Translations under genes and position numbers: made by a program
Shown here: piece after piece, positions 1-64,000 of the stretch
Numbering within the stretch: the stretch's first letter is position 1
How the letters are laid out: each line of letters starts with the position of its first letter
Notes under the pieces: model-generated
Database searches by the model: none
What the model was told of the DNA's origin: nothing
Seen by the model: the letters and a program-made list of their open reading frames with translations, nothing else
NCBI GenBank assembly: GCA_033819885.1
Contig: JAQYUZ010000035.1
Location: 124,001-188,000, forward strand
DNA length: 64,000 bases
Reading direction: 5' to 3'
Source of the DNA: Microbotryomycetes sp. JL201
Taxonomy: Eukaryota > Basidiomycota > Microbotryomycetes

Positions 1-1385
1 GAAGTGTAGATGACCGAGTTGTGCGCCGGGAACGAGTTTGGTCCGAAAATGATGGCAAAGTTTGGGAAACCCGAGACGAATGTACCATGGTAGGCTTGCG
101 CGCCGCGCGTCTCCTTCCAGTGCTGACTTAATTCTTTCCCGCCTTCACCAGTGATCTTCATTGGCGTAAGGAACTCCTGCACTTTGTATCCCGTAGCGAG
201 GATAATGGCGTCAAACTCGTCTCGTCGTCCCGAGGCGCTAATGATAGCCGAGCCCTCAATGTGATCGATGCCCTCCGACAAGAGTTCGATGTTGGGAGCA
301 TGTAGACAAGCAAGGTATCCCGGGTCAAAAACACGGCGCTTGCACCCCAGCGGGTAGTTGGGCAGTAGCTGCTTGTGATATTTAGCCGGCGCCGTCGCCT
401 CCATGTACTTTCGCGACTCGATCTCGGCTTTCGCTCGGACCTTTTGAGCATGTTCGTCGTTCAGATACGTCGTCAAGAGATTGTCGGTACTGTTCAGCGG
501 CGTCAGAGCCACGGCATTTGACAACGTTTTCGTCTCGACTCACTCGACAAACAAATAGAATCGATATGCGCGCATCAGACCTGGGATCCACTTGAGCGCC
601 CACTTCTCGACAGCAGTGTAGCGATGGTTTGGCCTGGGGTGATACCACTGAGGACTACGAGCGTATCTGATAACCGGGACGTCGTCAGTTTGTGCACTTG
701 CGTTAGCCAGCAAAGTGGCTCACTGAACAACTTGTGCTCCGGCATCAACGAGCCTCGGTACAAATTGTGCAGCCGAACATCCATTGCCAATGACTGCAAC
801 CCTCTTGCCTCGTACGTCGAATGAGTGGTTCCAGCGCGCCGAGTGCCACATGGTGCCCGTAAACGTTTCATGCCCGGGAATGTTGCAGTCCTTAGGCTGT
901 GCAATAGCACCTACTGCTGAAACGAAAACGTCCGCTTCTCGTTCGAAAGTCTCTTTTGTTTTACAGTCCTGGAGTTTGACGCGCCACTTTCTTCGATTAC
1001 CATCCCAAGACGCGCCGTGGCAGTACACTTGAAATTGGATATGCGACCTCAACCCGAGCTGAGAGCTGTCGCGTTAGCTGCAGTCGGCCCCAAGTCAATG
1101 CGCATTTCCATGGCTCACTTTATCGACTGTGTCGTTCATGTATCTCTCCAGTTCTGGTTGGTCGACCAGCTCCTGGGTCCAGCTCGGGTTCAGGTTGAAT
1201 GAAAACGAGTACAAATGCGAGTAGACGTCGCAGCCGCATGACGGGTATGTATTGAGATGCCATACGCCGCCAGGCGCTTCGGACGCTTCGTAGATTGTAA
1301 AGTGCTTGACGCCAGCTTTGAGAAGCTGGTTGGCCATGGCAATGCCACTGGGACCCGCTCCAATGATGATTGCTGAAGGCGCCAT
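1..1385 (-). CDS. Flavin-dependent monooxygenase, Baeyer-Villiger type (C-terminus beyond window)
   Basis: Probable FAD/NADPH monooxygenase that inserts oxygen next to a ketone or oxidises a heteroatom; the substrate cannot be told. The start at 1385 gives an N-terminal FAD-binding GAGPSG motif within the first 15 residues. Further on lie the family fingerprint F-x-G-x3-H-x3-W (FTGTMWHSARW, near 855-825) and a second Rossmann motif, VIGNGCSA, for NADPH (near 795). The frame continues after several short introns (for example about 1078-1135, and 660-730) to the left edge, where a typical C-terminal stretch (SAIISASGRRDEFDAIILAT) is readable. It is divergent from the Zn2Cys6 regulator starting at 1705, a layout often seen for inducible oxidation genes. 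Family assignment is confident; substrate is unknown. Confidence 0.85.
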
Positions 1386-1704
1386 CGCGTACAGGTGTTG
1401 GACGAGCGCGAGGAAGAGCAGCTGGTCCGAATCCCGCTTCTGCTTGAGCTTCCGCGTTCGGCTCCCGGAAAACGTTAGCCGCTAGCACGTGACTGTGGGG
1501 CCGGCACCCGAGACGAGGGGCCACGCCAGTTCACCGACACTAGCAACATTTTCGGCTGCCCTTGATTCTGTGTTGGCGCTCTCATATGAATATTGCTGCT
1601 AGATACCCTCTTGTCAGCTGTTGCAGTTGTTGTGCGAGAAAAAGACCTTCATCAAGCTCCGAGGCTGGAACTCAGCCCTCAGACACGCTGTCGCCTTGGG
1701 GAAG
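1386..1704. promoter_or_regulatory. Shared divergent spacer: monooxygenase / Zn2Cys6 regulator
   Basis: A 319-bp gap between two outward-facing start codons, so it must carry both promoters. An acceptor-like CTTGTCAG just before 1619 may mean the regulator has an intron in its 5' leader. I see no convincing CGG-N-CCG operator pair. Confidence 0.4.
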
Positions 1705-4387
1705 ATGGCCCTGACGCACGCCGGGGACGTCCAGGTCAGCCCTGCGCCTTCAGATGATGAGTCGGAATTGGGCAGCGGCCCTGTAGACGCGCCAAAGCGA
1801 CCAAAGACAGCAGGAGGTCGCTCGGCCCCGCGCGCGTCGAAAGCGTGTCGCGAGTGTCGCAGGTGAGCTCGCCATGGGCGTAAGCCTCGAATGCTAGCTG
1901 GGTTGGTCCTGATATATGGCGTGGTGCAGACGCAAGGCGAGGTGTGACAACAAGCAGCCGGCATGCGGCGGCTGTTTGCGCAATAAAGTGGCATGCGAGT
2001 ATCTCGACGATGGGAGAAAGTGGGCACCGCTCTCAAGAGCAACTTTATTTGGTGCAGCACCCCCATTGACTTCTTTTGCGGACAGGCTTGCCAAGAACCA
2101 GTTCGCGAATCTACGAGCGCGCTTGGCCGAGCTGGAGCGCAAGGTGCAGTCGACGAATGAAGATTCAGGAGAGAGTTACCCTTCGCGAGATCAATCAACG
2201 CTGCCCTTGCCGCCTCTGCCGGTGCTTGCTGTAGAGCATCATGCCGAGCAGCAGAGCATATTTCCAGTCTCGAAGGGTATCACTCCGCCGGCTGCCGTTT
2301 CGACAACAAGCGCATCTGGCATCAGCCCGCCTGCGCCGTCATTGCCCGCTTTGAGCCCTCCTGCAGCTCAGGCAGATTTGGCAAGCCCCGCCGCCAAGCA
2401 ACCAGTGCCAGATCGAATTCGGCGAGATCTCGACTCAGTCGATGGCTTGCGCACACCGTTTGTCACGTCGGACCAACAACCTTTGGCCGGACAGATTACG
2501 CGCATCAAAGGAAGGATGTCTGTGTCGGACGGAGGCGTCCTGCGCTGGTACGGCGCAACCTCAAATCGCCATTTGTCCTTTGGCGTCCTGTCCAACTTTC
2601 GAGCGCCACAAAAGCCACTCGAGACGAGATGTCTCGAGACGCTCGCCAAGCTGGGAGAGCCTGTTTGCGTCGACGAGCGCCTCGAACATCGATTGCTATC
2701 GCTCTACGAAGTGTGGCACAATCAATTTTTCCACATCAGCGATAATGCCATTTTCCGCGCTCATCGACAGCGGTATCTCGCCGGCCAAGGCGACCACCAG
2801 TTCTTTTCCTTCACTTTATGGTATGCCATGCTTGCCTATGCTAGTCCGCTGTCGAACGAGACTCGCGCCTACATGCTGCCAGAAGACGAGGATCCCGGTG
2901 ATATATGGGCAAGGAAAGCGCGTGCATGCTTAGACGAAGAGATGCAGTGTCCTCGCGAAACGACCGTACAAGCGTTGGCTATTCTGGCGGCGCGCGAAGT
3001 TTGCTGCGGACGAGACGCTAGGGGCTGGATGTACATTGGCATGGCATGCTCATGTGCGGTCGACCTTGGGTTGCATCAGGACACGAGCGAGCTCGTAGAA
3101 GTTGGAGGAATGACGACTGAGCAGTACCGTATGCGATGCATCATCTGGTGGGGTGTGTTCGAGTATGCCAGTCTGTGGGGCCTCTACGTCGGTCGTCCTT
3201 CAATCATCAGCGTGCAGCAAATCACTTGCGCTCATCCGTCTGCAAGCGGTGGCGAGACGTTTACAGCAAGTCTCGTCTCGCTCATTCAGATTGCCAACTC
3301 GATCACAAAGGAACTCTACAGCGGGTCTCATCTTATTGGTGCACCTGATTCGGACTCTTCGACTGTTCTAGAAATGCATCAAAATCTGCTCGACTGGCAC
3401 AACAGCTTGCCTGCCACCGAAACGCTCGATCTTGAACTACATCCGTCACCGGCGCCTCATGTCATCTTGCTGCATCTGCAGTACTATGCCTTGATGATCC
3501 TGCTTCATCGACCATTCGTTTCAATGTCGCCGGTCATCTCTCCTTCATTCGAAATTTGCTGCAACGCGGCCGCTTCGACCGCCTACTTGCTCGAACTTTA
3601 CAGGCGCCTCTACACGTTTTCAAAGATAGCGGTCGTTGCCGTGCATCAGGTCTTTACAGCCGCAACCACACTCGTGTACATTGTTTACGCATGCGAGGAG
3701 GCGAAAAAGGCGGGGCGCCCAGTACCAGACGTTGCTACTTCGGCTCGTAGTCACCTATTGGTGTGTTTGGCAGCACTATCGGCTATGGCGACTCGTCAGG
3801 CGCATGCGCAGCGGTCCTACATCAGCATCATCATTCTCATGAAGCGTTCGCATGTTACGCTGGACGACCCTGCCAAAGCAAATCCAATGCAAGGCTCTAC
3901 TCTGGCGTCCCAGAGTGCGTACAATATCTGCATTCTTGAGCGCTTTGACTGATCATGCATCGTTACAGGAACTAAGTCGACCTCTGACCGTCCTCCGAAC
4001 GAACAATTTGAATCGCTTGCAAGGAGTCTGTTTGAAATGTCGGACGTGGCAGATAGACCCCTCAATTGGGACGAGGTGTTGGCCATGCCTGCAGTCTCGT
4101 CAAAGTCTGGAGATCTCGACTTGCTCGGATCCTTCACAGCCACAGCGCCGCAACCTGATCTCGCGTATACGAATCAACCGATAGACAATAGTGCGATTCG
4201 GACGGTAGCAAATGGGACCGCGTTCGATGCATCCTCTAGTGCAATACCCGCATCGAACATGGGAACCAACGGTACTCAATCGATCACAGACTTTTTCGAC
4301 ATTCTTTCGAATGCGCAAGGGATGACGGCCATGCACGAGTGGACTGGCCCGTCTCTGACGGATATGTTTGATACATTGCCATTGTAA
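1705..4387 (+). CDS. Zn2Cys6 fungal transcription factor
   Basis: Binuclear zinc-cluster DNA-binding regulator with a fungal middle homology region, expected in the nucleus. Three exons (1705-1862, 1930-3914, 3969-4387) give 853 codons with a continuous frame. The cluster C-x2-C-x6-C-x6-C-x2-C-x6-C begins at CRECRRRKARC and is itself split by the first intron (67 bp). A short leucine/Arg-rich stretch after it (LRARLAELERKV) may be the dimerising coil. The central part, with FFHISDNAIFRAHRQRY and the Cys-rich ARACLDEEMQCPRETT region, resembles the Fungal_trans domain. The tail (FEMSDVADRPLNWDEVL and later TDMFDTLPL) is acidic and may be the activation region. The first in-frame ATG is 1705. 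Its target is unknown, but the divergent monooxygenase is the obvious candidate. Confidence 0.88.
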
Positions 4388-4888
4388 TGCAACTGCTTCA
4401 TCGTTTACTCGAGCTAGCAGGCACACTTTTGTCATGGCCGGGCCGATCCAGAAGCGTTGGGCTGCATTGTGCAACGGTTCACGGTCTTTCTCATGCGCCC
4501 TGTACTGCTGAAGTGACCGAAGACGTTTTTGCAATTGGCTTTCCGTAGATGTCCAAGTCCGGCGTCGAACGCGGGGCGACAAATATCGTAATTGAGCATG
4601 GTGATCACAGCACACTTCAGACGTTGGAAACATCTCGAGAATGAGTCGTGAGAAAGCATTCAAACGAGCAGACCGAGCGACAGCGTTCGTCGCTTGTAGA
4701 CGATTTGCAGCTTCCAGGGGCCTCGCGTCACTAGCTTGTTTGACGTGCGCTCGACAAGCCTGGAAGGCATTATTTTTTGTAGCATTTGGTTGTTATGTGC
4801 GTGGGCGGAAAAAGAAGTGAGCGCTGGGCTAAGCCGAACCGGCAAAGTTTGTCAAGCGGGCTCGGCCTCGTGTCACAATTCGCTGCCA
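4388..4888. other. Non-coding spacer
   Basis: About 500 bp downstream of the Zn2Cys6 regulator. Open frames here are short, low in coding character and lie on both strands; I see no conserved motif, repeat or RNA gene. Confidence 0.5.
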
Positions 4889-5736
4889 TGGCGCCAAAGG
4901 CAGGACGCTCGAAGTCAAAGGCTCGTCTCGACCATTTGTCTTCTGTGAGCATCAAGTTGCCTCCTAGACAGATACTCTGCGATCGAGCTACTCCTTGGTG
5001 CGATGGGAGCGGTCTGTGCGCTGCAAGGTAGCATCACCCGTGCACGCCTTTGAGTCACTCGGCTCGCGTCATTGAGCGTAGGGTCTGCGCACATCTTACT
5101 CGCGACTCCACTACTGTGCTTCAGTTCTGTGTTCGCTGATGCTGACTCGGTCCACTGCCGCTGATATTTCAGAACGACGCCACGCGCTCGTGTGAGTCTT
5201 CAAGCCAATCATTCGGACCTGATACTTATGACAACTTTTTCACAGCAGCGCGCGATTACATTGTAACGCCGGCTCGTCGGACGCACGGGCTCGACACAAC
5301 GTCGAGCGGGAGGTCGCGCTCAAGAACTTTGCAGCACAGCAACCCTACGAGGAGAGCACCAAGTACGCAGCGCCTCCTTCCATGGATTGGCAGGAGGCGA
5401 TGGAGGATGGTGAAACTTCTTGTCCAAGTTCGGATTGCATTCGCTGATCCGTCGGCTCAGTTCATCGACGAGGTTGCTGGCTGGTGCGCCGCCGGGAAGG
5501 ACATCATCGCCGACAGGATCGACTACGCGTCGACACCTGTCCTGGTGGACGTCCTGGCAGGACGTCCACCACATCTGCGTCCACCTCATCCTGCGTCCAC
5601 CACGTCGCGCGACGGGTCGCGAGCCAATTTTCATAGGGAATCATCAAACGACAGTTCCTGTGGCCCGTTCACAATCATAACAGAGAACACCATAAATGCC
5701 CTCGGCGAGGATTTGGGTCCCGATTTTCTCTCATAA
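4889..5736 (+). CDS. Doubtful small gene of unknown function
   Basis: A basic N-terminus starting MAPKAGRSKSKARLDHLSS at 4889 runs into a plausible intron donor (GTGAGC at 4943), and two acceptor sites (near 5173 and 5250) lead to further open sequence ending at 5736. Between 5300 and 5460 two frames both look usable: one reads acidic and well composed (VEREVALKNFAAQQPYEE), the other is Arg/Ser-rich but joins without a break to the last part (FIDEVAGWCAAGKD). I could not decide between them and do not recognise a family. The exon structure is therefore tentative, and the whole could be non-coding. A perfect 29-bp palindrome lies inside the last exon (5543-5571). Confidence 0.3.
5543..5571. 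repeat. Perfect 29-bp palindrome
   Basis: Arms of 14 bp (TGGTGGACGTCCTG and its exact complement) are separated by one base. It contains two ACGTCC-type cores back to back and could form a hairpin or bind a dimeric protein. It lies in the last part of the doubtful gene 4889-5736. Confidence 0.8.
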
Positions 5737-6003
5737 ATTTATGCTAGATGCTGGCTACGCGTCCTCGGCGCACACCATGAGGGCTCAGAATCCTTCTCGT
5801 AGTTCGGTGTCTCAAGCACAGTACGCGCCGGTCTCTGGGCTCTGCGCAAACGCGCTCAGCGATTGGAATGCTCAACTTCTCGAATGATCTGTGCAGCGGC
5901 AATTTGGCCAGTAAGGAAGACAAGCTCGTCCTCAAGAATCTTGAGCACAGACTTATTTCATTCAAGACATCTGCAAGACATCCGCACATTCCTATTGCTA
6001 TGG

Positions 6004-7487
6004 TCAGGGAGTGAAGATTGTCTTGAGAATTCGCTGTGCTTCAAAATCGGCATCTACGACGAGAAAGCAATCAACAAACCGCATCAAACGACTTGACGAG
6101 CTTACAGTATTGCGGGCCTTCTGAAAGAGGTACAGTGTGCTGAACAAATGTCGAAAAGATTTTGTCGTGCTGGCGAAGGCACTCCAGAGCTTCGTCAAAC
6201 ACGCTGCGCACGGGGCTGCGTCGAATTACTGTGAGCCACAGCCAAATTAGTTTGATCATCAATTCTTACCATCGGCCAAATTCTAAGAGAATATACCGTC
6301 AGCGGAGTGAATCATGACGTTCGTCTGCGCGACTCACGAATGCTCAGGTTTTTATTGTAGAGTGCTTGACGCGTGATGGCTGGCTCTCCATCATGCGACG
6401 GTCCTGCGTGAACACCGCATGATGCGATTGCCCCGAAAGCGCGAACATGCGTCATCGCAACGTCGAGCGCTTGCGCATTTCCGACGACTTCGAGCACAGC
6501 ATCAAATCCGCGCGCGCCCGTTTCTGACTTGACTGCTTCATACAATTCGTCGAGGGAGAATGCCTTTGTGGCGCCTTGCGCTATCGCCTGATGCCGGCGG
6601 GCCTCGACAGGATCCGTAGCGTAAACTTTGCCAAAAAAGTGCGTGGCAGCAGTGACCGCACACAGCCCGACAGGTCCACATCCAATGACTAGGACTGAAG
6701 TATCTTTGTTCTTGGCGGCGTCTTGGAGCAGGCGGTGAGCATTGCGTGCCACCCAATAGCCCGTGGGGAAAATGTCAGCCATCAAGATGAGTGATTGAGG
6801 TGATAGGTCTGCCGGGGCGTGCACTAGTGTCGAGTCTCCCATGGACACGTAGGCATATTCGCTTTGCACTCCGGTGAAAGCTGCTGTGCCGTATACCTTG
6901 ACTTTTTCGCAGCGAGAACTGGCAGACCGCTGACAGAAAAAGCACTCGCCACATTGGCTGCATGAGGGGTACGTCTCAGTCTTGAAGCAAAGCAATCGGA
7001 AAAGGGAAGCTTTACCAGGTGAAAGGCGCGACGACTTTGTCGCCAGGTTTGAAGAATCTGACAGCTGGGCCAACAGAGTGCACGATGCCAATAAACTCGT
7101 GTCCAAGAATCTGTAATCGGCAGCCTCAGCAAACTTTCCTCATCGCAAGCGCAGAAGGAACTTGCCACATCAGATCCGTCCCAGACTTGGTGACCTCGGT
7201 ACTGACGTACGTGAATGAGATCAGCAAATAATAAGGATGAGTGAGACAAGGACAAGGTACCCAATGTAAATCGCTGCCACAAAGACCAGTGTATAGAACC
7301 TGTCAATGTCTACATGAGCGACTCCGGACTATCTTGCGTCTCGGCAGGCTTGGTGTCCCCCGCGACCGACCTTGACAACGACGTCTCCGTCTTCGACGAT
7401 CTTTGGCATTGGCATGTCTTGATATGCTACCTTGTATGCTCCCTTGAGCACGAGCGCTTTCATGGTTGTCTTCTCTGCGACAGTCAT
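6004..7487 (-). CDS. Zinc-dependent alcohol dehydrogenase (MDR superfamily)
   Basis: NAD(P)-dependent oxidation of an alcohol or hemithioacetal; cytosolic by absence of a signal. Eight exons (7487-7371, 7299-7261, 7201-7169, 7110-7016, 6957-6338, 6282-6270, 6215-6106, 6053-6004) add to 358 codons plus stop. Visible marks are the catalytic zinc ligands in LCGSDLHWYRGHQ and GHEFIGIVHSVG, a four-Cys structural zinc lobe (CQCGECFFCQRSASSRC), and the Rossmann motif VIGCGPVG. The arrangement resembles threonine/alcohol or glutathione-independent formaldehyde dehydrogenases; the substrate is not decidable. The sixth exon is only 13 bases. The gene is divergent from the aldehyde dehydrogenase at 7721, so an alcohol-to-aldehyde-to-acid link is possible but unproven. 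Confidence 0.92.
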
Positions 7488-7720
7488 TCTGACAAAAATT
7501 CAGGGATGTTGCTGTGCAGAAACAAAAAGACGGGCCCAGCCCATCACTGCAGTAGATTTTCGTTCAGGAAGTCGCGGACAATTCGGTGTGCCTCTCTCCG
7601 CCATACGAGAATGCAGCTTCGGCTCAATTTTCCGGTTTCCCGTTCTCACCCGGGCGGCCGGCAAAGCCTGCGACATTGAATGTACGGCATATCTCTTTTG
7701 CAAGTCTACATCGCGGTACG
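7488..7720. promoter_or_regulatory. Shared divergent spacer: alcohol / aldehyde dehydrogenase
   Basis: A 233-bp gap between two outward-facing start codons. It holds the promoters of both dehydrogenases; no specific operator is recognised. Confidence 0.4.
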
Positions 7721-9542
7721 ATGCCTGCACCTGCACAGCTCAAGGACAAGTCACTCTGGCACACGTCGAACCTGATCAACGGCGAATGGGTTTCTGGAAG
7801 TAAAACCTTTTCGGTTACGGATCCTGCCACGGGTTCCGTGTTGGACGAGGTAGCAGATCTGAGCGTCGAGGAAACTAGAAAAGCTATTCAAGATGCTCAC
7901 ACGGCATTTTTGAGCTGGACCAAACTGACCGGCAAGCAGAGGGGTGATATTTTGGCCAAGCTGGCAACTCTGATGAGGGAGAACATGTAAGCTGTCACGT
8001 TAATACTCGGACGCAAAGAATTGTCATATCTCATTTCTCGGAAACATTTGTTAGGGACGATCTGGCGACGATCATCACACTGGAAGTGAGCGCCGAGATT
8101 AGTGAAAGTTTTTGTTGAGCAACGACAACCTGACATTTCGATGTAAAGAACGGCAAAAGCTTGTCGGAAGCCGTCGTCGAAGTCAACATGAGCATCGGAC
8201 AGGTTGAATGGATGTCTGGAGAGGCGCAGCGTGGATATGGAGACGTGATTCCTTCCGCGCTGCCAAACGTTCGGAACCTCGTGATCAAACAAGGTGTAGG
8301 AGTCGCTGCGATTGTGCGTACGGGCTGCCGGAGCAGATCTCGCTCGAATTGAACTGATATGCGCTTCATGATCCCCGCAGATCACGCCCTGGAAGTGAGT
8401 ATAATGGCCAGATCAAAAGCGGTTGAACCTGACGAGAGCACAATTGCAGCTTTCCTCAATCCATGATTGTCCGCAAAGCAGCTGCCGCTTTTGCAGCAGG
8501 TGCCACCATCATCTCGAAAGCTCCAAGAGAAACACCGTTTAGCTCTCTGGCATTCGGAGAGCTTTGCATGAGGGCCGGTCTTCCTAAAGGTGTCTATAAT
8601 GTCATCACAACAAAGTCCTCTTCGGTAGTTGGAGCGGAGCTATGCTCGAACCCACTGGTTCGCAAATTATCTTTCACTGGCTCGACCAACATTGGCCGAG
8701 TCCTCGCTGCGCAATCGGCATTGACGCTCAAAAAATGCTCATTCGAGCTTGGCGGTAATGCACCGTTTATTGGTGAGGCCGAGAACGCAATCAGAGTAGC
8801 TCGTTGGTACTCACCAGCCTTTCTGCAGTGTTTGACGACATCTCGGACAAAAAATTCGATGCCGCCGTCGAGTCGGCCGCAGCGGTCAAGTTCCGTTGCA
8901 GCGGACAGGTGTGCATCGCCTCGAACCGCCTCTTGATCCAGCGCGGTATATATGAGCGCTTCGCGGATGCTCTTGTTAGGAAGGTGAAATCATTCAAGGT
9001 TGGAGCGGGCCTCGGTCAGTTCTCATGCAGGTCGGGAAACACGCTTTTCTAACTGGTTGAAAGCAGATCCTTCAACTACGCATGGCCCGCTTATTAATGG
9101 TGCGGCCGTTGAAAAGGTTGATGAGCACGTCCACGATGCCGTGTCCAAGGGTGCACAGCTGTTGCAAGGCGGAAAGAAGCTGGGTGACAATTTCTACGAG
9201 CCGACCGTCCTTAGTGGGGGAACGGACGACATGCTCGTGTCCGTTGATGAAACATTTGGACCGCTCGCGCTGTTGTACGTTTTTGACACGGAAGAAGAGG
9301 CAATTGCGATCGCAAACAAGACAGAGTACGGGCTTGCTGGATACTTTTGGAGCGATAATCTCAGTCGCGTGTGGCGAGTGGCCGAAGCCCTCAACGTCGG
9401 TATGGTCGGCATCAATGGCGCGTCTGTATCACAACCATGCGCACCTTTCGGAGGCGTGAATCAAAGTGGGTATGGTCGTGAAGGCTCACGCTATGGAATG
9501 GAGGAATATCAGGAGGTAAAGCTGGTGGCCATGACGGTCTAG
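7721..9542 (+). CDS. Succinate-semialdehyde dehydrogenase-like aldehyde dehydrogenase
   Basis: Oxidises an aldehyde, probably succinate semialdehyde, to the acid with NAD(P)+; in GABA breakdown this is the last step before succinate. Seven exons (7721-7986, 8055-8085, 8149-8313, 8381-8394, 8450-8772, 8829-9014, 9067-9542) give 486 codons, normal for the family. The start gives [12 protein letters not shown], a usual N-terminus. [17 protein letters not shown], the general-base Glu in FELGGNAPF, and the catalytic Cys in [11 protein letters not shown] are all present, as is the C-terminal block [15 protein letters not shown]. The fourth exon, which encodes TPW of ITPWNFP, is only 14 bases. No mitochondrial presequence is evident from the ATG at 7721, the only in-frame ATG upstream of the conserved start. 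Confidence 0.92.
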
Positions 9543-9787
9543 ATTTTGGCGGGTCACATCAGAATGAGCCCATTTGGTACCTGATCTCCTTCGTTATGTG
9601 ACGACCATTGCCTGAAAAGTTACACCTTAAAACATTTTTAGAGCCTTCTTCATCCATACCAATGGTGATGACGTGGCCGTGGTGGCGCCGAGTCGTGCAT
9701 GTTGGACCACGAAGGAAGTTCGAATGGAAGCTGAACGACTATATTGCTGATGACAAGAGTTGAAAGCGTTCGTGCAATGCATGGCGT

Positions 9788-12700
9788 ATGCCGGCACTCA
9801 ACTTTCGCTCTGTCCACTTGTCGCTGTCCGTTCCCTGCTGCATGAGCACGCCTGGCCCGTCACAGGCCGACTGTCTGAATGGACTGGAAGCCTCAGACCC
9901 GACCAGTGATATTGTGGTTGCCGGCCACGCGCTCGACGCGGTGAACGGATCCGCGACAGGAGCGACAGACGCCGACGCTGATGCTCAAGAGAGCAAGTCG
10001 GTGCGCCAATGATTCACAAGCGCAATCGGATATCTTCTGATACTTTTTCCGGGCGTGTGCGTAGGCTGACGCGGGCGATGAGGTGAAACAGCCGGCGCCA
10101 TTGACGCTCGAGCAGCAGGCAGAGCTCGAGAACGCCTTCTTGCACGAGCCAATCAAAGACGAGGATGACGAGGTGCTGTTGACAACAATCGACGCGAGCA
10201 TTACGAGCTGCAGCAGTTTCCCAGGGCGCAAGAATAGTCAGTTGCCAATTTGAGGCATGGACAGGTAGCACTTGAAGCATTCACTGACACACCAAATTGT
10301 CACAGTCAAACCAGACTCGACACTGGCTTTACGTCGAGTATGTGCATCGTCGCAATGAGCGCGCAATGCTCTTTCTAATCGTGCATCGCTCGCTTTCCAC
10401 AGGACAAGTACAGTGTACAAGCGTACACGACGGAAGTCCGCATTGACAGTGACAAAGGTCCAAAGATTGGACTACTCAGCAAGAATGCGGCGAAGGGACT
10501 TGCGCCACTCATTGACAGCGATCTCGTCGATGTTCAACCTCGTCTTGAAACATGTGGGCCCAGCACCACAATTGATGCTGTTGTTGACAATGCTGAATAA
10601 ATGCGCGTCAACGCAGTGCCCGCAAATGCCGCCTTGATTGACGAGATCCCAATCAAGCTTTCGCTCTACGGAACGAAGGCGATCGGTCTCGACAAGCGCA
10701 TGGATTTCGCGTTTCCAGCTCGCGAAAAGTTGAAGCAAGCAGCTGAAGAGTCGGCAAAAAAGGCGGTCGCCGCCAAGATGGTCAGGTCACCCAGCGAAGT
10801 GAGCCCATTCGCATAATCAAGTGTTCGCCCATTGACCGATGATTCCTTGTCCAGGTTGACCAGGGACAGCAAGAAAAAGATGCAAAGCTCATTTCTGCGT
10901 CGCTGAAACAAGACACGATCGTGACTGGGCGGAGATCAGACGTTCTTGCCGAGTTATTCAAAGCCGGATCGGTCGACCCCGCGCGATTACCGATGCATCC
11001 TTGTCCACCTGGTCGGAAGGATGACACCATGCGGACAGACCTGTTGCCATTCCAGGTGAGTCCCGAAAGTCGGTCGAGGAGGCGCGTTGAAGCTGAATCG
11101 ACTATTGTGATAGCGTCAAGGGCTGGCTTGGATGATCCGAATGGAACACCCTCAGCTTCCCAAGACTCCGGAAGACCCGCCTGTACAGCTGTGGCAGATG
11201 AAGAGAGATGCAGAAGTGCGCAGCACCATCTTACTTCGTGCGGCTATCCTGCTGACGCATTGGGTTTGTTTGGCAGGACGAAATGTTCTGGTTCAACATT
11301 GCGACACAGCAGACGCAACGCGAAAAGCCGAAATTGAGGCGAGGAGGAATATTGGCAGATGAGATGGGCAAGACTGCTTTGACTTTTGTTTCTGCGCGGC
11401 TCTTACTAAATACTCTTTTCAGGTCTCGGCAAGACTATGCAGACGATTGCTCTGATTTGCACGGACGACACCGGGGAAGGAGTGATCAGCAAGCCTGAAG
11501 ATCCGGACGATCGCTATGACGACATGACGTTGATCGTATGTCCCCTGTCGGTTTTGTCCAACTGGGACACGCAGCTGCGCACACACGTAGGCAGCAAGAG
11601 AATGCAGTGGCACATTTACCACGGTGAAGGACGGAGCTTGTCAAAGAAACAACTGCGTCAGTTCGATGTCGTTATTACGACCTAGTGAGTTGGCGCGGGA
11701 GACTCTTGTCTTGAGCGAAACTGAAGAGCGCTGCGTTTATAGTCAAGCGGTCGCGAGCGAGATAGCTGGCTCTGGCCGCGGGTCCCGTGCGGCCAGTGGC
11801 GAGTCCGAAGCCAAAAAGATGAAGCGAGACGATACGCTTCACCACATTTCTTGGAGGCGCGTGGTGCTCGACGAGGGCCATATCATCAAGAACAGGGCAT
11901 CACAGATGTATCAAGGGTGTATCAGTCTCAAAGCAGAGTGCGTGACTGCATGCCTTCGGTCAATTTGCCGACAGCTGACAAAATCCTTACGCAGGCGCAA
12001 GTGGATCCTTACTGGCACGCCAATCGTTAACTCTGCAGGCGACTGTAAGCATCAAATACGCCCTCCGTGTCTGTGCTTACATTTCGTGCAACAGTGGGTG
12101 CCATGGTCACTTTCACTCGCTTGTGTCGTCCGCTGGACGAGCCATCTGTGTGGAAAGCCCTCGTCGGCGATGGCAAACGTACGCCAGACAATGTATCCGA
12201 AATTCTTCGAGTGAGTCGCGTTGGCCTCTTGTAGATTCGTAAATGATCCTCAAACCGTGCTTCTAGGCTGTCGTCTCGTCAACGACACTTCGGCGCACCA
12301 AAGACATGACAGACCTCGACGGCAAGCCACTCGTCAAATTGCCGAGCGTCAAGTTCTTCAAGCACAAGGTTCAGCTCAAGCCAGAAGCTCGCAAGCTTTA
12401 CGACGAGGTTGAGGCAATGTCCAAGGTGTTGGTCGAGACGATTGTGGCGGAGCAAGGCGGCGGAAACCGCTACACGGCCCTGCGTGAGTTCGACCGCTGT
12501 TTTTGCATGCGTAATGCTTACGAACGCCCATTGATAGTATTGATGGTGCTTCGCTTGCGTCAACTTGCTTGCAATCCGTCACTGTGTCCCGAGAGCTACA
12601 TCGAAGCGTGAGTGACCTTTCTCAGAAACACCTAAATGCCGGCTGACGAACGTGTGATGCCGCAGCGTCCGCTCACTCAAAATTGGACGCAAGATTGGCG

Positions 12701-13817
12701 AGATCTGTGATGGATTGAACACGAGCGAGATCGCTGAAGACGTGAAAGGCGCGCTGCGTCGAGCCATCGCTGAAGGTCGCGCTTGCCAAAAGTGCCAGAA
12801 CATGCCTGACGAAGCATGCTCGACGTTCTGCCAACATATCTTCTGTTTTACTTGGTGAGTGCCTTTCGCGTGAGGCTCGCTGTATTGCTGATTCCGGTTT
12901 TTCGCAGCATCAAAGAAGCGATCGACAAGTATTCCTGCTGCCCGGAATGCAGGATGGCAATCAGCTCGACCGAGGAAATTGTCATGGCTGGAACGTCATC
13001 CGATGGCGCTTCAGAGGTGGAGACGACCGAAGAGGCTGAAGTTATGGAACAGCAGAAGCAGCAAGGCGTCAAAATCGAATCTGCCAAGACGGACGAGCTC
13101 ATCAGGTTACTCAAATTGTCCGAGCCTGGAGTCAAAAGCTTGGTGTTTTCTCAGTGGGTCACGCACCTCAACTGCATCGAACCGGCGCTCGAAAAAGCGG
13201 GCATCAAGACATGTCGCTTCCAGGGCAGCATGACGCAGGCGAAGCGTGCCGAACTCATCAAATCCTTCCAGGTACCGATTCAGGTCGGCAAAAAGTATAA
13301 GAAGGGACAAGAACCCCCGACTGTCATGTTGATTTCGTTGAAAGCTGGCGCTTTGGGCCTTAACTTGACTACGGCGTCGCAAGTGTTTCTGATGGATCCG
13401 TGGTGGCAGGCGTGAGTGTCCTAATTCCGGTGGCACGATGCATTGGTCTCGCTGACAACTTTTGATACCAGGTCCATTGAACAGCAAGCCATTGACCGTG
13501 TGTATCGCATCGGTCAAGAGCGAGAGTGAGCCCCGCGTGGGCAAAACTTTTTCCTTAGTTGATTATTGACTAGTTCGTTCACGCAGGGTCCGCGTATTCC
13601 AAATGATTGCGGAGAACACAGTCGAGGACAAGGTGCTCGCGACGCAGGATCGCAAGGACAAGCTGATTGCCCAGGCATTCTCTGGCAACAAGCAGGGCAA
13701 CTCGACATCTGCCAAGATTGGTGGGTGCTTTGCCATGCATGTCGCCAATTTATATTGATTCATCTTGCCGCAGAGTCCAAGATGGACGACATTTTGGAAT
13801 TATTAAGCATCAAGTAG
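9788..13817 (+). CDS. SNF2-family ATPase / RING ubiquitin ligase, Rad5-Rad8-HLTF type
   Basis: Expected to remodel replication forks and ubiquitinate PCNA in post-replication repair, in the nucleus. Domain order fits the family. A HIRAN-like region (GLLSKNAAKGLAPLIDSDLV, about 10470-10540) comes first. The SNF2 ATPase follows with Walker A DEMGLGKT (split by an intron at 11368-11422), the Walker B box DEGH in place of DEAH, and LTGTPIVN. A C3HC4 RING finger is inserted (CQKC ... CQHIFCFTC ... CCPEC, about 12790-12950). The helicase C domain (FSQWVTHL, DPWWQ, DRVYRIGQ) ends the protein. More than a dozen short introns are needed. An intron at about 10550-10612 removes an in-frame stop and restores the frame. 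The start may be 9788 or the in-frame ATG at 9842. Confidence 0.9.
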
Positions 13818-14229
13818 ACGAACGCGGCGACGACGAGCGCGTCTCTGCTTTTCTTTTTTCCTATTCAGTTGTTTCCTCCTTGCTTGTTGTGCCTATACGA
13901 GGTAGATGTGTTGCATTTTGCATGGCCATGCCGACTTCTTCGTTATCTTAAAGTGCGCCGACGGAACCTCCTAATTCTCACGAGGCGCAGCGTCAGCTTG
14001 CGCCGCCCGGTCGTTGTTGGTCTCGTGCCAGTTCGCCAAAAGTGAGCCCTCAAACACGCCGTCGCGATCGTTGAACGTGACACTGACGACTTCTGCCTTT
14101 CTTGCTGTCGCCTTGGTGCCGTCGCTGTCGTGTATCGCCCGTTGAACAAATTCTCCAATCGGCCCGTTTCACCCCATTTTGCACCACTTTCGACGTCGTC
14201 TTGCGTCCCGTCTATTTCAACAAGCAGCC
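13818..14229. promoter_or_regulatory. Upstream region of ribosomal protein L35
   Basis: About 410 bp between the SNF2 stop and the L35 start. It includes a T/C-rich patch (about 13848-13882) near the SNF2 end. No operator or RNA gene is recognised. Confidence 0.35.
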
Positions 14230-14983
14230 ATGTCGTCCTCATCCAAGGTCCGCGCGAGCGAGTTGTCCACCAAGAAGCGTGACGAGTTGTTGAAGCAGCT
14301 CGATGAGCTCAAGCAAGAGCTCGTCTCGTTGCGCGTCCAGAAGATCACTGGCGGCAATGCTTCCAAGCTCAACAAGATGTAAGCGGTTGGATGTATCTGG
14401 GCAGAGAACTGCGCTGTGCATGGTGTCGGTCGGCTGGACGCTGGCGGATGGGCGCTTTTCTCAAACGGCACAAGCACGGCAGATGCACGCTATTGCAGAG
14501 CACGGCGACAATCAGAAAATGCTTGTTCGCTTTTGAATGGCAGGGCAAATCGTTACCAGGCGCAAGAAGTGAACATGACGGGGGCGGAGCCGGCCGTGCG
14601 ACAACCACCAGCCGAATCGAGGAACACCATGCACACGCTTTCTGCGCACTCAACACTAGATGCTGACTGTATACATTTGGCTACAACAGCTCGGTCGTCC
14701 GAAAGTCGATTGCCCGCGTCTTGACCGTCATGAACTCCAAGACCCGCCAGAACTTGCGCGAGCTGTACAAGGGCAAGAAGCACATCCCTCTTGACTTGCG
14801 CACCAAGAAGACGCGCGCCATCCGAAGGAGATTGACCAAGCACGAGAGGACCCAGACGACCGAGCGAGCCCACAAGAAGGCCGTCCACTTCCCCAAGCGC
14901 CGTTACGCCGTCAAGGTTAGTCGCGCAAGGAATGCGCGCACGATAACTAATGGCTAATGCGCTGCTGTGTTCGACAGGCTTAA
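14230..14983 (+). CDS. RPL35: 60S ribosomal protein L35 (uL29)
   Basis: Structural protein of the large cytosolic ribosomal subunit, at the polypeptide exit tunnel. Three exons (14230-14378, 14690-14915, 14978-14983) give 126 codons; the last exon holds only an Ala codon and the stop. Conserved stretches are [32 protein letters not shown] and the basic [17 protein letters not shown]. The first intron, 311 bp, is far longer than other introns here, as is common in ribosomal protein genes. I searched it for C/D or H/ACA snoRNA boxes and found nothing convincing. Confidence 0.97.
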
Positions 14984-15194
14984 GCTCGCGTCTTTGAACC
15001 TGACCTCGGAACCCTATGTTGTGCTAAAGAGCTTGGAAGGGAACAGTGGCGGAGGGAGTTTGCTGCATAGTGAAGCGGACAGTCTGCTTCGTCTCGTTGG
15101 CATTTGTTTGAGGGCAATGTCGACACCATTTTACTGATTCTTGATTGAGCAAGATTGTGGCCCGAGCTTCCGCGCTGCGCTTCATCCTCCGCCC

Positions 15195-16507
15195 ATGCTC
15201 GACGATGAGCTGGTACGATACGGGTCGGGCGACGGTCGCGCCTTGATGGCGTGTGGTACATATATCGGCGTGTCTGTGGCTTCTTCCGTTACATCTGCAG
15301 TCGTCGGCAGCGTCAGCGAATACAGGCACGTGACTTGTGCAAGCGGGTGCCTTCCATCTGCACTCGAGCTGACTTGCCTGTGCATCAATCGCTGAGGATG
15401 TACACACAGGTTCCCGCATCCACTGCTGACGACTGTGCTACACGCGAGCCTAGCACTCGCCGCGCTCGTTGGCGCGTCCACCGCAGCACGCATCATCCTC
15501 GGGCATCCACAAACTCGTCCAAGCATTGGCTTGCAGCAACCTAAGATTTCTTTGGTTACGAGTGCCTTGCAGGCACTCGCAGCGGCCTGTCCGCTTTCGC
15601 TCAACTCTGCTATAAACAATCTAGACTGGAGACTCGGGTTGGTCGTTACGTGTGCATCGATATGCGAAATCCAAGCAGCCAAGACAGTGGAAGCGCCAGC
15701 ATGGACCTGCGTCAGACTCTTGCTCGTGCCAATTTTCGCCATTTTGGGAGATTCCATCCATGCCGACGGTCAAGAGTTTGGGTTGATGCAGTCACATTCG
15801 ACGACCTGGAGTTTGATCGTCTGGTGCATACTTATGGGCGGCAGCGCCACGACTGGCGCGCTAGAGATGACGAGCACACGAGGATGGATTGTCTCGCTGG
15901 GTTACGTTGCCGCAGTGGCGTTTTGGCTGCGAATCGCTTCGAGCAAGGCCAAGGTAAATAACGGCAAGAATATAATGTCAGTTTGGCTCACCTACTTGCG
16001 CATGCGCGGCGTCTGACTGGCTTTGACAATTGTCAATCCAGAAGACCCGTCTTTGCTCAACTCGTGCTCTCGCTCGTCACAATGACTCCGCTTCTTTTGC
16101 TGTCCGCCGAATTCAGTCTCGCAAAGCAATCCAATCACTTTGGATTTCTGACGGAAATTGGCTTCTGGCTGCAAGAATCGATGGTGGCGATGTGCGGCCT
16201 AGCAAACCTAGCTGCGTTCTATTACATGCTGAACGTAAGAAAGCCTTTTATGCTTTGATGCCCAGTGCTTCTGATCGCTGACACGGGCCATTTCTAGCAC
16301 GTGTCACCCATCGTAGCTGCAACTACTGTCGGACTGAAGGACTTTCTACTGCCTTTCATTTTTCATGTGACGTTGAACAACCCAGTGCCAACGTCTATGG
16401 AAGCTGTTCTGAGCATAAACGCGCAGTGGATCCTCCTGACTGCCACAGCTTTTGTCTTCAGCTGGAATCGGAGGACGCATGGCAGGAGACGGGTCAAGGA
16501 AATATGA
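15195..16507 (+). CDS. TPT/DMT-type membrane transporter-like protein
   Basis: Polytopic membrane protein resembling the triose-phosphate/nucleotide-sugar transporter family (drug/metabolite transporter superfamily). After an intron whose best GT-AG reading is about 15341-15411 the block FPHPLLTTVLHASLALA matches the early family motif. A second intron (about 15977-16041) leads to hydrophobic LVLSLVTMTPLLLLSAEF. The last exon (from about 16300) reads HVSPIVAATTVGLKDFLL and NNPVPTSMEAV, close to the usual C-terminal TPT block. The tail is basic (RRTHGRRRVKEI), as expected on the cytosolic side. Likely Golgi or ER, substrate unknown. The start at 15195 is the first in-frame ATG. Similarity is moderate, so a diverged or orphan member is likely. 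Confidence 0.65.
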
Positions 16508-16577
16508 AAGTGGGATCCGAGGCAACGGTGGACATGTGTTGTAGACTGTGTATACATGAACGAGCACACAATGATGA

Positions 16578-17598
16578 CTATTGTTTGATCTTCATGGCTT
16601 GTTCGAGGTCAGTTAGTGTGACAACGTGCAGATCCGGAACAGCAGCATCCTTTTCATTCACTGCCACCGCCACAATGTAATCTTCGTTCGTCTGGATCGT
16701 TCTGAATGTCCAATTGTCCAAATTATGGCCATTCACCGAGCAAGTCGCGCCGTGTTCAGTGCCCGCTGGTGCCGAGAATTGAATCTTTGTCAAATCAGCC
16801 TTGAGTCCTTCGCCCATAGCTTTCGTGTATGCCTCTTTGAGGGTCCAGATCGTCATGACGCGATTAATGCGCATGCAATCATTGGTTGACTCTGTGATCC
16901 ACGCGAGCTCGTTGTGGGTCAACTATGATACGGTTCATTGATCATCGTGAGCTTTGGTCTAGTAACCCAAAAACAGAGCACTTGCCTGAGCAGCCACTGC
17001 GGCCACTAGCTCGTCGACAGAATCACCTTGCCAAGGAATAGCGATCTCCATGACATCGACTCCAACTCGTCTGTGTGGTTGGACGACTGTATCGACTTGG
17101 CCACGCGCGGGCACGAATGCCACAAGCACGACCCAATCGCCGTCATGAGCAATGTTGAAATCGAATCCGTCTTGAAGTAATTCATGAGCCTGTCCATGAA
17201 TCAGCAAAACACGTGATACACAGGCGACAAACCCCGAAGGCTTACCGCTCGAGGTCTTCCGTTTGCCTCTCTTTCGAAGGCGATTGCGTGCCATTCGATG
17301 CCGTATTCCGTAGATATCACGTATCTTGCAAGCAGTTTGCCGGCAAGGGATCCTGTTGGACATTGTCATGCCGCGTCAGCCCGAGGGCACGCTCAGGCCC
17401 CTCATCCGCCATTCTCAACTAACGTTGTCTGTCTACGAGACGACGATACTGAAGCACGTATTCTCTTTCTTCAACATCTTTTAAGATGCGCGACAGCGTT
17501 TGCGCATTGTCTGCGTGCCGAGACAGGAACTGCGCCGTTGAGCCATCGGCGAGATGCAGTGCTACAAGCACAACCTTGGCGACGTTGTTGGACTGCAT
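16578..17598 (-). CDS. 4'-phosphopantetheinyl transferase
   Basis: Transfers the phosphopantetheine arm of CoA to a serine of carrier-protein domains, such as aminoadipate reductase (lysine synthesis) or fatty-acid and polyketide synthases. Four exons (17598-17424, 17352-17246, 17189-16986, 16922-16578) give 276 codons. Family motifs are FNIAHDGDWVVL, GVDVMEI (magnesium-binding Asp) and WTLKEAYTKAMGEGL (W-x-KEA-x-x-K). The third intron (16923-16985) has a GC donor, CAG|GCAAGT, with an AG acceptor; the reading frame and the motifs on both sides make this join secure. It looks like the single broad-range Sfp/Lys5-type enzyme. Confidence 0.9.
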
Positions 17599-17702
17599 TC
17601 TCGCATACGATCGCAAAAGGATATCGCAGACTGATGCATGCGGTGGCGAGATGGGAAAAGGACAAGACACATTCTTTCCGTCTACTGTAGTTCTATTTGC
17701 GT

Positions 17703-20700
17703 CTAATATTGCTCTGCCATGACTGTCGAGAAGAGGTTCGATGTGGACATCAGCACATGTTCCCTCTCGAGGGACGGGCGAGGAAACGCACTAAGAGCAA
17801 TCAAGCTGGACCAGCCAGTGAAGCCGATTCTGTCGCAAGCCTCGTCAATTGACATGAAAGCACGAACTGAGACCCGAGTTCAAACTCACGTGCGCTGTCC
17901 CAGACCCGTGTCGGCATGGTAATTTTCCCATACAAAACCTGTGCGCTCCCATTCCTGCTCACGACGTCGTCGATCAGCAACAAGTGGAGCTCCAGACACA
18001 GAACAGAAATTTCACCTTGAACGTATTGTTTACGAGGTTATCGCGCAGTTCAGCGTAGATCGTTGCGGCGCGAACCTGATGAGGACCAGGCTCCGCGGCA
18101 TATGTCTGTGTCACAACGTCAGAGATGGCGAAGCGGGGTCAATGCAGGTGACGCACTTTGTACAGTGCCGATAAAATCATGTAGTTCATTGGAATCCAGA
18201 TCGGACTGCACCAGTAGTCTTCACCCGTGTGAAAGTACTTGTCCGACTTGGACAAGGATCGGATTCCGTATGGAGACCACATCTGCTCAGGGTCCCGGAG
18301 AGATTCGAGCACGGCGCCTAGGCGAGGTGAACTTGGTGGCAAGAGGCCAAGCAACATCGGAAACAAGGTGACGTAGCCCTGATGGCACACGTGGATTGAT
18401 TCGTCTGCATGGCGAGTAAGTGATTGTTCGTCGTCGATAAAGATGCAGCCCCGCTCACCATCCTCGTCAACCGACAAATCGCAGTAAGCTTGATGCTCTT
18501 CGCTCCAGTGCAGATCTAGGGACAATAGTCGGTAAGTGCCAGGGCAAGACTTCTTCTGAACCGCCAAGACATCGCGTACCGTCGATATTTTCTACAATTG
18601 CCGTGTAGTGGCCTTCAAACTCTGCCAAGTCGTCTTCCTGTTCCAAGAACCCTGCAATCTCGCTCATCGTCTTGGCGAAAAAGCCCATCCAGCTGATCAG
18701 ATCGACGTGTAATTCTCCAAGGTGGGGAGGCTGGGCACGGGGGTAATCGTCCAGGCCACTCGTCAGGACGTGGGTCTTTGACCGACCGCGCCACCGATAG
18801 CCCTCGCGACGGGATCGCGCTTGCCGGCCCCACTCTCGAATCTGGCCGCGTTGAGTGGATCGGAACCACTCGTAATGCCGCTTCAGCTTGTCGTAGATTG
18901 ACAAGAGGTAATCTCTTGCCAGCGACGGCGTCTCGATATGCAGCGACGACAGCGCCTGAGCAGACACCTCGGATAGCGTTTCGACTTGTTCCAGATCAGC
19001 GAGCGACTTGCCCGCCTTGCGCAGACGGGAGATGTAAGCCGTCACAGCTTTCGTTAGCGTAGGCGGGTTGCCGTACGAAGGGTATTGAGCAACGAAATCC
19101 GGTGGAACTTTGCTGCGCGCTTCCTCGCCCAGTATCTGCTCGCGTCCAACCCACCCATCATCATCTATCAAGTCAATCCAGCTTTTGAGAATCTCAAGAC
19201 TGAGGTCGTTGTCCCACGCGCCTGCAATCAGCAAGTGGAATCCCTCGTCCCTGTTTCGCCGGCAAAGTCAGTACGAAACCATCTGTCTGTCTTTTGCGTG
19301 CGCGCACCAGTAGAAACCTCGAGGAAAGAAACTGCGACTCGGCGTTCCCGTCAAGAGTTCGCGAGGCTCTGTAATCTCTGGCTTGGGTTCGCGACCCTTC
19401 CCTCCGTCTTCGTCTCCTTCATCGTCCCATTCGTGGGCAAAATTGCGATCAATGATCGAAGTTCCCTGGAAATATCCGATACCACCAAGCAAGTTTGCTA
19501 CGAGCGATTGTGCGAATTGCTTCTGTTTATCCGAGTACGACGCCGCGAGTGGAAAGGTGGCATCAAAGCGCCTTTGAAAAGCATCCGTAGATGCTTGCAA
19601 TCCCGCCGTCAGCGAAGCCGCTAAGTTTAAGATTTTGCGTCAGCGCGCTATAATCAATGTGCCTATATCGCATCACAGGCGTACCATCGAGCTTGCCGTC
19701 TGCTTCGACCGAGTCAAAGTAGACGTCCACCGACCAAGTCCCTTCGTACGTCTTTTGGAATCCGTACAGATTGGCACCTGATCGGACTTCGTTGGGCAAT
19801 TGGTACAGCAAAGCCGGGTCCGGCGGGTTCGCCTGGCCGTAAGGCTTGATCACATTGTGCGAGTTTTCGTTAATCACGTGCGTGAAAACATCTGTTGCAG
19901 GGCGAGTCAATCAGAAACGGTTTGACTAAACACGCCAGTATCTGACCTTTTGCTTTCCAAACTTGACCGGTAGGTGCTTGCAGGCCAAAATAATGCGTCC
20001 GATCAAGTTCATCTTTGAAATCTTCCGCGTGAGGACCGCGCGTTGGCTTGGCGTTTTGTGCGTCTGGGAAGGAACTCGTCAGCGGAGAATTCAAGGTTGC
20101 CGCGAGACAACTTGCCGTTCTCGATGCGTATGTTGAACGGCGCGATTCCAGAGGCTAATCCAGAGAGTCTAATTGTTCCGTGTATGCCCTGGATCACAAG
20201 TGTCAGCTTCGCTTGCGACTCACTGCCTTGAACGAAATCATCAACACACAAGCTCGTCCTCATCGTTGTCGAGTTCGAGACTGCCACTGGGACCGTCGTT
20301 TCCAAAATAATTGATGAGAGAAATGCGTGACAGGTATTCTGAAAACCGAGCGGGTCAGCGTGCGTTGCAAAGAGGGTCTGAATGCGTTGACTGGACCTGG
20401 CTGAATCGGTTTGCCCGATATTCTGACTGCCCAGCTGCCGCCTACAAGCAAGAGGGCTCGAGCTTCAGTATTTTAACAGTTTTTGATACCGCGTAGAGTG
20501 TAAGTTCACCTCCTCGCTTTGCTGGCACTTTGAGCAAGCTGACGGTTAGTTGGACGTTGTTGCGCTCGTCCTTGATGACTTGGACGGCCGATTCCCTGGC
20601 GTCGTGCTGGGTGTAGCCATATACAAGTTTGTCTGCCTGGTCGCACGCGTGCCTGATTGCCTGAAACGATTGAAAGTCTTGTACGCCGAACCACATGATG

Positions 20701-20970
20701 CCCGTCATCAGGCTGTGCGCAACTCGCGGCCGCATGCCAAAGTACAAGTTGGGTCTATATGTACCCCACAATAAAGACTGCGATGGCAAGAGAGGCGTGA
20801 GCTAGTGTCATGGTCGCCTGTTGGGCCCCACAAGCTCGACGCACCTCGTTGCTCGCCCGCATCGCATCAGCGAGCGCCGTTCCAGCTTCGTCAGCTTCTG
20901 GAACAGCATTTACCGACGTCACCAAACTCGCAACAGCGCATGCGGACGCAAGCAGGCTCGATGCACGCAT
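17703..20970 (-). CDS. Mannosyl-oligosaccharide glucosidase (alpha-glucosidase I, GH63)
   Basis: Removes the outermost glucose from Glc3Man9GlcNAc2 on new N-glycoproteins in the ER. The first ATG (20970) gives a signal or anchor sequence (MRASSLLASACAVASLV). The N-terminal domain has SLLWGTYRPNLYFGMRPR and TGIMWF. The catalytic part has YRWRGRSKTHVLTSGLDDYP and ELHVDLISWMGFF. The C-terminal exons read TYAAEPGPHQVRAATIYAEL, then EWERTGFVWENYHADTG, then GFTGWSSLIALI and MAEQY before the stop at 17703, all in the expected order. The final intron (about 17720-17790) was placed because it restores the usual C-terminal IMAEQY. Many introns. It shares the strand with the phosphopantetheinyl transferase 105 bp downstream, but no functional link is known. 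Confidence 0.92.
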
Positions 20971-21055
20971 CTGGCAGGAGAACAAGGTTTGGCGCAATAG
21001 CGTTGTAGAATGACAACAAAACGATAGAATCTGCTTCTCAAATCAACATATCTCC

Positions 21056-22093
21056 TCACTGTCTCTGCGAGCTTTCCAGAGCGGCCACGGCCTGGTCAAA
21101 CCAGTCCTGTGCCAAGTTCATTCGTTGACCGTCTGCACCGACCGAGCTCAAAGCCGACGTATCTGTACATGCATTGTCGAGAGCATTAGTAATCTTTTTG
21201 CAGAGGGAAGAATACAACCTAGCGTACAGACTGCGTCCTGTGGCGACAACAGCCGGACATGGGCGAGCGGCACGGCATCGCCGGCGCCAGATAGGTCGAG
21301 CACGGGAGACTTGGACGCCAAACCACCGAGAGAAAAGCTCGAAGTGACGTTACGCCCGTCGTCAGTCTCGTTCGCTCCCAAACTTGATCTCGAGAAGAGG
21401 ACAGAAGCGCCACCGACAGTCACCGCTCCTACGACCACGGCTGCGACTCGACTGTCAATCGTCAGTCTTCCTAGGATGATGCGCGTGCCAATGGTTGCTC
21501 CCGCGTAGTAAGCCGCAGCGAGTGTGGACAGGGAGGGCAACCGATGAATAAAAGGTGCCGCCGACGTGGCTTTGGCAGGGCCTTTGCCAAGCACAGCTTC
21601 GGCATCTTGGCGCGTGATCATTTCGGCCTGAGTGTTGAAGCAGGGCCACGTCAGACTGTTGCTCTGAACAGTGCCGCCACTCGAAGCTGACCTTCCACAA
21701 GGAGGCAAGGAGCAAATGACTCTGCTCTGGACTTTCTATCTTGAAGTAAAACCAGTTGTCTGCCAGTCCCGCGTATGAAGATTGCATGCGAGACCGCAGT
21801 CCATCGTCCGCAATCTTGCCGAGCTCGAGTTGCCATGGCTGATCGCCCGAGCTGCCAAGGACGACGCGCAAGCCATAGGTGACGTCTCCGTGCTCTGATG
21901 TCGGGTACATGACCAGCTGACATCGCGGAACGAGGATGGGGCCGGTCCAATGCAGTCTGAGCACGATCGACACGGCGACGACGAGTCTGATGAGGCTGAG
22001 CACCCACGAGTCTGACTTGGTGCGTCCCGAAGAAAGCGCTTTGGACAGTTGTGGGGCACTTTGGACATTTGGCGAGGCCCGGTCGGCCGCCAT
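21056..22093 (-). CDS. Membrane protein of unknown function
   Basis: Three exons (22093-21692, 21627-21228, 21162-21056) give 302 codons with consistent frames. I do not recognise the family. The N-terminal part has a hydrophobic segment (VLSLIRLVVAVSIVLRL) followed by a folded-looking region (GDVTYGLRVVLGSSGDQPW, NWFYFKIES). A central hydrophobic block (AAAYYAGATIGTRIILG, then VAAVVVGAVTVGGASVLF) suggests two more membrane segments. The C-terminus is soluble (NLAQDWFDQAVAALESS). It starts 74 bp from the divergent F-box gene. Its stop is 86 bp before the glucosidase I start on the same strand. Confidence 0.75.
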
Positions 22094-22167
22094 CGGCACC
22101 TTCTCGGCGGAGGCTGAAATGCCCTGTTGACCTCGTCTCAATCCGATCAACAGTCCTTCGCAGCGCA

Positions 22168-23435
22168 ATGGCTCGCATAGTCGACTTGCCTCCCGAGGTG
22201 GGTCTGGTCGCCCTGTATCACATTGGGCATGATGTCATCAGCTGATTCCCGCACGCACGTGACCTTGTGGCTTGGGCGGCGACAGCTCCTGATCGCGATC
22301 ATGAGTAGCATCGCAACACTGCCAGATACAGCGGTATACTCTGATAAAGAGCGCCAGCGCGACTTGGCCTCTTTTGCATTAGTCAGTATCGCCCAGAGGG
22401 CCTAATGTGACCCCTCAGTCGCTCATGCGCTGCGCACAGGTCAACAAACAAATGTCAGAACCCGCAAGCTGGCTACTGTATGCTGGAAAAGCAACACTGC
22501 GCAACGCTGGCCGCATCGCCTCGTTTGCTCGAACTCTGGAGCACCGTCCAGACCTGTGCCGCAAGCTCAAGACACTCGACTGCAGGATCGTACACGATGC
22601 TTGCCACCCTGGTCACCTCAACCGCGTTTTGAAGCTACCGGACGTTGAGCTCGCCAGCTTGGCCATTCATGAAACATATTTCTTCCACGGACCTGCCTCT
22701 GTTCAAATGCGCGAGCTGTTGCTCACGCACCACGCTGGATCGATGCGCTCATTCACTTTTGTAGGCTCGTTCAGATGGTTCTACGAAGCGCAAATATCGA
22801 GTCTGCTAAAGCAGTGGACCGGTCTCGAGCATTTGGCACTCGAGTTTGGCACGCCACAAGACCGCGCGCTCGAATCGAGACCCAACAAGCACAATGCACC
22901 GCCCACGTACAAGCTCAAAACGTTTCGGATCACTTGCCACGATTGGTGCTTTAGGGCAGGGTACCTGGCCTGGTACCTAGGTCAATCAGCCGGAGAGCTC
23001 GACAGCCTCTCGCTCGCCGTCATCGACTCGTGGCAGATCGACATTAGGCCATGGTCGGACCGTGACTTGCCTCTGCTTGAGCCTTATCTCGTGTCGTGCT
23101 CGAAATTCGACCTCAAGGTCGACAAGTGCAGTTTTGACATCATCGAAAAGCTGTTGCAGCTGGCGCCAGATCTGCGACACTTTCGCCTCGACTATTCTAC
23201 TTGCCCTACAGCCTTCGACCAGGGGCAGATCAATTCGTTGCCAAAAAAATTGAGAACGCTCGAGCTCGTCGGAAACTTGGTAGCACAACGGACGGGCTTG
23301 CTCAACATTCACCTGCCGACTTCGTTACACGAGGTAATCATCACTGGCCACTTCGACAGCGATCCCGCGGCGAAGCAAGTTCAAAGCTTGTACGAGCGTA
23401 ACGGCATCAGATGCATCATAAGACCGAAGTTTTGA
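22168..23435 (+). CDS. F-box protein
   Basis: Probable substrate adaptor of an SCF ubiquitin ligase. Three exons (22168-22197, 22286-22381, 22419-23435) give 380 codons. The first two exons encode a degenerate F-box (DLPPELLIAIMSS ... LASFALSLMRCAQVNKQM). The rest has leucine-rich character without regular repeats (LKTLDCRI, LEHLALEFG, LRTLELVG), as in many fungal F-box proteins of unknown target. The second intron is only 37 bp and contains a good branch site (CTAAT); the frame is continuous across it. The C-terminus is basic (CIIRPKF). Confidence 0.75.
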
Positions 23436-23482
23436 ATGATCATGACAAAGCATCCGGCAGAGCAAAGGCTTTTCATTACGCG

Positions 23483-25728
23483 TCAGTGCTCGTCCAACGG
23501 TACGTGTATAACAACTGCTCCTTCCTTTGCGTCCTTCTGCCGTGTCCACCGTCCCAACCTCGGCTCTTTGGCGACGCTCGCGATCACAAACAGGCCGTCC
23601 TTCTTAAGACTGCGTTCCGTCTTGTTTGCCACTTTGTTGGCGCTCATTGTCGACCTTTGCGCCGGACTGATAACCTGCAACGAGTTGACGAAACCGGGAA
23701 CGGCCACCTGTGCCAACTGCTTGATTGACTTTGATCGAGCGTCGACCTTCCACAATCTAACAAAACCGTCCCACGAGCCTGATGCAAACACGTCACCATA
23801 AGGCAGGCAGCCGAGGGCGGTGATCCACCTTGGCGTGCCAATGACGCCTTCTGTTTCAGACTCGTACTCGTTGACGCCGTGCGCCAATTGAGCCGTTGCA
23901 ATTGGCTTCTTTTTCGACGTCGACCACAAGCAAATCGAACTTGACCGAGAAGAACCAAGCTATCAGCGTGACGTTTACGGCGCCAGCAACAAACTCCAAC
24001 AAACGCACCCACTGTCACCACCGCTGAGAAATGTTGTATCGTCGACCATAGCGACAACTTCTATACTGCCTTCGACAAACTTGCCCTGAGCCCTCTCTCT
24101 CTGCCTCTGCTTCTTCTTTTCGCGGTCTAGTTCGACGTCAACGTCTTCAAATCCTTCGTCTTCATTGGCTCCGTCAAGCACGTTTCGTAATCTGCTCGCT
24201 CCACCGCCCCTCAACACGAGTTGCGACTCTTCTGCCACCTTCCAGAACCGACACGTCTTGTCTCTACCGCCCGCCGAAACGGCGACTTCGGCCCGCAAAG
24301 CCGAGATGTGTTGTATGCAATCTTGGTGACCGAACAAGGTCTCAATGTAGGAAAGCGTCGATAGGTCAAATACTTTGACAGTTCGATCAAACGAGGACGA
24401 AAAAAGCTGGTTCGTGCCTAGTTGAAACGCAATAGACTGTGAACAAAGGGGACAACAGGTCAGATCCAAGTCCATCGAAGTAGTTTCGCATAAGAGATCA
24501 ACACGCACTGCTACTTTGTCCTTGTGTCCGCCGAGAGCTCTGACCCATTTACCACCTTCTCCGGCAACGTCCCACACGCCAATCGTCTTGTCTGCACTTG
24601 CGCTTGCCAACGTCCGGCCATCGTGGCTGACGGCGAGCGCGAGCACTTCGTCCGTGTGCCCTGCCTCCGAGTCCTGCCGGGCTTTTCCCTTGGCATTGGC
24701 TTTGGCGTTGACGGTGACGTCTAGTTTTCGCTTTGCGCTCTCGGGCACACGCTTTGGAAAGAATGCCGTCCTGAGAATGTGGGGTGGAGCTGATGTCGAT
24801 GCGAGGGGCGTAGCTGATGTGACTGATCGCATGTCCCATTTGATGATTGAACCGTCTTTCGATGCCGTGTACAACCAGTCGCCATCTTCCGTCGCCACCG
24901 CAGCCGTCACTGGCCCTCTGTGAGTCCTTGATGGAGTCTTGAAAACGTGATCTGAAGACAGCGTTGTCGGGACCTGCGAGTATGTGAACTGAAGTCAGCG
25001 TGAAAAGCAGCGATTCAGATTGACCGGAAGCCGAAAACTGACAGAGTCTGCGACGAGCAAGTGCATCTTGCCATTGTGTTCCAGCTGCGCCAAGTCGATA
25101 GTGCAATCAGTCAATCTGGTCTCCAGACTTGTAGTGCAATCGAATCGGCACTGACGACATCTTTTTGCAGACGCTCGGCGATAATGTCCTTGTCCATTTG
25201 CGCAGCATCCCAGCCGATTTCGTCCGCTGATTGGGCACGCCAAAAGAGTCAGCACTGGTCGTAAGAGGTTTGTGCGAAAGCGTGCATGCCAGGAGATGAT
25301 GACTGTCGTGTGTTTCGGCGCTCACCTTGTGCGTCTTTTTGCAAACTGGCCAAGTACATCTGACTGAGCCTCAGCCGCTTCTGTGCCGGCGTCTCTGTCG
25401 CATCCTCTTCATCTGAGCTGCCCTGTAGCGCATCTTCATCGTCTCTTGCGCGCTGTGCGTCGCTGTCATCGTCGTCCGAGCCAAACCCAAACTCGTCGCG
25501 CTCGTCGTCTTCGTCGGGATCGGTTCGTGTACCTCTCCGACTCGGTTTACCCGTCTTGTCAGACTTTGTTGACCGTCCTGCGGCTTTGCCTGCACCGCGT
25601 GAGACGCCGTTGGCCCCGCGGTTCACAGGTTTGCCTGAGCGCGAAGGTTTGCCCGGCACAGATCCATCGCCAGATGGCCGCTTCCGCTTGGAGAACGGTC
25701 GCGGTTTGTTGAAAAAGACGTCAGTCAT
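23483..25728 (-). CDS. RRP9: U3 snoRNP protein Rrp9 / U3-55K, WD40 repeats
   Basis: Binds the box B/C motif of U3 snoRNA and takes part in 18S rRNA processing in the nucleolus. The start at 25728 gives a basic N-terminal tail rich in Lys/Arg/Ser, then an acidic stretch and the conserved ETPAQKRLRLSQMYLASL. WD40 repeats follow: GDWLYTASKDGSIIKWD, GHTDEVLALAVSHDGRTLA, LFSSSFDRTVKVFDL, VSAGGRDKTCRFW. The C-terminus reads PGFVNSLQV and LFVIASVAKEPRLGRW, characteristic of Rrp9. A Lys/Glu-rich insert (LDREKKKQRQRERAQGK) lies between late repeats. Several introns. Converges with the F-box gene (47 bp between stops). Confidence 0.93.
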
Positions 25729-25872
25729 CCGTGACGATGAGTCCGACGGCGTGACCTGAGTGAGAGAGCGGGCAACAAGAAAGATCTCGCGCGTTTTCGA
25801 AATCAACCCAAATCCAGGATCTTGCTGACAGGGTACAGGCTGGGCAGGAATGTCGTCTTATGCATTACATAG

Positions 25873-27421
25873 TCATTGGTCATTTTCCTTCTGTCGCGCT
25901 ACTTCTGTGACTTGACTGTATACGTCAAACCGCCGCTGGATCGTCACCTGCGTCATGCCGCTGTCAATATCGTCTTGCTAGTTCGGGGGACGCAGGCAAG
26001 ACGTACCGGGATTCCTGAGCGAGCTTTGTTGATGACATCCATATCTGTAAGCGAGAAGCGAAAGCGCAGCAACAAGACGTGAGTAGAGAATGATGGCACA
26101 GCACGCATGGCGTTTTGGCCACTGACCAATCTCGGCAAACAAGATTCCCTCTTTTTCGTCAAGCTGAGCAACTAGCTTGCCCCTGCCTCAGACGCGATGT
26201 CAGCCGTGATCAGGCGGTGCAGACAACGCTGTGAGACGACGCACATGGGATCCGCCACTCCAGAGTAACCCCAAGCGGGGTATCCGCCGTCTGTGCCTCG
26301 CGCGGGAGAACACATGACGACATAGAACTGATTGTCAACCGCTCTGTGAGATCCGTTTACGCCAGTTAGAAATGGCTGCTCAGTCTGGTGCACCCTTCGT
26401 CATACCGAGCTCGCTGCAACAAGTCCCAATGCAATGGCCCAGTCGTCGTATTGAATGCGGCTGGATAGATCATGGCGACACAGCCTGGGCATAGATCTCA
26501 GGATGAGTAAAGCGGCGATTTTTGCCCGGTCAAATCTTCCCGACCTTGTCTGGCAGCGAGCATGGCGAGCTCCGGGAATCTCAGATCGTAGCAAATAGCT
26601 ACTCCAATCTTGCCAAAGTCTGTGATTGTACACATGTCAGGTGTGTCGCTTTGACCGGTTCGGACGCCTATGCCCACTTGCCAGTGTCGATGACGGTCAA
26701 TCTGTCGCCACCGGTCAACGTCTCGCTCTCCTTGAACGTGATGCCGCCAGGAATGTCGATGTCAAACAAGTGGACTTTGCGATGAAGCGCAACGAGCGAT
26801 CCGTCCGGTGCAAACGTTGGACTTGAGTTGAAAATCTTGTCATCCGAGCTTAGCTCTGGAATCGAGCCTGTTCGTGCGGCAAGGTTCGCAACAAGTCAAC
26901 GTGCTGCAAGCTCACGGTCATGGCAAATCAGACTTGCCGCCTACGAGCCAGACACTCTCGTCTCGCGCAGCGTTGCTGAGCATTTGGATGCTCTCGCATC
27001 CGCTCTCGGCCACGTTGTACGAGCCTTTCGGTTGCTTTGGGTCGAAGTTGATGCGTTCTGCGTACTGTCTGAACGACTTTGTCGCGTACGGGCTGTTGAA
27101 AACTTCCTGATGAGGTGAACGAGCGAGGTCAGCTTGAGCACGTGACCGCTCGTCGACCCTGTCCGGAACAGGGCGTACTGGCAAGACAATGACGTCTGGT
27201 CTGCCGTTGGCGTCACCTTGAGCTGCTTGTTTGATCTTGTCTCGTGCGTGGGCGAGGTTGCGCTGCTTGTCTGCACCGACGCCGCCGAGCTGGACGAGCG
27301 CGATCCGGAACGAGCGGCCAGACACGGCGGGCGCAGTCGTCCGAGGTGCTTGCTGAGACGCAGACATGGCCAGAGACCGCGCAGAGCTGGACGACAAAGT
27401 GCGGCGGACAGCTGCGAACAT
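25873..27421 (-). CDS. NIT2: Omega-amidase Nit2-like carbon-nitrogen hydrolase
   Basis: Hydrolyses alpha-ketoglutaramate or alpha-ketosuccinamate to ketoacid and ammonia, or repairs deaminated glutathione. The start at 27421 gives a presequence-like N-terminus ([19 protein letters not shown]), then the enzyme proper ([18 protein letters not shown]). A second ATG at 27367 would give a form without it, so mitochondrial and cytosolic forms are possible. Family blocks include [38 protein letters not shown] (with the catalytic Lys), [12 protein letters not shown] (catalytic Cys) and [16 protein letters not shown]. The C-terminal exons end [20 protein letters not shown]. Its start is 60 bp from the divergent GPATCH11. 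Confidence 0.9.
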
Positions 27422-27481
27422 GCACGCAGCGATAGTCGCCGTGGAGCCAAGTCGATCTCTTGCCGCACCCCTTTGACACGT

Positions 27482-28746
27482 ATGACTCCGCCGGCCGCGA
27501 CTTTGGAAGATGACGATGAGGTTGATTTTGACGACCCTCGATTTCTCGTCGACGTCACTCCGCGTGAGGACGAGTTGACGTACGCCGAGCGCAGGCGCAA
27601 GACGGTCGGCAGAGGCAGGCACAATAATCACAACAACAAGAGCATCAAGCAGAGAGAGCAAGAAGAACGAGAGCGTGGCTTGAGTACCAGCTTGTTTGAC
27701 CGGCAGCCTCCGCCAGCGATAGCAAATGCCGGGGCGCCACCACAAGACAGCGCCGCCCTGCGTATGATGAAGTCGGTCCATGCGTATCCTAGCCAGCGTT
27801 GCAGGCTCACAATTCTTCCGGTCCTGACAGGCAAATGGGATTCAAGCCTGGAGAAGCACTCGGGCGCAAGCGGCAAGCACTTCCAGACGATTCGACAGCG
27901 CAGTCCGACTCGGCACGGTCGACAGACTCGGACAGCGTGCAGCCTCATAACACGGCAAGCCTCTCAACAGGGATCAGCTCGGCATCTAGGTCGAGTACCG
28001 AACCCCTCAAATTCGAGATTCGTGAGAGTGAGTCCGAAGCGCCTCCCGCATGCAATAGCAGCATGGGCAGGATCTGATGCACGTACCTTCGCAATCAAGG
28101 GCGCACGGGTCTTGGTGTGCCACAACCGAAAAAGGCTCGAGTCTTATCACACTTGCAGCCCTCTGGGCCGGACGATGCCGCCAACCCTCTGCCGCCCGAA
28201 CAGTTGCAAGCATACCTTGATTCTGTCAGGTCCAATGTGGACGAGCGCAAAGCGTTTGGGTACTTGCGATCGCTGCGACGCACATGCGAAGAGCTTGACC
28301 GCCGCAACGGTATTCAAGACTCGCCGATGTGGAAAGATCCGGACGAGCTTGAGCGAGAACAGGTGGCGGTAATTCGACGAAGGGCGTTTCTTAGGGACAA
28401 TGAAGACGAAAATGTCGCGGTAGGCGCGCTTACATCGTCGTCCTCGACCAATGCACGGCAACGTGAAGGTTCTGCCGGCCTGGCTTACGACAAAGGTCTG
28501 AGCCACACTGTCGTCGACAGCCGAGAAGATGATGAACAAGCAGGCACGAATGACGCCGTTGATGAGACGGCCAAGAGTCACGCCGAAGAGCAGGAATGGT
28601 TCGCGATGGACGTCAGAACGAGGCTCGGGCTTACGCTGGCGTATCTGCGCAGAGAGTATCACTACTGCTTTTGGTGCGGCGTCGCGTATGAAAACGCGCA
28701 GGACATGACGGACCATTGTCCAGGCGAGGCCGAGGGAGACCACTAG
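27482..28746 (+). CDS. GPATCH11: G-patch domain protein GPATCH11-like
   Basis: Likely helicase-activating or RNA-processing factor in the nucleus. The acidic N-terminus (DDDEVDFDDPRFLVDV) precedes a basic coil (NNKSIKQREQEERERGL). The G-patch is assembled over introns: MMKQMGFKPGEALGRKR, then FEIRRTGLGVPQPKKAR. The C-terminal DUF4187 block, LAYLRREYHYCFWCGVAYE with DMTDHCPG, holds a Cys pair and a His-Cys pair that probably bind zinc. Two introns are well supported by frame: about 27775-27832 and about 28019-28109. The family's biology in fungi is little studied. Confidence 0.88.
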
Positions 28747-28781
28747 ACGGGCGTGAGTCGCTGATCTAGTCATGGCATATT

Positions 28782-28801
28782 GTTATTGTTGTTGTTGTTG
28801 G
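28782..28801. repeat. Short (TTG)n microsatellite
   Basis: About six TTG/TTA triplets in the spacer between GPATCH11 and the TPR gene; too short to suggest function. Confidence 0.6.
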
Positions 28802-28989
28802 GATAATGCGCCGCCTCGACTGATGGGAAATTCGCGCTCGGGCCCCTCTCATTTTCTGCTTCGGCGCTGACTGAGCACGGACTGGACGCCCACTCTTGGA
28901 CACTGCGAGTTGCTCAAACTGTTTCTGGGGCGCTGTTGACACTTTCTGACCGACTCGACCTTGCCAGATCAGCCGCTGTCGCCCGTCAG

Positions 28990-31815
28990 ATGGCCCTCAA
29001 GTTGTTGCCGCACGAGTCGGCGCTCGTCTCGCTGCGAGACGCGCCTGCAGACGCGTCAGACGTCGTCAAGGCGGCATGCCGAGCACAAGTTGCATCCGTC
29101 TTGCGGTCCGAGTTCGCCCGTAGCCTCGTTCGCATCCAGCGCGGCTCGACGGCCGAGGCAATCAACTTTGGCGTCGACGCGGCTGCCGCACACGGCGCGC
29201 CAGAGCTTGATTTGCTCGCCGTAGCCGTCACATGCTTGCATGCATTCGCTCAAGTCAACTGGACGGGTCCGACGCTCGACATTGAGCCGATTGAAATGTT
29301 TGAGCCGACTCAAGTCGGCGACGTTAGACCACAACAGCTCAATGAAGCCGCCATCGATGCATTGACGTACAGAGGAGAGCCAGCGTACCACCTCACCAGG
29401 TCGGCCGCGTTCCTGGTCGTTGCTCTTCAGATCTTTGGCTTGCTGCCGTCGCCATTCGATTCGGACGCCACTCGCAAGACGGACGACGAGTCGCCATTTG
29501 GTCGCACTTGGGCCGACACGTCAAGCATCAAGCTTTGGAGACTGCGCGCCGGGCTCGTTTGGATTCGCATACTCGACGAACCCGTGCCATTGCCGGCTTT
29601 CGTCGCCACTGACGCCGCCGCACTTAGACACGCGCTTCCGCTCGAGTCGACGGACCGCGCACGGATATCTCTCTCGCTCTCCCTACTAGCTTCGACGCTG
29701 TCACGCTCGTCACCTCATTCAACAGCTCAGAAGGAGGCGTCGACTCTCGCCAGAGCAGCCGCAGATGAGGAAGGGCTCGAATGGGAGCTCACGGGTCGTC
29801 TCGGCAAACGAACAAAATTTCAAATTGATGAAAAAACTCAACTAGTCGTACTCGCACGCGACCGCACCTCGAGAACAGCTGTGAATTCGTCAGCAGCCCA
29901 AAAGGTGCCGGAGGCGCTTGCTCTCAACGACGACACGCTGCTTGAGAGAACGGCTTACACCCAGGCTGAACCTGTCCAAGATATTGACGAGCAAAACGTG
30001 ATCAGCTCTGCTCTCTCTGGCATGGACCCGTCGGACCAGCCTCATATTTCGCCATTCTCGCAATCCGTCCTCTTGTCGCTATCGTTGTTAACGATCCCGT
30101 TCCCGACATCGGTCGTGCAACTAAGCGCCGACGTCTTGTCTACGTCTCAGGTCTCGGCATTTGTCGCCCGCGTGCTGCAACATCCGCAAAATTGGTCCGT
30201 CCACTCGATGGCTTTGCTTCTCCGATGTCGAGCCGAAGCGGGTAGAAGCCGTACCGTCGAGCGGGGTGTCCTCCAGATGCAAGCGCTTGTTGACCAGTTG
30301 CGCGATGGCAACCCTACCCAAGTTTCTGCTCTTTCTGCCGCTGTCAAACCCGAAGACGTAGCGGACGCCCGAGAAAGGTTGTCAGAATTCCATTCGCTCG
30401 CTCTGCCACCTGCATGGGAAATGGAACGGGAATTGGCAACACGTTACTTGTCGCTCGGTATCGTCAAAAGCGCGTTGGAGATCTTCACCCGTCTCGAAAT
30501 GTGGGAAGACGTCGCGAGGTGCTGGGCTAGTCTCGAAAGGCCGGACAAAGGCATTGCCGTCATCAAAGATTTGTTGTCTGGCGGAAAGACGGAAACCGAC
30601 GTCGTTGCGGACCGCAGGAAAGGTGATGGAGCAGCTCGGTTCTCTGGTGGCGAGAAGCGCGAGGCCAAGCTGTGGTGCACGCTTGGTGACCTTGAAAAGA
30701 ACCCTGACCACTACGAGAAGGCTTGGGTTCTGTCAAATCACACATCCTCACGTGCGCAAAGGTCTCTTGGAGCGGCTCACTGGGCCGTGCAGGACTACGA
30801 AGCGACAAGGACGAGTCTGCGATTGGCTTTGCGCATCAACCCGCTGTTCCCTCGGACATGGTTCTTGCTCGGATGCGCCGAGATGCGACTGGAAGATTGG
30901 GCAGGCGCCCAAGAGGCGTTTGGCAGATGCGTCGCTCTCGAGGACGATGACGCCGAAAGTTGGAGCAATCTGGCGAGCTGTCACCTTCGTCGAGGCGAGA
31001 CTGAAGGCGACGTCGATGCCGCTGTCGACCTCGACCTCGATGAGATCGAAGGCGGTGTCGACTCGACTGGCGTCGTAACTGCCACCGAAGCCGTGCCCAA
31101 TGACGAGCAGGAAGCACAGGCCCGGCTTCCGTTCTCCAGGAAGCGCGCAGCGTTCCATTGTCTCAAGCAAGCGATAAAGCACTCTTACGACTCTTGGCGC
31201 ATGTGGTACAACTACATGATCGTAGCCGTCGACGTAGGCGAGATGAGCGAGGCTTGCCGCGCTCTCAGTCGCATCACAGAGATGCGCATCACAAAAGACG
31301 GCGAAGCAGCGATCGATTTGGACGTGCTCGAACGTCTCGTCGATGCCGTGACCAAGCCTCTTGACGACGAGGACAATGAGTCGGATCACGTCGATGCCAA
31401 TTACGGCAAAGGTTTGTTTCCTCGCGTGGACGACCTCATCAAACGAGTCATTTTGCCGCACGTGTCAAATTCGCCTCGAATCTTTTTGGCGCATGCGAGA
31501 TTATTCATGTGGAACGGTGACTTTGCTGGCGCTCTCGACTGTCACTTGAAGGCTTATCGTGCCGGCGTCGCTTCTGATCCGACCGTCGAACACGACAGGG
31601 CAAAATTCCTAGATGCAACTCAAAAAGTTGAAGATGTCATTGGCATGCTCGAGAACCTGGGACCGAGAGAAGACGCGCAGGGCAACCTCGTCGCAAAGGA
31701 TTGGAAGTACCAAGCGAGGAGTTTGGTGCGCACGTTCCTTGGTCGAACGAAAGACGCGTTTGCGGACGAGGCTGCCTACGAGAGGCTCAAGGACATGCTT
31801 GCAGAGCTGCGATAA
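28990..31815 (+). CDS. TPR protein TTC27 / Emw1-like
   Basis: Essential tetratricopeptide protein; the yeast homologue Emw1 is linked to cell-wall integrity and TTC27 to rRNA or U5 assembly. Intron-free open frame of 941 codons from the first ATG (28990), unusual in this intron-rich window. The TPR core lies near 30670-31260, with ALWCTLGDLEKNPDHYEKAW-like, QRSLGAAHWAVQDYE, RTWFLLGCAEMRLEDW and SWSNLASCHLRRGE units. The block WRMWYNYMIVAVDVGEMSEA follows, typical of TTC27. An acidic insertion (DLDLDEIEGG) separates two repeats. The assignment rests on repeat order and length; exact cellular role is inferred from family. Confidence 0.85.
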   Translation: MALKLLPHESALVSLRDAPADASDVVKAACRAQVASVLRSEFARSLVRIQRGSTAEAINFGVDAAAAHGAPELDLLAVAVTCLHAFAQVNWTGPTLDIEPIEMFEPTQVGDVRPQQLNEAAIDALTYRGEPAYHLTRSAAFLVVALQIFGLLPSPFDSDATRKTDDESPFGRTWADTSSIKLWRLRAGLVWIRILDEPVPLPAFVATDAAALRHALPLESTDRARISLSLSLLASTLSRSSPHSTAQKEASTLARAAADEEGLEWELTGRLGKRTKFQIDEKTQLVVLARDRTSRTAVNSSAAQKVPEALALNDDTLLERTAYTQAEPVQDIDEQNVISSALSGMDPSDQPHISPFSQSVLLSLSLLTIPFPTSVVQLSADVLSTSQVSAFVARVLQHPQNWSVHSMALLLRCRAEAGRSRTVERGVLQMQALVDQLRDGNPTQVSALSAAVKPEDVADARERLSEFHSLALPPAWEMERELATRYLSLGIVKSALEIFTRLEMWEDVARCWASLERPDKGIAVIKDLLSGGKTETDVVADRRKGDGAARFSGGEKREAKLWCTLGDLEKNPDHYEKAWVLSNHTSSRAQRSLGAAHWAVQDYEATRTSLRLALRINPLFPRTWFLLGCAEMRLEDWAGAQEAFGRCVALEDDDAESWSNLASCHLRRGETEGDVDAAVDLDLDEIEGGVDSTGVVTATEAVPNDEQEAQARLPFSRKRAAFHCLKQAIKHSYDSWRMWYNYMIVAVDVGEMSEACRALSRITEMRITKDGEAAIDLDVLERLVDAVTKPLDDEDNESDHVDANYGKGLFPRVDDLIKRVILPHVSNSPRIFLAHARLFMWNGDFAGALDCHLKAYRAGVASDPTVEHDRAKFLDATQKVEDVIGMLENLGPREDAQGNLVAKDWKYQARSLVRTFLGRTKDAFADEAAYERLKDMLAELR

Positions 31816-31899
31816 GTACGGGGATGAATGGTATTGATTTGCAAATCGACAAGTCTTGCTCTCGCTGGGTTGTTGTAAACTGTTACCCTGTCTCTCTCT

Positions 31900-33177
31900 C
31901 TACTTGCGTTTGTGGATGAACATATCTGTCGAGTACGGATACTCGAATGTACCAGCCTGCTCATCGATCCACATCTTGTCTTTGGCGCCACGTATCACGT
32001 CACGTAGTTGCGACGATAGCGTCGCCTTGGCTGCGTCGTCGAGAGCCGTAATGTACGACTTGCTCAAGACGCGCTCAATCGCCAAATCCTCCGTCACCGG
32101 TATACCTCGGTGAAAGGTCTCGACTTGATGCTGTTGAAAGTTGTCGTTGTATTCCGGCGTGTCGTAAATCATCTTCCAGTATCCGTGTCTGTATTGTGGC
32201 GTACCCGCCTCGTACTTTTCAAACAAGTCTCGCATGTGCGCGACCCAGTCAACGGACCGATCTTCCAAGTTCCTGACAAGAGTGTACGTCATGGTCTGAT
32301 GTAGTCCTGGATCTTCTAAGAAAGACAAACCAGATAAAGATGGCGTGGCCACCCGGCTTGAGCACGCGAGCAATCTCTTTGATGGCAGAACGACCATCGT
32401 GTCCCGTCCAGTGAAACGCTTTGATGATACAAAATTTATCAGTTGCATCCTTGACAAGAGACTTGTGGCGCAAACGAGCAGACCTTGAGCAGCGACGACC
32501 TGCAAACCTCCGAGAGTCAGTCTGTTAGTCATGCGATAAAGTCGAGAGGCGCACCATGTCTGCAGAAGCATCACTGGACGGAATCTGATCAAACAAGCCG
32601 TCGACGCATTGCAGATCGATTTGGCCAACTTCAGCCTCTTGCAGTTTATCGTTAAAGCCTTTGCGCATTCCTTCGCTTGGTTCGACACACAATAATTTTG
32701 CCAGCTTGCCATTACTTCGACCGTCTTTGAGCAACATGCGTGTGAACAAACCCGTGCCTGAACCGAGTTCGACGACAGACCCGTTCGCAGGCAGAAGCGC
32801 AAACAGATTGTCGAGGGCTTGTTGCGCTGTATGCATGCAATCAAACCCTGATTAGCCGATACATGAAACTCGTGTGGCGTTGAACTTACGATAATCAGGC
32901 CGGGCTCTGTCGTACAGCCCCGACGCGCCTACAGTCCGAGTGGTGCCCAATGAGTTCAGCTCTGGATTCTTGGGCGAATGCGGTGCATGTTGAAATTCCA
33001 ACTCGACCGGTGCGAACGCTCGACCATACTTGATCTAAATCGTGCAGCTCCGCCTCCCAAGCATCGGAGAAACTCACCGCTTTGGCTAAAGGTCGTCTCT
33101 GCGAACTTGGTAAACTCGTTGCCGCGAGTAGACATGGTTCGTGATAGTCCTCTCAGCGAAGAAGTAGCGCAGCGCAT
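31900..33177 (-). CDS. SAM-dependent methyltransferase, type 11 fold
   Basis: Class I methyltransferase of a common fungal family of unknown substrate. The ATG at 33135 starts MSTRGNEFTKFAE; an in-frame ATG at 33177 adds MRCATSSLRGLSRT, which looks like a mitochondrial presequence, so two forms may exist. A short exon joins SGLYDRARPDYP, the usual family lead-in. Motif I is VVELGSGTGLFTRML, followed by LLCVEPSEGM. Later come FHWTGHDGRSAIKEIARVL and a C-terminal region with WKMIYDTPEYNDNFQ. The stop is at 31900 and the gene converges with the TPR gene. About five introns are needed. Confidence 0.82.
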
Positions 33178-33398
33178 GTAAGAAAGGATGGACGAAAAGA
33201 GTCGACGCCGAGCACGCGGACGCCCGTTCGCGGCGGACAGCGGACTTTGACGGCGGAACTCGGGTCACGTGACAGGTGGAGCAAACTACTGCTTCTTCTA
33301 TGACAAGTATCACTTTTGTTTGACTGAAGAGTGGTGCTGTTACAACGGGCAAAGAGGTTCCACAACATCTCGGTAGCCCCGTATTTTCATTGATCATA

Positions 33399-35651
33399 TC
33401 AGAAGCCCATGCCGCCCATGCCTCCGCCCATACCACCCATCTATACATGGTGCAAATGTCAGTATACGATAATTGGCGCAAGGAGAAAGCTCATTGACGT
33501 ACGCCAGGCATGCCACCGGCTGGCGCCTTGTCCTCCGGTGCGTCGACGATGCAGCACTCTGCGGTATACAGCAAGCTGAAAGGATATTGTACAGTCAGCA
33601 GAAGCGTTTGTAATTCCACGGTCCAATAAACTTGCCTTGCAACACCGCTTGCGTTGACAAGAGAAGTCTTGACAACCTTGTACGGGCTGAAGAGAAAAGT
33701 CAATAGCCTGCAACAGATGCTGTGATGCAGGTTGCGCTCACTCGATAATACCGCGAGCCAGCAAGTCGGTGTACTCGCCCGTTGAGGCATCGTAGCCCAT
33801 GTTAAAGTTGTCGGCGTGTTGCTCGAGCAGCCTTCCGACGACGACGCTGCCCTCTTCGCCAGCGTTCGAGACGATCGTTCGAATCGGCTTCTGAACCGCC
33901 TGCCTGATCAAATCGACACCGAGGCGCTGATCAAAGTTGGCCGTCGGCACGTCCTTCAAGATTTGAGACGCCTTGAGCAAGGCCGTGCCACCACCGGGCA
34001 CGATGCCTTCCTCGACGGCGGCGCGCGTCGCATTCAATGCGTCATCAACTCGGTCCTTCTTCTCGCCGACTTCGACCTCGGATGAGCCTCCGACCTTGAT
34101 GACGGCGACGCCACCAGACAGCTTGGCAAGGCGCTCTTGCAACTTTGTGCGGTCATAGTCAGACGTTGTCGGGTCGTTCATGGCCGCGCGGATTTGTTCA
34201 CAGCGATCTTGGAGCATGGACTTGTCGCCGGCGCCGTTGAGCATGATTGTGTCCTCCTTCGTGATCGTAACGCTACCGGTCGAGCCGAGCATGTCGGGCG
34301 TGGCCTTGTCGAGCTTGATGTCGAGCTCGTCAGTGAAGACGGTGCCGCCGGTAAGGATGGCAATGTCGCCGAGAATTGACTTGCGGTTGTCGCCAAAGCC
34401 GGGAGCCTTTACGGCCGCCACTTGAAGCTGGCCGCGCAACTTGTTGAGGATGCACGCGGCCAAAGCCTCGCCATCAATGTCTTCGGCAATGATGAGCAAC
34501 GGCCTGCGTGACTGAGCAGCGGCCTCGAGTGACGGCAAGATGTCTTGGATGAGCGAGATCTTTTTCTCAGACAAAAGGATCAAAGGCTTTTCAAATTCGA
34601 CGCGTTGGGACTTGACGTCCGTGACAAAGTAAGGGGAGATGAAGCCGCGGTCAAATCGCATGCCTTCGGTAATTTCGACCTCGTCGGCAAGCGTCTTGCC
34701 CTCCTTGACGGTGATGACGCCCTCCTTGCCAACCTTTTCCATGGCCTGAGCAATCATGTTGCCAACGTACGTGTCGCCGTTTGCCGAGATGGTAGCGACT
34801 TGGGCGATCTCTTCAGAAGTGGTAATGACGCGCTTGTTTGCGTCCAGGTATTTGATGATGGCGTCGACAGCAGCCTGCGAGCCTCGACGCAAGTCCATCG
34901 GGTTGCAGCCGGCGGCAACGTTCTTGACGCCTTCGGAGTAGATGGCATTGGCCAAAACGGTTGCAGTGGTTGTTCCGTCACCTGCCTCTTCGTTCGCGCG
35001 GCTGGCGACGTCTTGGATCAAGCTATGTGGCGGTTGGAAAGCACACCGGTCAGCGCGCCTGGTCTGTTTTGGGAACTTCAAGTCGTTGTCGCGTACCGGG
35101 CGCCCAAATTCTCGAACTTGTCTTTGAGCGTGATGCTCTTTGCGACAGTAACACCATCCTTTGTAATCTGTTTGAGGGGAAAAAAGCGTCAGTTCAGCGA
35201 CGGTACGGAAAAAAAGCCCGAGCTCGAAGCGGGGGCCCGAGACGAGCAGCAAACTGACCTTTGGGCCGCCAAAGGCCTGCTCAATGATGACGTTGCGTCC
35301 CTTTGGTCCGAGTGTGACCGAGACGGCCTTTGCGAGCACTTCAACGCCGGCTAAGAGTTGGGTGCGGCCTTGAGTGCCAAAGGACAGCTCCTGCGCGGTG
35401 CGAGGCACGGATGAAGGGTTGGCGAGTCAGTACGAGAGTGTGCGAGCACGTCAGGAGTGCCTGCAATGCCAAAGTGATTGGCCGCAGATGCGAGTGCCGT
35501 CGGTTCGAGCCGGCGCTTGCGAACGTCCGCGCAACGGTCGCAAATCATCGTCAAAGGGTGCACTGACCTTGTGAGCGCGGGCGACAGCTGATGTGTGCAA
35601 GCCCGAAACGAGCTTTGGCGTGCGGCGAACTGCACTGGCGCGGACGAGCAT
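33399..35651 (-). CDS. HSP60: Mitochondrial chaperonin HSP60
   Basis: Group I chaperonin of the mitochondrial matrix; folds imported proteins with HSP10. The start at 35651 gives a presequence ([20 protein letters not shown]), then a roughly 190-bp first intron leading to [17 protein letters not shown]. Characteristic blocks: [68 protein letters not shown], and the glycine-methionine tail ending GGMGGMGF. The full family length is present. The large middle exon spans about 33742-35020. Head-to-head with HSP10, 88 bp between start codons. Confidence 0.97.
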
Positions 35652-35739
35652 GGCTGAGGGCGTGAGTGGCGGAAGCAAAGGAACCCGGCGGAAGCTTTTA
35701 CGCCTCGGACTCTTGCCCCGTTCTGCTCCGCCTCACAAA
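35652..35739. promoter_or_regulatory. Bidirectional HSP60/HSP10 promoter
   Basis: Only 88 bp separate the two start codons, so both transcripts begin here. Three GGAA blocks (GCGGAAGC, AAGGAACC, GCGGAAGC) followed by TTTT resemble loosely spaced heat-shock-element units (nGAAn), but no perfect nGAAnnTTCn pair is seen. Heat control is likely from gene identity, not shown by the sequence. Confidence 0.6.
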
Positions 35740-36378
35740 ATGGTGTGTCACTACGTACTCGTTTTCACGTCACGCGCGAGTGCTCACAACTCCAATCTGC
35801 TGCAGGCGTCTCTCACGCTCAAGTCGATCAAGTCGCTCGCGCCCCTCGCCGACCGCATCCTCGTCCAGCGCGCAAAGGTCGTCGAGGTACGTATCCGTAA
35901 TGAGCATTCATTGTCGTCTTCTTCACCGCCGCTACCGCCATGTAGCTGACCAGTCTTTCACTGTTTGTCTTGCACGCCGCTCGGGGTTCGCCCACAGAAA
36001 ACCGCCTCAGGCTTGTTCCTGCCATCCGCAGCAAACTCGACCCCGCCGCCAGAGGCAACCGTCCTGGCTGTCGGACCAGGCTTGCGCACAAAGGACGGCA
36101 ATGTCGTGCCCGTCTCGGTCAAGGAGGGCGATCGCGTCCTGCTGCCGGGCTTCGGAGGTCAATCTGTCAAGGTTGGCGAAGAGGTCAGTCCTGCGTTCGT
36201 TGCCTTTTTGTTTCTTGTTCGGCGACTTGTCTCGATAGCGTCTTGCTCTCTTGGTCGCCCACCAACGTATCTCGTGGGGACCCAGAAGCACCAGCCCTGA
36301 CTGACCTCGTTTCCCTTCGTTCTGCAGGAGTATCACATCTTCCGAGACGCAGAGATCATTGCAAAGATCAACGAGTAG
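35740..36378 (+). CDS. HSP10: Mitochondrial co-chaperonin HSP10
   Basis: Forms the heptameric lid of HSP60 in the mitochondrial matrix. Four exons (35740-35742, 35806-35886, 35998-36183, 36328-36378) give 106 codons, the usual size. The first coding exon is the ATG alone, followed directly by GTGTGT; the acceptor at 35805 leads into SLTLKSIKSLAPLADRILVQ, which matches the family N-terminus. KTASGLFLPSAA, VGPGLRTKDGNVVPVSVKEG, VLLPGFGGQSVKVG and YHIFRDAEIIAKINE follow. No other upstream ATG in frame fits the conserved N-terminus. Confidence 0.95.
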
Positions 36379-36630
36379 ATAGAGCGCCCAGGGGTCTGTG
36401 CAAAAGTGCGACGACATGTCCAAAAAGTTGTGAAACACGCAAAGTCACGTGAGAGCACCCGCGTGCGGTGATGAAGCCGAGAACTCGTTTCCGAGCGCAA
36501 GCCAGTGCTGCTGTACTGATGAAGCTCAAAAGGACGATTGAGAGGTGCCGGATTTGATTTTCATGAAAGTGGCGCCCACAGCGGCTGATGCTGCCTGTTG
36601 GCTTGATCTGACCTTAGACGCGCGCTCACC

Positions 36631-38318
36631 ATGACCCATCACATGGACCCGCTGCCGAGTGATCTCGCTGCACTCTCATCCAAGGCGGGTGCGTGTTCGA
36701 CGATGGGCATTGAGGCCGTCGAGCACATTATCGCCCGACTGGAGCACATTCGGTCACTGCTCACCGCACCCGCGCCTGCTCCGCCGCCTGAGCAGCCGGA
36801 CCAGCAGCAATTGGGCGCCGACACTAGCGCTGCCGAGGCATTGCTGACGCTGTCGAGCTACGTTAAAACGGCAAATGCCAACGTTGCGCTCGCGTCCAAG
36901 GAGTGGGCCACAGCCTTGACCAGAGTGACGAAACAGGCCGACAAGGTGCGCGAGACTGGCTTCAGTAGTTCAACCTCTGCCCTTGCAAGTGTAGCTGACT
37001 GTCGAGTGCGGTCGCACGTCGATGGCGACGCAGCGACTCGCCGGGCCACCCCCACCGCTCTTTGCACCGACGACAGCCGCACATGAAACCCATGCAGCCA
37101 CCTCAAACGGCACAAATGGATCCAAAAACGTAGACCCGATTCTATCGACTCCTTCGCCAGGCCTCGGCACGCCTCAGCAGCAGCAAAAAGCACAACCATC
37201 GTCATCGTCATCCTTCTCGTCACCCGTCGCCGTCACGAGCTTGCATCAAACCATTGCTATGCACCTCGCTCGCATAGGCGCATTCGACAGCCTTGACGCG
37301 TTCACGCAAGAGGCAGGCGTCAAACCAGTTGACGCCACAACGCTCGCCTCGCTCAGGCGCCTTCACGAGATCCTCGCTCAACTCGGAGACGGAAACTGCT
37401 CGAGCGCGCTCGAGTGGGTCGCAAAGCACAGCGACGCAGATCCAGACGGTCACCTCGAATTCGAACTGCGAAAGGAAGAGTACATTCGCTTGCTGCTCGA
37501 CGGCAGCGACTTGCGGCAGTCAACCATGGAATTCGAGCCACTGTTGCCAAAGGTCGCTCGCACCGTCCAGCCAAACATCTCGCGCGCGCTCGCATACGGC
37601 GGTGCGCACTTTCGTCGCCTGCTAACGCCGCAACGCAGCGAAATCATCAATGCGCTCTTGACTGCGCCCGTGTACATGCCTTTCTCCCGCTTGTTGGCGT
37701 CGCCATACGCTCCATACTTTACGGCGTATGCTGAACTGGATGACACTGACGACGCGAACGACATCTCGCGCCTGATCGATCTCCGACCCGAGAGCAAGCT
37801 AAGTCTTGTGTTTGCGGCCGCGTTCCTCAAGGCGCTCGGCTTGCCGAAAGACAGTCCGTTGAGCGTCGTCACAGATATTGGAGGGGGTGGAGCAATGGCA
37901 AAGATACAGAAAGTAAAGGCCGTCATGAAGGAGAAAAAGACCGAGTGGAGCGCCGTTGGAGAGCTGCCTGTGAGTGGCGTTCAGAGCCATCAGGACGAGA
38001 TGTTGTGTGCTTGCTCATTGTTTCCGTCCTATGTAGGTTGAGATACCTCTGCCGGTGGATCGCAAATATCACTCCATCTTTGCTTGTCCAGTCTCGAAGG
38101 AGCAGTCGACGGCCACGAACCCGCCGATGCTGTTGCCTTGCGGCCACGTCATAGCGCGCGAGAGTTTGGCGAGACTCGCACGTGGCACACCGTCAGTGTT
38201 TCGCTCGATGACTGCTTCAAAGCTTGATACTGACGAACGAAAATGTGGCAGCACGCTCAAATGTCCATACTGTCCCGTCGTCAGCCACGTTGCTGCAGCC
38301 GTTCGCGTTCATTTTTAA
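36631..38318 (+). CDS. Gid2/RMND5-like subunit of the CTLH (GID) E3 ubiquitin ligase
   Basis: RING-like catalytic subunit of the GID/CTLH ligase, which in yeast degrades gluconeogenic enzymes. Three exons (36631-36945, 37034-37969, 38037-38318) give 510 codons. The join at 36945/37034 restores KQADKRLAGPPPPLF, close to the family. A LisH-like region (LHQTIAMHLARIGAFDSLDAF) and the CTLH region (ALEWVAKHSDADPDGHLEFEL, YIRLLLDGSD) follow. The C-terminal RING-like domain reads FACPVSKEQSTATNPPMLLP, CGHVIARESLARLARG and LKCPYCP, with RVHF at the very end. Converges with the next gene (60 bp). Confidence 0.92.
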
Positions 38319-38378
38319 AGTGTTCAAGGGGTTTGCTTGTTGTAAGGTATAAGGTTCCTGATTTCATTGACAATCGGG

Positions 38379-40284
38379 CTACATTGGTTCTGCTGCAACT
38401 CGAGCGTTGGGCATCGATCGCGACGACACGATTCCGGACGGTGTACGGGCAAAGTAACCATGCGACAATTGCGCAGGAGCGAACGCTGCGTATGGTGTTT
38501 GCGCCATGTCGACTTGAAATGGCTGCTGCTCGTACTTGAATTCTTGTAACGGTAAAGCCTCTTTCGACGGAGACGATCTTGCTTCAACCTCAACGGGCAC
38601 ACTAGCAAGTCGATCTGTCGAGTCAACTTGAGAAGGATGGGCCAGCTCGGGCGCACTGCCGTTTGGGTTCGGACTGGACGTGAGTGCTCTGTGGAGCAGC
38701 AGGATGGCGATAGGCAAGCCCAATACCGAAAACACGTATCTGCACACCAACGAAACGGACAAAGACGCAACGATTCAGCTCAGAAATACTTTTTTTGGTC
38801 ACAGAAGAGACTAGATCGACTTGCCCAGGCATCAGATGCCCAGCTTGAATGTACATCTGGTCCGTCACCGCTTTTCTCCCGCTTGCCGCGACGAACAAAA
38901 AGATGGCTGAAAAGAACGCCAACAATGCGCAAATGAGAATCGTTAACCTGACGAGCGTGCTATAAGTACGGAATAATTGGTCCTGGGCACGGTCGTCTCC
39001 TTTCTCGTTTGACTTTGTGAGTGCTTCCATCGAGCGCGAAAGTTCACTGAGGTGCAAGAGTGAGGTGAGCCCATATGTGATCATGAGAGTGAGCGTCAAC
39101 CCGGTGTAGGCGAAAAAGACGGCCTGCGACATCACGGTCCGGCGTAAAGTCAGGCTGACTGTCGGCTTTGTCAAGGATGGCAATTATATACGTACACGAA
39201 AAAATCTGTATGAAATCAAATGCATGTAAGCCTGACTTTTGTGAAACATTGTTCCAACGTCCGACCCACCGTACAAAAGTCGTCATGTGATTGAGAAACT
39301 CTTGCGTTCTGCTCGTGCCAGCCTGAATGATGTCGTAGTCGATTGTGCCGTCGCTGTCGCCTCTTTGGTCAACTTGTGCCCGTAGAGAGACGAGGGGAGG
39401 TATTCATTACTCACAAGCCCTTCTCAGCCTTTGTCAACAGTTCGAGCAGTTGAGAATATTGGAACCTGACTCCGTCAAACTCTTTTTGAGCTTTTCCTGC
39501 CAGAGTAGTGATGAGGACAATGACGAGGATTGGTACTGTCCATGTTGCGGCGTTGACGAGCCACGCGGATGCCCAGAATGACTGGTACGCTCTACCGGCC
39601 GAGTCTCGATGAATAACGTCTATGTGAATGAGTTTCAGAGGCGCCGTTTGATCGAGAGAGAGAGATTCGAGTCAGGCTCACGTGCAGTCATGAGCGACGA
39701 GGTTGCGAACCAGAAAGCCAACCACGGCGGAATCCTTCGCGTGGCTTGGGTAAGTCGGGATCTGTACGTGTTTGAGGCGCGTCGACTCACCACGTGAGTG
39801 TTTCCCACAGAACGATGTAATGTGCTTCGTTTCCTCTGCTTTTTTCGATCGTCTGCAGCGAGTACCGCGGGAGGTTTTAGTTTGCCCATTTGCAACGAAA
39901 GCCACTGAGCCCCAGCTATGTCCGGCAACTTACCTTCCATATAAAGCCTTGGAGTAATGCCAGAAACATGCACATGAAGGTAGTCCATACACTCAAGTAA
40001 TGCGTCGTCAGGAATATTTTGCCACGCGAGTTTCTGACCGCCGCGGCCAACCAGAAACTACGCCTGGCGATTCTGACGACGAGCGACGATACGAGAAGCA
40101 GCGCGGCTAGAATCAAGAGTCCCGACAAAGCGTACATCTGTGGTCGAAATGCCGAGCTAACGCGCCAATTGACTTGGGAACCCAGAGCGAGTCGTAAAAC
40201 TTGCCAGGGATTTGCGCCTGGTGGCACGTTGAGCAAGATGGCCTGGATGGCGCTGGTAGCATTTGTGGCGTCGATGGCTGACAT
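38379..40284 (-). CDS. Polytopic membrane protein of unknown function
   Basis: Six to seven hydrophobic segments over several exons: MYALSGLLILAALLLVSSLV and FMCMFLALLQGFIWK near the N-terminus; PPWLAFWFATSSLM, WLVNAATWTVPILVIVLITT; FFAYTGLTLTLMITYGLTSL; LTILICALLAFFSAIFLFV; and a last one around VCRYVFSVLGLPIAILLLH. A coil-like stretch (EFDGVRFQYSQLLELLTKAE) sits in a loop. The C-terminal tail is soluble (PNPNGSAPELAHPSQ). The seven-segment layout recalls fungal GPCR-like proteins, but no family motif is seen. Start at 40284. Confidence 0.75.
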
Positions 40285-40916
40285 GATGATCTGCTGAGCA
40301 GAGCAAGTGTGACTCGAGCGCGCCCCTGATTCGATGCCGACCAGGCTCCGCGGCGTTTCCGAGCCAGCTCCTGACGAACAACAGGCGAATACAATGTTCT
40401 TGCGGCATACTACAACGTCCTGATGTTTTCTAAGCTGGATTGAGCTGGATGCAGCACAAGTCGCAGCAGCAAAGTCCGACGACGGGACTGGGGTCGTGTT
40501 TGATGAATTTTAATGGTCGCTAATGCGCGCCTTGCGTTCATAATGCCGGATGCGGGCAGGCGCCCACTGGCGACGAGGGCACGAATGTATTATGGTGTTA
40601 CGAGAGGTGCGATCAGGGGCCATGACGTTTGCATGTGCGATCAGCCAACTTGGGCGAGATAGCCGGGTGCATAGTGTTTGAAATTCCGTCAGTGCTGCGG
40701 TCGGGAGCATGGCCGTGGCAGGCAGGCTCTGGATTCCTGTTCCACGAAACTGAAAGGGCCCGACAGCCCACGTCGACGCAGGCAAGGATCTGTCTCGAGC
40801 AGCTCGGCCAGCGGTGCTTGCTAGTGTGCTCCCGACTGGCTTGTGCTCGCAGCGGAGCGCATTCGCGTTTACGCCTGCGCTCGTCCGCGCCGAGGGGCTG
40901 GACCCGTTCGCTCACC
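40285..40916. promoter_or_regulatory. Divergent spacer: membrane protein / MHYT protein
   Basis: About 630 bp between outward-facing starts. An open frame continues upstream of the MHYT start to about 40629 but contains no earlier ATG and reads low-complexity, so it is probably leader sequence. No RNA gene or repeat seen. Confidence 0.4.
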
Positions 40917-43900
40917 ATGGCGTCCACGCCACGCTACATCGAGCTGACAGCCCACTACCAAGGCGTCTACATCTTTTTGGCATACGTCGTATCCGTCATA
41001 GGCGCATGGACCACAATCGAGCTCCTGCTCAAGCGCACCGGCGGCTCGGGTTATTACAACATTCTGCTGCTCGTCGGCGCAGGAATCGCCTTTGGAGGAA
41101 CGGCGACGTTCGGCATGCACTTTGTACGTTCTCCTTTCTGCCTTCGGATCCTGCTCGTTCTGTCCACTCGCGCTCGCTCGTTTCGCTGACCGTCCGGGAC
41201 CGTGGCTTGTGGCTCTGGGGACTTCAGGTCGGCAACCAGGCCGTGACCCTGCACCTGCCAGCACCATTCGCAGGAAACGGCGTCCCATTATCATACGACG
41301 TTGGGTTCACCATCCTGTCACTCGTCGTGTCGTGTGTGTCCATGATTATCGCGTTTAGCGTGATCGGCCTGCGCCTCGACTCGAAAGCAGTACCAGACTC
41401 GGCGTCGGACCACATGAACGCGAGCGAAAAAGGTCAAGCTGACAACGAACTCAAGCTCGAGCGCTTCCAAGACTACGCCCAGCCTCACGAGCACCAGCAC
41501 CATCAGGTTCCCCTGACGGCGGGCAGTGGAGACTCTGACGACGCGCACGACACCAAGCACCCTCACGAGCCATCAAAGAGGTTCAGCAAAATTTTGCGCA
41601 ACGGCTCCTCGACAGCAGCATTCATCAATCTGCCATTGAATCGAAAGCGCAGCCAGCCAGACGCCAATCGGGTATCAGACGCACAAGACAGCGTCGACAG
41701 AGACGCACACGACGGTGGCGACTTTGGCTTGAGACCAGCCACAGTATCGTGGACAGGGATTGCAAAAATTTTAGGCGCTGGTTTCATCTGCGGTGGCGGC
41801 ATCGCCGCAATGCGTCAGTACCCAAATGTTTCCACCTCGTCAGTCCCTCGGTGGCTCACCTCAGGGAATTACATTTCTCTTGCAGACTATGTCGGCCAAG
41901 TCTCGATCAACAGCGTTCCAAAGGTATCCAATGTAGCGTGGACGGTTTTCTTGTCGACTTTGATCGCCATGATCGCCGTCTCGGTCGGATTGTTCCTCCT
42001 ATTTGTCTGGCTCAGACCGCGCCTCCAGCACAGATGGTACAAGCGACTTGGCGTTTCAATGATCTTGGGCGTCGCAGTCAACGTCATGCACTGGGGTGAG
42101 CTTGTCTCCTAATACCAAGGTCTGCGCACAGCTGACAGTTCTTGCTCTGCAGTTGCTCTTCTCGGAACACGCTACTTTATCGTCGAAGGACAGCCCTTGA
42201 CCGTCCCGCCATCGTCAGCCAGCTCGCGGCACCTCATAAGTAAGCACGCATCAGCCAAGCGCGCTCCGTCTCGTTTACTGATTTGTCCTCACTGGCTATA
42301 GTCGCACTCGTGTGCGTCGTCACACCTGTCTGCTGTCTCGCCCTCCTGGTCTTTGCCGTCATCGGCCAGCAGCGCGTCTTGCGACAAATCGCCGCTCGGC
42401 ATCGCATCGTCTTGACCACCGCGATCTTTGACCAGCAAGGACTCCTGCTTTGCCAGTTGTCCGATGGATTGCTGCCGTCTGCCAAAATCTATCCAGACCA
42501 ACGCGGCGACGAACGCAAAACGAGCATCTTACAACTTCTCGGCTTGCGAGACAGGCTTTCGCTCAACGCCTCAAGTCGGAAATTGACGCGCAGCGACCCG
42601 GCCTTTGTCGCTTTCTTGCAGACATCGTGGTCTTGGAAGTCTCGGCAAGGCGGATCTGTCGCGACAGGCAGTAATGGTTTGGTCTCGGACGAAAACGTCG
42701 ACGGAATCGAGTCGGCCTCATCCAATCCAGCCCTGGCATCGTTCACTGGGCCGGCAAGTCGAACGTCACACGGTGGTGGAGGAGTAGAAGATGCGGGACT
42801 GCCAGACATGGACGACTTGGATGCGGCAGAATTCGATGGCTTGCGTCGCGCCATGATGGGTTTCGAGATGGCTGGTCAGGAGATCGCCACAGCGCTCACT
42901 GGTACAGGGAATCTGCAGATTACTGGCGTCCTCTATGACAACATTCTCAAGACGTGAGCTCGCACCATCTGGCTTTTCTCTTCCCCTCTGACCTCTTCTT
43001 CTTGCAGCGGCCACTTTGAGGTATCTTCAAAGGCGCATGGCGACTCTTTCACAGTCACTCAAGGTCAAATGCTCGTTCTTACACGGAGACTGCGAACTCA
43101 GGCCGAACGCGAGGCATTCATCGCTCGAGGTTATACGTTTGCTGAGCCCTCGGCCGTGGCTCGAGTCATGGCCAACGCGTACGCCGTACCCAACGATCGC
43201 ATGCTCGACTTTGTCAAGGACGTGCACCGCTACAGTCGACATGGACTCTCGAAGCGACTCGATCGTGGTCGCTTGTACGGTGGCGCTCTAATAGTGCAGG
43301 CAAGTAGTACTGTCTTGCTTGTTGAAAGATGAGACTGATGTCTTTTACTCTACAGGCTCTCGCTGGAGATGGCTTGCAAGTGATTGTCGACGAAAAGCAG
43401 CACCACTCGCTGCCATCCGTCGAGCTAGCGACTTTGGTTCATCGCGCCAGCGATCGACAATTCCTGCCTGCAACAACGTCGGCCACATGCACGCTCAACA
43501 GCGTCTTGCAAGCTGTCGAAGCATTTGCAGGACATGCGTTGCGGGACTTTGAACAGCTCGAAGCTCCAACACCGCAGACGGCCCAAGTGCAGCTGCTCGT
43601 CCGAACAATACTCCAACCGTACCTGCGCCGAACATTTTCGTCCGAGCAAATGGCTTTCCTCGAGCGGCGACTGGTATTTGCGCCAGTGCTCGTGCCGTTG
43701 ACGGACCGTGGCGGACCGATGTTTGGCGCGGACGGCGTGGCGCAGGACTCGTACCTTTTGTGTTTGCGTGCCGTTATTCCCGCTGCAATTGTCTTGCCAG
43801 GGTCGTCGTCGCTACAGTGGCTGCCGTTCTCGCTGTTCAAGGCAGAAGCAGATTGCGTTTCGAGGTGGTCTGGCTTGCAACGTGGTCAGCAAAATCGAGC

Positions 43901-44177
43901 CGGCGTCATCGAGAGCAGCACCGTCGGCGTCTCGCTCAGCAATCCTCAGCCGGTCGATGTTTTTCCGGCTAAGGACGCCGCTGCTCGTCGGCCGTCAGAA
44001 TTGAGCAGCGATGAAGCTGAAGACCATAGTACGAGCGATGGCATGGACGCCAGCAGGCCTGCGTCCCTGCCGCATTACGATCCGGACCTATTCATCAAGC
44101 TGGTCAAGATGAGTGTTCAGCCGACTCGACGCACATTCGACTTGCCCGCATCAGAGCTGCGTTCGTCACGGATTTGA
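40917..44177 (+). CDS. MHYT-domain membrane protein
   Basis: Membrane sensor-like protein; MHYT domains, first described in bacteria, are thought to sense diatomic gases through metal bound by their Met-His pairs. The N-terminal half has membrane segments VYIFLAYVVSVIGAWTTIEL, YNILLLVGAGIAFGGTATF, LSLVVSCVSMIIAFSVIGL, a hydrophilic His/Asp-rich loop, GIAKILGAGFICGGGIAAM, VFLSTLIAMIAVSVGLFLL and ALVCVVTPVCCLALLVFAVI. MHYT-like signatures are GMHF, MRQY and VMHW. The C-terminal half is soluble and has no recognised domain. About six introns. Close relatives exist in many fungi, of unknown role. Confidence 0.85.
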
Positions 44178-44279
44178 CCGCGCCCAAGGCGAGGCAGTTT
44201 CTGTGACAGGAATTTTTATTTTTATTTTCTCTCTAGTCTGTATGATTTTGTTCCAGGAACTTGGGGACAGGGCCCCGCT

Positions 44280-44301
44280 ATGGGACAGCAGGCTGTCCCA
44301 T
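44280..44301. terminator. Hairpin between convergent genes
   Basis: Perfect 9-bp arms (ATGGGACAG / CTGTCCCAT) with a 4-base loop, in the 260-bp gap between the MHYT gene stop and the stop of the convergent Trp-repeat gene. It could help end transcription, but this is inference. Confidence 0.35.
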
Positions 44302-44436
44302 GCATATATAGTGGCGGTATGGGCTCGGAAAAGCTATTGTGCGCTTTCTGTCTTCAATCTTTAGCTCTCGAGAGATAGCGCTCTGATTCTTTTTCCAGAT
44401 TTGCGTTGCAAAATGTTGTATCTGCTTTTTATGACA

Positions 44437-46052
44437 TCACGGTGGCGCGTTGTTGCCATTGCGACGCTTTGACGTTTTGAGGTTGCGCAGCTTACTCCAG
44501 TCTGAGGCGTTCATCGACTCATTGTAACCCAAGTCCTGCCACCACTTGACGACGGCGTCGTACTCTTCACCGTCGACGACTGCATCTTCCAACGCTGCCT
44601 CGATGTCAAAAAATCTGTACTCGAGGTCGAGACCTGATTCGAGCCACCAGGTCAGAGCTCTTGTTTGACCGTGACGGGTGGCGATGATGATGACTTCTTT
44701 GTCATAATCAAGTCTGAATTTTGAAGCCTTCCACCAGTCGAGCAACTGGATGTTGCCGATCCGGGAGATTGAGTGGAGCGCTTGCTTCGAATACCTGACA
44801 GGCAAGCCAGACGACGCCCACCAGTCGAGAGTAACTGCATCCACATTCGAGATTAGAGCCATCGGACAGAGCTAGTAAAAATGACGACGACCTACCCGTT
44901 GTACCCTCCATAGAAGCAAAATCAAGCTGCGAAAGATACCGTGTCAACATGCTTTCGAATCGCTCGATTAATTGCAAACGCACGACATTGCCAATTTTGA
45001 GTGGCAGTCCAGAATCGCGCCACCATTGCAAGCTGCCGAGCTGTCGTTTGATGGTGGCGGACGCGAGAGCAGCTTCCGTATAATCTGTTCCAGAAAGCAC
45101 ACCGGTCAGTGATCGGTTTCAGGCAAATGTTTCGGGGTGATTGACACTCACGTAAAGGAATGCCGAGACTGAGCCAAAAGTCGAGAGCTGCACACACACA
45201 CACAAGTTGGCTCAATTCAGCTTTGGTGACGCGTCGAACGCGAAGACCATACTGACCTGCGACTTGGCCGTGCCTGCTCGCCTCTTCAAGCGCTTCCGCA
45301 ATTGTGTCTGGAGACGGATTCAGCTCGTATGAGCTATCTCGAGCCCATTCAAGCACGTTGACGCGTCCCCACGCGCTCGCAACGACTGGCAGCAAGCGTT
45401 TGCAGCGGTGGCGAGTCTGAGTCGGATCTTTGTGCAGCAAGAATGCGAGAGTGTGTATGAAGGCGAATCTGACCATGACGCGCGTGCCCCAGTCTGACCA
45501 TTTGGTATGTCCGTGTGCGAGCGCGTGCTCGACGGGCTCGATTGATGTCGAAGAGTTCAAGATTGCGCGGTCCTGAGCGATGTCGGGAAGAGGTCGAACG
45601 AGCGCGCATACATGAATGTCGGATTGAGTATCAGAGCGGCCGACCGGTGCAGATAGTGAATATGATATATATCAGCGCCTGTGTACAAGCAGGGCAGCCA
45701 GGCGGTGGACGGGGCTATCCAACCTCGCGCGCGAGCGAGCGAGCGAGTCCAAGCTCGGATCCAAGCCAACTCACGAGGCAAGTCGCAAACTCAAGCCAGG
45801 GCGACGTGATCGGCAGCCGAGACGAGTGCAGTCCAAGTGCAGTTGCGAGCTCATAGTCGCCCACAAATTCAACGCACAGCCTGTCGGAACCGTACGTGTC
45901 AGTCTGCGAAAGGCGAAGCGATCGAGTTGAACGAACCTGACAAGCTCGGGTGGCAGCCGGCGAGATGCAGGTTCGGGCGCCTGTGAGTCTCGTACATGCT
46001 TGCTTTCTCCCGCACAGCGTTCGGCATGTGCTGCATCGAGTGCGACGGCCAT
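44437..46052 (-). CDS. Trp-Trp repeat protein (ankyrin-like family of unknown role)
   Basis: Multi-exon gene. The N-terminus has RRLPPELV, an F-box-like start, then CVEFVGDYELATALGLHSS and LPITSPWLEFAT. The next exon reads from DRAILNSSTSIEPVEHALAHG. The C-terminal half is a string of 30-40 residue units of the pattern L-x-W-W-x-x-S-G-L: LDFWLSLGIPL, LQWWRDSGLPLKIG, LDWWASSGLPVRYS, LDWWKASKFRLDYD, LTWWLESGLDLEYR and a last VKWWQDLGYNES. This resembles degenerate ankyrin repeats found in large families in some fungi. The function is unknown; protein binding is a guess. Start at 46052. Confidence 0.7.
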
Positions 46053-46236
46053 CAAACAGGCGAGACGTCAAGCAGATTCGAGGAACCAATGCGGATTACT
46101 CTTTGGTAAGTGCACTTTGCCGGTTGGGAGAGTGAGGATTAGAAACTGCGCGGACCGAGACTGCGCACTCGCGGGCGTGCTGAATGTTGACTTCCGAGCG
46201 TGCTAGTCGTGCGCCCGCGCGCCCATTTGTGCCGTC

Positions 46237-47600
46237 ATGGACGAGGCGTACACGCTGCCGACGTATCGCTTGCAGGCGCTCACTGGTCAGTCTTGCTGCA
46301 CGAGCGTCATGATCGATTTTGGCACCGCCCAAACCCGGCGAAAGATTGCGAGCCCGTCTGGTGCACTAGGAACACACAACTGACATGCAGCTGCAATTCT
46401 CGATCAGATCCATCAAAAACGCCGCTCGTCCTCGTTGCATGTGGTGCGTACTACTTTCGATCTCGCTTTGGCGCGGTCTCGGCTTTGGTCGATTTTGGGC
46501 GGGTCACGCCTTAGGGCACGACCAAGGACATGTTCACACGACCGTCGGCCCAAGCACCACACTCACTTACTCCTTCGATCGCACAATCTACAGGCTCGTT
46601 CAGTCCAATCACCTTTTTGCACCTCAGAATGTTCGAGGTCAGCCAGCCTTGCCCGTGTCCTTTGTCCGCGCACAGCTCCTGACCCCCGTCGCCTCGGTGT
46701 CGACAGATGGCCCGCGATGACGCCCGGCTCAACACAGACTACAGCGTCGTCGGAGGATACCTCTCACCCGTCAACGACAGGTATCTCAAACCAGGTTTGG
46801 CATCAGCTACACACCGTCTAAACATGTGCAACTTGGCCGTCCAAGACATGAGCGAATGGATCATGGTCGATCCCTGGGAGGCAAAGCAGCCAGACTATAC
46901 TCCAACGGCGCAGGTGCTCGACCACTTTGACCACGAGCTCAACACGGTCAGAGGCGGCGCGGACGTGCTCGTGACAGATCCTGACACGGGTGAGACGCGC
47001 ATCGAAAAACGAAGGATTCAGATAAAGCTGCTCGCTGGCAGCGACTTGATCATGACCATGAGCGAGCCCGGTGTGTGGGCGGAAAAAGATGTGAGTTCAG
47101 GGACTGTGACACTCGTCGACAAGCCGGGGCAGCGCACTGACGTATAAACTCGCTCGCTCGCTCGCCCATTCTCTTTTCTTGCGTTGCAGCTGCATCACAT
47201 TCTCGGCCGGTACGGTTGCTACATCATCGAGCGCGCAGAGTCCGAGCTCGACAAGAGTATTTTCTCGTCGTCGGCCGTCCACTCGCGGTCGCCGCTGGCG
47301 CTCTACCGCGACAATATCCACATGGTCAATCAGCTCGTCCAGAACGACGTATCTTCGACTAAAGTGCGCTTATTCTTACGGCGCGGTCTGAGCGTCTTGT
47401 ACCTTGTGCCGACCGTTGTCGCAAAGTATATCGAGCGCAACGGTTTGTACCAAAATCCGGATCGCAAGGCAGCCGATAATTCGCCACGATCATCACCTGC
47501 GCCACATGATGCAGAGACCGAGCGCGAGGGCAGGCGGGCGCGCGAACGCGACACGAGGACGATGAGCGTCGACGATCCATCAACGTCTGGCTCTCGGTAG
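46237..47600 (+). CDS. Nicotinamide/nicotinate mononucleotide adenylyltransferase
   Basis: Last step of NAD+ synthesis: NMN or NaMN plus ATP to NAD(H) precursor and pyrophosphate. After a short first exon (MDEAYTLPTYRLQALT) the second begins DPSKTPLVLVACGSF. The nucleotide-binding motif GSFSPITFLHLRMFE is formed across the next intron. Then DYSVVGGYLSPVNDRY, VQDMSEWIMVDPWEAKQP, KLLAGSDLIMTM, HHILGRYGCYIIERAES, and the C-terminal ISSTK-type block (NDVSSTKVRLFLRRGLSV). The C-terminal tail is low-complexity. Yeast homologues are nuclear and cytosolic. Start at 46237 is supported by the frame join at 46271; divergent from the Trp-repeat gene, 184 bp away. Confidence 0.94.
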
Positions 47601-47876
47601 GCTCGGTTCTGTGGGATACTCCGCCGTATGGCATTTATGACACAGGGGCTGTTTTTAGATGGGGGTGTTTTGGCATGTGGGATTCGACTCGTTTGTGATT
47701 CTGTTGTATCAATACCATGTATTTGCTCGCTAGCACCTCACTACAAGTCTGGGCGTGTGCGAGTTGGGCGGCCCCACTTTGTCCTTTCGCCGTCGCATCG
47801 AGGCCAAGTACGTCAGCGTGCGCCTCAAGGAACGGCCAGCGCTGACATACTTTACTCTGAGCAGAACGAGGCTTGA

Positions 47877-49151
47877 ATGAGCCAGTTGCTCTTGTCAAAG
47901 GCGACGCTGGTGCCGCTTGCGTCGAGTGTGCCGGTCCTGATGGTGCTCGCACGCCTGTTTTCGCCCGTGCGCTACTATTTGCGCTTGACGGCGTTCCTCC
48001 TAGGTCAGTCAAGACGTTCGCGGGCCATCTTGCCTGGCAACGCGCGAGCATGCCGTCTTGCTGCTCGTGCACGCCGAGTCGCCGGGCGAACGCCGTGGGC
48101 TCTGGTAGCTGCCCGGCATCACAAGACGAGCAGCTGACCACTTCTCACAACTGGACCATTGTTGCAGGTCTGGGCACGTGCTCAGCCTGGGGCGTCGTCG
48201 TGTCTGTTGTGTTTGCCCTGATCGGCCAGAGCAAGAACATCAACTATGTCGTTGCACGCTCATTCTACTTGTTGACGGCACCGCTGTGCGGCGTCAAATT
48301 CAAAGTCGAGGGAGAAGAGCATTTGCTCAAAAACAAACCGGCCGTCGTTGTCGGCAACCACCAGACCATGGTCGACATTCTCTGTCAGTCCACGGTTCTC
48401 ACCACAAACACTCACTTTGCGAATGCTCATGCCTCATTCGTTCCCCAGACCTTGGCCGCATTTTCCCAAAGGCGTGCTCGATCATGGCAAAGCGAGAGCT
48501 GCAATGGACTCCGCTGCTCGGACAGTTCATGACGCTCTCAAACGCCGTCTTCATCAATCGCAGCAAACGCACAGACGCGGTCGCTACATTCGCAAAAGTT
48601 GCTCAAACAATGAAGTCCAAGAATGTGAGCAGCGCATGCTTATCCATGTTCGTTTGCACGTTTCGCTAAAGAAACTGCTTGATACCGGCAGCTGTCCTTG
48701 TTCATCTTTCCAGAAGGCACACGGTCGGCCTCTGACACGCCGACCATGCTTCCGCTCAAGAAGGGCGCATTCCACCTCGCGATCGCGGCTCAGCTTCCCA
48801 TCGTACCCATCGTCTGCGAAAACTACTCTTCCGTATATTCCGCAAAGCGAAAGCGCTTCGATGGCGGAGAGATTGTCATTCGAGGTCGGTCAAAACATCC
48901 CAGCCCGAACCATAAAGCTCGCTCACTCACAATCCCCTCTATGTCCAGTCTTGCCGCCGATCAGCACCGTCGGCATCACCTCCTCATCAGAGGACGTCAA
49001 CAAGCTCGTCGAAAAGACACGAGTCGCCATGCTAGAGGCACTCGAGGATCTCGGGCGGCGGCGCGCCGAGATCAACAGACTGAAAGGCGTCTTTAAGGGT
49101 TCAGACACGCAGGCACCAAGCGCATCCTCGTCCTCGACGTCGTCATCTTGA
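47877..49151 (+). CDS. 1-acyl-sn-glycerol-3-phosphate acyltransferase (PlsC family)
   Basis: Makes phosphatidic acid from lysophosphatidic acid in the ER or lipid droplets. The start (MSQLLLSKATLVPLAS) gives a membrane segment, then GVVVSVVFALIGQSKNI. Acyltransferase blocks are present: NHQTMVD (NHx4D, catalytic), FINRSKRTDAVATF, FIFPEGTRS and LPIVPIVCENYSS. The last exon (VLPPISTVGITSSSEDV, then LVEKTRVAMLEAL) ends in a Ser-rich tail. Four or five introns of about 60-130 bp. The length is normal for fungal Slc1-type enzymes. Confidence 0.92.
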
Positions 49152-49274
49152 TCGACGTTCCTTGCAAGCGAGCCCGCGACAGTTACAGTACTCGATAATG
49201 GGACGTTCAGATGAGAGTATTTTCCAATGCAGAAAGCAGACATTATTCATGGCTCGGTGAATGCATGCAGCTCG

Positions 49275-51650
49275 TCAGAAACTCTTTTTGTCGTTCCATC
49301 CGCCGCCAGCATGGCGCCGACGACCCAGGAAAGCACCTAGCATGGCGACAACGGCGGCGACTCCGCCGAGCCAGATCCACACGTTATGTTTTCCCTTCGC
49401 AGCTCTCTCTACATTGTCTTGAGCGCGACGCAGGAACCCGAGAATTTCTGTCGACCGGGTTGATAACGTTGCGAGAGATGCAAGTGATTGCCCCTTTGCA
49501 GATCGATGGCGTGCGTCAGATCTCAGTGCATGAAAGATGTCCCATCGCTACTCACATTTGCGGTGTCAAGCTTGCGGCCAAAGGCCGTCACTTCTGCGAG
49601 CAATCGCTCAGACTGCTGCAGCAGATGCTTGAGAACTTCTCGGTCCTCCCGTGCAGCGGGAGCAGCAGTGTCTCCTCCACCGATCGGTGAGGTCGATCGG
49701 ATGCTCCTCAGAGCAGATTCAATGTTGTCGAGTCTAGATTCGATCCTGGACCGAGCGTAAAAATTGTGAGCAAGAAAGACCGGATCTCACACAGACGCCC
49801 AAGGAGGACCCACCGCAGATGAGGACTGGTTTTCGCTTGAGGATCATCGCCGCCTGAGCTGCTGAACGCCTTGGCTGTCAGTGGAGCGCGAACGAGCCGT
49901 CCCAGCAGATCAATCTTGCGGGACAGTCCGTCAATTGCGTCCATCATCTTGGCCTGCGATCTTTGAATGAGATTGGGTCAAAATTTTTGTTAGAAGAGGG
50001 TGCCTGAGGCTGCGCGCACATGAAAATCTCGTGTGTCAAGGTTTCCGTCTGCCAAAGCAAGGTCAATTTAGTACGGCAAATTACTAGGTTTCCTCAAACA
50101 GTCAGACGGACGACGTCACCGGAAGTGCCTTCGAGGATTGCTGCCAAGCTCTCCGGTGGTTCATCCATGTCGTCGTAATCGTCGCTCTGAACACGCAACG
50201 GGTCGCGTCACGTCAGCATTCGAAAAGCGGCGCAGTGGCTGAATCACGGACCGAGCTGACGACCTCGAACACGTCAAGCTAGTAGGCTAGTGTCAGCTAA
50301 AGTCACTTTATATTTCGTTTCGCGTACAGCGTAAATGTCTACCGCGTCGGGTTCCGTGTAACCGCTGGCCAATGCCGAGACGCCGAGATGATGTCCCGGT
50401 GTCAACGACACTCCAGGCATGATGAAGCAGTTGTGAGCATAGTCGCGGCCCGCTTTGGCCAGTGTCGTATGCGGGGACAGGTCGAGATCCACCTGAATGA
50501 AGAATTTCCTTGAGCAAGCTGTGATACGCATCGATTGGTGGAGCAACTTGCTCGAATGGTGTGATTAATGTAGCTGACTCGGGCCCAAATGAGCCCGTTA
50601 GCGTTCCGGAAAGCAGCTACAGGTTACGATCGAGTTCAATGAATCTTGCTCGCGTAGATTTGACAGCTCTCACCTTCGCATTCTCCAATCGCCTTCTCAA
50701 GGTACGCGGCCTCGTCGGTGGCCGACATTTTCCGGTTGTCGGGCTCGAGCCACTTTCCGGTGCCGTCATCGAGCAAGCCGGACACGACCCCGCCCGATGT
50801 GCTCAATCCATGGTGCGAGTCTTCGGCAAACTCCCAATTGCGGCTATCGCTCCGTCTGTATAGCGGCTGAGTTGGCATAGTGTCAAAGACGATCCCAAGT
50901 CCGTCGAACGCCGTCTTCGATCCAAACAAGGATACGTCATCGTCTGTTGGATCAGTCGGAGATTGCGGTGTGGTCGGTGGCGGGTTTTGCGTTGCGACCT
51001 TGGGATCTGAAGAAATGGTGATCGGCCCAGGATTGGCGTGCTACTCGAAGCGTAGCTTAGCACTTTGCTGTGATAACTCTCCAGCACAGCGACGAACTTT
51101 CGTGTACCACAACGCGAGACCACGACCACCCTTGTGTGCTCTCACAGGCGTGCCGTCGTCTGCCAGGTCTGCAAGACCGTGGACAGCCGGGCCATGTACG
51201 CGGAATGCAATTTCTGCCATCCATTCCTCTGCTTGCAAAGGCTTGTCGGAGAAGAGAGCGCCGTGAGCGAGCGGAGTTGGCTAAAGGGAGTTCAGGATGA
51301 GCACAAGGTCGGACAGTAGCAACAGGTATTCAACGCACTGGCACAAGCCTGATGAAGTCATGCACGCCGGGTAAGACGGTTCTGCAAGGGCGAACGTCGT
51401 AGCGGTCAACGATAGCCCGCTGGAGCGTTGCGACCAATGTCCCATGAGCTTACGTATGACCAGATGCATGGTAATTGGACACCTTGCCCTCCTTCGACAA
51501 CCCTCTGAAAGACGCGCTCGAGTAATAGTGCGCCGGTGGAACCGTAAAGTTGAGCGAGTCGATGCCGGATCCGCTTTCACTCGTAGCCGCGACTGCACAT
51601 ACGGCAGCGGCAGTCATGCCTAGCACAGTCCGATATGTCCGCAGTATCAT
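49275..51650 (-). CDS. ERGIC-53/Emp47-like L-type lectin cargo receptor
   Basis: Mannose-binding membrane receptor cycling between ER and Golgi. The start at 51650 gives a signal peptide (MILRTYRTVLGMTAAAVCAV). The L-type lectin domain follows: GRGLALWYTK, then FGSKTAFDGLGIVFDTMP, and LTPGHHLGVSALASGYTEPD. A linker (DDYDDMDEPPESLAAILEG) joins LDTRDFH and a coil region (MMDAIDGLSRKIDLLGRL, RIESRLDNIESALRSI, EVLKHLLQQSERLL). One membrane segment (VWIWLGGVAAVVAMLGAFLG) is followed by a short cytosolic tail ending KKSF, a KKxx ER-retrieval signal with a terminal Phe as in ERGIC-53 (KKFF). Two parts of this gene, split near 50000, look separate until splicing is considered. Confidence 0.88.
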
Positions 51651-52065
51651 GATGCGTGGACGCACAGACGGGGCTCAGACCTTGTCGAGGTCGCAATTCA
51701 AGCGAAACCAGGCGCGGTCACGCAGCTTTGCGACGTTCAAGTGAAATAGCTGTATCTCGACTAGAGCACCAGTCATTTGGTTGAGGCGACACAGTTATTC
51801 TTCGCCAAAAATTTGCTGACATAAAGCGCCGCTTGTTGACTCCTGACCCTGTGGGCGCCATCCGCGGACTTTATCTCGGCCTTTGCTGTTTTGATTGAAG
51901 AGAGCTGGATCCCACCCGAGCTGAGACCGTTATAGTCGGTCAACCCGGCTATTCAACTCCGTGTGTGCAGCAGCCCCACTGCGTCCGCCTGGTCACGGTG
52001 AAACCAAGCGCGAGCGATAGGAACAACCTTGCTTTTGAGCCTTTGTCCCACTGCATCGCCGATCC
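51651..52065. promoter_or_regulatory. Divergent spacer: lectin / small membrane protein
   Basis: About 415 bp between outward-facing starts, with no recognisable element. Confidence 0.35.
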
Positions 52066-52491
52066 ATGGGATTTTTCCTCAAGGGCAAAATAACAACGGC
52101 AGGGTTGACGTTACTGGCAGGCTTCCTTTCTCTGTTAGTCGCATACTGAGCAGACACGCGTTGGCTCAGCAGGCTCCCTTATCTGTTTTTTTCGCGTCAT
52201 AGAGGCATGTTCGCTTTCTACATTATCCTATTTTCACATCACTATGACCTGTCCAGTCACGCTGCACGAGTGTTGGCTGGGTTTGCCACAGCCTTCCACC
52301 TCATGCAGGCGATACAAACCATTTTTACCACGCATAATGTGATGATCGGCCACAAAAGATTGTCCTTCGGACGATGGTTTTTTCTAGCGTCAACGGCCTC
52401 CATTTTCGATCTCTCATTCTTTTTCACGTTCGCCAAGAATCGAGGGTTTCAAAAGAACTGGTCCGTCTCTGTGGGCAAAGACGGCGATTGA
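52066..52491 (+). CDS. Small membrane protein of unknown function
   Basis: First exon MGFFLKGKITTAGLTLLAGF, then an intron (about 52134-52200) into GMFAFYIILFSHHYDLSSHA. Three membrane segments are clear: TAGLTLLAGFLSLGMFAFYI, ARVLAGFATAFHLMQAIQTI, WFFLASTASIFDLSFFFTFA. The frame ends with the soluble FQKNWSVSVGKDGD. A further open frame with a membrane segment lies downstream (52646-52948) and could be a last exon of the same gene, giving four segments. I recognise no family. Confidence 0.6.
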
Positions 52492-52645
52492 ACACTTTCT
52501 AACCGCGTATGCGTCGATTTATTCAGCCTCGACCATCTAGACAAGATTACTGACTGCACGCAGCTTTCAACACTAGGCATGCCACTCGCACTGTGTCGAG
52601 AGCTGAGCTATAGCGCTGACACTGTCGTGGACAGTTGGCCTCAGT

Positions 52646-52948
52646 ATGGCGATATTTATCCTGACTCTCTTTCGTGCATATGTGTCTCTTGTCATCTGGC
52701 ACTTCGACGTCAAGAACAATCAAAGCAGCGCGAGCACAGCAACGCAAACTTCGGCTCCTGCGTCTTCCGGGACTGCGAGCTTGAACATGTCAAGAGCGGT
52801 CAAAGCAGCCAGTCTCCCGAAAAGAGCGACGACGACGAGAAAGAAAACAGACAAGCTCAGGCAAGGCGGGTTGTTTTTGAACGAGACCGAGGAGAGATGC
52901 GGGATGCTCGTTGATGACCGCGAGGAGGCGAGCGAAGGTGACTCGTAG
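52646..52948 (+). CDS. Possible last exon of the small membrane protein
   Basis: Reads MAIFILTLFRAYVSLVIWHF, a membrane segment, followed by a basic Ser/Thr-rich soluble tail (RAVKAASLPKRATTTRKK) and stop. A join to the exon ending near 52475 would need either a GC donor at 52475 with an acceptor near 52605, or a weak GT donor. I cannot settle this, and it could also be a separate small protein. Confidence 0.4.
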   Translation: MAIFILTLFRAYVSLVIWHFDVKNNQSSASTATQTSAPASSGTASLNMSRAVKAASLPKRATTTRKKTDKLRQGGLFLNETEERCGMLVDDREEASEGDS

Positions 52949-53096
52949 TACAATCTGCCTCGCCGATAGCTCAGTCTTGACATAGCCTATGGACGAAGCG
53001 CGTACTCCAAACCTGGGTCGCAGCCAACGCCCTCACGAAGGGCACTTTCGCATGCACAAATGCTGCCTTCAATTTCATGATAGAATCCGCGCCTTT

Positions 53097-54408
53097 CTAT
53101 TCGTCAGTCTGCATCGAGTCACCTGCACCGGTCGCGGCTGGAGTATCTGTTGCCGCCGTGTTCGTCGCATCGGGCTCGTCCCGCTCTTTCGGATCCATAC
53201 TCTCGAGATACTGCTGCAACTCGTCGCCTTCTATTATCCTGAATTTTTGGAATTGGCCGGCGGGCTGGGTGCCCAGCGTTTGCGGAGTTGTCGACTGTTC
53301 TGTGTTCACTTCTTGGCGCTGATCTTGCAAACCAATGATGCCAATCGAGGTGTTGAGTGGTGTCAGCTCTTTGTCTTGCTGCAGGGTGTCGCGCAGAGCG
53401 TGCAAGCCGTGCTTGATCAGAGTCGGCAAGTCGCCTTTGGCCGGCAACACGATAGGACAGTCAGCGAAGGGAGCAGAACAGCCATTGTCCCTGGACTCAC
53501 AGTCGACAAACTCCTCGTAGTGTGCTTCAAGGTAGGTCTTGGCGCTCTGGCTCCGTGCGCCAATGGCCATAGCGTAGTACTCGAAGCAGTTGCCTGATGG
53601 CGAGAACTCGTAAAGATGGGGTCCCTTGTCCTGTTGAATATTAAACTTATGAGAATCCTCAAATATTGCTTTGATGAGATAGATCGCCGAAAGATGGAAC
53701 TAACTTACATCGTAGCCTGCGACGAGGAATCCAACTCCATACGGCCGACGACCGTAATGCTGTGTGTTGACCTGAGCCTCTGGTACGCCCGCAATGGAGT
53801 CAGAGTCAGCACAACAGAGGCTTTCTTGTTCAGTCTATTATTGTTCAGAACTTGCTGTCTGCGATCGCGTTGACGATACGGTTAACGGGCAGCGGCCTGT
53901 TGTACAGCATGCGCGAAGACATGGCCTGTGTCCTCATGAAGTTGCTGAGAGTGATGACATGAGCGATTTTGGAATCAGATTCACTGTCTGGCGGGAGCGA
54001 AGGAACGGCGGCTGCGGCTTACGACAGCACGCGTGCATCTGATGTCAAGCCCGCAATAGCAACGCCAATGTGATCGTCAATCCTGATGAGCTTCTTCTGA
54101 TACGAGGCAAGCTCGCCCGTGGAACGCTGCGCATTGTATGTGCATCGACAGCCTCGTCAGCCCATAAACCGAGTGCGGCTGTGAGCGTCGTACTCCGCAC
54201 CTTGAGCGCGAGCAGCAGGACGTGTGTCTTACTGCGTAGACCGACTGACGCCGAGCCTTGCTTGACTGCTTCGAGGGCGTACTCGACCTGCAATGACGCG
54301 TCAGACGGCTCTGTACCGACGGTCGGACCGAGATGCGCAGCTTGCCTGGTGCAGCCTGCCAGCAGGCGAAAATGTTGTGTTATCAGAATCGTAGCTGTTG
54401 CGGAACAT
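53097..54408 (-). CDS. PRE5: 20S proteasome alpha-type subunit (alpha 6, Pre5/PSMA1 type)
   Basis: Structural outer-ring subunit of the 20S proteasome, in cytosol and nucleus. Start at 54408 gives [20 protein letters not shown] followed by [20 protein letters not shown], the usual alpha-subunit N-terminus. Next: [34 protein letters not shown], then [32 protein letters not shown] and NTSIGIIG. The C-terminal extension is acidic and low in complexity ([17 protein letters not shown]). The intron after GRLHQ (54288-54345) starts with GC (CAG|GCAAGC), secured by the conserved [12 protein letters not shown] reading. About five introns. Divergent from NIP7, 120 bp apart. Confidence 0.95.
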
Positions 54409-54528
54409 TGAGGCAGTGTCAAAAAGGAAGGAAAGCGCAGAGGGGCTCGAGCGCGCCCAGTTTGGTTGCGCAGTCGTCGCCGCCCGTTTTTTGGTTCCAC
54501 CGCTCGGACCTCGTACCCGGCACCCGCT

Positions 54529-55468
54529 AGTGAGTAGGGGCGAGGCCTGTTCGGCTTCTGGTTGCTCGTTTCAGTCCTCTGACGTTGCCGCCACATGTGG
54601 CATTGACAGTGCGGCCGTTGACGGACTCGGAGACAAAGGCGCTCTTCAGCAAGCTCGCGAACTACATCGGATCGAATGTGGTGCATCTGGTCGACAACCC
54701 CGATGACGTGAGAGCTGTCAATGTTACTCTGCAGAGCAGCCACAGCTGCTGACCTTCATCGTGCGTCGCCGGTTGCGCTCGCAGCCTCATGTGTTTCGCC
54801 TGCACCGCTCGCGCGTATACTACGTACGCGAAGAGATGATCCGGCAAGCTATTTCCGTCCCGCGTGCCAGTCTCATCTCGCTCGGCATCTGCCTGGGCAA
54901 ATTCTCAAAGACTGAAAAGTTCCGGTTGCACGTGACCGCGCTTGACTTGCTTGCTCGACATGCCAAGTACAAGGTCAGTCCTGGATTGCTTGTGCCTGAG
55001 CCTTCCACGATTGAACTGGTTTTGCTGACTCGTGATTGACCCTGGCCTCGTTGCGCTCTATCTTGCCACCAATGATAACAGGTCTGGATTAAAGCAAACG
55101 GAGAGATGCCGTTTCTCTACGGAAACCACGTCGTCAAGGCACATCTTGCTAAAATCACTGAAGACACACCTGAACATCAAGGTGTTGTTGTGTTTGGCAC
55201 AAACGACATTCCGCTCGGATTCGGCGTCACGGCGCGCAGCACCGTCGATACCCGCAAGCTGGACCCCACCGCCAACATCGTTTTCAATCAAGCGTGAGCT
55301 TCGTTCGACATTCTGGGTTCCGCCGAGCACAAACCTGACCTTGATGCTTCTCGTTCCAGCGATGTCGGCGAGTATCTGCGCGATGAGGTCTGTACTGCTC
55401 CAACATGTGCACAGGACCGTTGACTGACACAAGGTTATATTTGCTTATCTCAGGATACACTGTTCTGA
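54529..55468 (+). CDS. NIP7: Ribosome biogenesis protein NIP7
   Basis: Nucleolar PUA-domain protein needed for 27S pre-rRNA processing and 60S assembly. Exons at 54529 (single base A), 54610-54707, 54785-54973, 55082-55293, 55360-55387 and 55454-55468 give exactly 180 codons, the length known for NIP7. The start codon is split: A, then an intron (54530-54609, GTGAGT...TTGACAG), then TG, giving [20 protein letters not shown]. No ATG occurs between the PRE5 start and base 54529. [50 protein letters not shown] and [20 protein letters not shown] follow. The end GEYLRDEDTLF comes from the last small exon. Confidence 0.95.
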
Positions 55469-55681
55469 ATGTTTTTGTTCTTTGTTGCAATATTTACGCC
55501 TGTGTTATGGACAAATTGGCTGCTCTACCTGCTCGTTCCATGCTCGTTCAAGTATATGCGTCGAGACGGTCTCGGAAACCTCTTGCTCTTGGCATGCCTT
55601 ACTCAGCCACAGAGTGGGAGAACAGATTGCTTCTGCCTAGCATGTCCAGGCAGCTACGGCCTCATATCTCTCCAACTCTAC

Positions 55682-56491
55682 TCAAAAATCCTCAGAAGAA
55701 GTTTTCTGTGTCAAAGACAGACTCGCAAGCTCAGCCTCAAGCTGCGGTACGCAGGCTGCCTTGGCCTTCTCCGAGGGTGGCAAATACAACCCCGCCCGCT
55801 CACGCTCTTGCAGGAGCTCTGCCTGGAGGGGAGTATGCGATGGTTATTCGCGGCGTGACTCGCGTGTACGTTTGGAAGGACAAAGTCACTCACCTGCCTG
55901 AGCTTCTTCTTGAGGGCCCGGATCTTCTTCTCTGGTTCCTCTGAGACTCTCGCCAAAGAATCAGAGGTGGGCCTATCATTCTGAGCAAACTTGGCCACGC
56001 ATTTCAAGTTTGAGCCGGTCGAGTTGTCATTTGCGTTACTTTCCGCTTCGTCCCAGGAATCGGGCACATCTGTCGCTCGTTGCTGCTGCGGTCGCAGACG
56101 TTCCGAGTCACCATTGCCTACTTTGCGGCCCGTCACTTTCGACGTTTTGGTGGATGATCCAGCAGACGCTGCGCCTCTGATTGCTGCTTGCACTGCCGCG
56201 TCGGGCAAGCCTGGGATCTTGGGCCGCCCAGCCGCTCGCGCTTCTGCCTGAGCCATCCGCTGCGATCGGAACCTTTGCACATCTTCATCAGGGGTGAAGC
56301 CGGGTCTGACCCTCAATTCTTTGCGCAGCCTGGACAATCATTGCGATTTGAGTGCGATTGCGGAAGCAACGAGGCGCCAGTCGCACTTACGTGCCATCCG
56401 GTCGTCTAGAAGCCGCGACCACGCGCTCGCCATCTTTGCTCCGTGATATGCCCGCATTGGTCTGGCCAGGGTGCAGTGGCGGAAGCGACAT
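55682..56491 (-). CDS. PYM homologue (partner of Mago-Y14, exon-junction complex recycling)
   Basis: Removes exon-junction complexes from mRNA in the cytoplasm by binding Mago and Y14. The start at 56491 gives MSLPPLHPGQTNAG, followed by GERVVAASRRPDGT and, across an intron (about 56331-56393), LRKELRVRPGFTPDEDVQ, which together form the conserved WIBG/PYM N-terminal motif. FRSQRMAQAEARAAGRPKIP and PDSWDEAESNAND follow. The C-terminus has a coiled region (EPEKKIRALKKKLRQ, then AELLQERERAGLYLPPSE) and ends SLTQKTSSEDF at 55682. Three exons. Converges with NIP7. Intron-rich genomes keep this gene, in line with the rest of the window. Confidence 0.87.
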
Positions 56492-57510
56492 GTCAAGAAA
56501 TGGGAAGTTCGTTTGGCGACGTTTGCGACCAGGCTTTTCAGGCTCATGCTCAGGCCAGTCAGTCTGTTCTCTTAAGTATCTCGTGCCTTGGCTGATCGTT
56601 GTCCTTCTAATTGGGATGACGCTTTGCAGTATTGAAGCTGGCGCTTCTAGCTGCAAATTTCGCACCTTTTTGGGGATTTATTGCTACTATAGGAGCAAGT
56701 TGATCAGATATCACAGAAATTACTTTCATGAACTTTCCATGCTCAGCTTGTTCCCTGACTTGCCAGGTCACCTCAAAGAAACATAAACACTTGCTTCAAC
56801 TTGCACAAAGCCTCACACCGTCTTAGAAGGGAATACTCAGTATGTCTCTAGCTCATGATGGTCTAGAGATATTTTCTTTGTCCTCTACAAACTGATATCA
56901 AAGCGGCTGGTCTGTGTCAAAAGCTGCCTGTCTGACTGCAACAGACATCCAAGCATATTTGGTTTATTTACTGTGACAGAAGAAGGCTCAGACAGCTACT
57001 GGATCTACAAGCCTGCTTGCAAGGCAGGGAAATAGCCAACACAGATGATGTACTTTGGTGCCTTTGTGGCTCCTGCCCAGTTCTCTGCAACTGGTTCCAA
57101 GGCTTGTTGAAGACGCGGCCAATATGCCCCAATCTTGCTCCATATTGCAGCATCTGTGCATCAGCCATGCCTCAGGACCAAGGCTCTGGACTGAGAAGGA
57201 TTTGGCATTTGGCTGTTGTAATGCAGTTTTCAATGGTCTGATCATAGGTCCAAAGAGTTTCACCTTCACTTGACAGCTCCAATGTGTGCCAATCTGCACA
57301 AATACAAGCAGGCAAGGGTATTTGGCTTAGGTCCATGACACCAGAGTCAGATCCTGAGCTTTGCCTAGGATTTGCTGCAAGCCTGGATTTAGTTAAGTAA
57401 GCGCTTCTTGTCTTCTTCTTCTGCAGTCCATCTGAGCTTGTCTCCAGCTCACACATGGTGCACAAAAATCTGCAACCCACTCTACTCAGCACCTTGTGCT
57501 TTTATTTGCA

Positions 57511-57763
57511 ACTTGTCTACAGCTCCTGGCTTTCTCTGATCAGCGCCTGCACAGTGAATTCAAGCCGCCTGTCTGTGGCAACTTGCATGTTCTGCTGACT
57601 TTCTTTCAGAAGCCTGAAGCTTGCACACTCTTGTACATTCACCTTCAACCCCATTGCTTGTCCTTTCTGGATCACCAAATTTGCTGACCAGGGACCTGGT
57701 CCTTACTCAACAAGCCAAGAACTAGTCCAAGTGTTAGAGAAAGCTGGGCGCTGTAGACAAGCT
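57511..57763. repeat. Imperfect inverted repeat, about 28 bp arms
   Basis: Left arm 57511-57537 (ACTTGTCTACAGCTC...) and right arm 57736-57763 are near-complementary, with a few mismatches, about 200 bp apart. They could be ends of a small element or a chance hairpin. Confidence 0.4.
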
Positions 57764-59109
57764 ACAAACAAAGGCGCAAGGCATTTGCTTGCAAACAAAC
57801 AAAGAAGCAGAAGACAGGAGTCTCTGCAAGTACAGGCAGACGAGGTGCAAGGCAAGGTGGGAGGTTAGAGACAAGATTTGAGTTGCAGAAAGCTAACAGA
57901 GCAAGATATGGAGGCAAGACAAAATAGGCCAAAAAATTGAAGGCTGACCAAGTGTGTGGAGGCAAGTGGACATGTTCATAAGCAGTCCAAAATCAATCTG
58001 TTATATCTTTGAGGTCAAGTCACGTTGGTGGTGGCCAAGTAGTGGAGGCACAAATAAGCAAGAGTCAAAGCTGCGTTCATGGCCAAGGTGGAGGCAGGGC
58101 TGCATTGACCAGTGTGTCTGAGCTTGTTCATTACACCTGGCCAACAGTCCTCTACAGTAAATCTGCCCCAGATTAATGTGTTGCGCCATTGTATGGTTGT
58201 GCAGTCATTGCCTCACTCCTGGAGAAGAAAGGACATTGGCAGTGCTACAAGTAGACACAGAGTCGCTTGAGATGCTGCCCTCTTGAAGGAGGGAAGGTGA
58301 TTGCAAGAGAGAGAAGAGCAGAAGAGGCTAGACAGACTCTCAGAGCGCATTCAGCAACTCAAATATTGTCAAATATCGCTTTTTTTTTTGCAAATAGCCC
58401 AGCCAAAGCGGCTCCCGGTATTTGACCGCAAATAACTCATATTTGCGCTCTATTTGAGCTTTATTTCACTTTCTGTATATTGTGTTTGGCAACACCAAAT
58501 AGCAGATCCAAATAATGCCGTTATTCGCGTTTCCATAATCAAGGGGGGACCATCAATTAGCAAGACAAATAGTGCAGCACGCCGGAACAACTCAGTTCAC
58601 GTGACCTGCTGAGCTCTTGAACGTCAAGGAAGTGGTGCAACCAGTTGTCTCTGGCGCCATCGCCATTTGACTCCTGATGCATGTCCTCTTTTCTGCCGTT
58701 CCCCATGTCATCCCCGCCTGGCGTGACCACGCAATCAGCGAGCAACTTGCCAAACAAAGCTGACAGACCCGCTCCACCCAACATCTCTACACCTCTGGCT
58801 GCGCTGTTGTCAACACAGCGCAAGAAACAAGCAACAACCGGAAACTGCAAAGAAGTGTATTGGTCAAGGCTCATGACAAGGACATTCAAGTGGCTCTTGA
58901 GCATTTGTTAAATATGTGCTAGCACACTCTTTGAAGTGACTGCCACAACTTGCATCATCTGGAGGTGCCATAGGGCCAGTGCACATTGCGTTGCATTGTT
59001 GCAAACGGCCAAGAGAGAAAGAGGCGCCCCCCACAGAGCGCCCACAAGTTTATTGCAAAAGTGGCTTGTGTTTGGCATTGTCCAAATATCTTTCTGTCCA
59101 AAACAGCAA

Positions 59110-59147
59110 TCTTTCCACCCTTTTTAGCGCTGAAAAAGGTGGAAAGA
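59110..59147. repeat. 38-nt near-perfect palindrome
   Basis: TCTTTCCACC pairs with GGTGGAAAGA around a central AGCGCT, with two mismatched pairs in total. A second small hairpin, ATTGCAAAT / ATTTGCAAT, follows at about 59152-59177. Confidence 0.6.
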
Positions 59148-59492
59148 CAATATTGCAAATTTGTCTTTATTTGCAATTTGTTGCCAAACGCGCTCTAAGA
59201 ATCAAAGCTGTGCACAGGCCCAAAGACCCAAAGCTGTGCTGAAATACCTGAATGCTGTGCAACCTGGCTTCTGAGCTCCAACTCCAGCACAGCATTCCCA
59301 AAGACCAAAGACCAAGACAGAGACTTGTCCACCAAACCTAGAAGCCAACAGTCCCAGACACCTGCAGACACCTGATCCATACCGACTCACTCCAGCATCA
59401 CAACAGAAGCTTGATGTCACCTGCAATTGCTGCAAGGATCACAATTTGCTCAGAATTGAGCCCTGCACTGAGCATTGACTTGAGCTCCTCTA

Positions 59493-59710
59493 TGTTGGCT
59501 TCCATGGTATTCCAACCATACTGGCTCAACCTCTCTCTCATCTCAATTAGCTACAGACCTCCTGTCTTCATTTGGACTTGATCTCAGTTTCTCCTTCTGG
59601 TCTTTCCTTCACCTCATCTAGTATTGCGTACACTTGTGCTTACTAGCATCTTGTGTCTCTCATTTGTCCAACGCGCGTACTCAGCACACATATTGTCAGG
59701 TTAATGAGCC
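59493..59710 (+). mobile_element. Copia-type LTR and primer-binding site (copy A)
   Basis: A roughly 198-bp LTR-like segment starts TGTTGG and ends CACACA (59690), followed by a primer-binding-like stretch (59691-59710) whose AGGTTAATGAGCC nearly matches the complement of the initiator-Met tRNA anticodon stem-loop, the primer used by copia. The same unit recurs inverted at 60551-60836. A decayed Gag-like region follows from about 59706 to 60210. Part of a broken element. Confidence 0.6.
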
Positions 59711-60211
59711 GTGCGCAGAGACAAAATGGCAACACTGCCAATTCAGGCAGCTTGCCGGAGGCAAGCCATGAGCTCAACAGCATGAAGTATGGCAGCAGAT
59801 GCGTCACGCACTTTCATGCCAACGCACGCACCGCTGATGCGCTTCAACAACACAAACCCATTTGGCCTGCTACCTGCCATGAGCAACAGCACTTTGTCTT
59901 TCACCAAAAAGCTGAAGCAGATTGACCAGAAGTCACTTGATTACTTCCCCAACAGCTATGTGCTCAACTGCCACAACAACTTCCTACAATACAATGTAAG
60001 AACATGCTACCCATGCGTGCCAATATTTGAGTTGCAAAGTCATCTCTGACAACAAAACACTGTTGTCAGACTTTTTTGCCGGCAACAATGCGCTTTTGCA
60101 CCATGTCAACAAACTTGCACACTCTGCACTGTTCAGCAATTTCAGTAACAATGTATTTGCAGACATCAACAGTTGCCTATTTGAATTGACTAGCAACATG
60201 TAGCAATACAT

Positions 60212-60836
60212 CTACTCACTGTATGCACAACACACCATACAGCAGAAGGTTGTGTCAATCAACAAACCACATTGCTTGAGCCGGGGCACCCATACCATTG
60301 TACGGAACCGGAGCTGACAAATGGCACAACTCTTTTGCAAAAGCTGCCATTCAAGTCCAAAACAAATAAATCTCCACAAAGGACTGGATATCTGGCTTCT
60401 TGCTTGGAGCCTTCCCAGCCAAACTGTTGCACTTGGCCGCCCATTACCATGCAACGGATGCTCTGGCAGGGACCGACAGCCTGTGGCGTTGGATTCACAA
60501 AGCTATATTCACCTGCAAGCCATTGCCCAAGCGCAGCTGGAAGCGCGCAGGGCTCATAACCTGACAATGCGTGCAAGCACGCACGTCGGACTAACGAGAG
60601 ACACAAGATGCTAGTAAGCACGAGTGTATGTGATACAAGATGAGGTGGGTATTGCACAATAACCTAATGAGAGACACAAGATGCTAATAAGCACAAGTGT
60701 ATGCAATACTAGATGAGGTGAAGGAAAACCAGAAGGAGAAACTTAGCCTAAGTCCAAGTAAAGACAGGAGGTCTGTAGCTAGTTGAGATAAGGGAGAGTT
60801 TGAGCCAGTATGGAAGGAATACCATGAAAACCAACA
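60212..60836 (-). mobile_element. Copia-type fragment in opposite orientation (copy B)
   Basis: On the minus strand, an LTR-like segment begins at 60836 with TGTTGG and ends near 60569, then a primer-binding-like site (60551-60568, AGGTTATGAGCC on that strand), then decayed internal sequence to about 60212. The LTR is longer than copy A because a block of about 60 bp is tandemly duplicated. It lies inside copia sequence of the other orientation, so it is probably a later, truncated insertion. The inner boundary is uncertain. Broken. Confidence 0.55.
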
Positions 60837-60839
60837 CAA

Positions 60840-61560
60840 CAAACCAACAAACGGACCTTGCTTGTACTGCAAGCTCCCAAACAGCGCTGCCAAGTGTTAC
60901 AAGAAGGAGCAAGACGACAAGGCAAAAGCGTCAAAAAGCCTGTCAAAGGTGCGCATCATTCAACTTTGGCCGCTCTCATAGCAAAACACTTGCTGACAAC
61001 CTGGCACTGACGTTTTGGACATGTGCACCATCACGCCATCCAGCATCTTGCTAAATCCAATGTGGTCACCCACTTGGAGATAGACAAGACTGGTAGTGAT
61101 TTTTGCAATTCATGCACCGCTGCAAAAGCAACCAGCGCTTTGCACCCGCCTTCAGAGTTGCGAGCCAAACGCAAACTGGGTTTAGTCCATTCTAATGTGC
61201 TGGATTTTGGTTGTGTGTCACGCGCCGGACATTGCTACTTGGTTGTATTTGCTGACAACTTCTCTTGCAAGCTGTGGGTTTACCCAGTCTGCACAAAAAG
61301 CAAAACATTCTACACATTCACTTGCTTCAAAGCTTTAGTCAAAAACAAGACAGGACTTAGCATCCAAACGCTCAAGTCTGACAATGGAGTAGTGAGTTGT
61401 GAGGTACAGCGCACGCTAAGGTCATCTTTGCTGCGGACAATTGCCACGTGCAAAGCCCGCAGCACAACCGTTAGCTTCCGTAGCTTCCTGACAGCTCTTG
61501 ACCTGCAATCTACCACATACTCTCTTGCTCCCCACGGTCAAGTGAACGGCACCAGTCCCT
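60840..61560 (+). mobile_element. Ty1/copia pol fossil (Gag knuckle remnant and integrase)
   Basis: A Cys-rich remnant like a Gag zinc knuckle (CLYCKLPN) precedes a pre-integrase zinc region (HHHAIQHL then FCNSC) and an integrase core with YLVVFADNFSCKLWVYP and the LKSDNG acidic motif. Copia order (knuckle, integrase) is kept. No reverse transcriptase or RNase H is seen after it. The fossil is broken with several breaks and looks old; together with copy A it is probably one element. Confidence 0.75.
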
Positions 61561-61984
61561 CCTACCCCAGATTGGCAGTCCCCGGCTCCGTTCACCTGCA
61601 CCGCCAGGAGCGCCCTGACCCGCTGCCGCGCTACCAACCCAGCGCGCGCACCAGCTTACACGACACCTGCTTTGCTCCCCCTCTCACCACTCTACAACCT
61701 TGCCACGTCCTGCACTACCCGGCCGCGTTCTCCTCCCCGCTGCGTCCTTTTTCTCCGCTCTCCCAACCTGGCGCACAGCAATGCCAGCTCAACAGACGAG
61801 CTTGCCCTTGACAACACACCCCTGTTCATCTCAACTCCTCTTCCTCCTGCACCTGCACGGCAACCTACCCGCCCGCAGCCCTTCTTCTTCCAGGCCGCGC
61901 ACCAACCCCTTGCACGCCGCACCAGACTCCAGATCACTACTGAAAACCAAGATCATAGAGAAGTACCTGAAATTACAACCAATC

Positions 61985-63693
61985 ACTCAACAGACATGCC
62001 GCGAACCACTTACTCCTCCCGCCCCAAGCATACAGACGCAACGCTGAGGCCTGATGCCGCGCTAGTCACGCAGCGGCAGAATGCTAGCGTAGTACTCAGC
62101 GACAAAGAGCGCCACTCCGAACATGCCGGAAGCGCTGGTCCTGGTTCCAGAGCGACAGGATTCACGTCGCCAGCTCGCAAGGATGCAAGCGGCAACGAAG
62201 AGCTCAACTCCAAACTTGCCGGAGAAGCTGGTCTGTGTCCATGCAGTGACATCGACGCCCACAAGCTGCTCTCACATGCCCCAGAGCTGACGGCAGAAAA
62301 CGTGGGACAGTTCAGCGATTTGTTCGCTTGGGTGCAGTGCTCGGCTCCCATTGGCCACCCTGTGATCCAGCTCATACACACAATTCACCTTGACAGCGAC
62401 AAGCCATCCCTCAGAGCTGCCAAGTTTGCACGAACAGCCTGCATGAGCTATCTGAGATCCAAGCTCGAGGACAAATGCACAGCGCACATGGCGCTACTGA
62501 ACAAGACCAACCTTGACGCAGTCCGCAACCGTTTACGCCATCACAAAGCCAACGCACCTAAACCGGAGCGCGACAAACAACAACCATGGGAGTACATCCT
62601 TTGATTGAACGCCTGGATCCAAGCCGCACCTGACACAGGCAGCCTAGACACCTCCATGTACTCCTGGCACGACCCCATTGCCAAACTTATGGCAGCCTGC
62701 TCACAACACTCGGCTCTGCGCCATTGGCCCCATTGTTTGGACAACAAGTGGGAAGCGATTGTCAGCTGCGCCAAAGCTCATGTGACCCCACACCGCAAGC
62801 CAGACACTCGGGACCTGCTGGCCAAGTTTGAGTTGAAGTCACGCAAATTCCAATGGATTGATGACGACTCAGGCATGTCCTGCTGCGAGCGCTACGGCCG
62901 CCTGCTGAATGAAGTCCTGTTGCGCGCCAAAAGCTTGCAGGTGACACGCGCTGAAGCCTCTTTTGTCATGACTGCCAACAACTCTATGCCCGTAGACTTC
63001 CGTGCCCTGCTGTCAGAGGATGTCTTTGATCGTGGGCGCGTTGACCTGCTTGTTGCCGAGCTGCGCAGTGTCAAGCGCCGACATGAGAAAAAGATCTTTG
63101 ACAAGCAACGCAAGCTAGACATCAAGTACGGCCCCAAAACCAAGGAACATTCAAGCTACAGACCAACACAACCAAGCACCCGTGCGCAGCCCAATTTGCC
63201 GGTGCCGACAGGGATCCGCGCGAGCGCCAGCCATACGCTGTCGGACCGGATCTTTCAACTGGCTTGGGCTGACCGCTTTACGCAGCTTGACAAGCGCCGT
63301 TTCCCGGATACTCCAGACGGGCACGCTCAGTACCGCGCAGCCATTGAAGCTTTTGTTTGCAATCACAGTGAGCCCGATGCGGTCAAAGCGACCGTAGCTT
63401 TCCCTCTCACGCCTGGCACGGCATCAGCGGGCGAACCAGCGTGCTGGACATGCGGCAAAAGCGGCCACATGGCGTCTACGTGCCAGTCCGCAAAGCCAGT
63501 TCCAAGGGCCGAACGCAACTTCTGCCGCGTCTGGGCAATGGCCAAGCGAGACCCGCGCAATACGCGCCAAGTCAACATCATGGCCAAAGACAAGCAGGAC
63601 ATTGACGCCCATCTAGCCAGCTTTCTGCTTCTGGCCGGCTCGCCTGACACGCCCGCAGCCAAACTTGCCTCCGACCACCAGGATTTTGCCTGA
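61985..63693 (+). mobile_element. Retroelement Gag-like region with CCHC knuckle, second element
   Basis: Long Gag-like coding region in which a canonical CCHC knuckle (CWTCGKSGHMASTC) sits near the C-terminal end (about 63440-63482). It is preceded by a C/T-rich leader (61640-61980). The composition (GC-rich) differs from the copia fossil just upstream, so it is a different element. Family is unsettled: LTR, DIRS-type and LINE ORF1 are all possible. A further open frame runs from about 63690 to the right edge without a recognised motif and may be the start of its pol region. It is broken, with at least one break, but well preserved, so younger than the copia pieces. Confidence 0.6.
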
Positions 63694-64000
63694 GGTTGGC
63701 AGATGAAGGTCACTCTGCCAACCGTGCCCAACCACCCGACCTACACCCAAGTGCACAGGCCGCCAGAGCCGTTGACCGTGCCTCTGGCGGCAGACAATTC
63801 TCTCTTTCTCTGAACCCCGCAGCAGCAGCATGCGTTGGTCAATTGGTCACAGTACAAAGTCTGCAGCAACTCTTTTCACATTTCATGGACTTTCAGATGT
63901 GGAAATCAAAAGTTGTCTTTTCACTTTATGCAGACAAAGAGAAACCAAACGCGCCAATGGCCACTATGGCACGGCGCAAGCGCTTTGAACATGCTGACTT

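Follow-up and report, generated by a model that had tools for sequence, protein, structure and literature searches.

The NIP7 Locus

The window, by which the whole analysed stretch of 64,000 nucleotides from Microbotryomycetes sp. JL201 is meant, contains the divergently oriented genes NIP7 and PRE5. PRE5 encodes a proteasome alpha subunit, and its start codon occupies 54406-54408 on the minus strand. Because the two start codons are divergent and separated by 120 bp, the genes may share a promoter. The parts of NIP7, with the evidence for each in brackets and a slash for the cut within the start codon, are as follows.

54409..54529, + strand: leader and first exon, upper bound (the 120 bp between the PRE5 and NIP7 start codons, plus the A at 54529)
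54530..54609, + strand: intron 1, 80 nt, cutting the start codon as A/TG (GTGAGT donor, CTGAC, AG at 54608-54609)
54610..54707, + strand: exon 2, the TG of the start codon and then the codons from R2 (spliced model and PDB alignment)
54785..54973, + strand: exon 3 (spliced model and PDB alignment)
55082..55293, + strand: exon 4, with most of the PUA domain, PF03657 (spliced model and Pfam)
55360..55387, + strand: exon 5 (spliced model and PDB alignment)
55454..55468, + strand: exon 6, including the stop codon TGA (spliced model and PDB alignment)

When joined, the six exons, the first of which contributes to the coding sequence the A at 54529 alone, amount to 543 nt, or 180 codons and the stop. 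The six-exon, 180-codon model proposed in the first-pass annotation is borne out by this spliced length and by an end-to-end alignment with the Nip7 of PDB entry 8esq, which spans the first Met to the last residue (1-180). Residues 1-180 also align with 6elz, and residues 1-179 with human-type homologues in the PDB; the source species of these entries are presumably S. pombe (8esq), S. cerevisiae (6elz) and human (the human-type homologues). In all six distinct PDB sequences that were found, the match begins at query residue 1 and at the initial Met of the NIP7 in question, which is residue 11 of the longer chain in the case of 1t5y. Pfam places pre-PUA_NIP7 at residues 1-83 and the PUA domain at 96-175. 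These two domains, a length of about 180 aa and an N-terminus of the form MRxLT identify the product as NIP7, a factor for assembly of the 60S ribosomal subunit, and its best match suggests a fungal protein. A six-frame search with NIP7 of the organism's own genome (17.15 Mb in 92 contigs) returned three matches, every one of them an exon of the same gene, which indicates that NIP7 is single-copy. In a pattern scan with exon 4, none of the 121 stretches from the genome contigs and the 12 from viral contigs encodes a relative. An Rfam scan of the whole window at gathering thresholds gave no matches.

Intron 1 and the Start Codon

The letters on which a split start codon depends were confirmed in the sequence: A at 54529, GTGAGT from 54530, an AG ending at 54609 and TG at 54610-54611. 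The homologues carry a Met ahead of R2; the corresponding genomic triplet is GTG, whose first G is the last base of the acceptor AG (54609). In intron 1 the motif CTGAC opens 31 nt from the 3' end, and the next AG downstream is the acceptor itself, at 54608-54609. Another AG lies earlier in the intron, at 54574, with no CTGAC ahead of it inside the intron. CTGAC is present in all five NIP7 introns, or in four of four when intron 1 is set aside. This branch-point-like motif also recurs upstream of acceptors in other inspected genes, and it is useful for gene modelling in this genome.

The leader likewise agrees with the first-pass annotation, according to which it holds no ATG. Past the PRE5 start, the + strand has its first ATG at 54595, which falls within intron 1 in a different frame from NIP7 and opens only 3 codons. 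Upstream of 54529 there is no in-frame Met across the 39 open codons of 54412-54528. At the sequence level NIP7 therefore has the features of a gene with a start-codon-disrupting intron, namely a canonical GT-AG intron within codon 1 and an ATG-free leader. The predicted gene model, its splice signals and the lack of another ATG in the leader are well established in the DNA itself, and they support the view that the initiator AUG of NIP7 would exist solely after splicing of intron 1. Removal of 54530-54609 would join A to TG, and the product of this joining would be the first AUG of the mRNA and the start of NIP7.

The choice of donor does not follow from the protein alone, because six GTs within 54411-54606 are preceded by A and each of them, used as donor, would yield A/TG. 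GTGAGT at 54530 matches the donor consensus best among the six, and the nearest alternative is GTAGGG at 54534. Use of a different A-preceded donor, most likely GTAGGG, would give an intron of 76 nt and leave the start codon split as A/TG. However, by the donor consensus GTAGGG is poorer than GTGAGT, and its use is very improbable. A second alternative does away with the split. If transcription began within 54530-54609, intron 1 would be unused and NIP7 could start at the GTG of 54609-54611, which is in the NIP7 frame and immediately ahead of R2. This is equally hard to credit, as intron 1 carries a complete intron grammar and the out-of-frame ATG at 54595 sits just upstream of the GTG.

The full grammar of a split start, written A/GTRAGT ... 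CTGAC ... first AG/TG, fits a single AGTG site, that of NIP7, out of the 434 in the window (210 on one strand and 224 on the other). It was written after NIP7 had been seen, with its CTGAC part independently backed by introns 2-5 (four of four). In first-order Markov sequences built from the + strand (20 simulations per pattern), the mean expectation per 64-kb strand was 0.05 for A/GTRAGT and 0.15 for the laxer A/GTNNGT.

Retention of Single Introns

The first-pass annotation went further and held that no NIP7 is made from unspliced RNA, which would make the split codon a simple on/off switch. The former statement stands insofar as the AUG requires splicing. It is slightly too strong, since an in-frame GTG remains. 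Any retained intron of the A/TG kind leaves GTG in the frame of the ATG because the intron ends in G. GTG is a weak near-cognate start codon, and in RNA that retains intron 1 it is preceded by the out-of-frame ATG at 54595.

The idea of a switch fared less well. When introns 1-5 are retained singly, the ORFs from the first ATG are 3, 47, 117, 167, and 187 aa long, respectively. Retention of introns 2, 3 or 4 truncates NIP7, with 167 of the 180 residues kept in the case of intron 4, and retention of intron 5 leaves residues 1-176 in place and puts 11 residues where the last 4 had been. Only retention of intron 1 leaves zero residues of NIP7. A regulated mechanism in which controlled retention of intron 1, for instance by growth, would shut NIP7 off without a truncated protein could thus draw on the cleanest off state of the five, a 3-codon ORF as against 47-187 aa for introns 2-5. 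Against it, intron 1 carries the kind of splice signals that is usual in NIP7, and retaining any other single intron alters the protein as well. Since retention of any of the five changes NIP7, intron 1 is not alone in making the protein depend on splicing. The claim of a simple on/off switch is not supported on this evidence, and regulation of this kind is very unlikely.

A Probable Second Split Start Elsewhere in the Genome

A strict form of the pattern, A/GTGAGT..CTGAC..CAG/TG, has 24 matches in the whole genome, compared with 3 for a reversed-pattern control. Follow-up covered 23 of the 24 loci (all except L079). Two were assigned to split start codons (NIP7 itself, L071, and, probably, L081), four to internal introns and one to a match below the cut-off, and 16 are without assignment. 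The Pfam test took in eight loci (L061, L062, L063, L065, L066, L069, L074, and L081). The internal introns are those with a Pfam match above the cut-off, which spans the junction in L061, L062 and L074 and begins just past it in L066. L069 has a Pfam match below the cut-off, and L063 and L065 have none. L063 was also considered as a third split start; its other frame has an apparent likeness to ATP-citrate lyase, and on this visual judgement the locus was rejected.

The locus L081 (L081:1501-1730, or 29606-29835 of contig 89) contains an Arf-family GTPase gene with a GTGAGT...CTGAC...CAG intron at A/TG. The exon that begins at this junction is followed by a second intron with CTGAC and then by Arf-family GTPase sequence. 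In the translated model, Pfam Arf matches residues 9-34 (E 1.4e-5), with a further Arf match about 0.5 kb downstream, and upstream the frame stays open for 36 codons with no Met. Within the Arf family, the gene may be ARFRP1/Arl3-like. Based on its sequence, L081 is probably a second split start of the A/TG type. Three observations stand against this reading: the Pfam match (residues 9-34) and the PDB matches (the best from residue 7, E 0.0011) all stop short of the first Met, the A is preceded at a distance of 112 nt by an ATG in another frame, and an alternative frame is open from upstream through the GTPase motif.

Intact starts are found elsewhere. The ATG is uninterrupted in all six other genes whose first Met was recognised, a small sample that is skewed to genes without an intron at the start and was judged by eye from familiar motifs. 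These genes are RPL15-like L006, ubiquitin (L011 and L014), a proteasome alpha subunit (L035), PRE5 in the window and beta-tubulin-like L086. A histone-like gene (L024) and a possible gamma-tubulin (L083/L085), in which Met is visible and identity uncertain, were set aside. The count also excludes a proteasome alpha gene (L039/L043) and an alpha-tubulin-like gene (L082/L088), both with a first exon that precedes an intron, as well as most of the remaining loci fetched. It is very improbable that start-splitting introns in this lineage are the hallmark of a small group of growth-related genes (NIP7 and the Arf-like GTPase) whose translation would be gated jointly by splicing efficiency, with clean off states on retention of intron 1.

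Probable Origin of the Split Start Codon

Start codons interrupted by an intron of phase 1 or 2 have been described, and the relevant passages of that work call such introns relatively rare, in plants especially (Nielsen and Wernersson, 2006; PMC1626468). The kind of intron seen in NIP7 is thus already known. NIP7 shares with that class a conserved product and a phase 1 intron within codon 1, and fungi are among the groups plotted there; the class is a side remark in those passages, which do not mention NIP7. The same paper reports that ribosomal proteins are over-represented among start codon introns of phase 0, directly after the ATG. NIP7 resembles these as well, being short and conserved with an intron at its start codon. 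It differs from them in being cut two bases earlier, within the ATG, so that the AUG itself would depend on splicing. The rarity reported in print (PMC1626468), together with the six intact starts out of six, leaves room for a non-neutral reason for the split in NIP7.

A rough intron density can be taken from one gene, NIP7, whose 4 other introns, spread over about 540 coding positions, amount to about 0.7% per site; PRE5 seems similar by eye. With two sites inside the ATG, chance alone would split the start codons of the order of 1% of genes. In this intron-dense genome, the intron most likely landed at the start codon by chance.

In conclusion, the split start codon of NIP7 is very probably the result of an ordinary spliceosomal intron, of the type usual in this genome, that by chance interrupts the codon behind its A. 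It would belong to a known rare class, and no sign of regulated splicing was seen in its sequence. We infer both that the RNA is spliced along the NIP7 model and that the position of intron 1 is neutral. For annotation, the consequence is that a gene finder demanding an uninterrupted ATG would miscall the start of NIP7. The gene also illustrates neatly how splicing would assemble a start codon, and is otherwise ordinary.
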